64,000 nt of DNA from Lepraria neglecta (Eukaryota > Ascomycota > Lecanoromycetes > Lecanorales > Stereocaulaceae), in contig CM065647.1 in NCBI GenBank assembly GCA_033220425.1, positions 5,332,001-5,396,000 of the forward strand, read 5' to 3'. Below are positions 1 through 64,000 of the stretch, in pieces. The notes below the pieces were generated by a model that worked only from the letters and a program-made list of their open reading frames with translations, was not told where the DNA came from and ran no database searches. A program made the translations under genes and the position numbers. Positions within the stretch are counted from its first letter, which is position 1, and each line of letters starts with the position of its first letter.

Positions 1-1008
1 ACCTCGACTTCGTCAACGAGGCAGAGAAACTCCAACACAAGAAAGCGAATCCAGGAGTTCATAATCTCTGTACGCCATGCCTGGTAGACGAGCCAACACC
101 GGAAGGACTGACGCATCACTTTCAAAACCTCCGAGGTCCTTAAATACACATAGTGCAGTGTTTGCAATGTGAACTTTGACAACGAAGACGAAAGGAATGA
201 ACATCTTAGACGTCCTCCAGGCGATCAATGCTTCTGTCGCCCATGCAATTTCCTTTGCAACAATCCTAGCTTGCTTCAAGACTATCTCTAGTCATCCTGG
301 TATCATGACAACACCTACTGCTCTAAGTGTGACAGGTACTTTGATTTTGCAATCAGGTTACAAGAAGCAAGGCCGCCCAACTCGCCTAGATCTGTTGCTA
401 GCTGACGGCACTCCAGCATTCAGAAGTTCACGAACAGGTGCTTCCATGCTTGGGCTGCAAGAAACGAAAGAATCTTCTCAACCATCTCAGCCATGTTCAT
501 TCACCTCGAAATGGGTGCCTGCTCTTCCGGGTGGAACATACAGCACATCAATGCCTTGGTATCCGAAGATGATGATGCACTTCCACTCCTCATCCGTAAG
601 CGTGAGCCTCGGTTTCTTGCTGGCGCTCCTAGAAAATTTGTTCTGGACGAAGACTTCTCTCAGGAATTTGGTTGGGTCTGCCCGCTCTGTCAGGGCCAGT
701 TCTGTGATGGCCCAGACGTCGACACTCACCTGCGAAAGCAAGAATGTTCTCAAGGATATTCCTACATCCTCAAATGTCCCGTCTGCCCCGATATCTTCAT
801 CAAAGTTAGCGCGCTTCTTGAGCACGTCAGCGCTCCTCGCTGTGCGGCGACCAGGACGACCTCGAGTATTGCAGCGCTACTGAAGGCCGTGGAGACTGGT
901 CTCAAGGCGCCTGGAACGCAAGAAAAGCTTGCGGAGTTTCGATATCAACTGGAACCTGATCCGGATTGGCCTGGGAAGTTGAATTTTAGGGTCGCTGAGA
1001 TGGACTAG
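1..1008 (+). pseudogene. Decayed C2H2 multi-finger protein, cut by the window's left edge
   Basis: Reading the plus strand in changing frames gives a run of C-x2-C finger starts (LCTPC, VQCLQC, CFCRPC, YCSKC) followed by an open 3' part from 493 to 1008 with two clear fingers (WVCPLCQGQF and KCPVCPDIF). The tail TTSSIAALLKAV recurs in the relic at 6415-7760, so the two are paralogues. Stops in the first 450 bases (for example TAA at 141-143) and frame changes break the upstream part. Fungal proteins of this type carry six to twelve fingers and have no known function; DNA or RNA binding is only the usual guess. The 5' end lies before base 1. The 3' part (171 codons) could still be expressed, but I read the whole as a relic. 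Confidence 0.6.
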
Positions 1009-1286
1009 CTCAACGCGATTAGCCATCATGCGCGACATGGCCTAACTCCTGCGAGATAAGGACGTTTCGGGGTAATGAGTTGTCGCACTGTTCAAGTGGG
1101 AGTCGATGGCTTCAAGGGCTGGTGCAGCAAGAACCATACATTTGCACTCAAAGAAAAGCTTAACAATCGCATCTCATACTTGAACTCTCTTCCAAGCATT
1201 GCATGCCCAATCCCCGGCTCTCTACGCTAACCTCCCAACCAAATCTCTAATTCTCCTCTTCCTAGACTACACGCCCCCTCAATCGC

Positions 1287-2563
1287 TCAAACCGGATTCC
1301 CACCCTTATCCAAACAACTCTGCCCCCAAGCCACCGTCCCACTCGGACAACAAACCCCCCGTCCATTCAACTGTGTATCCGGACAACACCGTCCATTAAT
1401 CTCATTCTGCGCCACAGCACAACAAACCCCCATCTCAGCATTAGCGCACTGCTGCGGCTCCCCCGAAATAGCCTCTTTATCACAACACAACCCCCCTTTC
1501 CCACACTGCTGCAGTCCTGCCTCACACGTCACCAAGGGCTGCGATCCCTGCCTAAAAACGCATGTGCCGCGATGTTCGCCTTCTGGATCGCATTCATGAT
1601 ACGGTCCGCAGCAGTATTTTGGATGACTGCCTGGAGCTGCGGTGCCTGAGCCGTCGCCATTGCAGATGGTGCTGCCGTCTAGCGGGCAGAGTTGGGAGGG
1701 CCATGTGAAATCTAAATCCATAGGGCCGTCGGCTGTGCATTCTTGCCTACTCGTAGCACAAGACGCGGACTTGTAGATTGGATCTGTGACGCATACGTAT
1801 TCCAGAGTATCATCCTGCTTCAAGCATTCGGTGCCAGGCACGCTGTAGAAATCCGTAGCGCACTGTCCTTTATACGGACCGCTGGGGATGCAGGAACTTC
1901 CTTCTCCGCAGCAATTGTAGCTCCCATCTGGTTTCTTGCACGATACTGTCCCAGGCTCGACTGAGCACGGTTTCGGCGCCGGAGCACCTTTTTTCGCGCA
2001 GCCGCCCGCCGTGCATATTTGGCCTGGTGCGCAGCATTGCGATAGCTGGGAGATAGGATCAAGGACGCAGATTTCATTTGGAGCGTCACATGGTGAAGGT
2101 CCCCATGTCGATACTGCACAGATACCTTTGTTCTTCCCGGAGGTGATGCATTGAGAGTGCTCAGGGCAGCAATTGATAGTACCGTTGGGATAGGTGCAGC
2201 TGGCTGAGGGGCAGTGCACTACGCATATTGTTGCGAGGGTGGTGCCGGATGGGTTGCAGGTTTCGGAGGGGTTGCAGCAGTAGGCTGTGCGGGTGGAGGT
2301 GGATATGCATCTTGGAGTGAGGGTGTTAGTAGTTGGGTGTTGTGGGATGGGGGTGGGGGAATGAGGAAAAGGAGTCACGGGCCTGCGGGAGATGTGGGCT
2401 GGGTGGAGACCTACTGGGATGTTCCGAGGGGACCGCAGTGGTTTGAGGGTGTGAAAGGGGGGGAATTGGGGGTGAGGTGTGGTGGGGATATGGATGGGGA
2501 GAGGGTGAGGGCTGTTTGGGCGAGGAGCATAGAGATTATAATGAAGGGGTCCAAGGGTGCCAT
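1287..2563 (-). CDS. Cysteine-rich secreted protein with internal repeats
   Basis: Proposed as two exons, 2415-2563 and 1287-2382, giving 414 residues. Exon 1 opens with a good signal peptide (MAPLDPFIIISMLLAQTA) and reaches an in-frame TAG; exon 2 is one long open frame. A GTAGGT...CCCGCAG gap of 32 nt joins them in phase, but 32 nt is shorter than usual for an ascomycete intron, so the join is uncertain. The mature part holds at least three copies of a CC-x4-5-C-x3-G-x-C unit (NCCPEHSQC, NCCGEGSSC, YCCGPYHEC), each followed by a G-x-C step, and a C-terminal CC cluster. Such disulfide-rich repeats fit an extracellular or wall protein. I recognise no named family. No gene neighbour suggests a pathway. 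Confidence 0.6.
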
Positions 2564-3564
2564 GGCTGTGAGATTCGAGGGGGAGGAGAGGCAGTTTGGA
2601 GGAGTTTGAGGTGACTTTTGTTTATTCTGAGGGTCTCGACAGAGGTTGCATATAAGAAATCTTTCTGGTAGAGATGTAATGTGATATCTTCGAAAAGCGC
2701 AATGCAGAAGAAAGAAGAGAAACCAAGAGCGCATGATCTCTTTTCAATAGAAGTGAATTCGCTGGCATCTACCTCAAAGCAAGCCCCGAGGTGCCATGAC
2801 ATCGGTTAATGCTCGTATTTATTGACGGCAACAGTCCTTGGCAAGTTTATGCCATTGCTACATTCCTCGAAAAGCAGCCACGAGGTGCCATCGCATCGGT
2901 TAATACTCGTATTTATTGACGGCAATAGTCCTTGGCAAGTTTATGCCATGTTACATTCCCCGAATCTCTCTTTGAGAGAGCCACCAGGTGCCATCGCATC
3001 GGTCCATGCTAGAATATGGAAACAATGACATTGCTTGGCTGTTAAATATAGGATTCCTTGACAGTGGAATTACTCATGACTACTTGAATAATTGATGACG
3101 TTGAAGAGGGTAGGTTGATTGGGGGTGGGAGGAAAGTATTTAAGGGTTGAACGCCTCTGGCTTGGCTTTCTGGGGCTAGGGCTGTGCTTAGCAACCCGTT
3201 AACGGCAGCTTTTTGCCGTTGGAAGCTTGCACTGTGGGCCTAATAGTGGCGGACTCAAAATCGAAATATGCCGAGAACTTCTCAGGTGGACATGCAAGCT
3301 TAATAGATTCATGTTTGCTGAATTTAGTAACAGAAACTCTACGATACCCTACTTAAAGTCGTTAAGTTCGTGATTATGCTACCGAAAAGTCTCCTCCTAT
3401 GAGTTCCCATCTTCGAGATACCTAGCCGCAAGTGCTAAACACCGAGAGAATACAAATGTCAGCGTGGTGTCCCAATGGTTGTCCGTTAGACGAGCGAACC
3501 CTCTTCAGTCGGATACCTCGCTTCCAGATCAATCCACTCTCTTATCCTGAATATTTGCAAGCCT
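2564..3564. other. Non-coding stretch with a tandem duplication
   Basis: Apart from the direct repeats at 2785-3005, I see only short antisense frames and no spliced gene. The stretch is the 5' side of the cysteine-rich gene and the 3' side of the coiled-coil relic. Confidence 0.5.
2785..3005. repeat. Direct repeat, about 93-bp unit, two copies plus a partial third
   Basis: The text around GAGGTGCCATGACATCGG (2788 on) returns at about 2880 and a shortened copy starts near 2981. Copies 1 and 2 share the TATTTATTGACGGCAA and CCTTGGCAAGTTTATGCC blocks with a few single-base differences. It is too short and simple to be assigned to a mobile element. Confidence 0.85.
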
Positions 3565-6316
3565 TCACTCTCGCTTACCCTCAGTATCCTTCAACTTCCA
3601 TCTTTTCTCCATCCTCTTTGGATCATACCTCCCCGGCTCTGCGCCGCGAGCCCACGAGATCCCAAGACACAAGCCTCTAAGCTTAACACACCTCGCACAA
3701 GGTCCTTCAGCACCTTTATTCGTCTTGAATTCGGGGCCCTTATTACAACACCGTTTTCGTTCGCTTGAGAAGGGCCTAGGTTACGAGCTGGACTCTTTCT
3801 AGGTCCTGGCTCGTTCTCATTGCCATGTTTTTCTTTCTGAGAATTGGCCGACCCTTGTGTAGTTCGAACCCGTTTCTGTCCATGTAGACGGGTCTCTGGC
3901 TCCTCCAAAGTTCTCTTCGGTGCGGGACTTGCGGCGGCGCGTTGGGCAGTGGTTGAAGGAAGCTCCTCCGGCGGATGATCGACTGCAGTGCTGGTTGGGA
4001 TACTTGAGGAGGTAATAGTGCTATGGCATCGTGTCGACTCCTGAGTCACATGCGAGGTACCATTGTTGCCCGTCAGGATATTAATCTATGTTCGTGGGTT
4101 GTCAGCCACAGTCTTCTGTTTATCTGCAGCCGTCTTCTCCTTCTCACGAAGAGAGCCGAGTTCTCTTCTCAGATGCTCAGAATCTTCGACGCCTTGAAGT
4201 CTCGCATTCTCAAGAACTGTAATCTCATTTGACAACTCGGCCTGCCGGCGAGCAGCTTCTCTTCTTTCAATATTGTACGCCTCTATCGCGGAGGTGACAT
4301 CAGCCCGCAGCGTCTCGGTCTCCTGGTGCTTTTGCTCCCGTAGCGTCCTCAATGCACTGCGCAAGTTCGTAACCTTATCTTGCGCGGTCTCCATGGCCTT
4401 ATTGGTGGAGACGAGCTCGGCCTTGAACGACTCGAGTTTCTCATCCTTGTCTTTCTGTATCGCAGCCAGCTGTAGGTCATGTGTTGCTTGGGCGATGGCA
4501 GAATCAGCACGTAGCGCCTCGGTCTCCTTGTAAGTTTGTGGCTGAATCACATCTAGCGCTACTCTAATTTTGGCATCTGTCATCTCACGCACGCTCTTTG
4601 CGGCAGTCACTTCAGCCCTCAGAGCCTCGATGTCATCAGTCTTCTGTTTTTGTATCGTAACCAGCTCGGCGTCAGGCGTTGCTTTGAGCGGAGGATAATT
4701 GTCGCTATGGTGTAAGCGTTGCAATGTATCAATGAGATCTATGAATGTGAACAGCCTGAGGAGGCAGAATCTATGGAATGAGGCTCCTAATATACATGAT
4801 GGAGTGTCAAACAGTAGAAGACGCTAGAATGTTGATAAAGGAAATGGTGACAAAGGAAAATGGCAAAGGAAAATGGCAAATAGCATACAACAATAATTTA
4901 TCACGCAGTGACTTGGCCTCCTGGTCCTTTCGTTGCCGTACTGCATTTAGCTCTACTCTTATTTTGGCAATTTCCGTCTCATGTAGCTTCTTGGTGGCCG
5001 TAGTTTCAGCCCGCAGCGACTCTGTCTCCTGGTCCTTTTGCTGCCGTAACGCACTTAATTCGATGCGCAAGTCCGCAATCTCCTTATTTCCAGTCTCTTT
5101 TACCTTATGAATGGAGGCAATCCCAGCTTTCAATAAGTCATCCTTCTCCTTCTACATCGCGACCAGCTCAGCGTCATGTATTGCCTGAGCGGATGCGAGT
5201 TCATCCTTTAGAAACTGAATCTCTTGGTCTTTCTCGGTTTGTACCAGGTCCACCTGCGTTCTCACGTTCGCGGTGTCTTGCTTCTCGACCTCAAGTGATT
5301 TTCTTACGGAAGCGAGTTGGGCGTCCATTTACTCTTTCTCGGTTCGCACTAATTTCACCTGTGTCCTCATGTGCTCAGCGTTTTGCTTCTCGACGTCGTG
5401 TGCCTGTCTTGCGAAGGCGACTTCCACCTGCAGACGCTTGTTGTCCTCAATCTTTTCTTGCCGCGTTGCCACGAGATTAGCCTTTACGTCTCTATCTTTT
5501 ATAATTGCGGCGTTATATTTTCCTTTAGTGGAGGCGACTTCGGCCCTCAAAGCGTTAATATCCTGGTCCTTCTCCGCACCACTGCTAACTCCGTCCTCGT
5601 GTTCACAGCGTTTTGTTTCTCGGCGTGGCGGGCCTGCTGTACGAAGACGAGCTCTTTTTGCAGACACCCAATCTCCTTTATCATCTTTTGCTGCGTCTCT
5701 ACCAGAGTAGCCCTCACATTGATCACTGCGTAGTCTCGGCCTCGTGTTCCATTTTGGCAAAAGCAAGCCCAGCTCTTAGAGCCTCAATCTCCTGGTCCTT
5801 GGCTACCTTGGTATCCCTCACCGTTGCTGAGTCAGCCACTGCTTTCGCAGCGTTTTGCTTCTCGACGTCGCGCATCTGCATTGCAGAGGCGAGATCGGCC
5901 TGCAGGGATCCGACCACCTTCTTCGTTTCTTGCCGCTCCGTAGCCATCATATCCCGAACCTTGCTTCTTTCGGTAGCATACCCATTCTTGGTATAGTCGA
6001 GCTCAGCCTTCAGTGATTCGATTTCATTGTTCTTGTTCCGCTGCGTTTTGGCCAGCTCAAACATGTCGTTCGCGTCTTTCATTAATTCTTCTGCATATGC
6101 CTTGCTAGCGGAAGCGAAATCAGCCTTTAGAGACTTCTTCCCCCGGTCTTTCTCTTTCCGCAACGCATCCAGCTCTGTCCTCACTTTTGAAGCATTCTCT
6201 TTTTCGATGTCATGTGCCTGATTTACAGACGCGACTTCGGCTTGCAGAGACTTAATCCATCTGTTCATCTCTTGCTGCATTGCAGCCCTCAGGCTCTTGA
6301 CGCCTTTCGGAATCAT
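3565..6316 (-). pseudogene. Broken coiled-coil protein with a C-terminal CxxC motif
   Basis: Read on the minus strand, several open blocks (5723-6316, 5329-5766, 4807-5133, 4086-4724, then 3591-4049) all encode the same kind of heptad-rich, charged helix, with recurring phrases such as EALRAEV, RKEKDR and HDVEKQNA about every 35-40 residues. Blocks are separated by stops (for example after EKE near 5336 and in the phrase M-stop-KEKDD near 5155) and by frame changes near 5740 and 5580. The last block reads, after a one-base shift near 3720, into GPCARCVKLRGLC and ends at 3565, a short cysteine motif like half of a zinc cluster. Internal amplification of a coiled-coil repeat followed by decay explains it. 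The original function is unknown. Confidence 0.55.
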
Positions 6317-6414
6317 CTGTCCTCCTGGAACTATTTGGTATGATTTGGAGTCTTGTCCTCACTATCCCTTACTCTGACTGGCAACTTGCTCGAGCGCGAA
6401 GCATCGCATCGAAG

Positions 6415-7760
6415 CTAGTAATTAACCTTCAGCTCTTTGAAGGCAGAGTCGTAAAACGCCTTGCTGGTCTCCTTCCGTAAGTCTTTCATCAGCGCCGCAA
6501 TGCTGCTTGTCTCGTAGCTGGCTGAGCATTTTGGCGTCTCGATGTGTTGCAGGAGTCCGCTAATTTTGGTGAACTTTGCGTTGCAACATGGGCAGGAGAT
6601 GACATCGGGATAAGCTTTCGAATGAGAGTTTTGAAGATGTGCAGAGAGAAAGATGTCGTTGGCATACTCGTTCTCGCATATATAGCAGACCCATCCTCTA
6701 GAAGGTACGTAGTCTTCAGTGAAGGAACATTTTCGAGGCGCGCCAGCACGAAGTTACGGACTACGCTCTTTGATCAGATTCCGAGCGAATCCAGTGCAAT
6801 TCTCTGCCATGGCGCTGAGATGCTGGATGGTCCAGCCGACAGTATATCCGCCGTTTTCGAGATGGACAACCATTGCTGATCGAGGTGCAAAGGCCCGTTC
6901 GCAGCCCCAGCACTCGAAGTTTTTGAGCATGTGGACGATCGAATGCTACTAGGCTATTAGTCTCGTTTTCAAGGAGGCGGTTAGTATTGCGGTGTATAAC
7001 TCACGCAGATTATTTGCGGAAGAGAAGTTTTGCTTGCATGTACGGCGAAAGGTATTGATTTGGTTTGTTGATTGCTCCCAATGTATCGTCAGCTTTAGCT
7101 GAGACCTGAACGAAAGGTTACATTGTTGGCAGAAGGGATGGTTGTCGGGGCTCTATTTCATATGTAGAAGTCTGGCCGAGGAGTCTTCAAACCTCAGCTT
7201 GCAAGGGGTACAATTTATGTATTCATGCACATCTGCCGTTTCAAAATGCCGTTGACGTGCCTCGGGACCATTCCACTCCATGTTGCAGGGAATATATATA
7301 AAGTGGACAGTTTGATTGGCAACCTTGAGTTGGAATCTGGCGTCCCAGGTTTCAAAGTTGATGTCGCACTTGTTGCAGTAGGTATGCTTGTGTAATTCTG
7401 CAGTCTTGAAATGGCCTTGCAACGCATCTGCGTCTGTCCACTGTTTTCGACAAGGAACGCATATATGAGAGTGCGTTACTTTGTTGGATTGGACATGCAT
7501 CATCTGGTCTCTCGGCTGTCGAAGTCGATTTCACATTTCTGGCAGTAGATTTAATGATAAGTATCACTTGACTGCCAATGCTGCTTACGTGCCTCCCATG
7601 ATTTGAAAAGCCTTTCCCATAGCTTACAGTAAGCATGATGGCTCGAGTTGGCGCAATGTTGTAGGGCAGCGTTGTGCGGAAAGTCCCGGTCACAGTCTGA
7701 GCGTAACGCCGTTTTGATCAGATTCCAAGCAGCTCGGAAAATTGAAATGAACCAGACAGA
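6415..7760 (-). pseudogene. Decayed C2H2 multi-finger protein, paralogue of the one at 1-1008
   Basis: The minus strand encodes, from about 7760 down, fingers of the C-x2-C type (SHICVPC, TYCNKC, INCTPC, PFCQQC, FECWGC, WVCYICENEY, ISCPCCNAKF) and ends with SYETSSIAALMKDL, matching the tail of the left-edge relic. Breaks are visible: frames change around 7500, a stop follows the phrase RLLHMK near 7156, and a TAA interrupts the segment before LRAGAPRK near 6757. The last 110 codons before 6415 are clean. Two paralogues of one finger family therefore sit about 5 kb apart in opposite orientation, both broken, with the coiled-coil relic between them. No function can be assigned. Confidence 0.65.
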
Positions 7761-8066
7761 TGTGATAATATGAAAAGAATTATAGGGTTTTTGGCCATTC
7801 AATATGTTTAAATAGATGTGGAGAGAGAAAGGGGGAATTTGGTGGCTAGGGGCCTACGGGGCGCTGGCAGGAACCTTAAAGCTCGGGCAACCCTGGCCCT
7901 AAAGATGTCATTCCATGCAAATGTTCGAAATTGACAGTTTGTTATGCTGGTGAAGACCGTTTCTTTCAACACCTGTATAATAACATGGTGACCGTCAATA
8001 TTCAGTGCTTAAAGAGTGGGTAAGATTTTGTTGACAAATGCCGCTACGCGATCAAAGAAATCCAAT

Positions 8067-9675
8067 CTAGTAATCCAGCATAGCCGTTCTTCGACCACCC
8101 GTAGCGCACCAAGCGCACTTTCAAAGCTTGTCAATATCTATGTACATTAGAAAGGTGATATTCGCACTCACATTCTTGGCATCGCATCCAGAATCGTGTT
8201 CCCCACAGTATTGCTCATGACATGTAGAGCACTGTCTCTGAGTGAGTTGCAGACACTGGTGACATTGCTGGCCGCACTCGTAACAATGTTTCTCGGCGCC
8301 GGCCTTATATCATGAAAGATCAGCCTCTGGCCACAGAAAGCCCCCTGATTAGGAAATCGCGTAAGAAGTCTTATCCCCACATCCCACCCTCCCCGCCTTC
8401 ATTCAACAGCTGTTCCACTAGACATTTCTTAATGCACAAGGTATTGTGTACCTTTATGCTCTCCTGAAGGGTTTCTTTATCTGTTGCTGTAGGAGTTGAG
8501 GTTGACAGTACTCTCCTCTTAGGAACTGTGTAACACGATTCACACCACCAAGCGTTACATCTCTCACACCAGCGATCCTTCAGACATTGGCGGCACCGTG
8601 CAATAAATTGAGGATGAGGCAGACCATTAGTGCCAAGGCGCTGGGCAGCTTTGACTAATGACGAATGCATAGGTGGCGGAGCGAGTAGTGGCAGCTGAAA
8701 TTCTGGCGACTTCCCTGCACAGGCGGGACCTTCTGGACTCGATCCACACTTCTGGCAGCCACTCAAGCTGATTGTCGCCAAAGCTGGCCTGGCGTCGTAT
8801 ATTGTCTCTGCACTTCTGGTTGATACGTGGCCGACCTCGGGGTGAGCAAGAACATTATTATGCTGGCGGCATAGAACAGCGTCAAATGCAATCAGACCCT
8901 CACAGACCGCGATAAGGCTGGCCCACTGCACGGCAATTTCTGGTTCCATCCGGAATACTTCTCTGGTAGTGCCATACCAGGGATTGTTCTGGTGCCAGGA
9001 TGACTGGACGAGTTCCCTGTGCAGAGCACCACTGCTCGAGGCACTAGCGCCAAGCTGCGCGCCAAGACTGTTCGTAACGCCTTGCTGTTGCCGCTGGTAG
9101 AGTCGAAGGTTTGCCGCCGAGTAATCCGTATCCCCTCTGGTCGGGGTGAAGTAGTAGAGACCTTTTAGCTTGGGTGGTTCTTGGCGTGACGGTCTGATGA
9201 GATATCGGAGTATTCCAATGAGCTTTTCGTCACCGAGTTCCTTTACGCCGCGTAGAGAGAGGATACGAATATTGTAAGACTCAACACACAAGATTTCTCT
9301 CACTAAGCCAAAGGGTACGGCGAGGCCATCTAGAACGAGAGTGCGGACATCCTGGAGGACATTGCGCGCTTTGAGGCTGGAGAAGACATTCCGGAGGGGT
9401 CGAGCGTAGTAGTCGTCAGTGCTCAGGTTGGAGAACTCTGGTGCATCACGTTCATCAATCTCCGGTAGAAGCTTCTGGCATGATTTGACAGTGGTCAAGT
9501 CCAGGTGGCTGAAGACATGGGATCTAGTGAATATCAAGTCCCGGAACGCGGTCGAGGTGGCGGCTAGAGAGAGAAGACCCTGAACGCCTACGTGTGGGCT
9601 TGTATAGTTCAAGACGAGCGTATTGTTGAGCAGGTCGAGTAGTGAGATTGGGAGCACGCCTTCTTGGTTGTCCAT
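8067..9675 (-). CDS. F-box-like protein with cysteine-rich C-terminus
   Basis: Starts at MDNQEGVLPISLLDLLNN. The first exon runs to about 8371 and holds an F-box-like N-terminus (residues about 8-60, LLDLLNNTLVL then LAATSTAFRDL) and leucine-rich stretches (VRTLVLDGLAVPF, IRILSLRGVKEL). Near its end come two cysteine clusters (CRQCLKDRWCERC, WWCESC). A second exon around 8310-8176 reads CYECGQQCHQCLQ with CSTCHEQYC. A clean 54-nt intron (GTGAGT...TGAAAG) then leads to the last exon, CAWCATGGRRTAML, ending in TAG at 8067. This order of F-box, repeats and C-terminal cysteine motifs is a known Pezizomycotina architecture; a ubiquitin-ligase adaptor role is inferred from the F-box only. The join between the first two exons (8370-8311) could not be resolved in phase, so a small defect there is possible. 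Confidence 0.65.
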
Positions 9676-10172
9676 TGCGATGCCTTCTGTTGGTGAGAGT
9701 GAGGTGGCTTGAGATGAGGGCCCCGCTCAAGGGGCGACAGGCTACAGTTACAGCTCGAGAAAACAGTGCAGCGTTAGATCAAAAGGAATCGGACACAGAG
9801 ATACGTCTGTCTGTTTGACTGTTGTATGGGTATCACCGAGTTGTTTTACCAAGTACCAGTAGGTCTGTGCAATTTGATTGATTGTATGAGCGGCGGGGTG
9901 AGCGACTAGTTCCGAATAGGCTAGCACTGTTTCCATGGCCGCGAGCCCGTCTCGAGTTCTGCCTAGCCATTGGGGTTTTCGCGTGTGGCCTGGTTCATAC
10001 GATCGAAATATTCAGTGCCCTCAAATTAACTGCCCTCGAGCGCAATATGCTCCTGACCTTAATCTTGTGTATATGACTTAGCATAAGTTTCTTCTTCATC
10101 TGTACAATTCACAATCAGGCGATGTTGCTGTGACTACTGCTTGACCGCTAGCGTCCAATACCATCTATCGCG
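9676..10172. promoter_or_regulatory. Divergent intergenic region, F-box gene and membrane-anchored gene
   Basis: The two genes point away from each other across 497 bases, so this must hold both promoters. I see no clear TATA box or known factor site and no extra gene. Confidence 0.4.
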
Positions 10173-11642
10173 ATGGCGGGGCCTGGAGGCATAAGGTGGA
10201 AATTTTTGAGATGGAGGTCCAGAGATATACCCAAACCACCAGTTGAGAAGCCTGACACGCCTAGAGTTTCTTCAGTCTTTGACGGCAACCGCAGGTAAGA
10301 GTCACTACCACATCCCCATTTTTGAAGCACACACATCATCGTCGAGATATCATACTCACTCCTATCTAGACTTTTTTTGGGGGGGCGAATATCGCGGATT
10401 ATAGACCGTGCGAATTCAATCCGTAATGATGGTAGCACGACACATGAGAATCCGACGGGCGATGTAGATGTACTGCAAGATTCAGATATGGGAATTGACT
10501 TGGCAGATTCAGAAAATTCCAATGGTGCGGCCAACTCTCACGATAACGAAAGTATGGAAATGGGAGGGCTGACTCTCCACTCAACCCCCGTTGATGTTGC
10601 GGGACATATCTCGAAAGCTTTGCGAGATAGAGATGACGATGCAACGTTCGATACTACTAGTGTTATATCTTTGGTAAGACTTGAGTGGCAGTGTCACTGT
10701 GGACATGACTTGTTCGATGATTTTCTTGAGCTCCGGCCTAATGCAGCCAAAGACTACGAAAACGAGTTGCGCAATCGCCCGTTTTGGAAGATTCGCAGGC
10801 GCAACGTCACGAGGCCTCAGCAGGGTGGTAACGCTATGTCGAGTGGGTTTCCCACTTTTCGTGCTCTCGTGGATAAGATCAAGGCCCAGTTCAATAACAA
10901 AAGCCCGTTGTTACCGCAAGACACCAGTTCCGAGCAGTCCACAAACCCTCTACAAACCTTATCCTCTACATCTCGGTCGTCAAGGTCCTCCAACCTCGAT
11001 GCTCTCTTCTTGCTGCTTTGTATCCCACATCAGAAATTTGCTACAAAGCTGCTACAACTCGACCTAACAGGGCTACGGTCAGATCAGCACTTCTTCAACC
11101 TTGTCCACCAAAGCTACCAAGAAGTACGTGGGCGTTGGAAGAGACTTTTCTCCCTCAAGACTGTTCAGAGTATCAAATTTGTGCAGTTTGAGGTGTTTGA
11201 ATCGGAATTGGTCGACGTTCAAAAAGAAAATGATCTTCCACCAGAAGACCTATACGAAGAGTATCATTACCGGCCTATGCCACCAGACCTTATTCCTCCT
11301 ATTGGCGAGAATCATATGTTGCATCTGTGCGCTCACCCTGAATGTGCCGAAGAGACCGGTATACTATTCTCTAGGATACCAAAGAAGCTAAAAGAACGTC
11401 TTCGAATCTGCCGCACTGAAGGAACAAGGGTAGGGTGGGGTATACAATTCAAGGAGGGATGGCATTGCAATCTCATTACGATGCTATCATTTGCCGTTCT
11501 GCTCCTTGCTAGCTTCGTTTTCTTTGTCTGCTGGGCGGCTTTAAAGCATGATATGCAAAGCGCTTCTGGCGTAGCTGCGTATTTTGTTGCATTTATCATG
11601 CTTGGTGTGGGAAGCTTGCAAGCTGCCTTCGAGTTACAATGA
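10173..11642 (+). CDS. Conserved fungal protein with C-terminal membrane segments, unknown function
   Basis: Exons 10173-10294 and 10370-11642, 464 residues. The 75-nt intron has GTAAGA and CTATCTAG and joins in phase to read DGNRRLFLGGRI. The start MAGPGGIRWKF is the first ATG in frame. Landmarks, in order: an acidic, low-complexity region; a CHCG motif; the block DQHFFNLVHQSYQEVRGRW; a PPIGENHMLHLC motif; RIPKKLKERL with GWGIQFKEGWH; and two hydrophobic segments at the end (LSFAVLLLASFVFFVCW and AAYFVAFIMLGVGSLQAAF). This pattern is shared by a large group of Pezizomycotina proteins of unknown role. It is probably a tail-anchored membrane protein with a cytosolic body. All landmarks are present and the frame is clean. 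Confidence 0.8.
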
Positions 11643-12338
11643 ATCTCAAGAGTGCCCTTGGATATAAATGTATTGTCTCGCGGGAGTTCAGAGGCGGATT
11701 TATTCTCCCGATTGAGATTAGTATTGACGCTAGTCGTAGTTGAGGTTTCCGAACTTGCCAGCGAGGTCGCGCCGGCGTGTTCAAATCAGGATAAGTTTTC
11801 GAACTTTGACTGTTTGGGTTCGTGAGAAATTCCGTCCGGTCTTGAGGCTCCAACCACCCGAATTCTGCTCAAAGCGCTCGGAAAATATCAAAATCTGCTG
11901 TAGTTTAGAGCTACGTTTGCAAACATTGGTGCTCACATGCATCTGGAAATGACAAGTTTCCAGGAGGGCTGGAGCGTCCAGGTGGTGGTTGTTTGGGAAC
12001 GTTTCTCATTTATGGGTATCTATTGTTCTATGTACAAGTCTCAGATAGGTGGACCTCTAATCTTCAAAGTGCTCGTCTCTCAATTGTATCGCAATTATGC
12101 ACCTCAGTCAATGGTAGCCCGAGTGCTTTGAGCGACGTCAGCGAGGTGATGAGTGTATGGGGCCGAAGAGCTCTCCAAATTGCGCTCCCGTTGATGAGCT
12201 CCACTGAAGAGCACCGAGTGGGTTTGGAGCCCGGGGAGGGCCCGGGAGGGGGAGGTCTTGCTGTGATTTGGTCGCGTCGGTCGGAGTTAGCTCAGCTCAT
12301 ATGCGACCCATCCTTCTCGTCTCCTCAATCCTCTCAAG
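11643..12338. other. Intergenic, nothing recognised
   Basis: This lies downstream of the membrane-anchored gene and of the GT34-like gene, whose 3' ends face each other. Short frames here have no start context, signal or motif that I can support. Confidence 0.5.
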
Positions 12339-13941
12339 CTAATTCTTCCCATCCGAAACCATAGCTTCATTAATATCATTCTTCTTCATCATTTCCTTCT
12401 TCATCTCTTCTTTCTGCTTCTTCTCCAATTCTACCTGCTCCTTAGCCCTCTCAACCTGATTCGCACTACCACTATCGCCTCCATCTTCCTTTTCTCTCTG
12501 CTCCTCTGCCTCCTCCGCTTTCTGCTTCGCCTCTTGCTCTTTTGCTGCGTCGGCTTTGTGCTGCGCTTCTTCCTTCTTACGCTGTTCTTGCTTTTCGATA
12601 TTCTTTTGCTTATCAGCTTCTTCTTTCTTCTTTTTTTCTGCTTCGAGGGCTTTTTCATGCTCCTGTTCGGCTTTTTGTTCTTCTACTTTTGCCACTTGTT
12701 GGCGCTCGAGTTCATCGACGATCGCTTTTTCGCGGGTCTCTCGCTCCTTGTCGGCGGCTTCGAGGGCGTTGTTGAGGGCGATTATCCCTGTCTTGACTCT
12801 CCTGTCATTAAATGCTTCGCCGTGAACGGCTTCTTGAAGCGCTTTGTGCGTCTGTTCCACTTTATCCACGACGGCTTTGTTAGTGATGTTCGGGTAATTC
12901 TCGTTGGCGAGCTGGCCAGATTCCTGCAGGAGGCCCCTCGCGCTTCGGAGTCGTGACCAGAACTTTTTGATCTTGAGTGGATAGTCGGTTTGATTCAGGG
13001 GAACATGCAGCTCCGATAGGCCTTCTTCTGTTTCGAGAAGATCAAGCCATTTGCCCATAGCAGGGAACTTGCCAGCTCCATAACCAGCGAAATGGACAAG
13101 AAGGTCTCCGGGCTTGACGACAGGGGTGTTGTGGGTGTATTCGTAGCCGTTGTACCAGTCGAGGGGTTGATACATGACATGGTCGATATTCTCTTTTTGG
13201 TTGAAGACCCATTGCATGGCATCTTGTTCAGCGTTGCTATCGAGTTCGACGTCTTTTCTCAGCGAAGGAAGAGCGGCAACGTCTCGGAGCATTTCTACAC
13301 TCCAAGCGTTTACTCGGACGAAGAAGACACCGCAGTTCCATCCGTTCCAGTCTTTGGCGCCGATGAGGTGGATGTCGCTGAAGTCTTCGGTTGGTGGGAG
13401 GAAGGATTCCCATGGGATGTTGGGGTTGAGGAGGATTGTGTCGGCGTCGACCCATCTGCGAGGGCGTGTTAGTGTGTGTAAGTATCGGAAGGTATGGGGA
13501 AGCTTACACTATCCATTCCGAGCGCTTGCCGTATGGTTTCGCCATCTCATTGATAATGAGAGACTGGAGATACAGAATCTTGTCAAAGAGCAGCTTCACC
13601 CACTCGCCATCTCCGATGAGATCTTGTCTTAAGAAGTGAGTGGGATACCCAAATTCCTTTCCATGTTCGATATGCGTCCTCAGGCTCCGCTCATACACAG
13701 GGCCTTCTCTGCCACCAAAGACCATGGAGGCCTGCCGTATCCTTGGGCCACCTTCTAGAGTGTCATCGAAGACCTTGCCGGCAACGTCGAGGGCGGTTAC
13801 GTTGTCGTTGTATAGGGACTGGGACCATGGCCCAGGTGCTCGCAGGCTGAATTGGAGGTTATTTCGGAAGTAGGCGAGAAAGGGGAATGCAAAGCAGAGA
13901 TATAGGAAGACAGCGCGAAACGAGACGACTGCTGCAAGCAT
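12339..13941 (-). CDS. GT34-type (galactosyl/mannosyl) glycosyltransferase with charged tail
   Basis: Exons 13508-13941 and 12339-13455, joined by a 52-nt intron (GTAAGC...CTCGCAG) that rebuilds the metal-binding motif as VWVDADT (Asp148-Ala-Asp150). The protein has 516 residues. The N-terminus has one hydrophobic anchor (AVFLYLCFAFPFLAYF) as in type II Golgi enzymes. Family landmarks follow: LNPNIPWESFLPP, then WNGWNCGVFFVRVNAWS, and near the end of the domain GDLLVHFAGYGAGKFPAMG. GT34 enzymes (GMA12/MNN10 family) transfer galactose or mannose from nucleotide sugars in the Golgi. Unusual is the last third (about residues 350-516), which is almost wholly Lys/Glu/Ala/Gln and predicts a long coiled coil not typical of the family. 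The start was set at MLAAVV because the upstream in-frame residues look like 5' leader. Confidence 0.8.
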
Positions 13942-15891
13942 CTTGGCTACAGCATAACGATAGATGTAGGGTGTAAGTGGGAACAGCAGAGTGTTATGAC
14001 AGGTGAAGGACAGATGAAGGGTGTAGGTGGGAACAGCACCAGTGCTGTGTGATGGATGCAGGAAGCGATAGGATTGGAGGAAAAAAATACAGGAAGAGAA
14101 AACTGGATCGAGGAAAGAATATGAGGTGATGGAAACGAGGAAACAGTTTCTATTATTCTCCAACTCTCTAGCATTTGACGATTGCAACACTTAAATTACC
14201 TCGTTACCTGCTCACCCCGCCCATGGTTGTTGGTATAGCCCAAGGCCTGTTGCAGGACTGCAACGATACAACTTCGCAAACCACGTAATTTAATGGTTAG
14301 AGGCTAACTGTGGGCACTCTGAAACATAGTCTAGAGTGGAAAGCCTTGGTCTGGGTGTGATGTGACTTCATCCTCGGTGAATTTGGATGATGCAGAAGCG
14401 GACGGTGGCGAGATCGTCTCGGGGTAACTGCCCCTAGTGTGACGCTAAGTAGATTAAGCAGCGAATTAAAGCGCGCTCAATCCCTCTAGCTCGGCACCGT
14501 TGACTTTGCCATCGTTCTCGCTGTTGGTATTTCCAACATCCAGGGTGGCTCACGCAGATGGTAACGACCAGTATTGACTGCTCTTGCAATGAGAGGGACA
14601 TTCTCTACGAGCGTAACTCCCAGAGATAGTCGATACTTCAGTGTAGTAACCTGCTATGGCCGTTGAAGAAGGGCGAACTACCTGGAGTTCTCCGGCAAGA
14701 CTGTGGCACAGTCCAACCTGTCTACAAGTGGCAGAGCTTCCGAAAGCTATCTTCAATTTATTTAGCCTTCGACCTCTTGGTGTGTGCCAAACGTGTTTGA
14801 GACAACCGCGCTGTGCCGCAGCCGCAGGGTCAATTTTCAGGATCTTCCGCCAACTAGTTGCTTACCCAACCGTTCAAATAGCAACATTGCATAGAGGAAG
14901 CGAGGATCCTCCGACATGAGCCAGAGGTTGTGTTCCGCGTGACTTCGAACACTGGTTGTGGGCCATAGAGCAGTGCATTGAATGATGAGACAAAGCCAAA
15001 GCACAGCGTGATATAATGGATTCAAGAAACCCTGCCTACTAATTAGAAGACCCATAGCTGAATCAAGAAACCACGCGGGCGAAGCGGATGTCGGGGAGTA
15101 GACATGAAGTCCCACCACCGTGTTGATAGATGCGAAGCCGCGCTGATGACTACTAAGCCGTGTAGGCCAGCTATAAGCTGATCTTACCGTGCGCAACTGG
15201 TCCTGCAGAATTCGAATACCGATGTTGGATGGAACTGGTAAAGAGCAAAGAGGAAATCGATATCGTCGCGTCACGAGGACGATTATCGGACTTGGCGTAT
15301 CCGTCATACCCTCCAGATTTATTTACGGTAAAGAGCCCGAGTCTCGCAATTGAAGAGCCTCAAGCATGACGAAATTCAGCCTAGTGCGCATTGAAAAAAC
15401 TTTGATTGCAATGTTTCGATTCTGATACTATTTTGTGAATGTGTAGCTCACTGCTGCTCTACCGAGTCCCTCAGGTCTCACCTTGTTTCGTTGAGCGTCA
15501 TCGGTACTCAAAAGCATCGTCGGGTGTTCTTCCCAAGTTTTCGCTTCCAAGACCTTCTGAAGTATTGGTTGTTTCTTCCTTATGAGACAAAATGCCTTCC
15601 TTCAAGGTTGTTGTCAGCATGCGCGTTGCACATCCAGTGGCGTTAGGAAGGCAAGATCTTGGATTGATCCTCAGTGTTGGTTTAAATTTCCCTATGCCAG
15701 GTGCTATGGATGGAAGTTTTGTTGCGTTCTCGCATAATACCCTGCTCCACAAGCACTCTACCCAGCATGACCTCCTCGCACGCATCATTTTCTCCGTAGT
15801 CAAGACGAAAGTATAGTGCATCAGCTTGGTCATCCTTTTAGTGCTTTCTCTCATCACTCTCTGCCTCTGCTGCCACATTTTGCTTGTAAAA
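13942..15891. other. Intergenic, nothing firm recognised
   Basis: Almost 2 kb between divergent glycosyltransferase genes. Several frames of 60-156 codons exist on both strands, none with a family motif; the best, on the minus strand at 14837-15307, has one hydrophobic stretch but no splice support. Confidence 0.5.
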
Positions 15892-16962
15892 ATGCTACTA
15901 TGCCCAAGGGACCGAGAGGTCCAATGTGTTATCATCGCCTTAGCTATCTAGGGCATCGCTTACTTCATCATCGTTGCGCCACACGGCCAGTTTATCATTC
16001 ACGAATCCGATTTCTCATCTCCTTCAACAGAACAAGCACCCTACCACCCACGAGCCTTCATCGCCTACCTCCAAGGCTACAGCGAATCCAACTCCACCGC
16101 CTCCAACGACGAAGACGTCTACTACCTCGGCACCCGCGTCCTAAGCTACCAACTAATGTACGCCCCCAAAACCCGCACCAATACCCCCATCCCCTTCGTC
16201 GTGCTCGTCACCGAAGATGTTTATGGCCGCAAACGTGCCAGACTAGAGCAAGACGGCGCGGTGGTTATACAGATTGAGAAAGTGGTGACGCCAAAATGGG
16301 TATCAACGGACCATGTGCAATGGACGGAGCAGATGAAAAAGCCAAGAGTGTTCCAACTGACGCAGTATGAGAAGATTTTATACATGGATGCGGATATGCT
16401 CATCACGAGGCGTCTAGACAGCATCTTCGAAGACGAGAGCACAGCACTCGCTCCCACTCTCCCCTCTCTCCACGAGAAATCCCACGAAGCACCCCTGCCC
16501 ACCTCATACATCCCCTCCGCCCAAATGCAGCAGCGTCCCCGCGAACATCCCTACCCGCCCGACAAAGACTCAGCGCCAAGCTCTATCTACAACTATTTCT
16601 GCAGCGGCTTCTGGGTCGGACATCCCTCTGAAGCGGTGTTCGAATACTACATATCCGTCCTCAACATCGAGGGACGATTCGACACGAGCATGATGGAGCA
16701 GAGTCTGCTTAATTATGCACATAGAAGGGATGGACCGATGCCGTGGCGGGATTTCGATTATAGCTGGACGAGCACGTATCGGACGTACAAGGAGTATGAA
16801 CTGGGGGCGGGGGCGTTGCATGAGAAGTATTGGAGAGAGGATAGGGGGGATGCTTGGTCGGGGCAGGATAAGTTGAGGGAGATGTGGTTGAGGGATAGGG
16901 AGGATATGGAGGGGTTTTATGGGGCTATGGATGGGGGGCATGGGGATAAGAATAGGATATGA
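15892..16962 (+). pseudogene. GT8-type glycosyltransferase with a stop in its membrane anchor
   Basis: From ATG 15892 the frame reads MLLCPRDREVQCVIIALAI, then TAG (15949-15951), then GIAYFIIVAPHG and on without a break to 16962. The hydrophobic anchor runs straight across the stop, which suggests a nonsense change rather than an intron. The domain behind it is good GT8: PFVVLVTEDV, a YMDADMLITRRLDS motif carrying the DxD metal ligand, and a FCSGFWVGHPSEAVFEYY acceptor-loop segment. Related fungal enzymes are glycogenin-like or Golgi GlcNAc transferases. An alternative is a 66-nt intron (GTAAAA at 15886 to CTATCTAG at 15951) joining an upstream hydrophobic exon ending CLCCHILL; that exon lacks an ATG and has a TAG just upstream. 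The catalytic domain looks intact either way. Confidence 0.6.
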
Positions 16963-18526
16963 TTTTAGTGGCATTGGGTAGAGGAGGTGCAAGGAGAAGA
17001 GAGACTCGGTATGGCGTTGTGAGGTTTGTGTTTGGTCAGTGATATTATACCCAGGTCCTCATGATCATCCATTGCTTTTGTGTCTTGGAAAATGATAGAA
17101 CGGGGAAAGGCCTTCACGATAGTAGGATGTAGCTATGGTCTAGTATGCCTTGGACAAGTCCACCGACCAATAGGAAGTGACTGAGTAGAAAATGTAGATC
17201 AGCGTGGGAAGATTCTTCCCGTTTGGACTTGCGGTTGCAGCGATCATAGCAGGTCAGGGTGCCGAGGGTACAGGTTAAAGGGTTCCCGCCTGGCTGGCCT
17301 GACAGTCCTCTTACACCTGTCTGAGACAGTGCCATTCGTTCCAATGACAAAGAAGGAATCCCTTTGATAGATTGTGAAAACGAAACTTCTTGGCTTCACA
17401 AACTACACAAGCATTTAGCCTAAACCAATCAGCCACACCGACTCTACCCAAGACGAACCAGCAGCCACCGCGCACTTTACCAACATAATGCCTTACTACT
17501 AATTACATTAGCTACCAACATGACTCGTCACTCTATGAGTCTCAGAGCCTCGCCGCTCATGGTTGATGGCGCCATGTTTCACCCTAAAGGGCGGCGTGGC
17601 GGTCGGCCTACGACGGTGCGAAGGCAATTCTTCACGCCAAGCCAACTCTGGACCTACCCGGAAATAGTCTCAGTCGTGCCGCTGGGGTGATAATGGGATT
17701 CGAAATGGAAAGGGATGAGGGAGGGCGTGGTGATGGAGATGAATACGTTGCCAATAATGACAATGTGTTTGTCAGTCATATACTAATTTCATCACTGCAT
17801 CTCAAAGGCCGATTGAGATGATACGATGATCAGACGTGGCGAACTTCGAATTGCCTTGGTGCGTCGAGTGGACCTTGCATATTTTCCTCAGGAGCCCCAC
17901 ACGCTCTCGAGTGTATTCCGAGACTCAACAATCTCCTTGCTTTCCCTCTATTTGACTCTTAGCTCCGTCATACGGTTCTCGCCTCTGAAACCCTTGCTCA
18001 TGCCTGCAAGAGGTTAAGGAGCAACTCGGAAGCCGTAACATTGATAATCTCAGCTGCTGTCACATACTGCTTGGCGCTGGCCTCTACATCTGCTTTTGGA
18101 ATTATTGTGGCCTCTGAGTCCATCGTGTCGCCAGAGGGTCTCAGCATGGAACCCGCATCTTGCGATTGTGACTTTCCCCCGTCGAAAGACCATTGGGCTA
18201 GTAATCCACCCGGAAGTTTAAGGATCCCATGGTGGGTGTCTTACTTCGTCGATGCTGACAGACAGTCGAGGACTCCTACCGCTATCAGTATGATATCGGA
18301 TGATTTGATCCCCGTAATACTTTGCTAAGCAGGTTGAATCCTTTGCTCAGCTGAAGACCGCTGAATCCTATTCGGAAAAGCCGTTGAGGACTGAAGTAGA
18401 TTGTAAGATTTGGTCACATCAAGGTCCGATTCGGACACCGAGACTCTCGAAGCGTAACAAGGACATTGTCGCGAGGTTAGAAGCCCACTGCAACGCAAAT
18501 GGCGCAAAGTTGAGGACTCCGCTCCT
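16963..18526. other. Intergenic, nothing recognised
   Basis: Lies between the 3' ends of the GT8-type gene and the NB-ARC gene. Only short frames occur, none with motif support. Confidence 0.5.
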
Positions 18527-21500
18527 CTACCAGTCCCAGTCGAGTTCAGCTCTGCCGTCTTGAATGTCGGTCTGCAAGATATCGTTCAAATCCTCCGAAG
18601 ATTGCTCATCTGACTCCTCCGACATTTCAGGTTCCATACGCTTGCTGTCAGGCGAAGTGAATGGAATTGCCTTCACTTGGGCTGAGCCAAAAGATGCCTT
18701 GGCAAGGAGATGTTGAGCACTCTTATAGATGAGCTCTAATCTGCCAAGGTATCTGGGAGCAGCGTCGGGTAGCTGCCGCACAACACTCAGCAGGGTTCGG
18801 TAATTGCTTGCGTCTACTGGATCCAGATTGGCCTCTCTCTCGGATGCAGTAATCAATGCCGCGATTGCATCGTCGACTCCGTTATATGTTACACAGCAAC
18901 ACGACATTGGTATTCCGAGACGCAATAACATTGACGTTTGCTGGATTTCAGCATGTCCTAGCACCGCTGGGGTCCACCATAGTCGCTGAGACGCGGCGGT
19001 ATCCAATCGAGCTCTGATCTCGGCCGATTGCTGTCCAGAGTCAAGTCCTGCTTGCACCATGACCGTCGGCGGAGATTCAGCAAGTTGCGCAGGCAGATTG
19101 TGAGCATACTCATTGAGCGTGTTTTGGATCTCCAATCCTGGCGCAGTGGGTCTAACACCGGGAAAGAACCACGGACTCGTATCCGGATCATCCTCTTGAG
19201 AGGCCGGGGAAAATGACTCTTGTGGTGGATTTTGAGAAGAAGCCAAGACTTGTCCGTGTTCCCATGGAAATCGCTTCAAGTTGGTGCAGAATTCCACAAT
19301 TTTGTCACACTGCAGCACGTTCAAAAGAGCAGCTCTGAGCTTCGCCCAATCCTCTAAGTTCACATAAATTCGGATGAGAGCAAGACTGGTATCTACGCCA
19401 TTAAATATATCCACAAATGATACTTTGGCAGATGCCCTGGCCGGTTGCACCTCAAGGAGTCTTTTGTGGACACTTTCCATGCTCGAGAAGATGTCTCGCG
19501 CCCATCGCCGTTGGCTCAAGTTGAGTGGTCTATCATTGAATTGGCCATCAGAGGGCATCCTCCACTGCAGCCTAGGATCGGAAACGGCTTCGGCTACAGC
19601 GATGGCGTTTTCCCATATATATTCGAGCGGAGTGACAAAGTCTGTTGTTGTTATCTTGGATGTCTCAGTAGGGTACCCTGTTCTTCCCCAACTGCTAGAG
19701 AGGTATGTCGAATGAGACCATGATTCCATCAATCGCAAGTCCTGTTGCTCAAGCATCAAGTTCTCCTCTTTTGCTAACTCAGCCTTACATTCCAAGACCA
19801 AGATGGAGAAGACTTTCTTCATTTCATCATAGTTCTTACTCCCCGGGTACTCCCAGAGCAATCTCACCAGGCGACACAAATACACACCTTTCTGATCAAA
19901 GGACAGATTGTGCAAGAGCTCAGACGACAGCATCTGGTCGAGGTCAAAATCTGCGTGAATCGCGAACTCTTCTGGAGAGAGTAATCTGAGCAAACGAAAT
20001 TTGATCATGAAATGTATCCAGCGTATCAGAGGTGACACGTAGTCTGTCGAAGAGAAAAGTGTACGAAGACTGTCAAGTAGATTGAGTTCGGCGCGCCTTT
20101 GTTGGTCCTGATCAGCTCTCAGCATCCCCAACTGTGTGTGATCAATCCTCAATTTCCGTCTGTGTTTGTCGCTAGTAGGTATTGTATTATTGACCTCTTC
20201 AGAGGTATCAAGGACAGCTGTGGTGAGTAGCAATAGGAAGGGGCTCATGGAGCTCTCTAGAGGACTGCTCAAGGATAGTGAATTCAGCGAATCAGTGATC
20301 ATGTTTATTGTCTTTAGGCTAATCTCCGACTTTGTGCTTCGAAGCCATACAATCACCTTGTGAATGAAGAAAGCCATCGACACCAGATTTTCGGGTAGAG
20401 AGGTGACAATCGCTCGGATGGTTTGATCCAAGTCCTTGGAAAGCTCCTCCGAGATGTCCAGGGTAAAGACCGAATGTTTTGGGAAGCCCGTTAGGTAGTA
20501 GACTTCACAGAAATTGAAACATTCCAAGGGCATGGTAGTAGCATTGTTATGATAATCTCGGAGATTGGTCAGTACGGTTTTAACATGGTGGCCAACCCAA
20601 TCGATCCTATCAAGGAGCGAATTTGACATGACCGGGAAATCGTCAGGCAAGCACGTGACAAGTTCTAGTGGGAAAGACTGATATAGGATTAACGCCGCCG
20701 CAATGGTGAATTTTGCTTGTCGTGCAGGCATTGGATTCAGACGGACTCTTATCCATTCGTGAACTAAGGGGTGTACATAGAGTGTGGGAGTTTCAAGATT
20801 CCTCCGGATCAGTGATAGTGATGTCAAGACACCTATCGCAAGCCTGAAGCCCACATCGTCTTCCAAGTAGGCTAATTCGGTTTGAAGACTTCGAGGTAGT
20901 CGCCGCCCTTCGAATTCCAAGTTGAATGCCCAACTCGTCCTCTTTGTGGTGGCCGTGAGCAGCTCTTCAGCTATGTATGAATGGTCTAAAAATCCCAAAA
21001 GTTGAAGAATCCAGCTTGCTCGCGGCTGCATCCGCTCCAGATAATCGAGTGAAATTTCCCAAGTCGTCATTACCGAGTCAGGATATTTTGGATTTGTTTG
21101 TTTGAACCTCAAAAGCCGTTCTCGATCGACACTGCGTGGCTTAAGGTAATTGAGATACTCTTGAAGACTCATCGGCGAGTTTTCCCGTATGAAAGATGCG
21201 GCTTGGTCAATAGCAAGTGGAAAGCACTGTATCTCCTGCAGTATTTGCCTCAGGATTTGATATTCTGGATGAGATGTAGGTTCGTTCCAGTCGCTCTTGG
21301 TGCCGCTACTTTGAACCCGGAGGAAGAGCCGTTCTGCATCTAGCAAGTCCATGGCCAATAGAGCGAATCCAGAATCTGCTACTGGACCAATGACTCGGCG
21401 ATCCCGAGTGGTAATGAGTACGTTCCCCGTAGCCCCAATTGGCAGAAACTTGTGAATGTCTACTTGGATATCGTCGTAGTTGTCGAGGACAAGCAGCCAA

Positions 21501-23392
21501 TCTTCGTGACCCGGCAAAAGCAACCAATCTTTCAATAAGGCCACGCCGTCAGCTGACGTACTCGGCCCTGCAGCCGTGAATGTATCTTCGTCTCGCTCTT
21601 GAGTGTTATGTTGGACATTTCCATAGACACCGCGCACTAGTGACAGCTCTTTTGAGATTGCTTTATAGCCAGACTCAATATCGTCTTGACTGCGGGCCGA
21701 AATCCAGAAAATTGATGTTCTAGGCTTCGCTTCCCTTCGGTCGTATATGTATTTCAGTACTAATTGAGTCTTGCTAGGGGATTAAGGCAGTCAGCTATGG
21801 CGTAGGATATCAGAGTATTGAAAACAATGCTTACCCAATCCCCCCAAGCCCATGTACAGCAACTATTGGGTAGTTTGAACAATTTTGGTGCTCCTGAGCA
21901 TTGAGGTGATCATCAATCAATCTCAGTTCCGCCGTTCGTCCAAAGAATTGCGGGTTTGGAGACAAAGGTACGAAGAAATGGCCCCGCTGAGTTGCTTCGG
22001 AAGGTCCTGTAGCTGTATTTCTTACTTTCAGTGAAATCTTTACTTCACTAAGGGCCGGATATACCTGGGAGTTGTAAAGTTTCTTGATCTGTTTCGGAAG
22101 AGACCTGCTTTCCTATGCAATTCTCTGATAATCGTTTTATTTGAGCCAAAACGGGCAGGAAAAGAGCGTCCGATGGACCATTAAACTTGCAAATGCGACT
22201 GTGCGTGGCGTCTATTGGGACAAGTACCTCATCTTCGACTCCTAGTCGTGACGAGACTTCGTCGACCACCTGCTCGGCACTTCAGCGAAAGCGGCATCAT
22301 TTGCACAGGGTCCGTACCAGTGAGTTTAGCACCGGAGTTTTCCTCCTTTCATAGAAGTTAACGATAGTGAAAGAGGAATGTATTGCTCGAAATTCAACAG
22401 ACAGTTGCGACAAGACGTGGGAGTCAAGTTTGAGAGCTTCTAGCAGCTGTTTCGAGGGTCTTTGAAAAGCCAGTGCAGCAACATTTGACAATAAAGACCC
22501 AATATTTGCGCTTCTGCTACCACCATGGGGAGTTGCAAGGAACAATATCGACTTTGTAGCGGCTTCTATACCACTATAGCGGCCAGGGTTTGCGTGGGCG
22601 AGAATCAGCGCCTGAGATAGTGAGTTTGTATCTCAGACTTGCAAGATAAGATGTGTGTCATTACTTGCTTTACCACAATGCCACCTAGTGAGTGGCAGAT
22701 AAAAATCAGAGGTCGATTATTATCCTGAACACACTCAGTGACAGTCCCTAAACATGCAGAGGTACGAACCTTCCTTTCTGCTCTGTCATCTGTGATCCGC
22801 TGCAAAAGATCATGGGCAAAATCTCGTACGCCGCTAACGCCTGTATTTGGGCCCATTACGGCGGAGTTGTATCCATATACCAATATCCTTGCTTTTGGGA
22901 TTTGATCTGGAAGAAAATCTCGGAGCCACATAGGCTCGATGTTTGCTCGACTCTCTTCACGACAGGTCCAGGTGCCGTAGGCATGACCGTTCAGTCCATG
23001 GACTGCAATAATGCTAGCGCGTGTTGATTTTAGCTGCCATGAAATCAAGCAACTGCAACGGAGAATTGATGACACTGCATCTAGATGACTTACTCCAATC
23101 TTGGTTCCGTTGGTGCCGCCAGGGTAGTCAAGCCCATGAAGTCTCGTTCCACGCTCACATTGCGGTTGCCTAGTACTTTCCCATTCAGCTCCAAGGCCTT
23201 CTTGGCATCAGAGGGTGATCTGAAGGTGACTGTTGCGACCAATGGAGCGTCCTCTTCCGCTGAAGTTGGGCAGAGGGATATGCCTTGATTCGTCTTTAGG
23301 CTGTGCCTTGCAAAGAAGTGCTGGAGCTCGACATTCTGCAGGCCCGACTGTAGATTAGTCACCCTCACTGTCGACAAGTCCTTTGGCTGCAT
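18527..23392 (-). CDS. NLR-like protein: RRM-like module, SesB-like esterase, NB-ARC ATPase
   Basis: Six exons rebuilt in phase: 23094-23392, 22665-23052, 22318-22611, 22065-22269, 21835-22012, 18527-21773; introns 41, 53, 48, 52 and 61 nt; 1536 residues. Residues 1-90 look RRM-like (RNP2-like VRVTNL, RNP1-like VATVTF). An alpha/beta-hydrolase follows: VHGLNGHAYGTW near 115, the nucleophile elbow CHSLGG near 220, and LATPHGG near 250. Then NB-ARC: P-loop VHGLGGIGKTQ at about 446-457, split by an intron; Walker B WLLVLDNYDD (547-556); GNVLITTRDRR; CFPLAIDQAAS (638-647); and an MHD-like HPLVHEW (789-795). The long C-terminal half has no repeat I can name and ends in an acidic tail. Fungal SesB/NB-ARC proteins belong to the STAND class tied to heterokaryon incompatibility and programmed cell death. 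All catalytic landmarks are present, so it is probably functional. Confidence 0.85.
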
Positions 23393-24456
23393 TGTGGCTA
23401 AGCCAAATCATTGAATAAGCGTTCTGAGCTTGGCCGAGGGGATGAAAATGGAATTGGGTTGATGAGAGGTAGAATGCGACGAAGCAGCGCTGCCGCCCTC
23501 CATGTCGATGAGCCAATCATCTTGTTAGGCAGCTATGCAGGGTAGATCTTGAAATTAGCTGCACCTGCTTCTTTCGTTCCGAGTTCGTGACTACTTTTGT
23601 GGGCTTGATTTTTTTTCAGAAAGTTTATTCAAAGTATGAGTTCTATCTTAGGCAGCTATTATAATTTGCGGATGGTAGGAAGGCATAAGGAGGGAATTCT
23701 ATAGGGATGCGGAAGGGTCTCCCGGAGGCATCGTAACTTCCCTTGGGGGGTGGGGGGACAAGATAAATGGCACCCCCTCCAAAACACCTAGGCTCGCAAT
23801 GCCGCTATGGGTTTTTAACGAAAAGGCTTTTGGTACTAGAATTTTGCATGCAGAGTTGTACTTCGCAAGGTTCTTTACAACTTCCGTCTACAGGTCCAGT
23901 TTGTAACTCTTTTCGTTGTGAACTTGTGCGATTGTGAAAGCCAGCTGGGATTTTAGGGAGTGCCAATTTCTGTCTCCCGCGAGCTTCCCTATACTTCCAT
24001 CCCAACCTCTGTACAAACCAACAAGTATTGAGGCTGCATTGACTGACCAAAACTTCGGAAAGTCTATTCCTGCGAGATTCATTCGTAACTCATACTCGAT
24101 TGTGAGTGGTGCTGATATGCCGCTAAGAATATTTGCTTGACTGCTATGTAGAGATTATCAAATACCAACACGCTTATTAAGTCGTTAGAGCACATAAACT
24201 CGTAGTAAAGCAGGTCATAACATCGTGGAGCTCACGAACACCAGATCACAACCTAGCTTAGTCGTGTTCGAGCCCCAAAATGAGCTCAGATGGGCTCCAA
24301 CAAGATTATGCAAAATGGGTATCGCAGCACTCCGAACAGGCACTCAAACCACGTACTCCATACTCTTTTGAAGACGGTAATCTCATTGTGTGACGTCTAA
24401 GAAAGACGGGAGGGGCTTTAGCTTGTCTCATGGCTCCGGACCACGCTAGGCTGTAA
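23393..24456. other. Intergenic, promoter side of the NLR-like gene
   Basis: I find no further gene. A G-rich/C-rich patch lies near 23745-23775. A weak tRNA-like B-box at about 24265 is not supported by a foldable cloverleaf. Confidence 0.45.
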
Positions 24457-25128
24457 TTATGCAGTTGTGGTAGTTGTTGTAGACTTGCTCGAGTGACCGC
24501 GGAACGCAGCCAGGGCTGCGAGGATGGTAGTGGCGACGAAGAGAGCCCTGAAGGAAGGAAGAGTGTTAGCTGCAGAACTTTCATGTCGCCGGCACGAAGC
24601 ATGAAGTGTTCAGCTCCAAAGGCGTTGGGGGCGTAAAATCTAATGGTCATCACGTACCATTCAAAAGCACCAAACACAGCCGCAGCCTCGAGTATAGGGC
24701 AATAAGTGCCAACAAACGAGCAAAAGCCGCCAAGATAATCGCCATAGTAATCACCCTCACCGATGTTGTCAAGCTGGTGGTGGAGGACTGCCATGGAGAT
24801 GAATGCAGCGAACCAGAAAAGCATGGTAAGCGCGTTCAGGCCCAAGATGGCCAAAGGGTGTGCGAAGTTGGGGAAGAATCTGGGGGCCAGGGCGAGGTAG
24901 AGGAGGATGAGGACGGTCCAGACGGCGCAGAAGAGCTCGTAGGAGTCTTGGGAAGGGGTGTAGAAATCGCTGGCGACTAGGTAATGTTAGTGTAGGTTGG
25001 TAGGGGTAGGTACAGTGTGGTGCCCGTGCGAGCTTGAGAGATTGCTTACTATGGCCGGTCAATCCCAGGATGATGATGGCGAAGAGGAATTGTATGGCGC
25101 AGATGCCGAGGACGATTATGTCGAGCAT
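24457..25128 (-). CDS. MARVEL-domain membrane protein
   Basis: Exons 25050-25128, 24658-24976 and 24457-24547, all with GT-AG ends in phase (introns 73 and 110 nt), 162 residues. Four hydrophobic segments: LGICAIQFLFAIIILGL; LFCAVWTVLILLYLALAP; ALTMLFWFAAFISMAVL; and ALFVATTILAALAAF. The short loop DYLGGFCSFVGTYCP carries the cysteine pair usual before the last segment, and the protein ends in a Thr-rich tail. MARVEL proteins of this size in fungi (Nce102-like relatives) sit in the plasma membrane and organise membrane domains. A decayed MARVEL-like copy lies at 42356-42790. Confidence 0.85.
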
Positions 25129-26495
25129 GGTTGCGGTCTTCTAGGAAATGTCGGGGAAAGGGGTGGTGGTGTTGGTTGTGACGTTGAAGCTGTGAGAAGC
25201 TCTCTAGATGGTTTCGATGCTGTAGTAATGCAGAATGAGGTCAAATCTTCTCTCCGCTTGGTGTCGCGGAGAGAAGAAAAGGAAATTGTGGCACCGCTTC
25301 TTCTTAAGCAAGTTTTCCCTTCAGCCTTAGACCTCGTGATTCACTTTTCGTCACTTCTTGGCTTATTGTGGCGCTACTCCGCCTGACTTGGCTACCTGAT
25401 TTGGGCCTTAGGGGGGCCCATAGGGCGTCAAATTTCGGGTCCGAGATATCCAGCCGTCACCAATCTCCACCAATTTCGCCAATCAAGCTCAGCTGCTAAG
25501 CGCGTGCAGAAATCGTTTCTGCACGCTCGTGTTTGGTGAAAGTATCTCGTCGCTATTTTAATGGTGCTGTATTCAGCTCACTCTCAGCCCCCAGCGCCAC
25601 GATCTTATTGGATTGTGCCCTCATCTATTTCGCTTCGGCGACCCGAGAGTCGCCTGCAGGTCGGCTACATCCTTACTGGATTCTGGCTCCAACAAGTCAC
25701 TTCTGAAACTGAAGGGAGTATTTTCCTACAACGTTTCATCGAAGTTTCAGAGAAGCATTGCAGTCCTATCCAATTGTCCACTTTCAAGTATGAAATGCTT
25801 TTTCTGGTCATCATTTCCGCCCTTCTCACCGCATTCCCCGACTCCAACCCCTCTCTGTATCCCCTGCATGGCTAACCGAGCGCCTCCGTAAATTTAGCAA
25901 CACCAACACCCCCAACACCCCCGACACTCCTTAATGGTCCGAATTCATCTACCGTAAGCTCTTTATATAGTCCCATCCATATGCATGCCGCTATATAACC
26001 CCTGAGCTCTTTCCAAGTTGTAGGCTTCTAGGGACGGTAATTTGGAAATTTGGTAGGATTTGGCAGTTGCAGCGCAGCGTACTTGTTAGTGTGCTCAGCG
26101 ATCGTTTTGAGTATGGAAGCGTCGAAGAATATGCTTAATATCGTAAAAGGAGACTTGATAGAGGTGTTACTGGGCAGAATTTAGATACCTGTACGGAATG
26201 GTTGCTTAATATGCACGGACGCGTAGTCTAGTAACGGCCAGTCTGGAGGGCGCGTTTTGGCGGCGTTGGAGGGCTTTGGGTCGGGGATGACGTGGTCGAT
26301 ATCGTCAGAGGTAGGGTTGCGAGGTACAGTAAGCTATTTGGGCGTGTTGAGTGGCTTATAAGTGCTATATAGTTGAAGAAGTTGAAGAAATTGGAGTTGC
26401 AAATTAGCCGGCTGAACCTCGGTAGCCCCTGAATGGATTTGTGATGTCGATAGTGTTACGTACGCTCTCTAACAACTTTGACACAAGTCATGAGT
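25129..26495. other. Intergenic, nothing recognised
   Basis: Upstream of the MARVEL gene. Frames at 25561-25891 overlap each other and show no motif or splice support. Confidence 0.5.
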
Positions 26496-26894
26496 TTAGG
26501 AGACATTGTTCCCTCTTCGTCTCAGTTTCAGCTTGTTCTTCCTGACCAGTGGTACGTGTTTGAAGAAAGCTATATCCGAGATTCGCTTCCTCGGCCTTCC
26601 ATCCGAGTTTTCCATAGATGTATACCCATTCCCTCTCTTTCCGACCAACTTGCCACCGAAGTCAACAAATTCAAATTGCACGATGCTAGCAACAAGGCCA
26701 ACGGCAGCCAATAGGTCAAGCCCAATCCTAGAGCGTCGTTTACTGGCGCTTTTAACCGCAGCGCCAATATTCTGAGACCGCGAAGATTTGATTAGAGACT
26801 CTTGCTGTTCATGAGGCAGGGAATTTATAGAGTCATTGCTTGAGATATAGGCAGGGCCATCAATGCCAATGTCTCGCTCCTCATGAATATTCAA
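26496..26894 (-). pseudogene. Possible N-terminal fragment of a STAND/NACHT-type protein
   Basis: An orphan frame contains LLAAVGLVASIVQFEFVDFG followed by GGKLVGKRGNGYTSM, which resembles the amphipathic N-terminal helix (V-Q-F-x-D-F-G-x-K-L) common in fungal NACHT and related proteins. There is no nucleotide-binding domain next to it on either side. It is read as a truncated remnant; the assignment rests on about 35 residues only. Confidence 0.3.
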
Positions 26895-27007
26895 TGGCTT
26901 TAATGGGCGGTGATCGGGTTATTCAGGCGATAGGTGTTTGAGTCCATCGACCTCGATAAGGTCGAGACCTTGGGAAATTATGGTCACTTCAACGTGTGTG
27001 GCTTGAG

Positions 27008-27736
27008 CTAACCATCTGATCTTGCAGTGCATGGAACCACGTCCTTGGTCGACGACTTTCGCCGAGCAGCCAACAATGTGGATCCAAGTACACCGACAGC
27101 AATAAAAATGATTGCGAAAGGTATAAGTAGGGTGGATTTCGATGTCTTGATGTTGATGAGATGCCCAAAGGTGGACATGATCCCGTCCTTATTACGTATA
27201 TCGGGATCAAGGCGCGGAATATGGATCTTTCTGATCTTAATAAATCCGGTATGCTCGATGCCTTGAGAAACAGACATCATCCGTTGGGTGAGGCTATATA
27301 GAGGCTCCAATGGGCCCCGTCTGAGGATGTTTTCACAGACTGGACCCACGGGGAGTCTTGCATATGTCTATTTGAGATGGAACATTGAAATTATCAGAAT
27401 TTGCCTACCTGAATCATACCAGTACAAGATTGGAACGCGTCGTTATGTGCAGACCAAACGGCTAGCTTATATGTTCGCAATCCGAAGACGAATAAGCCTA
27501 CAATCGTAGCTAAGAGCATAATTGCACCAATTACGTTTTGGAACCAATGTTTTCCGAACATCCACGATCGAAGGCTAGAGATCGACAAGTTGATACAGCA
27601 GGCAACTAGACACATACCCAGACACTTGTGATCCAGGCGCTGACAAATAACTCCTTGTCGACGAGGGATGTCGTGCATTCAAGGCACCGCCATCTGGAGT
27701 TTCCTGCGCTGTAAGACTCGCTGCGCCGTTATGAGA
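27008..27736 (-). CDS. Uncharacterised protein with two membrane segments, 5' end unresolved
   Basis: Three exons join in phase: 27618-27736, 27409-27574 and 27008-27367, with short introns of 43 nt (GTATGT...CTCTAG) and 41 nt (GTAGGC...AAATAG). The spliced protein reads through WFQNVIGAIMLLATIVGLFV (first membrane segment), then RTYKLAVWSAHNDAFQSC, a soluble part with conserved-looking cysteines (GPVCENILRRGPLEPLYS), and SKSTLLIPFAIIFIAVGVL (second segment). That two separate introns restore one frame argues for a real gene. Further coding-like text continues upstream to about 27990 (LPYQLTPNVALLNISDNV), but I could not join it in phase, so the start is unknown and the 5' part may be broken. 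No family is recognised. Confidence 0.45.
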
Positions 27737-28315
27737 CTGTAATTTAGAGGAATTGGGGGGCTTTTACGAAGGATCTGAACTAGGCGACTCATGGAGTGCT
27801 TCCGGAAGTAACAGATTCTGTGCAGGAACTGCAGGCTTGACTACAACGATTGGGCCCTGTGCTACTATACCGTCTAAGATTTAGCCTCGCCCCAAAAAAA
27901 ATCAAATCAACCACCTTACACACATTCGTGGAGAGTGAGATGAGGCGTGTCAAAACGTTGTCTGAGATATTTAGAAGGGCTACGTTAGGAGTCAACTGGT
28001 AAGGCAGGCTTCTCAGCTACGGGGTATGCAGATATACAGCCTCATTACGATAAGCCAAGGCTTCTCTGGGACCCGTGCCTCTGAGACCCGTGCCTCTGAG
28101 GGTCACAGCCTTGTCTCCGCCACAGCTACATTGTGCTGAAAGTTGTGAGATAATTACTCTTGGATAAAATCCCGTTCAACGAGGTCATTCCAATATCGAT
28201 TATCCCTAGCCTCTACAACTAGCGATGAGAGATGATGACGCCCATACCGTGCTCGTTGAACAAGTTTTTCCTTTAGTTGATACTTCTGTTCACCCTCTTG
28301 CCCGCTTTCATAGGC

Positions 28316-28804
28316 TCAGACGAGAGTGATCTTGTACATTTGCTCGCCATGATCATTCAATCCAGCCCTTCCCTCGTAAATCGACTCATCTACTTGGCAC
28401 CTCGGATCCTTCATTGCGTTGATATGTCTGAACGAGTCAATTCTATGGTCGTAGACATTGTTGAGAGGGTTCCAGACACTATCTCTAATCGTTTCAACCA
28501 TCCCAGTACGTTCGAAATGACCTTTAATCCCGTTAGAGCTCTGCTGGAGTATGAGCCCTTTAGCGCAGACTCCGGTGCTGGGTGAAGCCTCTATGATTAG
28601 AAGACAATCTACAAACTCCTCGAACCCACCAGGATGCACATCTGACCAAAGCCGGAAGAGGATGAGTCTGCTAGCGCCTAAAAACCATCGAGCACTAGAC
28701 ATATCGATGTCCTTAGCATAGACCAATGAGCTGCAAACAAGTTGTAGCTTCGCTTGTTGAGATGCTTCTGGAAAGACTGCCCTGATGGGCGCGGGTATCG
28801 ACAT
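28316..28804 (-). pseudogene. C-terminal remnant of a HET-domain-type protein
   Basis: The frame holds ARWFLGASRLILFRLWSDV, GHFERTGMVETIRDSVW and the ending DHGEQMYKITLV. Fungal heterokaryon-incompatibility (HET) proteins often finish with a segment of the type x-F-x-R-x-G-x-F followed by a tail ending in Y-x-I-x-(I/L)-V, which this matches in order and spacing. No N-terminal HET domain is found upstream, so it is most likely a truncated gene. The assignment is by pattern only. Confidence 0.35.
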
Positions 28805-31113
28805 TAATCACCCGTATGAGAGTCTTCTCTCGACGTCGCTATTCTCGTTATCCGCAGTTGGCAGGTTGATGTGGCCATTGACGGAGGCCCACGACCAAGA
28901 AGGTGCCCCGGATTGTAGAGGCCTAGAGTAGCTGCTTTGGTCCCTAAAGTCAACGCACCAACATAGCTAACGTTCGAAATTCCGCCTCCACAATCCGAAT
29001 ACTAGCGCATTGACTATGGGAGTCTTCGCAATTTCTCAGCCAATGCTGCATGAGCTGAAACGAAGAGGCCGTGTTAGTCGACCACCCTTTGAACTGCACA
29101 TGGTCTTAAAGGCGTTAAGAAATTAGTCAAAGAGAAACTGGTCCTCTGAGCGTAGTTCACGCACCTTTTTGATGCATGTTGAACATCTGCAAATGGCTTG
29201 AAGTAAGTACTTCCATGCCACTCCCTGTGCCCTCTTTTAGCTGGACTATAATCTTCAAGCCCTGGCTTTGGGCTCCAATATCTCTCTCCTCAGAGAGCGA
29301 TTCTATCCTAAGCTCCACCCTCAGCTTATGCCACAGCTTATCCAAACTGGGTCCTGATTCCCGCTCTCGAACGACGTTGAGGAGATTCTCCCTTGTCCTG
29401 GTTCGAAAGCCTATCAGGAACATGAAACGGAGGTCACATGTCTTAGAGGAAGCTATTAGACCAGTAAATTTGGCCTAGTGCTCATAAATGGCTTAGTGAG
29501 GCGCTCCTGGCAAGCACTTCGATTTAGTACCCTCAAGAATGTTTGGCCAGTCACGGAAGGGCTGTTGGCATTTCGAGCACAGATGCTTAAGCTCGTCCAT
29601 ATTGACCCTGATCAATCACGCCCAGTCCTCAGTCTTCCAAGACAGTAGTATAGTGCTTGTTTTTGAGGCCGTCGATGGGGAAGTGGCATAAATAACGCAA
29701 CAAAGCCGGAAAAACAAGGCAGCAGCGCCTTGCTTACACAAGGACGTGGTTCCCGAATTGGTGTGTGAGGCTCGAACAGTCCATAATTGCCTTCATTCAA
29801 TGATGTTTACGCCATCTTTACTACAGAATTGTGGCCGGTCTTCTGACATTAATAAGAGAAGAGGGTTCAGCTATGCACGGTCGACCTTGTAATCTAATCT
29901 CCTTCTCAACTCGAAGATCATAGTTATCATAATTTTCTCAGTACTAGCACTGACCACTCCATGCCCCAATCGAGATGAAATTCAAAAGAGTGGCTCGTGC
30001 TTTTGCCTCGGTCATGGACTAAATGCCACCACCTGCTCGGCCAAGTTTCCAATCGTCCACGTAGCAATACTAACGCACTTCCAATGAAATCAGCCTCGGA
30101 AAAGCCTCACACCACCTCCAGAACTAGAAAATCGAGTCCAAATCCGGAATACGAACAGAAGGGCAGCGTATCCAAGGCCCAGGAACCAAGAATTAAGATT
30201 CTAGCTCTCATGGCTCGTGCACACAATCAATACTACCAAACAATACCGTAAATTTCACCCATACCGCTAATACCTACCTCCAGAAAAGTCCCTCACATCC
30301 CCAGCTTCGGAGCCTCGAGAGCCAGTCTGAGACAAAAGCGATGTGCAGTGGCGGTCCCACCGTAGTTTCAAATCCTCCCAAATTCTCCACGTAGCCAGTC
30401 GGCCCCCAGTTTCAAACCCCCGAGCAAAACAAAAGAGCACGCATTTCGACTCCGCACACACACCACCACCAGGGTCACCAAGGCCAGTTATCTCCCCTGA
30501 TCAGCAAGTTATTGGTAATAATAGCACCCGAGGCGTGTTCATATGCACGTATATCCCCTTAGTTCCCCATGGTCAGTTTCAGGTCTTTGCCACGCGCGGC
30601 TCTAGAGGCGCGCTTATAGGGGCCGTATATGCGGTGAAGGGACGTTTTGGTGGGGATGATGGTGCACGGGGAATTGTTTGACTGGTGTAATTTTAGCAAT
30701 TTCGGTGCACAGATCTGGATCTTGCATGGCGTTGAAACTTGGTGGCGTGCTTTAGAGCGAGGAATTTTTTTGAGGGAGAAAATTGATTGAGTGCTTGTAG
30801 AGTGATGATTGACATTGTGTTTGTGCATGTGACAGGGTTGTTGATCTTGTTGAAATATGGAAATGTGGAGACTGTGTTGCAGCGTGATATGTTCATTGGT
30901 TCTTGAGCATTATTTATGGGGTATTAGCTATGAACACGAGCGAGCATTGATGAATGAATACGAAGACGCTAAGCAAGCAGGAACGCTAAGAGCAAAATTG
31001 GTGTGATTGCCACCAAAATAATTGGTGATGAATGCAATGCAAGGAAAAAGACGTTGCTTCGTGGTTGCTGGCGTGCGTAATGATGTTCGTAAAAACAGTA
31101 GATCGTATCGCCA
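28805..31113. other. Gene-poor stretch, nothing firm recognised
   Basis: 2.3 kb without a supported gene. The frame on the minus strand at 29157-29423 is helix-rich and charged but matches no family I can name; a further remnant of the incompatibility-type genes to its left is possible. Confidence 0.45.
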
Positions 31114-32001
31114 TCAAGTTCTTAAGATGTGGTTCGAGTGCCCAGGAACTCTGTTCCTGCACAATTCACAGTCTGCCCGTATTCCCATCGAGAAGGACAG
31201 CCTTCCTCTTAATGACGCGAAGGAACCGTGTAGAGTTTTGAGAGGTGATTGTTGGCCGTTAAGGTCATCGGTGTCCATAGCGAGACGCCCCATCATTCCT
31301 CCCGTGGTAGCTGTAGCTTCGTCCATAGCCTCGTCCTCACTGATAGGTGTAGGTAGCCTTCTGCAGCGGACGTAGTTTTCGTAGTCGCTCTCTTGCTCTG
31401 ATCGTGGTATGATGCTCTCGGGATCTTCACACATCTCCATCTTTGCGTCTATAGATTGTTGGAAGTGTCCGTAGATGGGCGTTGGCAGGCGGCCGCCGAA
31501 GACTGAATTTTGGGGATTCTTGAAGGGGTCTTTGAAGGCAGGTGAGGGTGGCGTGACAGTGCGAGGCGATGCTTTGGGGGATGGCATAAGGGCTTGGATT
31601 CCCCACTGGCGGGGCGATGCAAGAGGCTGGCAGTCCACCATATCCATGTCCACGTCAAAGTTCTGCTGTATCTGTAGAGTCGTAGTCATGCCGAACTGGG
31701 AAGATGGTTCTGGACGAGGCTGCCTCGCAAATGGGGGCGAGCTCTCTTCTTCTGAGGATTCTGCTGGTGTAATGGTCTGGGTGAAGAGAGGTGCTGGCTT
31801 CTTCCGTGGTGATTGTGAGATGGTGCGAACATGCTTGGTGGTTGGTGAGGTGCGGAAGGGTAGACTGCAGGATCTCTAGAGAATCCGTTAACAACGGTGG
31901 TTCTGAGGTGAGAGCAGGGCGCTTACCTGTAGCTTAGGTTCATGCTCGAGCTCTAAAAGGTCGTCATCGTCATCACGGGTACGTTTCTTGGAGGCGAACA
32001 T
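31114..32001 (-). CDS. Conserved fungal protein with LPTPI motifs, unknown function
   Basis: Exons 31927-32001 and 31114-31875, joined in phase by a 51-nt intron (GTAAGC...TTCTCTAG), 278 residues. It starts MFASKKRTRDDDDDLLELE, a basic-acidic N-terminus like a nuclear signal, and goes on with a Ser/Pro-rich disordered region (RSCSLPFRTSPTTKHVRT). Two similar motifs, GGRLPTPIYGHF and CRRLPTPISEDE, lie about 45 residues apart. The end SMGIRADCELCRNRVPGH has a CxxC and a following His. This series is conserved across Pezizomycotina to my recollection, without known function. The divergent neighbour is DAHP synthase. Confidence 0.75.
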
Positions 32002-32618
32002 GGTTTCTTTTTAGCGGAACTCTGTGTTCAGGTGGCGGAAGCTGGCTCCAAGGTCGTAATGGCAGGCAAAACGAGTGAAAGAGCTCAAACACGAGGGGAA
32101 GGGGTGAAGATATACAGATGGACAAGGATGATGGTGCTATTGAAAGTGGATCATTTCGGAAGCAGAAGCACCCAGGCTTCTAGTGGACTGGTCAAGACCT
32201 GAAACACCCTTCGATCTGGCGAATGAGGTAAATGGCAGGCATGCCTAACCGGAAATGCAGGATGCAGCTAGTGTTGATTATTTTTAGTGTCTTGGTATTT
32301 AATACCGGGCCTAGAAGCAACCGACCACCTCGGGCCACACAATCTGACGTAGGGCAGAGTCACAGTTTGAAGCAAAGTGTTCGCAAAAATTTTTGTCTTA
32401 CAAGCAATTGGGAATTATGTACCCACTTCAGCAAATGAGCCCACAGTGCCATTGAGCTTACACAATAAGCACTACAATTCCAACGGCCAGGATTCTTCAG
32501 CTGGCGGCATCCAACGGTCATCTTTCGTCGGCCCCCTCTGACCGCCCCGGTCCTCAGCTAAAAGAGGGACACTCAAAGCTCCTCTACTCTTCTTCCAACA
32601 TCACCCTAATCAAACACA
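32002..32618. promoter_or_regulatory. Divergent promoter region, unknown protein and DAHP synthase
   Basis: 617 bases shared by two outward-pointing genes. A general-control type core lies at 32357-32362 (separate entry). Pyrimidine-rich text precedes the DAHP synthase ATG. No other gene is seen. Confidence 0.5.
32357..32362 (-). promoter_or_regulatory. TGACTC core, possible CPC1/GCN4-type site
   Basis: The minus strand reads GTGACTCT here, about 257 bases before the DAHP synthase ATG. CPC1/GCN4-type factors bind TGACTCA and tolerate changes in the last base, and they activate amino-acid biosynthesis genes. One imperfect site can occur by chance. Confidence 0.25.
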
Positions 32619-33907
<1,289 letters not shown>

Positions 33908-35194
33908 GCTCACATTAAAAGTATTAGCGACATGCGATGCATCTACAACGATTTGAAACGATCATGAAAAGTGCATAGGCGTTTAGAAATAAAATGGGAG
34001 GCTAGCATCATAACGAAACCTACTAAAAACATAGATTTCTTGTCTTCAAATGGCATCTGGATATCTCCATCTCAACATGGAAAAGCTACTGAGATCTGGA
34101 CAATTGCCCCAAAAATAGATTCCCCTTCCACATACGAAATGAATGATACAGTTCTCCACTTGAGTCTTAGCTGAAATTTCGATAAAAACCTCATCTCTGT
34201 CCCCTCTCCATCAACCTAATCTACAGCATGTCAGCTCACTGTTCCGTTCTCTATCCCCCTGAAGTCCTTTTAGAAGCCTGGTGCCTAGCGTATGGGCCAC
34301 AGAGGGCTGTCATAGTCCTATGTATCCTTGATCGAGCTAGCGTGAACTGCTAGGGCTCCGGGCTCGTATCCCAAGATCCATCCCTTAGAGTTCATACTAA
34401 GCTGATTGTACGCACCCTTCACTCCATGGAAGGAAGCCATATTTTACAGCAAAGCCAGCCAATAATGCATCAAAAAGCCCACTCGTGACGAGAACAACAG
34501 CCATTCCGATTGCGAATATGGCTCCCACCGTGCTTACCTGTCAGCGCTTAGTGCTGATTTTCGTGACTGAATATGCAGGGAAGTGGAGTATCTATCACCC
34601 TATGTGGGTGATCGCCTTAGAGCATACACGAGTGAATTTAATGCCAGTCAAAGTCGTTCTGATGTTTTTAAGGCAATTTGGTTGGTTTGCTTGACACCTT
34701 GAACGGCTGAGATATTTGTCCAGCTATGCTAATCAGACAATAGTCAACTAACGCCACAAGTACCATACACTCTAGTCGTCTCAGGACCGCGAGATCTCTG
34801 CAAAGGAGGTCTAAGAGCGGAAAGACGGACTGCTTGTGCATCTAGATGCCCGAGGGTACGCGAGTGAGCGCTGCGGCTCCGGTGGGTCGTCCTCGCGCGA
34901 GGGAGCCTATCTTTCTTGAACATGGGGTTAATGAGTCGTTCCAAGAACAGTTGGTTCATCCATATGAACTTCTATGTAGCTCGATAACGCGACCAGTGGC
35001 CCATCATCCCTTGGAGCGTCCGTTCTCCATCTTTCTGATGCATTCCTTGAACATTGTATCTTGTATATGACCGTTTGCTTATGCCTTCAGCAAGTCCACA
35101 TGCACTGAAATTTCGCAACGCTGAAGAATTTAGAAACTCATGATTTAATTGGTCCGAAATATCTAAGCTCAAGATGAACATCGAGGAAATTCTG
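33908..35194. other. Intergenic, nothing recognised
   Basis: It lies between the 3' end of DAHP synthase and the old 3' end of the Clr5-domain gene. Short frames only. Confidence 0.5.
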
Positions 35195-36685
35195 TCACTC
35201 CATATCCACCAACTCCAGTAAATTTTCCCTCCTGTCCCGCACTTGAGCAGCAGATTCCGGCCGACCCTGTTCGAGGTACCAATTTTCCAAGCGAACAAGC
35301 CATGTCCTTACGACCATATCTTGTGGGCCCCATGTCGACACGCGTAAATGAATCGTTTCCTCGAGATTTGCTATTGCTAGATCCCCTTCGCCATGAGCGT
35401 ACTGACACTCTACTACATTGTAGAGAGCCAGAGTCTAATAGTACAATAAATCTTCCCGTGGTTGCACTTATTGATAATAGGCGGCTAGATCTTGGCCCAT
35501 CTTCTTAGCCTCGACATGGTCCCTTTCGAACAAGCATTCCATCATCAAACAATCACGAACAAACAAGCTCCGGCAGTCGTGTGATCTAAGATTAGCTTCA
35601 CACTCGGCTAACAAGTTTTCGACCATTTTTCGGCCAGTATACCATTCGTTACTATGTACACCGCTAAGATTTGAGCGACAAGCAAGTGTTGATTGATGGA
35701 CGGGGCCGACAATACTTTCGAAATGGTCGGCCATGCTCTCAATGCATCTGACAATGACGCATTCAACCTGAGACGAATTTACCGAAGCAAGCCACGCACA
35801 GATACGACGGAGAGGGTGTTCGTCGCCTAGTAGCTCTTCCCTTAGAGTAGAGATATATCCGAGCATTTTCAAGGCTATCTCTTCTCTCCTATCGCGGCGG
35901 ATATGAATGATGAGTCTGAATAGCTCAGTAAGAGTCTTGGGGTCCTCTGCTAAGACCATTCTTTCGAGTCTAGTGGTGGCAGCGGTCAAGGTCTGTCCTG
36001 CCTCTCGAAGATGATTCTTTGAGAGCAATCGACAAGCTATTATGCACAGACCACCAGTTTCTTGCACGCAGTCACATGTTCTGACCCATGTCCCAGCGTC
36101 GAAAGAGCCTGCGAAATAGTCCCGAACATTGCGATATATCCGCTCAGGAGTCGCAAGCACCTGCGGCGTCGTGATTGGAGATGGTACAGGAGTAAAACAT
36201 TCCACAGCTTCAGGTGTTGGAGACGCTGTCCGTCTCGAGATAACATCGTCAACCGATACCCCTTTCCGATGCCAATAGCGAACCACTTCTGCGAAATCCA
36301 TAGGCCGGCCACGGACACGGAGAATGCAGCGTTTTCCCAGATCGGCTCGCTGCTTGTGCTTCCGCACAATTGCTCTCATCTCGTTCTCTTTGTTTTTCTT
36401 GTCCAGACCCCATTTGTTTACATGCGTTTTGTACATCTTGGTCCTTTAAGAGGTCAGCAATCCCGGTAGCGAAAAAAAACCATCATAAAGTACTAACGTT
36501 GCCTTGAAGCCATGCTGGCTCTCCATAAGGCGCATCACTTTTGGAAGCGGGTTCTTCTCGTAAAGTTGTCTGATGAGTGCATGATGCCTCGTCCAGTCTT
36601 GTTCCGTGGCCCAGGCGCTTCGTTTACTATCAGGTGTAACCAATGAGGTGCCCACAGCCTCGGAGGAGTACGACGTAGCTGCCAT
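35195..36685 (-). CDS. Clr5-domain protein, probably shortened by stop codons near its C-terminus
   Basis: Exons 36498-36685 and 35468-36443, joined in phase by a 54-nt intron (GTTAGT...TTAAAG). The joined N-terminus is a clear Clr5 domain: WTRHHALIRQLYEKNPL, VMRLMESQHGFKATTKMYK, THVNKWGLDKK. The rest is helical, TPR-like. The present stop (TAA, 35468-35470) gives 387 residues. Reading on in the same frame gives VQPREDLLYY, a TAG, then LALYNVVECQYAHGEGDLA and a well-formed helical tail ending with TGA at 35195. That tail is what related proteins have at this place, so the gene has probably lost about 90 residues. A 33-nt intron ending at the TAG is conceivable but cannot remove the TAA before it. 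The role is unknown; Clr5 is named after a silencing factor of fission yeast. Confidence 0.7.
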
Positions 36686-37539
36686 TGCAGCAGATTGTAA
36701 GGTCCAGGACGAGCAGGATGTAGAATGAGGCTCAAGGAAGCTCAATGAGTCGATGTGAAAAGACTTTGGAGTCCACAATGCAAGAATTGATGATGGGCAA
36801 TGAGGGCTGGAGTTTGGCGCTTTTTGACAATGAGTTTCCAAAAAGTAAGGAGCAGGAACTTCGAGGCAGAACGAGGCTTCATATACTAGTTGCTGCGCTT
36901 CGGTTGACCATGATTGGGCGAACGAAAGTCCTGTGCATAAGCTTAAGAGCTAGCCAGGTACGGTATAATCAACTCGCCTAAACAGAAGTTCCATGCTGAT
37001 GGTGCGGAATTCCAGCCACATCACCAATGGCCAGAGCTCCGATGCTTTTCAGCCTAACCCCACTGTGCAAGACTTGTTTCTGACTATCGTTTCAGTAGGA
37101 GATATCCGCCCTGCAATGCCTATCCCGAGGTGTGTTAGCATGATCCCGCTTTTTCCTACCATTGGCCGTACGTAAATACCCATCCCCTGCCTCAGCTACG
37201 ATGAAAGTTCGGCGTGGATTCCACGCTAAAGCCCCAGAAGCTGAGACAATGATGCTTCCCGTCCATCCTGCTAATAGAAGGCCTTGCGGAAGTTCCAAGC
37301 ATAAGCCAAATCGAGAGAAGAATGACTGGAAAGCCCAAGAGCCCACCTTACGGCGGATATGGAATATCTTTTATCATTCGTCCTCTCGCTGCGAGTTGGA
37401 CGCCCTAATAATGCGTAACACATAATCTGCGAGCACGGTACTATCTTCTGCGATTGACCCTTTGGACCAAAATCACTCCGTCGACTGATGAATTCGGGCT
37501 CCCGGTCTTCCCGCGCATCCTACCAATGAGATTCCTTTT
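36686..37539. other. Intergenic with faint echoes of the minisatellite
   Basis: This is the upstream side of the Clr5 gene. Isolated copies of the AGAAGTTCC core occur near 36981 and (as GGAAGTTCC) near 37288, suggesting that a wider, now decayed repeat field surrounds the array at 37540-38330. No gene is supported. Confidence 0.45.
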
Positions 37540-38330
37540 GCAGAAGTTCCTTGCAGCTGGCCACCCATCAAATGTAGCAACATCTTGCTCCCCGAGAACC
37601 CTAAAAACTAAACTCTCACTGAAAGATTTCCATGCATGAAACTACGTGTCAAGTGTGCCAGCCTCATAACCTACTAATGTAAAGGGCCTTGCAGAAGTTC
37701 CTCGCCGCTGTCTAACCTTGTGAATCCAGCCAATAATGAAAGAATCTTGCAGAAGTTCCTCGCAGTCTACTATATCCGTCCATTCCACCACTGGAGAAAG
37801 TATTACAGAAGTTCCTCGCCGATGTCCAACCTTGTGAATCCAGCCAATAATGAAAGAATCTTGCAGAAGTTCCTCGCAGTCTACTATATCCGCCCATTCC
37901 ACCACTGGAGAAGGTGTTGCAGAAGTTCCTTGCCGATGTCTAACCTTGTGAATCCAGCCAATAATGAAAGAATCTTGCAGAAGTTCCTCGCAGTCTACTA
38001 TATCCGTCCATTCCACCACTGGAGAAGGTATTGCAGAAGTTCCTCGCAGTCTACTATATCCGTCAATTCCACCACTGGAGAAGGTACTACAGAAGTTCCT
38101 CGCCGATGTCTAACCTTGTGAATCTAGCTAATAATGAAGAAATCTCGCAGAAGTTCCTCGCAGTCTACTATATCCGCCCATTCTACCACTGGAGAAGGTG
38201 TTGCAGAGGTTCCCGACATGACCTCCAATGGAGAGGGTGGATCTTACAGAAAATCCTTGCAGATGACCACCTCCGTCATACCAATGGGTAGTGTCTTGCA
38301 GAAGACGATTCCCTCGGCGTAGCAGCCTGC
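37540..38330. repeat. Compound minisatellite, two alternating 57-bp units (A-B-A-B-A-B-B-A-B)
   Basis: Every unit begins with TTGCAGAAGTTCCTCGC or a near variant. Unit A continues CTGTCTAACCTTGTGAATCC and ends in AATAATGAAAGAATC; unit B continues AGTCTACTATATCCGTCC and ends CCACCACTGGAGAAGG. The order from 37689 is A, B, A, B, A, B, B, A, B, with decayed half units at 37540-37560 and 38215-38310. Copies differ by one to four bases. Because 57 is divisible by three, long frames stay open by geometry (125 codons on the minus strand), so those frames are not evidence of a gene. Confidence 0.95.
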
Positions 38331-38486
38331 TCTTGGCTCACGGCTATATATCAGGAGCATGGGATCCTGTTGATTGAAGCAACAGAAGACATCGAAAATT
38401 ACCGGCCAGTCGTTCAGATTTAAAACACGTCGAATCTTTTGTCTCGAGCCACCCGAACTCTGCAATCTTCAATAGTACGCACCATC

Positions 38487-38802
38487 ATGTCCAGCAGCAA
38501 GTATGCCAACGAGGTCCGCCCTCCATCAACTCACAATTTCTCTCTTTTCATGTTGACAAATTAGACAGATGAATGGGTCTAACCCTGTGCATCAGAAACA
38601 TGGCAACCTTCAAAACATATCACAAAACAAGAATACCTCCAATAGAACTACTCACGGCTCTCTCACGTCAACAGCGACTACTACCGAACGAGTTGCGACT
38701 GGCTCAGGCAGTACAAAGAGCTCGGGTTTGGCTTTAGAGAAATGGCTGAAGCAGGCACCACGCGATGAGCCTTGGACTCCATTCGGAAGTGGGAGATCTT
38801 GA
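38487..38802 (+). CDS. Small spliced gene, 83 residues, unknown function
   Basis: A tiny first exon (38487-38500, MSSSK) and a second exon 38565-38802 join in phase across a 64-nt intron (GTATGC...AAATTAG). The protein is Ser/Thr/Asn-rich and ends LEKWLKQAPRDEPWTPFGS. A TATATAT box lies about 140 bases upstream at 38345-38351, which helps. There is no motif I can name. The call rests on the splice and the C-terminal block, which looks less random than the rest. Confidence 0.4.
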
Positions 38803-39972
38803 GTCATGTTACTGTTAGTATGAATACATTCAAGTGCTGGAAGAAATAATGACTGATAAATCTAAGCCCAGGCTCCTTAATGAGCGGCGAGGAAGGAGCC
38901 AGAACGGGGGAATTGAAGACTGAGAAGATGGTTGTTTCATTTAATATGTGGGTGATATTTGCGAGCTTGCTATGGGGAAAGCGGCGTCGGGAGGTTGAAA
39001 GGACGTATCAGATTACGGTTTTCGTTATCGGAAAGCATCAAAGCAAAGGAATACTCGAGAGAGGCCTTGTTTCTTACCATCTATCTTGAAGAAAAGCCAT
39101 GTCTTTTGCAATAGAGAGTGAGATTATTGTTCCGTCCTTTATCATACCATCTTAGATATCAATCAAGAAAGAGAAAAGCAAGATGTCACATTGGCTAGCA
39201 ATGTAAAGAAAGCCCTAGAAGGGGTATCTCGGTTTGAGTATTGAGTACAAGGTACTACAAGTATCCACCCTAACGGGTGCCCGGGGTTCCACCTAATGAA
39301 TCTGCGTGGTGATTCCCTTCTTGCATTTAGCTAGCGACGCATCTGAGAAGGGACGTTAGCGTATGCCACTCCCTTCCAAAATCATGCCAATACTTACAAG
39401 GAAGAGCAATCAGCTGCTGGAAATGCGGAATGAGGAAGACCGAGCTCGTATCACCTGTCGCTACAGTGGGACTGTGGGTTAGTGTGTCTCATGATCAGAT
39501 GCGGTTTCAGCCATGCGCCATGACCATGGGCCATAGCGAGAGATCCGTGCTTCCTGAGAGCACTATTTATATGAGCATCCCACCAGCAGTGGGTTCTTCA
39601 GTCGAGTTCATCTCTTTCAGAGCCATAGCAGCTCTTTCCCGCCCACCCGCACCTTATACATAGCCTATATATAGCCTATCTACACTCCAGGTCTATGCCG
39701 CCTAGGCATGGGAGTTTTCTAGCGCTGGGGCACCTGTTTTGGCCTTTCTAGGCTTGCTAGCCCTGGCGTTGGACCGCCCAAGCATCTATTTATATATCCA
39801 CTTGTGCCGGTGTGTATAGCTTCAGGAGTGAGAACACTAATCGATCCATTCGCTCAGTAACTGTCCACCTCGCTCCCCCTCAAATCAGACATACATCTCG
39901 CCTAGAACAAGAGATTCCACCATCTCCGCCGAGAATCCAACGCGTCTCCTGCCTTCAGCATCCGTGGAACGT
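38803..39972. other. Intergenic, nothing firm recognised
   Basis: The stretch has AT-rich TATATA runs near 39658-39675. The minus-strand text at 39300-39660 could be a scrap of the DUF6536-type relic's 3' side, but I cannot support it. Confidence 0.4.
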
Positions 39973-42060
39973 AGTACACCATAGTTCAGGGGGCCGCTCC
40001 GTGATATCAGCGCCTTCTTCGGGGTGGCATGCATCACTGATGACTGCACTATTGCTTCTAGCCAATGGCATACCCGTGGGATATTTCTGGAATCTCAGGG
40101 CCGGCAAAGCCAATATCGTAAGCAGCCAGAGAATCAGCGCCAATAGTACCGCAAGCGGCGACCACCTCAGGTTTTTGACGGTCTTACCCTTGTCTAAGAC
40201 ATAGTTGTAGTCAAAAACACTGACGCTCGCAAAGAAAAGACTTTGCGAAATAAACCAATCTAGGGTCGCCATTGCCTTCATGAATGGAAGCGCGTAACGA
40301 TAAGGCAATTGAAGCCAGCAAGTTGAACGCTGGGCACCTATCGGAGTAGTCGCTCGCAATATCTTGCGCTGAGTACTGAACCGTAGATACTCGGCACTTT
40401 GATACATTGAGGTCAAAACACTGTCGTACATGACATATGTGAAGGATATAAGTAGCTGGGGCGCTTTTGCTGCTAGGACGTTTGCGATCTCAGACTGTCC
40501 CCGAATTGAGAGAAGGTCGTATCCGAGGTTAACAGCACCAAGACCAGTATTAAAGGCGGGCACATATCTCAACAGAAATTAGAGCGGAGTGCTAAAGAGT
40601 AAGGCGGAACTGAACAGTTTATTAGCGCGTATCCTCAACTGTCTGCTTTGTTTCGGGAAACCAACAGTGGCGGCCCAGCGCCGCGGACTGACTCCGTCAA
40701 ACCAAAGTTGGTGTTCCTGGATGCTCCAAGGAACATAATCTACGGAAGAAGTTGTCGCGTCGCTACCATGAAGTCTGTTCCCGGACAGGTACTCCTTTGG
40801 CCTGCGTAGGTGTATGGACGATGGCGTATCAAAGTTCTTAGTAGTAGTGTCAGGAGACTCGAGAAAGGAGGATATAGCATCGCCGATTGTGACTAGTGGT
40901 GATGTGGTCATGCAAGCTCTCAGCGTCACGAGGAATCAGACCACCTTGAAAGCATTGAAGACAATCACAACCAGCAATAGCACTCTACTTAGGTTGACAG
41001 TGCAGGCTGGTAGTGCTGAAGGCTCAGCGAGACAGTATTCGATGGTTAGGTTGCTTAAGAGGTTGTTAGGATTAGGCATAGGCCAGCCTTTGGCAGCGAC
41101 ATAGTAACGTAGCAGACCCCAGTTTCATCTGTTGTTTGGCCAGAATCCTCCACTGTGCCCGAGCACAGGATTTCGTAACCATTATAGGCATAGGGTTCGT
41201 TGGCACCAAGAAACCGTAACACGCTATCTGTGGCATCAGTAACATTTGACGCTAAGAGGGGGCCACGGTACTCGGTCACATAGTTAGGTCCGAATACTCT
41301 CAAGAATTCAGAGTTGTCCAGACGCTCAAGTAGTTGATGCTGCTGAAGCTGCTGGAGCTGTGAACCATTTGGGGGCTGATGTTCGTAATTCTTAACCTTA
41401 CAACTACCATCAAACTTCAGATCATCATAGGTGCGAATGTTGTAAGTGGCGGAGCAGTTCGACATAATGGTGGCTGTTGGTGCGAAAATTCCACCATTAA
41501 CAAAATCCTGGGCGACAAGGATAGCAAGATAAACAATCGCATTTTGGTTCGCGGATATAATCGAGTTGTACCTAGAGCAAGTAAGCTAATACATATGTCA
41601 TCCGTAAAGCAACGAGTCTTATACAAGGTGAAGGGGAATAGAGTTAAGACCAAGGACTGTCCATGGAAGGATTCACCTTCGGGAGATCAATTGAATGTTC
41701 CTGAGACTAAACGCACCAATGTCCAGCCAAGTTCCATGCGAATTACAAGCATCAATCTCTCGTCTGGTTGGGGCACTCAAGACTTGCATACAAGCTGAGC
41801 TGGTAGCAAGGAGGAGGGTACTTGGGACGTTGATTGCGAAATGAGACCAGCGAATGACCTCACTCTTGCCCGAACATTACCCTGTGTAGATTGTAATGGT
41901 GCTCAAACCTAAGGAGGAAGAATCATATTTGACTCCAGCCCACAATAGCAGAGTTACGTTTGCCAAGAGTACAAGAAGGGTGATTGAGGTGCGGAGGGCA
42001 ACGGTAAAGCGCCAACTACGGGGCAACCTTTGTCGAAAGTCACGTCTTGAACACAGAAGG
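39973..42060 (-). pseudogene. Near full-length relic of a DUF6536-type membrane protein
   Basis: Blocks in the correct family order run along the minus strand: SWRFTVALRTSITLLVLLAN and a second segment AINVPSTLLLATSSACMQVL (42060-41750); SAPTRREIDACNSHGTWLDIG and VLGLNSIPLHLV; VVYLAILVAQDF-like text with NGGIF; the SPLVTIGDAISSFLESPDTT block near 40890; and a long C-terminal part (39955-40572) with APQLLISFTYVMYDS, QRSTCWLQLPYRYALPF, LDWFISQSLFF and PTGMPLARSNSAVISDACHP. In-frame stops occur, for instance before ILPWTVLG and after IPLHLV, and near YTG in the first block. DUF6536 proteins are polytopic and of unknown function. Membrane segments are still legible, so the decay is probably recent. 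Confidence 0.7.
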
Positions 42061-42355
42061 CGCCATCCTTGGAGTCTTTTCCTTGGCGACTTCTCTTTTT
42101 TACATTGGTGGTTCTAGGCTTTGGTCCGGGTGGGTGTCTGTCACTCTACGGTCAGGACAGGCTGACAGCGATGAGAACGATCAATGGCGCCTCAAGGATC
42201 TTTAGAAGGAGATTGGCCCCAGCCATCGCGGGAGGCCTTCAAGGCTACAAGGATAATGGTAATCACGGATACTTCCCTAAGGGACAATAGCACGTTTAGC
42301 CATGGTGTTCCAATAATGCTGTTATCAGCGTTAGCGATCAAGGTTGCACGGCTCC

Positions 42356-42790
42356 TCAATACCCCCGATCGTCGCTACTACTTATACAACAAATAGGGAA
42401 ATTTACTGCAATCTGCTCAGGAGCACAATAATCCCCATATCCTCCACAGTCGAAAAAGTTGGGATATTGAGAAGTGAGCCTGATGGAACTGAAAGAGTCA
42501 ATTGTAATGGAAACGAGTTTCAGGGCTATGAACGCAGCAAGCCACAATATCATGGTAATTATATCAAGTGTTATTGTTATGAGGACGTGTGTGATCTTTG
42601 GAAGATACCTTGGAGCGACAGTAACATAAAGTTCAACGACTATAGCCCAGGTGGAGGTGAAGGCCATGAGGTGGGCTTGCGAGCGATAAGGCAGTCCACT
42701 CCCTTTGGATGGAACGCCATAACCATCACTTATAACTGTACAAAGTCAGTATTGGCATCTGGTGTTATCGGAATAGTGCAGGTACCGTAA
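42356..42790 (-). pseudogene. MARVEL-like membrane protein relic
   Basis: The minus strand has ITITLDIITMILWLAAFIAL, which matches the third membrane segment of fungal MARVEL proteins, followed by a cysteine-bearing loop and a broken continuation; the 5' text (ITPDANTDFVQL) is interrupted by a stop. It resembles the intact MARVEL gene at 24457-25128 in layout. It directly follows the start of the DUF6536-type relic. Confidence 0.4.
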
Positions 42791-43912
42791 CCAATAAGTG
42801 CTAGGGTCAAGGTAGCGAAGAAAATCGAAAGATGCGCAACCCAAGGATGAGTTGGTCAATCATGCTCGGAACTAGCAGTCCGAAATAGTCGGTGTTTTCT
42901 CGAGTCGAATAAACTTATGCGTCGTTGGAAGAATGAGGGGACCCCTCATTTTTCAAGGAAAAGCAATTTCTCTTCAGCCTTGTCGAACTCACATCTAGTA
43001 AGAGCGCAGCTGGTCTTTAACGTTGAATGACTAGCGGACCGAACCCACCTGAAAACGTGGTATTGAAGATAGCAGTAGATGGTAACTGCTATGTCCAATT
43101 TGGTTAAGTAGTTCTGCTTAAATGATGCACTCATAGGATTTAGCGAAGAATGTAACCCTCTGAGAGGTGATCTTATCAACAGGGTGAGTGTGGTAGCAAA
43201 TCGCGCAGTTTGTAGACAGAAGTAAGCTCTGCAGATGATAGGTTCCCAATGAGACAGCACAATTCCGTAAATGAGGGGGCCCGTATATGAGGGCGTAACA
43301 GAGATACTAGGGCTATTCATATGGACACATCACCCACCAAGCATCCGCAAGAGTCTGCAGACTCAGTTCAAAAAAAAAAAAAAAAAAAAAAAAAAAGAAG
43401 AAGGAAAAAACGCTAGGCAGGAATGCCAACATTCTCATTCAATGCCCCAAGAAAGGACTCTATTGTTCAGGCTTGTTGTCGCCAACTAGGAAGATCGCCT
43501 CGATGGTACGCAGCATTTTAGACTTACTTCGTGGAACTGTCTTCTTTGGTCTTATCATAACGTATACTAGTAGACTAAAGCTAAACGTTGCGATGACTGT
43601 CGTGCGTTGCAATCATCGGCAAAATGTTTTGCCACTTAGAGAGTAAGATATTGTAGTTTGGTTCTGGCGGGACTGCGGTGTGCTCCAGGCTAAGGTTTTA
43701 GGGCGGGTCAGCTGGTCGGTTAGGTAGTCACGATTCAGCTACAGCAGTATTCGGTCGGTAATGTTTTGCTGGCAAGAGATGAAGTGGACGTCGTATTTCA
43801 CAATCGAACGACTTTAGCGATCTAGAGATAACAGTCCCAAATCATACAAAAGGCCACGCGTTTGATCCTCCCCCACAAGAACCGAGGACCAAACCACATC
43901 AAAGTCTGAACC
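42791..43912. other. Intergenic with a 27-base A run
   Basis: Holds an A27 tract at 43370-43396 followed by GAAGAAGG. No terminal repeats or flanking duplications are visible that would make it the tail of a retroposed element. No gene is recognised upstream of 43913. Confidence 0.5.
43370..43396. repeat. Poly-A tract, 27 bases
   Basis: An uninterrupted run of 27 A. It could be a slipped homopolymer or an old poly-A tail; nothing upstream identifies a source. Confidence 0.9.
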
Positions 43913-44703
43913 ATGGCACAAAGATTGCGTCTGCTGTTGGGCTTGAGCTCCTTGCTCATCTTCATTGCCGTCACCTCCGCATATTGTACGTCCCTGGATA
44001 CACCCAAAATGGTCCTGAGCTGACAGCCCCACTCCAACTATAGCACCAACCTCCTTCTGCAAATGCTCCTGCTTCACCAATAGCACCATCATCCCCCTCG
44101 ACGCCCCTATATCCACTGCCCCACGCACCGATCCTCTCCTTTTCCTTCGAACCCCCGAGCAAGATGAGGCAGAAGAACTTCTCCCAGAGGATCCACCTCA
44201 ATCATCGTCCACACCAACGCCGACGCCAGACAAAGAGAAGGGAGAGGGGGAGGATAGGAAAGAAGATGGAGATAGGAAGGAATATAGAGCGGGGAATTGC
44301 AACGATTGTAATCGGCAGTTTTGTCTAGGTTACAACCTGCCGATCTGTAAGGGGGCTGCGATGGAGGATGTTTTTACGACTTGTTTTCGTGAGCAACTCC
44401 CTACTACCTGGGCGCAGCATTACGATCTGGACCTACACGATCGTTTGGAGTGTGAGATATAATCGCCAGCGCTGACTTGGACTGGTACAGAACGAGATTC
44501 ACGGAAGGATGAAACGGTGGTTTTTTTATTCATATTTGCTACGGCTGGGCTATTGATATGGGCTGCGGCGAAGCCTTGGATTGGGAAATGGGTTGAGGTG
44601 AGCTGGGATACACAGAGAAGACAGTAGATACTAATCTTTTCGCACGCAGAGCGCAAGAGAACGAAGAAGCTATATACCGGTGTCGAATCAAGGCGATACA
44701 TAA
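43913..44703 (+). CDS. Secretory-pathway membrane protein with cysteine clusters, four exons
   Basis: Exons 43913-43985, 44044-44388, 44491-44597 and 44650-44703; introns of 58, 102 and 52 nt, each with GT-AG ends and correct phase; 192 residues. It opens with a signal peptide (MAQRLRLLLGLSSLLIFIAV), then SFCKCSCFTNSTIIPL, an acidic Pro/Glu/Lys-rich linker, a second cysteine block (CNDCNRQFCLGYNLPICKG, then TTCFQRD across the junction), a membrane segment (VVFLFIFATAGLLIWAA) and a short basic tail ERRSYIPVSNQGDT. The order signal, cysteines, single membrane span, basic tail marks a type I membrane protein. I recall the same pattern in many Pezizomycotina but no assigned function. No single exon is long, so this gene is easy to miss in simple frame scans. 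Confidence 0.75.
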
Positions 44704-44997
44704 AGAGTAGATCTGTTAAAAAAATGTATGGTATTGGCTTGGGTTCGGACATATCACAGCGTCGGCGTTAGGTATCGGCATACTGGATTTGGCTATAGGA
44801 GCATCATTGTATCATGTCTCGCATGTCAGTAACGGCAATAAAGGTGTGCAACGGCAGCCAGTGAGCAAAGTTCCGTTTCTAATTTCTAGCTTGTGTTCTC
44901 ATGCCATCATGCCATCGTTTTGACTGTGCCGCCCCTCGGTTGCCACCCTTTGCTCATCTGTAGGACCTCCGCGCAATAAATCCGTCTATACGCCAGC

Positions 44998-45219
44998 CTA
45001 AACATTCCCAGGCTCCTTACTGACCTTCTCATGAGCTGCATCCTCCAACGGTCCAGTCGGGTTGCTCTCCAATGCGTTCTGCTTGTGGTCTTCGCTTGCG
45101 TCCTTGGCATGTGTCTCGCTGGGCGCCGCATCGATCTTGCCAGATTCTGGGGCTCCGACTTGACCGTGTGATTGCTTCTCGGGCTCCGGAGACTGACGGC
45201 CGGCATTGGGTGCGGACAT
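44998..45219 (-). CDS. Small conserved fungal protein, 73 residues
   Basis: Single exon starting MSAPNAGRQSPEPEKQS and ending in a hydrophilic stretch with NALESNPTGPLEDAAHEK. It is highly polar, without cysteines or hydrophobic segments, and so probably disordered and cytosolic or nuclear. The start and the L-E-S-N-P-x-G-P-L-E-D-A motif recur in short proteins of many filamentous ascomycetes, to my recollection without known function. It is divergent from the epoxide hydrolase gene. Confidence 0.7.
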   Translation of the reverse strand: MSAPNAGRQSPEPEKQSHGQVGAPESGKIDAAPSETHAKDASEDHKQNALESNPTGPLEDAAHEKVSKEPGNV

Positions 45220-45644
45220 CGTGGATGATTGGTGTGTATAGAGGATTTGGAGGTTGGATCTGGTGAGTAATCGTTAGCAAAGGGCACGTTAGACTTTCTC
45301 ACGATGAGGGTATAAATATCGGTTTCATTTGGGTACGAGTTGGAGTGTACGGTGCCGCCGCTTGAGGAGCTGAATGATCAAAAGGTTAGGCCGTGACTTA
45401 CCAGAGATGTACTTTGCTAATTGAAATGGTAGTAGGAGAGTGGTTTTGTGGCTGCGGTGATGTTGATGTTGAAGTGTAACAGTTTTGGAGGGCCATAAAG
45501 CCGCAAAAAGCCCCACTAACTACGTCACTGCCAACGGCTAAGATCGTTGACAACGGCAGGCGCGTCTCTACCGATTGCGTACAACAGCACTCTTTATACC
45601 CTTTCCAATCCTTGATCTTCCCTGATCCTCTTCCACGGCAAGCT
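45220..45644. promoter_or_regulatory. Divergent region, small conserved protein and epoxide hydrolase
   Basis: A TTTATACC box at 45591-45598 lies about 50 bases before the epoxide hydrolase ATG. No other gene is present. Confidence 0.4.
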
Positions 45645-46989
45645 ATGGCATCAATCCAGTCCTACACTATCTCAGTCCCCGAAAGCAAGCTTCAGAATCT
45701 CGCCAAGAAGCTCGAAGCTACCGACTTTCCAGATGAGCTCGACCAAGCGGGCTGGGACTATGGCGCGCCATTGGCAGATGTCAAACGTTTAACGGCATAC
45801 TGGAAAGACAAATACGACTGGAGGAAACAAGAAGCCAAGATCAATCAGCTTCCGAACTTCAAGACCGCCATCCAAGTCGACGGCTTCGAATCCCTCGACA
45901 TCCATTTCGTGTACCAGAAGAGCGATGTTGAGGGAGCAATACCTCTCCTCTTCTGTCATGGCTGTAAGACCCCTCCTTGTTATCCACTACAGTCAATTGA
46001 CACCGCATCAGGGCCCGGCAGCTTCCTCGAAGTCACCAAGATCCTCCATCTCCTGACTACTGGTGGCAAAGACACCCCTGCCTTCCACATCATCGCCCCC
46101 TCCCTCCCTAACTATGGCTTCTCCTCCGGCACAAAGAAGAAGGGTTTTGGCCTACCTCAATATGCTGAAACATGCCACAAGCTTATGCTGAAGCTGGGAT
46201 ATGACAAATACGGTACCCTTCCTCCCACATCGCACCATGGGAGGCTTTTGTCTAATTATGGTTCGGTATGCAGTTACTCAAGGCGGTGATTGGGGCACAA
46301 TGATCACCCGCATAATGGGCGTTCTCTATCCGCACCACGTCCAAGCCTCCCACATAAACATGATCCGCGGCCATCAGCCAACATTCTTCTCCAACCCAGT
46401 CCTCGCTATCCAACACGCCCTCACTCCGTACTCGCAACGTGATAAAGCCGGTCTCGCTCGATCGAATTGGTTCCTCAAAGAAGGCAGCGGCTACCGTACG
46501 GAGCAGGGAACAAAACCACAAACAGTTGGCTACGCGTTAGCAGACAGTCCAGTTGGGTTGCTGGCGTGGATATATGAGAAACTGCATGATTGGACAGACA
46601 ACTATCCCTGGACTGACGACGAGATCCTTACTTGGGTGTCTACATACGTATTCTCGACTGCCGGGCCCGCTGCCAACCTCCGTATCTACTATGAAGCCCT
46701 CCACGACAATCAATTAGGACGAGCACGGACGGAGAAATATGTACCGCATGTTAAGCTAGGGCTAGCACACTTCCCCCAAGAATTGACTGTGGTCCCTAAG
46801 ACCTGGGGACGTACAATGGGGCCGGTAGTGTACGAGAGTGAGTATGGAAGTGGTGGCCATTTCGCTGCGTGGGAGAGACCGGACGCGATTGTGAAAGATC
46901 TACGAGAAATGTTTGGCAGAGGTGGAGGTGCTTTTGGGTGTGTGCAGGGGAAGGAGGGGTACATAAAACCTCGAGAGGTGAAATTGTAA
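45645..46989 (+). CDS. Epoxide hydrolase, alpha/beta-hydrolase fold
   Basis: Exons 45645-45963, 46012-46212 and 46274-46989; introns of 48 and 61 nt in phase; 411 residues, normal for the microsomal-type family. The N-terminal EHN region ([37 protein letters not shown]) precedes the oxyanion motif CHGWPGSF, restored across intron 1. The nucleophile elbow is QGGDWG with Asp179, restored across intron 2. The C-terminal catalytic His lies in [14 protein letters not shown]. The enzyme opens epoxides to diols by an ester intermediate on Asp. In fungi such enzymes detoxify or take part in secondary metabolism; no biosynthetic cluster is nearby, so detoxification is the simpler guess. The start at MASIQSY was chosen because the EHN domain begins there. 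Confidence 0.9.
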
Positions 46990-47385
46990 ATAATAGGTAA
47001 GAAGGGAGAAAAGCAAGTTAAGGTCTTTGTTCATGTATATATTTGGGAAGCTATCTGTATTGACTTGTTCCACTTCCTTTCATCTCTACCGTAATTACTC
47101 CTCATCAGCTTCGCTTATCTTCAATTTCCCAACGCAGCAAGAACCATGGTCCCCTTCTGCATTGTCATTACCCCGCTCGGCATCCATGGGCGGCCAGCGT
47201 GAGCACTTTAAATCTTGCTATGCCTGGATTACGCTCCCTTCCCTGATGATTTTTCAATTTAACAGACTACCATCTTGATATTTAACTTCTCAGCAAGTTG
47301 CAAAGTACAGTTTATGCAGCCATCGTAGTGCAAAACGCAACAATCCGCCGCTAGACCAAGTTGCAATGATTGGGCAAAACAACTC
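46990..47385. other. Intergenic, nothing recognised
   Basis: Short convergent stretch between the epoxide hydrolase and the relic at 47386-49330. Confidence 0.5.
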
Positions 47386-49330
47386 TCAAGGTGAGGGAAG
47401 AACGTCACTGACATCATATCTTCGAAAGCCACACTCTGGCGCTTCAATATCCATAAAGAAATCTTTTCCAAGGACTCCTGCAGGCGCATCATGCTTATGC
47501 TGACACGCCCGGGAGAAGATTGTTTGACTTATCCCAAGTAGTAGATCCCAAGGACTGACCTCAAAGTTGGAATTAAACTTTGACTTTTGTGGGCATGTTA
47601 TGCTAATGGACAGGGTACACGAACCCTGCAAATCATTCACTGAGAAATTGAACGGGGCATCCCATTTGTCGCGTTGCACTGGCACGTATGCGCTTCCTAT
47701 TGCGAAGGCGTTCGGCGTCGCACGAAAAGAAGTTCCCCATTGGGAAAGGTGGCGGCTTTGGATTTTTGGAGGCTTTGCTTTCCCCATAAGGGCACGAAGA
47801 TTCTGCCCGTTCCATCTAAGGGTGCCTGGTATACATCTCATTCGCAGATATCCAACCTGATTCGCAGCTCGTTTGTCTAAGATGGCGGGATAGACAACTT
47901 GGCCACCGTCCGATGACAGGACAATTTCAGCGTCCTTTGAAGATGGACGATAGTGTCCCGAAGAAACTTGATGATTGAGTAAAGCCAAAGCGTGGCCGAA
48001 GACTGTCTGGTTTTGATAGCACATCAAGACTGCGGCTTTCCGAGTCAAACACAGCCACCATCCAAACGAAACAAGTTTTTGCCAGTCCAGGCAGGAAGCG
48101 ATATGACCTTCATGATAAAAAAGGGAGGCTGGATCCACTTCCGAAGCATGCCGATGATCTGAAATATGGGTGTGCGAGCGCCGGAAACGGCTGCATCTGG
48201 TTATCTGTGGCAAACAGACTCAGACTCAGGACATCGGCTGCAAAGTCTCCAATCCTAACTTTGAAACACTCTGGTCCGGGATCCTCTTCATGCGAGTTCT
48301 CGTCACTCAAGCTCTCATCCGGTAATCTATCATACAGTCTTTGCTTGGGCAATCCGTTACTGTGAAAACCCTCATTATCTAATACATCACTCGCATCGCG
48401 GGTATTCTTCCCCCCGTTGGCTCCTTGATACTTTGATCCTCTTGGCCAGTCTTATTGCAGGTGCTGCAGCGCACACATTGCTTTCGAATTTGAAGTTCCA
48501 AATCCATGAGGCCAAGATCCTCACTTGGCAGGCTTATGTTCCGCCCCAAGATACGTTGCACGGCCGCAAGGCGGGTGCCGAAATCATGGAATGGCCTTGG
48601 TAGCAGGCTTTCCATGTTAGTATCTCGCAATTTGTGGTCAATACCAATCATAGCTCTGCGAAGTAAAATTCTTGGCACGACTGACTTGGTGGTATAATAG
48701 AGGACCTGGCCACAAAGTGATGCAGGTAATTCAAGCGCTTCAATTCGGAGTTTAGACCATAGCTCGACGTCTATCAGGTCACTCATAAAATTGTCCTTTC
48801 CGCTCGCAGGACCTCCTTCAACCAAGGTCAATTGGCCTCATGACTCCACTCTTTGACAAACCAAGACCTGAAAATCAAGGCGCATGTCCTCTTTTTCGAC
48901 GACGGTAACACCTGCCAGGTCCGACACAGCCATCCTGGACTCGTCGATCCCCCAGACGTCGGGTGGCTTTCCAAGCATCCATTTCACCACGGCAATTATC
49001 CATGGTATGTGTGCTATAGACGATTCAACCCGAACGCTGCTTGAGTCTTCACCTACACGGAAGCATTGACTCAAAGCATCCACTAGTTACTGTATACGTG
49101 CCCCAGACGGTGTGCAGAGGCATTCAAGGTCAAAATGCGGTTTCAATCTTGACTCCCGACCGGGTAGACACCAGTAGTACCAGCCAATAACTTCTGTGAG
49201 GAATCCAGAGTTTAGCAACTTCGGTCTTAGAGCGCGCAGCAGGTCATTTAACTGAAGCAACGTGGGAAGTGACTGGTCTGGCTTTGACGCCTACCGGACA
49301 AGGCTTTCGAGTAGTTCGGCGGACTGAATA
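47386..49330 (-). pseudogene. Relic of a large uncharacterised fungal family
   Basis: From 49330 down, one frame reads LLQLNDLLRALRPKLLNSGF, VIGWYYWCLPGRESRL, a stop, LVDALSQCFRVG, WIIAVVKWMLGKPPDVWG, then a stop (TGA 48838-48840) and on through VELWSKLRIEALELPASLCG and QVLYYTTKSVVPRILLRRAM to QIRKQCVRCSTC. Two frame changes later the C-terminal part (47386-48213) has LTRKAAVLMCYQNQTVFGHA, SSDGGQVVYPAILD and YLRMRCIPGTLRWNGQNL. These blocks, in this order, are typical of an expanded fungal family known only as hypothetical proteins. At least two in-frame stops and a frame change mark it as dead, although an intron near 48390 could explain one frame change. Confidence 0.6.
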
Positions 49331-50649
49331 CCTTGATTCCCCATGACACAAGAATGGCTGCAAAGACAGGAAACTCACACCCCCATCTGTCCTGGAAAGC
49401 ATATCCGCCGAATCGCCGGCAGAGAATCCGATCTGCGCTTTCAGAAAGCTGAGTGGCTGACCATGTTTCTACTTGGCCATTTGTTCAACTTTGATACGCG
49501 TCGTGGTATTGATTGGCAACGTTGTTCTAAATTGCTCGCACGCCAGCAACGCCGAGATCTGAACATTATCGCTTATGGCTACTTGGATCAGCCCTCTGGT
49601 GATTGAGATTACGCCACCAGCAATCTGGTCAAGTGACCACTGGAGGGACGGAGCGGCGCTGAGAGACATTGGCATGGACGATGCCTGGGAATGCCCGCAA
49701 ATGGCTATCCAATTCTTCGATATCTTAGATACCCCATGGAGGATGTGGCGAGGAGGGCGCTTTAAGTCAACATCTTCACGGTGCGAGCAATGAAAACCGG
49801 TAATCCGCACTGCATTCTGAGTACTCGCGAATGATGCGAATGGGTGAATATGCATACTCGCATACAAGCCTTCATTAGCAGCTGAAACGGCTAACCTGAA
49901 ATAGGACGCCTAATGCAGAGTAACATCACTTAGACCGAGAACGTTCTGACGGTCTTCAAGTCTTCTAATAGATGGTCTGAGACATCGCTCGTAGACATCA
50001 TTGATGAAAATCTTTCATGCTGAAAATAGAGTAACAGCTAGATATTCTGACTCACAGTAATCACGTAATACTCTTACCAACAGACGAGACAATTATATAG
50101 GGATTTTCCAATTCGGCCTGACTGGTTAGGTTGCTGTTGTTAGAGGAGAACTGAACAAATCGCCGCCTTAAGGCTCTCACAAGGACAATGTTTTCAAGAG
50201 CTGTTCCGGTCAAGTTCAAAACGAGTTACTAAACGTAAGAAACACAAGACATATACCTCTCACCCTCTTCCACTATTGTAGTTCAGGTAATGACTGTTCA
50301 TGTTGACAGTCTACTTATGCTTGCTCAGCTGATACGTAAGGCTGAGAAATGACATTCCAACATCCACCACCTCAACGCAACCACCTTCTACCTTCCACCC
50401 CGAAACCCACGACCCAGCTTACACCGCTATATCCGGCCGCCTCGCCCCATCTCCCTCACCCTCCGCTCTCCTAACAATCATAAGAATAAAAGCAAAACCC
50501 ACTATCACTCGCAAAACATTCATCCAACCCAACCGTAGTAAGATCTTGAGAGTAATTGGGATCAGTGTAAACAGTAACTTCTCAAAAATCAGCACCTCCT
50601 CCATCTCCAAACCAATTCAGTTCATCAAGAGAAAGGGCGCAATATACCA
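49331..50649. other. Intergenic, perhaps further 5' remnants of the relic
   Basis: A minus-strand frame at 49469-49867 may be an upstream part of the family relic, but no motif secures it. Beyond 49900 nothing is recognised. Confidence 0.4.
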
Positions 50650-50844
50650 CTACATCCAGCATCCAAACCCTACGTATTCCGCACTCTCAATCCCCCCTAG
50701 CTGATGACACGTGCCATCATCAGCGACGCTTTAGGAAGAGTAACTTCCTTAGCAGTTATCCTGGTTGCAAAAGGTGGTTGTTGCGTTGGCGGAGACGGTG
50801 GCAGCTGTGGCCAAGAGGGCGAGGAGGGCGTATGTGAATTGCAT
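50650..50844 (-). pseudogene. Fossil of a small secreted cysteine-containing protein
   Basis: A clear signal peptide (MQFTYALLALLATAATVSA) is followed by a short mature part of about 45 codons with spaced cysteines. It is broken, with about two breaks. The size and make-up recall small secreted fungal proteins; the role is unknown. Confidence 0.45.
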
Positions 50845-52073
50845 TTTTGGGTCGGTTGGTGGGTGGGGATGGGATGGGAAGGTTGACGTGAAGGTGGAAT
50901 GTGGGTAGTGGATGTGGAATTGAAAGTTAGGGGGACGAAGCTTTCTTGTCGGGTAGAGGAGGGCAGTTGGGGGTTTGGTCGAATGATATCGGCGATCAGG
51001 AGATGTGAAGGTGTAAAGATGTATGACTGTGCTTTCCGGTCATGCATTCAATGGGTATCATTAGCATCGAACGAGTCTATACCGGAGCAGTGTCCCAAAG
51101 CTGTCTCTGTTATGAGCATGGGTGCCACCGGCCTAAAGAAAGCCTAATGTTTGAATGAGCATTGCCATGGCCAAAGATCTTACAACCACAGAAATAGGCC
51201 TCTTGCTTATCCGAGTACTACCCTGCTACAGTCATAAACCATCTGTGTTGAAAAGGCAGCGCCTCCTAGGCGATGTATACGTTGAGCATCGACTCGACCT
51301 GGACATAGCAGCATGGCACGTAATAGCTTCATTGTCAGGTCATGCCATACATGAGCCTAGCAAATTCCCGGACTCGGTCTCCTGAGATCAAATGCGAAGT
51401 TGTGATGAATGTAGAATAACAGCCAAGAATTTCAAACATGCATCTCGGTACTCGGAGCTTTGAATACTGATATTGAATCCCTTTGGTCCCTTAGCGAGTG
51501 CCTCGCTAAGAGTACGGCTATACTTGGAACTTTCGCCAAGGTTGACTGAAACGGTAACTGCAAACAGCTACTGGTCATTGCATAACCATAAATTGGTGAT
51601 CCAGTGATATCACTGTAGACCTTTAGCAATGGTCGCCCTGTCTGATACATCTGACAATACATGCGGTAAGTCATCCTCACGGGCAAGCAGTAAACTCCCC
51701 AGCCAAACCATTATCCGTATGCAGACTATGCTTTTGCCTAAAAACGATATTTCGCCCCAGTGTCGTTCAACAAGCACCGAAAGGTGATTGGGTGACGTTG
51801 AACACCTAAGAAACAATGGCTGGCAGAATGATGAAATTCAAGAATCTAGGGCAATATACCTAAGGAAGGGTATCCGCACCACGTCTTTGTCCAGGAGGAC
51901 AGGCTCAATGCAAGGGAATATGTTCCGTTCCACGTTATATCACAAGGGCAACATGCCCTTTCGCGCAATAAATGTGGTGGTAATTAGCCTGTGACAAGAT
52001 GGGGATGCTTAATAGGTTCAAAGCACTCCACGCCAATCATACTCAATTACCAGATGCATATGCCCCAAACGCT
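50845..52073. other. Intergenic, nothing recognised
   Basis: Upstream of the small fossil and downstream of the hexokinase. Short frames only, no motif. Confidence 0.5.
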
Positions 52074-53665
52074 CTACGAGTCCGCGTCCTCGTCCTCATC
52101 CTCAGGCCTCGCTGCCAAAGCAGCAGCAATACCAGCCCCCATCACAGCACTAGCCTGAGTCTTCTCCAGTATAACCCTCTTCCCTTCCCCATCCTGCATG
52201 CCGATCATCTGATCTATTGTCTTCTGGGCTTTTTCCATGTATTCAGGGTATCTATTGATCACACTGCCATCACATCCAATGGTAATGTGATCCAGATCAA
52301 TCGGGAAGCCCGCGTTAGTTTCCAATTCCTGTAAAAGCGAGGCTAGTGCGTGCACGCCGGTGGAGAAATATGCGATTGAGCGACTTGATACAAAGCGAAT
52401 TGTTTGTTGAACGAAGTAGGCATCGGCGTGGGTTAGCTTGTAAGGAGACGGAGGGTTGGGCCCCCAGAGAGAGCCTAGGCGAGCCCTCACCTTGTGCAAG
52501 GTTTCAGTCTCAATCTCCGCGAGAATCTTGGTATTTAATTCTGCAGCATGTGGGATCGCCAATGACGGAGGAATATTGCCATCAAAGAGACCTGCCGTCC
52601 GTATTGCTTCAAGGATGATAAGCCGTACAATCTCGCCCATGTAGCCGCCTGCGATGAGGTACTCAAAGGGCTGATAGTCCGGGAGAGTATGGTGTTTGTT
52701 AAGGTGATCATCCCAGCGAGTAGTTGGAAAGATATTCTTGCCGTACATGCTGAATTCCGTATTGGTGAGCACGTGAGAAGCGCGTTTCATTTTAGGTCGT
52801 CCAGCCAGCTTGGACTGACCCAGGGAGACCGTGGGTAGGTGTATGGCCGCGTTCATTCCTGTGCCGAGGATGACAGCTAAGCGTGTGGCCGGGTCCATGT
52901 AGGCTCGGCAGAGGAGCGTGGCGGAGGAGTCGTTAACGATAGCGTCAAGACGGACATTGAGATTCTATGTGGATTAGCATCCGAGCATAGTGACAGTCTT
53001 CAGGAAACCCGAACCCCACGCTGACAGGCTTGGGCAATGATATCGCCAAGGTCATGGCCCTTGACTACATCTGAGCAGTGGAAACCCTTCCCCATGCCCA
53101 AGACGTTCCCGCTCCGTATCGATGTCTGGCTGCTCACGCATCAGTTGGGCTGACATGGTTGCTCGTGCAAGCAGGCAGGAACTGACTCAATTGGGAACGA
53201 CCAAGCAACACCCATGCGCAGAGGCCCATTAATTCTCTCCGGATCCATACCCGCTTCCGTGAGCATCTCTTTGATATTTTCCACCATCCAGTCGAAGAAA
53301 GCGTATTCTTTGAGCTTTTTGACCTCATTGTCGATAGGGAATACCATCGGTTTGCCTACCCGTAAGGGCTCTACGCCCCGGCTCCTTCCTTGCAGGTGTG
53401 CCAATGCCATCCATAGATTCGAGCCTCCAACTTCTATGCCCAAGTACATTCCCTCCTCGTCTCCCGTAGGAAGTGTGTAGTTGAAGGAGGGTAGCATGCT
53501 TTGTGGACTCGAGATGAAGTGTTGCTTGAGCTCGACTTGGAGGTCCTTCGATAGAGATAACAAGGATTCGACGTTCAATTTCTGTTCGAAGAGGGTCTTC
53601 ACCTCTTGGAGGAGATCGTCCATTTTTTGGTAGAGATTTGGGGCGGAGGCTCTCTCTAGTTTCAT
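52074..53665 (-). CDS. Divergent hexokinase-family protein
   Basis: Exons 53187-53665, 53015-53129 and 52074-52964; introns of 57 and 50 nt in phase; 494 residues from the chosen Met (the frame is open further upstream, so the start is uncertain). Phosphate-1 motif YLGIEVGGSNLWMALAHL departs from the usual LDLGGTNFRV. The sugar-binding region is well kept: AWSFPIDQTSIRSGN, GMGKGFHCSDVVKGHDLGD, and catalytic Asp210 in AIVNDSSATLL. Further motifs are LGTGMNAAIHLP, GGYMGEIVRLI and DHITIGCDGSVINRYPEY. The C-terminus is unusually acidic. Hexokinases phosphorylate glucose with ATP; filamentous fungi also have divergent members with regulatory rather than catalytic roles (HxkC, XprF/HxkD in Aspergillus). 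The key Asp and Lys remain, so activity is possible, but the odd phosphate loop leaves it open. Confidence 0.8.
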
Positions 53666-54639
53666 CAGTCTCCGCTCGATACGCCCCTGGACACGCCGAA
53701 GGATGCGCTGCAACAGTCCCAATATTATTATCGAACAATGGTACGTACAATAAGACGTTTGATTATGCAATTTTAGAAATGATATTGATCTGCCGTAGAG
53801 CTTTGGTATCTCTTTGTGATAGTGGCTGTGTGGAGGGGGTGGAATCAAGAAATTCGCTCGGATTGAAGGCGCTGAGGAGCCTCAAGGGCAGGAAGGAGCG
53901 TGCGAATAATGTATTTATTTGGCAGTTGACGGGAAAAGCTGTAGCAAACATCTGTCAGGAGTGTCCTGTGAGAATGACAGGATCCGAGACAGTCTGACCT
54001 GCAACATCAAAAGTGGAAGCCATCAGCAGACTCATGATCAGTGATCTTTCCACCCCCACAATCCCACATGGCGACCAGGATGAGGCATCTCAACAGTGAG
54101 ATTTGCAGTGAGAAACTGCCGGATCGACGATAGCTCAAGGGAATGGCGCTGGGAGGTGAATGGCGATGCTACGCAATGAGCCTCAAGGTGACATCGGACT
54201 TACGGCTCGGGCGGAAAAGCGGCGCCATCCTGGTGATCGTATCTAAGCTTTCTGCTCATTTGCTATGGATGCAGGAAGCTGGTACGAGATTGAGTAGAAT
54301 GCACGAGTTGTGGGGAAAGAAAGTCGGCAGGAAATGCAGGTTGTCATAGGGTTGCAACCTGCCGGAAGCTCGGCAGGCCAACAACCACCCTTGCTTGGCC
54401 ATGGAATAAAGCTACAGAGTATCTGCCAATCACTTGAGATTGTGTTTGAGAGAGAGTATGAAAGGTTATGGATTGGTATTGAACTATAGCAAAATCCCGA
54501 GAGCAAACGTCATCTGCATGCAGTGGGATTGAATCTCCAAGCCATGCCTCACTAGACCTGACTAGCTCAATGTGAGCTAGAAAGGAGACAAAAACGCTAT
54601 GGTATTGATATCAAACTCCAGCTTGCCCTCAAGCACCCT
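53666..54639. other. Intergenic, nothing recognised
   Basis: Promoter side of the hexokinase gene. No further gene is supported. Confidence 0.45.
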
Positions 54640-54748
54640 CTCACACCTTTCTCCCTCACACCTTTCTCCCTCACACCTTTCTCCCTCACACCTTTCTCCC
54701 TCACACCTTTCTCCCTCACACCTTTCTCCCTCACACTTTCTCCCTCAC
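54640..54748. repeat. 15-bp minisatellite at the end of the UNC93-like gene
   Basis: Six full copies of ACCTTTCTCCCTCAC and partial copies at both ends. The right-most unit is one base shorter and covers the last codons and the stop of the UNC93-like gene (GTGAGGGAGAAAGTGTGA on the minus strand). Confidence 0.95.
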
Positions 54749-56397
54749 CTCCGGTGGCTTCGCAATCATAGGCTTAACATCCTCATAAGTCTCATCCGTA
54801 AACACCAAGTCCTCATCAATAGGCACAGTGTCCCTAATCTTCGTAAATATAAGCGGCGCCGCAATAAGCAAACTCCCAGCCAACAGCGCCCAAGAGCTCG
54901 CAAACTCATTCATAAAAGGGACCCCTAGGGCGTCGATGCGGAAAGTGATGGCGCTACCAGCGGATTGGATGCCCTTGTAGAAGCCGGCGAAGTTGGCAAG
55001 TTTGCGGCCATTGTTCGTGAGTGCGCCCATGAACCAGTAGACGCAAGTTTGCCAGGCCGCTGTAGTAATGCTCAGTCAGTGGTTTCAGCAGAGGAAACCG
55101 CCGGGGGAAGAGGGGGGAGGGAAACGTACCATCGTAGAAGCCATAGAACATGTAAAGGAACATCGGTCCAACATATCCATGAGTTGTCCAATCATCCTTC
55201 ACGTAAGTCTTCAAGCTCGTCTCCGCCCTCGTATACCCCTTCTGCCACGCATAACCGCCCCCCCAAACCACCATCGTAAGCAAAAACATCATTCCCCAAG
55301 CAAGCTTCGCTCTCATCGTGCGTCCCAAGCTCCGAATATCAAGCATATACCCAAAGACATATGCGCCAATAATCTGACTAGTCCAATAAAGCACATTGTT
55401 GAGCGCTCTGGTCCTGATATTGAACTTGGCGCCGTTAAAGCCATTGAATTGGTACGAGTAAAACCAGTTACTGGCGATGAACATGGGGAAGAGGAAGACG
55501 ATCCAGATGTCCGTTTGGAGAACTTCCCAGAGGCCGAGGAATTCGCTGCGCCAGGATGGGTGTTTCATGAGGATTACGTGAGAGCCGTCAGAGCGAACAA
55601 CGTCGTGGGCGTCTACCAGGGTCAAGGCAAGGCAGGCGCCGAGGAAGGTGAGGACCATGAAGCCAATGTAGGTACCGTCGGAGACGTTGCCGGCGTTAGA
55701 GTGGATGTTTTCGCCCAATGGAATGCTCAGACAGGCGAATTAGCTTATGTTCAAATGATGGATTTGAATGAGATGAAAAGAACACTCACAGACTGCCAAT
55801 GACACCGCCCAGATTGAAAATCATCCAGAACCAAGAGATATACCTCCCCTTCGACTTCTCCTGCGGATAAGACATCATGATAGCGCCCTGAGCCGCCCAC
55901 AGCATTCCAGCACAGACGCCCAACATAGCGCCCGCAAAGATCACAAATCCCGAGTTCTGGTTATGGTTGTAGCTTAGATAGCTGGAAACATAGAGGCAAT
56001 ACCCCAAGCCACCAAGACTCAAGGTCAGTTTGATACCAAGTCGATTAGTGATGCTTCCAGCGAAGAACCCAAGCACGCTGAATGTGGAATAGACGGCGAC
56101 GTTCGAGTTATCAGCGGTAGTTGCGTTGAATTGACCACCTCCGCCCAGACCGTTGAGCGCGTTGAACATGCCGGGGCAGAAGAAACAGACGAATGCGACG
56201 AGGACGAGCTGGACAGGTGGCGAGGCATAGCAAGGGATTGTCCAAGGTCCGAGGCGGTGGGTTCGGTACTTCCATCCCGTCGGATATACAGCGGTTATGT
56301 TTTGTTCGGTGCTTGGAGAATGCTGCTCGGCTTGAGAGTTTTCGTCTGTTTTGTCTTGAGCCGTGGGGCCTTGCTTTTCAGACTCGAGGCTTGCCAT
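54731..56397 (-). CDS. UNC93-like major facilitator membrane transporter
   Basis: Exons 55790-56397, 55130-55725 and 54731-55059; introns of 64 and 70 nt in phase; 510 residues. The polar N-terminus is followed by about eleven hydrophobic segments, for example VQLVLVAFVCFFCPGMFNAL, the family's first segment with its following NGLGGGG; GCAMLGVCAGMLWAAQGAI-like text in FAGAMLGVCAGMLWAAQG; WIVFLFPMFIASNWFYSYQF; and NNVLYWTSQIIGAYVFGYML. The middle acceptor is GAG rather than CAG. Fungal UNC93-like (DUF895-type) proteins are polytopic carriers of unknown cargo. It lies just downstream of betaine aldehyde dehydrogenase on the same strand, so a link to choline or betaine movement is a guess. The stop sits inside a 15-bp repeat. 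Confidence 0.85.
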
Positions 56398-56927
56398 TGA
56401 GGTTTAGGGTACTTGATGACTTTACAGTGAGGTGGGAATTGTTTTTAGGGTTGGTCTTGCCTTGATATGCAGGGAAACGCGGTGGAGTCGGTCCAGTGCG
56501 GAAAAAGTGTGGAGCAGGCGACGATAAGTAGAAGACTTCGCATGACCGAGAACGCGATGGTCAGCGAACGTATTTGGAAGATTTATGAGAATACGATCAC
56601 ACAATGAGTTGCTGGCTTTTGCATCGCACAACGATGAAGGTCGGGTGAGTAAGCTGTTAGAACCTCGGCAAGTTTAACCTGATCATCAACGGTTTGCACC
56701 GATCTGCATAAGCCTGCATAAGTCTGAGCGAGTAAGTCCGCTGCAAGACATAGCGCCGGGGATGATAAAGACGGGTCATGTTGCCAAGTGAGGGGCCACC
56801 GTCCAGCGTTGCAATGCATGGTTAGCCATGTAACCCTGTGAGAGTTGGTTCTAGAATTTCTCAGTACTGAGGACAAAAGGGTCTGGCGCCCTTGGCAGTT
56901 GAGGACTTATGACTTGGCTCTCGCTTT
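56398..56927. other. Intergenic, promoter side of the UNC93-like gene
   Basis: 530 bases between the UNC93-like start and the dehydrogenase stop. No gene or clear site is seen. Confidence 0.45.
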
Positions 56928-58424
56928 TTATATCTTGGCGAAGACAGTGGGAACAATCCCACTCATATCGACCAATGTACTCTTGTTTCTCACCCAGGCT
57001 TCTAAGCCTTTCTTGCCGTTTTCAACGCCGACTCCACTCTGCTTCCACCCGCCTACGCTCATCTCTGCAGGACTCTCGCCCCACGTATTAACCCAAGTTA
57101 TACCAGCTTCCAGCTTGGCAATTACCTTGTGGGCCAGATTCAGGTCCTTTGTGAACACTCCAGCAGCAAGTCCCAGAGGTGTAGCATTAGCTCTCTGGAT
57201 AGCTTCCTCGACTTCTTCGTAGGTCAAAATCATCATGACTGGACCGAATATCTCTTCCTGCACGATCTTCATTGGATCTGTACAATCGGTGAAGACTGTT
57301 GGCTTGACCCAGAAGCCATCTTCCATGCCTTTGATCGCTTTGGGCTTTTCCGGACCTCCGCAAAGCAAGGTCGCTTTGTCTACCTCGACGCCATGTTTGA
57401 TGTAGTCCAGAACCTTCTTGTAATGTATCTCTGATACCAGTGGACCGAAATTCGTGTTCATGTCCATCAAATCACCTGGTCGTATGTATTCCATCTTCCG
57501 TAACAGCCTCTGCTCGAAGGGGCCCTTCATTGCCTTTGGTATTAACACTCGGGTGCCATTTGTGCAAACCTGACCGGTGCTGAAGAAGTTCGCCATCATA
57601 GCCCCATCAACGGCCTGTTCAATATCGGCATCTGGTAGTATGATGACCGGACTCTTCCCTCCAAGCTCCATTGTAGTATATTTCATCCCCGCCGCAGCAC
57701 TGCTAGCAACCTTCTTGCCCGTCGAGACCTGTCCAGTAAACGACACCTTGGCGATTCCCTCATGTGAAGTCAGATAAGCCCCGACATGTCCACCTCCGTT
57801 GACAACATTGAAGACCCCAGGAGGTACCCCAGCCTCTGTGTATATCTCAGCCAGTATTTCACCATGTAGAGGTGTGACTTCGCTTGGCTTGTAGACCATG
57901 GTGTTGCCGGCGGCGAGACAAGGGGCTGACTTCCATAGTGCAATTTGTATGGGGTAATTCCATGCTCCGATACCAGCACACACGCCTAAGGCTTCCTTCT
58001 TAGTGTAGACCCAAGCATCTTCCCTCAATTGTGTAGTTTCGCCATTGAGCCCACCTCCTCCTACTAGGTTGGCGAAGAATTCCAGTACATCTGCTCCTGT
58101 CACAACATCCACCGTGCTTGTCTCTGAGAACGGCTTCCCCGTGTCTTGTGTCTCAACCTTGGCTATTTCATCGTTTCGTTCGCGCAGGAGTTGGACTGCT
58201 CTCAACAATATTCTCGATCGAGCAACTGGAGGGGTGGTAGACCACGAATAGAAAGCTTGCTGGGCTGAATGAATGGCAACATCAATGTCGGAGTGAGAGG
58301 CGCTATGGACGTCTGCTAGGGGCTGTGCTGTTGACGGATTGACGGATCTGAAGACATCACCTGATGCTGTCTTCGGCTTCCCGTCGTAGTAGCAATGTCG
58401 AGGAGGGTAAAAGGAGTCTGCCAT
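56928..58424 (-). CDS. Betaine aldehyde dehydrogenase (ALDH family)
   Basis: Single exon of 498 residues, the usual ALDH length. It oxidises betaine aldehyde to glycine betaine with NAD(P)+. Catalytic parts are all present: Asn156 in [10 protein letters not shown], Lys179 in [15 protein letters not shown], general base Glu253 in [11 protein letters not shown], nucleophile Cys287 in [13 protein letters not shown], and EEIFGPVM near the C-terminus. The substrate-pocket context ([32 protein letters not shown]) is that of the BADH branch rather than of acetaldehyde or succinate semialdehyde enzymes. It has no targeting signal and is probably cytosolic. It is divergent from a choline dehydrogenase/oxidase-type gene 647 bases away, which supplies its substrate and supports the assignment. 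Confidence 0.92.
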
Positions 58425-59071
58425 CGTGGGCTCGTGTTAGAAGGTTCAGCAGTGAGGAGAAAATGCTATTGTCGTAGATTTGTACTCGTGCAATTTCATT
58501 GATTCGTGTATTGCTCAGTTTGTACGTCTCCTTCTATCGCAGTAGTTCTAGAAGGGCGTTCGCGCCGCCTCGTAAAGCAATTGTGGACAAGGATTTTCGT
58601 CCAAACAAAGGTAGTGGATGCATGTCTGCCATCTCGTTGCGTAACAAAGCATGCATGTCGAAAACCATCATCGATTTCTCCAAACTCTATGCTCCGCGTA
58701 CTTTGTCTTCTTATGGCTAGCGTCAGAATTCTCGCTGTTGAAAAATGCCTGCCGTGTCACGAGAGCTGACTTCACCGCAACTCCTTGAAAGCTTCTTGTT
58801 ATCCTCCTTTGGTATCATAATCCATTATCTCCTTGTGTTCTCTCCTAGGTATACATATCAAGATTGATCATTTCGCCGTTGCTTTTACGTGTTGCTGGAT
58901 TCTCCTTCTACCTTACGTGTAAAAGGCTACATTCTTGAGGGTATCTGAGAATTGTCCAACTTTCTTACTGTGCAGGCGATTCTATACTCATCTGGTTCTC
59001 TATCTCTGGAGACTCTTTCAATATCGATACGCAGCCCATAGTACACCAAAATTTAATCGTCTCCCTTAAGG
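58425..59071. promoter_or_regulatory. Bidirectional promoter of the choline-to-betaine gene pair
   Basis: 647 bases separate the start codons of the two divergent enzymes. GATA-type sites (HGATAR) are visible on the minus strand at 58825-58830 (AGATAA) and 59000-59005 (AGATAG), compatible with nitrogen control, as choline can serve as a nitrogen source. The CTTCTCCTTCTATCGC-like pyrimidine runs are common fungal promoter text. No gene lies within. Confidence 0.5.
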
Positions 59072-60845
59072 ATGACAACAACTGAGCTTTCTGCCTCGGC
59101 GGCCAATGCCTTTGACTATCTCATCATCGGCGGCGGCACAGCAGGATGTGTCATTGCCAGCCGGCTGGCGGAATACTTACCACACAAGCGGATCCTCCTA
59201 ATTGAAGCCGGGCCCAGTGATTTCATGAATGATAAGGTATTGAAGCTAAAGGACTGGCTCAATCTCCTAGGTGGTGAACTGGATTATGACTATGGAACCA
59301 CCGAGCAACCAAATGGTAAGGAGCACTAGTATCTGCGTCCATGTCTATTTGGACATTCTCATTGTACCTGAAGGTATGTGAGCAGAAAAGTTCTACTTCT
59401 CTCCAACGAAAACAATTGCAAGCATACAAACAAAAAACCAATAGAGAACATAATTGACTGGGCAAAATATAGGAAACTCACACATCCGCCACTCACGAGC
59501 CAAAGTCCTCGGTGGCTGCTCCTCCCATAACACACTAATATCCTTCCGCCCCTTCGAATACGACTGCAAAATCTGGGAATCTATCGGCTGCGAAGGCTGG
59601 TCATTCTCAACCTTCAACCGCGTCCTCAACAACCTCCGCAACACCGTCCAGCCCGTTCACTCACGGCACAGGAATCAGCTCTGCAAAGATTGGGTCCAAT
59701 CTTGCTCCACTGCTCTTGACATCCCCGTAGTCCACGACTTTAACAAGGAAATCAGGACGAAGGGCAATTTAGACCCCTGCGTGGGCTTCTTCTCCGTAGC
59801 TTACAACCCCGACACCGGCCACCGCAGCAGCGCCAGTGTAGCTTATATCCACCCAATCCTCCGTGGCGAAGAGAAAAGACCCAACCTCACCATTCTAACA
59901 GATGCCTGGGTCAGCCGCGTCAACGTAACAAACTCAACCGTCACAGGCATAAACATAACCCTCCAATCCGGCACTTCCCTTACCCTCACTGCAAAGAACG
60001 AAACGATCCTCTGCGCCGGAGCAGTCGACACGCCTCGCCTCCTGATGCTTTCAGGAATCGGACCTCGACTCGATCTAGAAAGTCTAAACATCTCAGTCAT
60101 CCAAGACATACCCGGTATGGGCCACAACCTCCTAGACCATCCCGAAAGCATTATCATCTGGGAACTCAATCGGCCTGTCCCTCCTAATCAAACGACCATG
60201 GATTCCGATGCTGGAGTCTTCCTTCGCCGAGCCAATCTTCCATCACAGGAACCAGTAGATATAATGATGCACTGCTACCAGATACCATTCTGCCATAACA
60301 CGGCGCGGTTGGGATATGACACTCCGATTGACGCCTTCTGCATGACTCCTAACATCCCAAGGCCGAGATCAAAAGGCCAACTCTACCTGACATCAAAGGA
60401 CCCAACCGTCAAGCCAGCGTTAGACTTCAAATACTTCACCGACCCCGAAGGCTACGACGCGGCCACCATCGTCACAGGATTGAAAGCAGCAAGGGAGGTC
60501 GCAAATCAAGAACCCTTCAAGTCCTGGCTAAAGCGCGAAGTGGCTCCCGGCCCATCCATAACCTCCGACGAAGATCTCTCCGAATATGGCAGAAAAGTGG
60601 CGCACACAGTCTATCACCCTGCCGGCACGACAAAAATGGGAAATCTCGAGAAAGACAGAATGGCTGTCGTAGATAGCAGTTTGAGACTCAGGGGGCTGAA
60701 GGGTGTGAGGATAGCAGATGCAGGGGTATTTCCAGAAATGACGACAGCGAACCCTATGTTGACAATTCTGGCGATTGGGGAGAGGGCGGCCGAGATAATT
60801 GCAGAGGAGGCGGGTTGGAGAAACACAGAGAGAGCGAGGCTGTGA
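59072..60845 (+). CDS. GMC oxidoreductase, choline dehydrogenase/oxidase type
   Basis: Exons 59072-59315 and 59473-60845 with a 157-nt intron (GTAAGG...AATATAG) in phase; 538 residues. The N-terminal FAD-binding fold reads YLIIGGGTAGCVIASRLAE with the following acidic LLIEAGPSD. The join rebuilds the GMC signature as EQPNGNSHIRHSRAKVLGG, followed by CSSHNTLISFRP. The second GMC signature is ETILCAGAVDTPRLLMLSGI. The catalytic pair is His in VYHPAGTTKMG and Asn in EMTTANPMLTILA. Next to betaine aldehyde dehydrogenase, oxidation of choline to betaine aldehyde is the best assignment; whether it uses oxygen (oxidase) or a quinone (dehydrogenase) cannot be read here, though fungal members of this pair are mostly choline oxidases. 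No mitochondrial signal is evident. Confidence 0.88.
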
Positions 60846-61138
60846 GGCGCGGAGCATCCGTGAAAGTAGATGTGGTGGGTGCTTGGTAGGGGCGACAAAG
60901 AGCGCGGTCCATCAAGCTCTATTCTGCCAAAAAGGAGCACGTGGGTGGCTAGTAGACGCATATATCTGCCATGATATTCCGTAAAAGTTTAATCCGGTAT
61001 ATGTACACCTGTTCAGCTTTTGAGGGTTGTGCGAGACCTTCCCTAGTTTCATTGATGGAAACCTCCAATCAATCATTATTGCTTTTTCAATACGGCCAAC
61101 GCATTGCATTTCTAAGTCTGAGCATATAAGAAACCCCC

Positions 61139-63544
61139 TCATCGTCCTCTCAACCATGCTATTCCTTTCCCCATCCTAAATCTGCGCTCATTAATGACCG
61201 TGGCGCGCCTACCTTCTTGGCTGACCGGGGCAGATGCGGCCGAGTCTAATATAGGCATTTTCTCCACCAGATCCCCCAAATCTTGCGATTTCGCTCTAAG
61301 TTCGCTGTATGCTCCCTGGTCAATCAGGCCATTGTCCCAAAGATACTTATACAGTCCGATATCCGGCTCAGCAGTGGCGAGGCTATGCCCATGTAAATGA
61401 TGATACGCATAATGAGCTAAGCGCTGTCGCCAGCTGTCTATCCCCATGGTCGCGGTAAACTTTTTCTCACAGAAACAGCATGTGTTTGAGGTTGGTGGGA
61501 GTAATGTCCTGGCGAAAGAGCCGTCGATCTGGAAATGGCTTAGGCTATGCCAGAACCAGCCTGCGAGGTCTGAGTAATGGAGATGGCAGCCGAGACGGTC
61601 GAATGGGCACTCTAAGACTGGCTGGCTTTGACCGTCTTTCATACGACACCATCTTATAACGCTGTCGGCCTGCGGTGGGTTGCCGGAACTTTCAGCCAGC
61701 GCTCTTAATTGCCTCAGTATCTGATCCTCGCCCATCGTCTCCGTGACGCCCGGAGAATCCAGAGTGGCAGCATGACTACGTGCAATAACGCCTGTATAAA
61801 CGTCTTCTGGCGTTTCGACGGTTACACGTTGTCCTTGTCCATTGTGGGATAGATCTGAACCCGTAGTGGCTGCACATTGGCTCGCGCCTGCCAGGACCAG
61901 CTCTGGTGGAGCAGCGGTCTTGGGCGTACTCAAGCTAGCCCGGGCAGGTTCCATTGATACAGTGTCTTCAAGTAGTTGCAAGTCGTCTGACAGCTGTGTG
62001 ACAACCTCAGAAAGATACTCCACCTCCCGCATCTGCATTGCCGCAAGGTCGTCGCTATACAACCGGAACCTCGTCCACATATTCAAGCATCCTTCTATGA
62101 TGGACACGTACGAAGAGCCCGCGAAGGCATCGACACTGCTGTCTCGTTCCAGCTCCCTTAAAACTTTGGCTTTCGCTTTCGCCAAGCCAGCTCGCCCAGT
62201 GCCGTAGTTAATGACTCGTCCGGCGCCAATCTGATATAACACTAGTCCGAGCTCCATCACCGACGCGTACGGTGGGTGGTTGAAATCGGAAAGGCCCCCT
62301 AGAGTTGACTTTCGGTTTGTGCCAAATCCGATCGATAGGAATGGCTTTAAAACGAGCGGGTTGGCTTCAGCCCAGGGGTTGAAGTCCTCTTCTGGTTTAC
62401 AGTAAAAGCGATAATTAGACGGTCGAGGCTGAACATTGAGATCCCGCTGTACCGGCAGAAAACAGAGGTGCGAAGTTACTAGCAGTTTTGCAAGCCAAGT
62501 GATTTCGACCGGAGTAATATGCTCCACGTAAGAAGGGTCGGAAAGTATTTCGGCCAGGTTCAGAGGGCTTCGCCACGAGGTTGTGGCTTGGTGTACGATA
62601 TGCAAATCATTCGAAATAGATCGAGATTGCGGCGTTGGAATATAGCCCAACGTTTCGACTCGGCTCCTCTGGTCCGAATTACTACCTTGTCTTAGGAATC
62701 TTGGGCCATCAAGTTCCCTCAGTCGTGGAAGCTTCGCGATCATACCATCATCATCCTGCGAGTCTGGAACCCTTTTCCGAGTGTCTACCAGGAGTAACAC
62801 GGAGTCGGTCTCTGGGTTGTAAGAGTGTGATTTTTGTATGCTGAAGACGTACGACCCATCCCGAACCTCTATGTCTGCCACACTTGAGAGTTCCGCGCTG
62901 GTGTTATCCCAATGCTCCCGCAACTGAATGCTGAGTTGATGGTCCGATTCCCTTGTGTCACCTAAGCATGCCAGGCCATGATGTAGCCTATGCAGCGCCT
63001 TTCGGACGGGTAGCAAGGCCGAGTTGGCGGACTTGTTTTGTTTGGATGGTGATGGACGAGGCGAGTAGCTGTACTCCAACCTGAGTAGGCTGTGAAGGCC
63101 ATCGATGCTCGCACGAATGTGCTCTAAGCTGTCATGCAGCTTTTGCCAATCAATGATTGCCCATCTAGCCCGCCTCGGGAAGCCAGTAGACGACTGCAAC
63201 ACCTCTGGACCTGAAGCTTGCTGCTCAGGATCTCTAGTAGATGCTCCGCTGTCATACCAGTCAAGGAACTCGTGGCAGCTGTCGAGATGGCTTTGTATAT
63301 TGGCGACTTGGCGATTTACCGCTTTGACAGTTTCGACAGTCTCACCAATCTTTGCTAGTGACTGGAGATCACAATTGAGGACCTCGCCGAAGCGACACTC
63401 TTCTATTCGTAGCGTGTCTCGTATGTCCTTGAAATCTCTCCCAAATGTGCCTATACGCTGCCATACTCCGTGAAAACTGTGCAGAGCCTGGATCATAGGA
63501 GGCAGGAAAGCTCCAGCGCCCATTACATTTGACAAGGTGCTCAT
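61139..63544 (-). CDS. HeLo-like protein with C-terminal zinc-finger motifs
   Basis: Single exon of 801 residues starting MSTLSNVMGAGAFLPPMIQA. Residues 1-150 form a helical N-terminus (ALHSFHGVWQRIGTFGRDFK, then a DTLRIEECRFGEV element) of the type found at the front of fungal HET-s/HeLo-like and related STAND proteins. The middle (about 300-480) holds EITWLAKLLVTSHLCFLP, PLVLKPFLSIGFG and SVMELGLVLYQIGAG, matching the degenerate module that follows such N-termini in many fungal proteins (DUF7580-type). About 645-715 carries cysteine/histidine motifs: ECPFDRLGCHLHYSD with WHSLSHF, then TCCFCEKKF with HYAYHHLHGH. HeLo-type domains act in membrane-targeting cell death; the fused zinc fingers are unusual. 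A signalling or incompatibility role is inferred only from the N-terminus. Confidence 0.75.
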   Translation of the reverse strand: MSTLSNVMGAGAFLPPMIQALHSFHGVWQRIGTFGRDFKDIRDTLRIEECRFGEVLNCDLQSLAKIGETVETVKAVNRQVANIQSHLDSCHEFLDWYDSGASTRDPEQQASGPEVLQSSTGFPRRARWAIIDWQKLHDSLEHIRASIDGLHSLLRLEYSYSPRPSPSKQNKSANSALLPVRKALHRLHHGLACLGDTRESDHQLSIQLREHWDNTSAELSSVADIEVRDGSYVFSIQKSHSYNPETDSVLLLVDTRKRVPDSQDDDGMIAKLPRLRELDGPRFLRQGSNSDQRSRVETLGYIPTPQSRSISNDLHIVHQATTSWRSPLNLAEILSDPSYVEHITPVEITWLAKLLVTSHLCFLPVQRDLNVQPRPSNYRFYCKPEEDFNPWAEANPLVLKPFLSIGFGTNRKSTLGGLSDFNHPPYASVMELGLVLYQIGAGRVINYGTGRAGLAKAKAKVLRELERDSSVDAFAGSSYVSIIEGCLNMWTRFRLYSDDLAAMQMREVEYLSEVVTQLSDDLQLLEDTVSMEPARASLSTPKTAAPPELVLAGASQCAATTGSDLSHNGQGQRVTVETPEDVYTGVIARSHAATLDSPGVTETMGEDQILRQLRALAESSGNPPQADSVIRWCRMKDGQSQPVLECPFDRLGCHLHYSDLAGWFWHSLSHFQIDGSFARTLLPPTSNTCCFCEKKFTATMGIDSWRQRLAHYAYHHLHGHSLATAEPDIGLYKYLWDNGLIDQGAYSELRAKSQDLGDLVEKMPILDSAASAPVSQEGRRATVINERRFRMGKGIAWLRGR

Positions 63545-64000
63545 GGTGAGCGTCCCCGGTATCTATGCACGAGGGAGAGTCCTGGCCGTTAGATGAGGCT
63601 GACCGCTGGCTTTATTGTGTATTATTCATCAAAATCCCTTCGCACTTTCTCCATCTTTCCTGGTCATCAAGGTCGACCGTAAGACCGCGCGTTTTGAGAA
63701 CAGAATAGTCCGGTCAATCTGAAGCGCTGTGCAGAGAATTTTCAGGTGTCATTGAACGCTGAAGGGTTCTTGCATCTCGATCTTAAAGCAGCTCCAAGGT
63801 ATGGATCGTTCCTCGGAAAGCGCAGATAGCATAGAGCGATGAATGCTTCTCATGAAGAAACCCTATTGCTTCTCGCAAGGACAGCGAAGGTGTATATGTA
63901 GGGGTATCACACGCCCAGGCGGCCTCAACAATATCCGAGGCCGTTGGCGTTCATTTTGCCAAAGCTGTTTGAAAATCTTTCCTGGTTTATCGGGCTCCAT
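63545..64000. other. Promoter side of the HeLo-like gene, nothing else recognised
   Basis: 456 bases up to the window edge with no supported gene. Confidence 0.45.

Follow-up and report, generated by a model that had tools for sequence, protein, structure and literature searches.

The window analysed here, a stretch of 64,000 nucleotides from Lepraria neglecta, contains on its minus strand, from 23392 to 18527, a gene for an RRM-like domain, a SesB-type (DUF676) esterase, an NB-ARC domain, a DUF7779 domain and about 730 residues without an assigned family. The gene is real; the splicing given below for the whole gene is predicted from its sequence.

23094 to 23392, minus strand: exon 1, RRM-like domain (Pfam match at 23156-23368, residues 9-79)
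23014 to 23093, minus strand: intron 1, predicted, 80 nt, GTAAGT...CTAG; yields D-IIAVHGL, with an acceptor common to the paralogs
22770 to 23013, minus strand: exon 2, start of the SesB-like esterase with DIIAVHGL at residues 100-107 (DUF676 at residues 102-241; paralog matches)
22725 to 22769, minus strand: candidate 45-nt intron with GT...AG ends, in frame and stop-free
22665 to 22724, minus strand: exon 3, nucleophile elbow CHSLGG, residues 191-196 (motif position)
22612 to 22664, minus strand: intron, 53 nt, predicted (splice model)
22318 to 22611, minus strand: exon 4, esterase body (paralog matches)
22270 to 22317, minus strand: intron, 48 nt, predicted (splice model)
22065 to 22269, minus strand: exon 5, esterase end with the presumed catalytic Asp302 (VVD, 300-302) and His322 (DATHS) (motif positions)
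22007 to 22064, minus strand: intron, 58 nt, predicted (splice model)
21835 to 22006, minus strand: exon 6, NB-ARC start, P-loop GLGGIGK (Pfam and motif position)
21774 to 21834, minus strand: intron, 61 nt, predicted, within the P-loop (GLGGIG/KTQ); joins to GLGGIGKTQ
18527 to 21773, minus strand: last exon, with the remainder of the NB-ARC domain to about 21125, DUF7779 at about 20732-21040 and the C-terminal region from 18530 to about 20731

A previous sequence-only reading of this DNA had joined exon 1 to the hydrolase by a 41-nt intron (23053-23093). That form was rejected, because the 80-nt form reads TEPRL-D-IIAVHGL across the junction and so gives the family motif at a conserved acceptor. 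In a motif sweep of the SesB-like loci, window included, an AG lies exactly one base before the IIAVHGL-type motif in 27 of 42 sites, two of the 42 being no esterases. An intron 1 of 80 nt is therefore more likely, and the six-exon model proposed earlier is probably wrong at this point; it also lacks the candidate intron at 22725-22769. A simple pattern search found no branch-point-like site in this candidate, and it is possibly retained as 15 residues instead of being spliced. Since these two elements lie outside the earlier model, the predicted protein has 1506 or 1521 aa, compared with 1534 aa under the 41-nt intron.

The esterase and the NB-ARC domain agree with what had been described before. 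The esterase matches DUF676 with 29.0 bits (cut-off 20.3) and its serine elbow is intact; the roles of Asp302 and His322 are presumed from alpha/beta-hydrolases in general. It is followed by the NB-ARC domain (residues 408-641; 37.1 bits, cut-off 23.5), in which the P-loop GLGGIGKTQ (residues 420-428) and the Walker B motif WLLVLDNYDD are both intact, and by DUF7779 (residues 670-772; 34.4 bits, cut-off 27). A match to the FxSxx_TPR model is confined to the first 365 aa of the last exon.

The earlier reading could name no sensor repeat in the C-terminal region, and in agreement with it the 737 aa of this region (18530-20740) match no Pfam family among matches to E 10, show no internal repeats above the level of 20 shuffles and have no relatives in viral_contigs or genome_contigs. 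Against six-frame pieces of the SesB-like loci the sole matches were L012 and L031, both of them being the window gene, and one at E 2.5; the last exon gave just two matches among PDB sequences (E 0.54 and 0.56). The structural model of the region is all-helical and, with a pLDDT of 35.5, unreliable. C-termini without annotation are common in fungal NLRs (PMC4986451).

Exon 1 alone matches the Pfam family RRM_1 (PF00076) with 30.6 bits and the full protein does so with 25.6 bits (cut-off 20.7); a whole-genome profile scan again placed an RRM match at the position of exon 1. The AlphaFold2 model, computed from the single sequence, has the strand and helix order E-H-E-E-H-E at a mean pLDDT of 66.6, which points with modest confidence to the beta-alpha-beta-beta-alpha-beta fold of RRMs. 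In a Foldseek search with this model RRM structures came out on top (best E 5.3e-5). The list holds 50 PDB matches with E up to 0.001; the titles of 45 name an RRM, RNA-binding or UHM domain or a known RNA-binding protein, and the other five (ranks 13, 15, 19, 22 and 30) are chains of large complexes without a domain name. Structure prediction, suggested earlier as a check on the RRM-like first exon, has thus returned an RRM fold. The domain ends in VERDF-GLTTL, after which the first esterase strand follows without a linker.

Two other origins or identities of the domain were considered and rejected. TRADD-N domains are RRM-like folds by which proteins of immunity and cell death make contact with other proteins (PMC8195603); the window domain differs from them in that its sequence matches RRM_1, while PF09034 is absent among the Pfam matches to E 10 of a HMMER search whose filters drop most weak matches. 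A recent capture of a splicing-factor RRM was dismissed because the domain, searched against its own genome (E up to 10), recovers no more than itself and a single SesB-linked copy (E 1.7e-4, 36%), despite 86 stretches matched by the RRM profile scan. Single-protein searches with the RRMs of two paralogs returned only themselves. No relatives of exon 1 were found in viral_contigs.

In RRMs that bind RNA in the canonical way, aromatic residues occupy position 2 of RNP2 and positions 3 and 5 of RNP1. The window domain has R10, V52 and T54 at these sites. By eye, RNP2 position 2 is Arg in six of the seven readable copies of the domain in this genome and Thr in the seventh (it is unreadable in L042 and L060). 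RNP1 position 5 is Thr in seven of nine copies and Ala in two, and position 3 is non-aromatic in all nine, the tentative copy L065 being counted in both cases. These readings follow the HMMER alignment; MAFFT sets RNP1 of L042 elsewhere. L060 was left out of the alignment of the copies, its first half being in another frame, as were L074 and L085, whose domain halves are in different frames owing to either a short intron or a frameshift; the RNP residues of these copies were likewise read by eye. The basic residue of the first strand was seen by eye to be kept in most readable copies. The proposal that the domain is a worn-down fold agrees poorly with the non-aromatic pattern of the beta-sheet, which recurs in the paralogs and so points to constraint. 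Nevertheless, three paralog copies tested against Pfam were not recognized as RRMs, and only the window copy passes the RRM_1 cut-off, which speaks against naming the paralog copies RRMs from their sequence alone.

The RRM-like front end is not unique to the window gene: eight of 58 scanned SesB-like loci, window gene included, carry the module ahead of the esterase, and L065, whose 6.3 bits fall short of the best decoy score (10.0), adds a tentative ninth. The 58 loci are those of 63 SesB clusters for which at least 500 nt upstream were available; the five clusters with shorter flanks were set aside, and where a match starts within the esterase, 500 nt may be too little. The profile was built from three sequences, so diverged copies can be missed. 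The five copies that did not contribute to the profile reach 12.8 to 27.2 bits, compared with at most 10.0 bits in five shuffled sets, and all of these copies lie on the right strand directly upstream of an esterase. An unrelated piece of L045 also reached the decoy level of 10.0 bits.

In L051/L088 a single frame without stops holds module and esterase, and in L060 the esterase frame includes the second half of the RRM-like domain. The elbow of L051/L088 reads GHGVGG and has lost its serine. The L088 esterase is recognized only via the window esterase (28% identity, E 6.7e-13), and its RRM-esterase frame matches nothing in Pfam at E 0.01. Most readable copies join the esterase with a domain end similar to VERDF-GLTTL. 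The parts downstream of the pair differ: the window gene has NB-ARC, L089 has an NTPase of the NPHP3_N type (25.1 bits, cut-off 24.8) and ankyrin-like matches that narrowly miss their cut-offs, L011 has ankyrin repeats far above the cut-off, and L088 has a vWA domain (34 bits). As the same front pair occurs in several other genes of Lepraria neglecta, it looks like a reusable, little-described building block and not like a one-off fusion.

SesB-like proteins form the lipase/esterase class of fungal NLRs, and as in the sesB-like/NB-ARC/TPR gene Pa_2_10340 of P. anserina the SesB-type esterase of the window gene precedes the NB-ARC domain (PMC4986451). We count the DUF7779 and FxSxx_TPR-like NB-ARC core that follows as a further likeness to such NLRs; the added RRM-like front and a C-terminus without a recognized repeat family set the window gene apart. 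With SERAC1-type lipases and DUF676 esterases it shares the DUF676 match and the serine elbow, but differs in that its esterase is joined to an RRM-like domain and a STAND ATPase. A survey of fungal NLRs groups their effector ends by one domain each and names one double-domain front, C2 plus Goodbye-like, with others in the supplement (PMC9815663). That the RRM-like front is little described is borne out insofar as we found no mention of it in the literature covered here; the main texts of PMC9815663, PMC12258605, PMC4986451 and PMC12881547 do not use the word RRM.

We consider the gene to encode a fungal NLR-type (STAND) receptor in which the RRM-like domain caps the esterase for protein contact or regulation and is not a canonical RNA reader, with a probability of roughly 0.55. 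This is based on the last strand of the domain being directly continuous with strand 1 of the esterase, on the different downstream parts behind the pair and on Arg and Thr at the RNA-stacking aromatic sites of the RNP stretches. The C-terminus would hold the protein inactive and sense a non-self or damage cue, upon which the NB-ARC domain would exchange its nucleotide and oligomerise. Oligomerisation would gather the esterases and turn on lipid hydrolysis, together with cell death or membrane change. This signalling scheme is borrowed from what other fungal NLRs do. The RRM-like domain itself may act as a rigid cap for dimerisation, gating or partner docking.

An unlikely alternative is that the domain senses RNA, for example mycoviral or other foreign RNA, by means of loops or of a surface other than the canonical one and activates the adjacent esterase. 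Match and fold are genuinely of the RRM class, and the qRRMs (hnRNP H/F, RBM12, Glorund), some of the closest matches in both sequence and structure, share the fold and the basic residue of strand 1. Quasi-RRMs bind RNA through loops without canonical RNP stacking, so that RNA binding is still compatible with the missing aromatics. RNA-binding domains in animal TRADD-N immune proteins have moreover been suggested to indicate RNA stimuli (PMC8195603). On the other hand, every readable copy lacks the aromatics of both RNP signatures, which speaks against the RNA sensing considered earlier, there is no linker to the esterase, and NLR sensing is normally C-terminal (PMC4986451). hnRNP H keeps the RNP1 Phe that the window domain has lost. 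Its G-tract contacts, which we take to be F/W, R and Y, read S, R and N here in the phmmer alignment, so that only the Arg is kept. We therefore prefer a conserved cap for protein contact or regulation to an RNA-sensing or a decayed domain.

The missing linker, with its similar junction in most readable copies, and the recurrence of the module ahead of unrelated downstream domains would also suit a plain structural extension that completes an esterase subfamily without a separate regulatory role. We think this improbable, as the esterase core seems not to need the module: 50 of the 58 loci, L065 among them, have no copy above decoy level by the three-sequence profile. That exon 1 is a small RRM gene of its own, with the NLR starting later, is very improbable, even though the exon is short and its own frame stops four bases past the donor. 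The uninterrupted frame in L051/L088, the joint frame in L060 and the predicted in-frame intron 1 at a conserved acceptor place RRM-like domain and esterase in one protein. A bolder version, in which RRM-SesB is an unrecognized effector cassette of two domains in fungal immune receptors whose modified RRM reads an RNA or nucleotide ligand and gates a membrane lipase directly, appears quite doubtful to us; if true, the cassette would lead to RNA-triggered, lipid-hydrolysing cell death in fungi.

Under the preferred reading as an esterase cap, the RRM-like domain would be a concrete element that could gate the activity of the esterase. Its recurrence on SesB esterases within one genome, both in NLR genes and in genes that are apparently not NLRs, would make the pair a further unit to look for.

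In the gene model used for the domain search the minus-strand receptor gene (23392-18527) encodes a protein of 1506 aa, in which the following domains were assigned by Pfam, all above the curated cut-offs.

Domains of the predicted receptor (residues of the 1506-aa model)
Residues 9-79, RRM_1 domain
Residues 102-241, DUF676 (SesB-like esterase)
Residues 408-641, NB-ARC domain
Residues 670-772, DUF7779

The Ser elbow, the P-loop, Walker B and an HPLVH motif were all found, and Asp302 and His322 are presumably the catalytic residues of the esterase, judged by the usual family pattern. The NCBIfam profile FxSxx_TPR matched the last exon over its first 365 aa with 109.6 bits, which is below its cut-off of 300. 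Only positions 38-349 of the 830 in that profile were covered, so that its TPR end (inferred from the name) has no counterpart in the match.

The RRM-like fold which the sequence-only reading had proposed for exon 1 is supported by profile, model and structure search. Exon 1 alone scores 30.6 bits against RRM_1, and its AlphaFold2 model from the single sequence (mean pLDDT 66.6) shows the elements E8-13 H20-29 E39-41 E51-57 H60-68 E77-83. Foldseek returned 1597 PDB matches to E 10 for this model, 50 of them with E <=0.001. The titles of 45 of these 50 name RRM, RNA-binding or UHM domains or known RNA-binding proteins, including the quasi-RRMs of hnRNP H, RBM12, ESRP1 and Glorund and one UHM (SPF45), while the other five are chains of large complexes whose titles do not name the domain. 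A PDB sequence search had an hnRNP H chain as its top match (E 0.038), which by itself is not significant. By profile and predicted model, exon 1 encodes an RRM fold.

This front end is not a one-off. The genome (42.0 Mb, 11 contigs) was found to contain one other place matching the exon-1 protein (C2:3943078-3943338, 36%, E 1.7e-4), which lies directly upstream of another SesB-like stretch, and two further copies were spotted by eye upstream of SesB matches (loci L042 and L051). A profile built from three copies (window, L011, L051) was searched against 4522 six-frame pieces from the loci collected, and 10.0 bits, the highest score among five shuffled sets, served as decoy level. Five loci outside the profile exceeded that level (L062 27.2, L060 17.8, L074 14.3, L085 14.2 and L042 12.8 bits), and all five copies are on the correct strand and immediately upstream of the esterase. 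L065 is similar by eye, yet scores 6.3 bits, below the decoy level, and is regarded as tentative. SesB-like esterases are a large family in this genome, with 93 matches in 63 clusters; some of the matches contain stops, which may reflect introns or decay. The module is present in at least 8 of the 58 clusters with 500 nt of upstream sequence, the window included, plus the tentative one; this is a lower bound, as diverged copies escape a profile of three sequences and more than 500 nt may be needed where a match starts inside the esterase. Pfam recognised RRM_1 in none of three paralog copies tested. At L074 and L085 the halves of the RRM-like domain are in different frames upstream of SesB, due to a short intron or a frameshift.

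In L051/L088 the RRM-like part and the esterase share a single stop-free frame, and in L060 the same holds for the esterase and the back half of the RRM-like domain. These joint frames speak against exon 1 being a separate transcript; for the window gene the splicing itself is predicted. At L088 (G000:C5:2250300-2254300) this frame has no Pfam match at E 0.01, and its esterase was recognised through 28% identity to the window esterase (E 6.7e-13); the elbow reads GHGVGG and the Ser is absent. A vWA domain (34 bits) is found near this esterase in the next frame, and if the two are joined, which we only infer, L088 could possibly encode an RRM/dead-esterase/vWA protein. What follows downstream varies: NB-ARC in the window gene, an NPHP3_N-type NTPase with a P-loop in L089 (25.1 bits, cut-off 24.8) together with ankyrin-like matches slightly under their cut-offs, and ankyrin repeats far over cut-off in L011, a locus in which the gene's strand showed no P-loop pattern.

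The intron set of the window gene is predicted from the sequence and, like the domain layout, would point to a filamentous fungus. Exon 1 is an open frame from the ATG at 23392 to 23094, and the last exon lies within an unbroken 1084-aa frame ending at 18527. The 41-nt intron 1 (23053-23093) of the sequence-only reading keeps the frame but leaves CLISWQLKSTRAS ahead of IIAVHGL, whereas an 80-nt intron with unchanged donor and final base 23014 gives TEPRL-D-IIAVHGLNGH. In a motif sweep of the loci collected, 27 of 42 sites, window counted, have an AG exactly one base ahead of the motif and hence the same acceptor position, for which chance would give roughly one site in 16. Thirteen of the remaining 15 read through with the Asp in place. 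The last two lie outside esterases, one being the P-loop region of the window gene and the other an additional site in L035. The longer intron is accordingly the more probable one. An additional GT-AG stretch of 45 nt (22725-22769), in frame and without stops, may be intron or coding, and the predicted protein therefore has 1506 or 1521 aa.

Two neighbouring frames were recorded on the same strand.

24306-24986, minus strand: frame encoding a MARVEL membrane domain (54.6 bits), some 0.9 kb upstream of where the receptor gene starts
61139-63562, minus strand: frame of 807 aa, about 38 kb away from the receptor gene, that matches HeLo (prion-inhibition and propagation), a domain of cell-death type, with 30.0 bits against a cut-off of 23.2

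The C-terminus was described earlier as lacking a sensor repeat that could be named, and indeed Pfam matched nothing in the final 737 aa to E 10. With 43 of 68 first-look candidates scored, the last-exon search gave no paralog match past residue 385 of 1080. No relatives were found in the viral_contigs or genome_contigs sequence sets, no internal repeats rose above 20 shuffles, and the fold prediction (pLDDT 35.5) is too poor for use. An unassigned C-terminus is ordinary, since in a 2014 survey only 52% of sequences had a Pfam match C-terminal of the NOD (PMC4986451).

Full-text literature searches gave no paper joining an RNA recognition motif with a fungal NLR, an NLR esterase/NB-ARC or SERAC1. 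The pairing of RRM with NACHT, or with NB-ARC/STAND in fungi, occurs in no title or abstract start among the matches listed, which were 15 of 16 papers for NACHT and 12 of 696 for NB-ARC/STAND. In the main text of PMC9815663, PMC12258605, PMC4986451 and PMC12881547 the word RRM has no occurrence; PMC9815663 places further double-domain N-termini in its supplement.

RNA sensing and a worn-down protein-binding fold had both been considered for the front end. In the RNP consensus the aromatics that stack RNA occupy position 2 of RNP2 and positions 3 and 5 of RNP1, where the window protein has R10, V52 and T54. Over all copies, read by eye from alignments and with tentative L065 counted, RNP2 position 2 is Arg in six and Thr in one of seven readable copies (L042 and L060 being unreadable), RNP1 position 3 is non-aromatic in all nine, and RNP1 position 5 is Thr in seven of nine and Ala in two. 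A non-aromatic pattern common to these copies favours an alternative surface that is old and has been maintained over a single worn-down copy. RNA binding by the RRM-like cap would be less likely with such residues, although quasi-RRMs bind RNA without canonical stacking and it is for this reason still conceivable; that the cap senses RNA is a minority reading. Contacts with proteins are plausible only by analogy, because TRADD-N is described in PMC8195603 as an RRM-like fold serving protein contacts in immune proteins. The window gene is real and encodes a fungal SesB/NB-ARC receptor that looks ordinary apart from its RRM-like cap, which recurs in the genome, and most likely this cap regulates the esterase via protein contacts.
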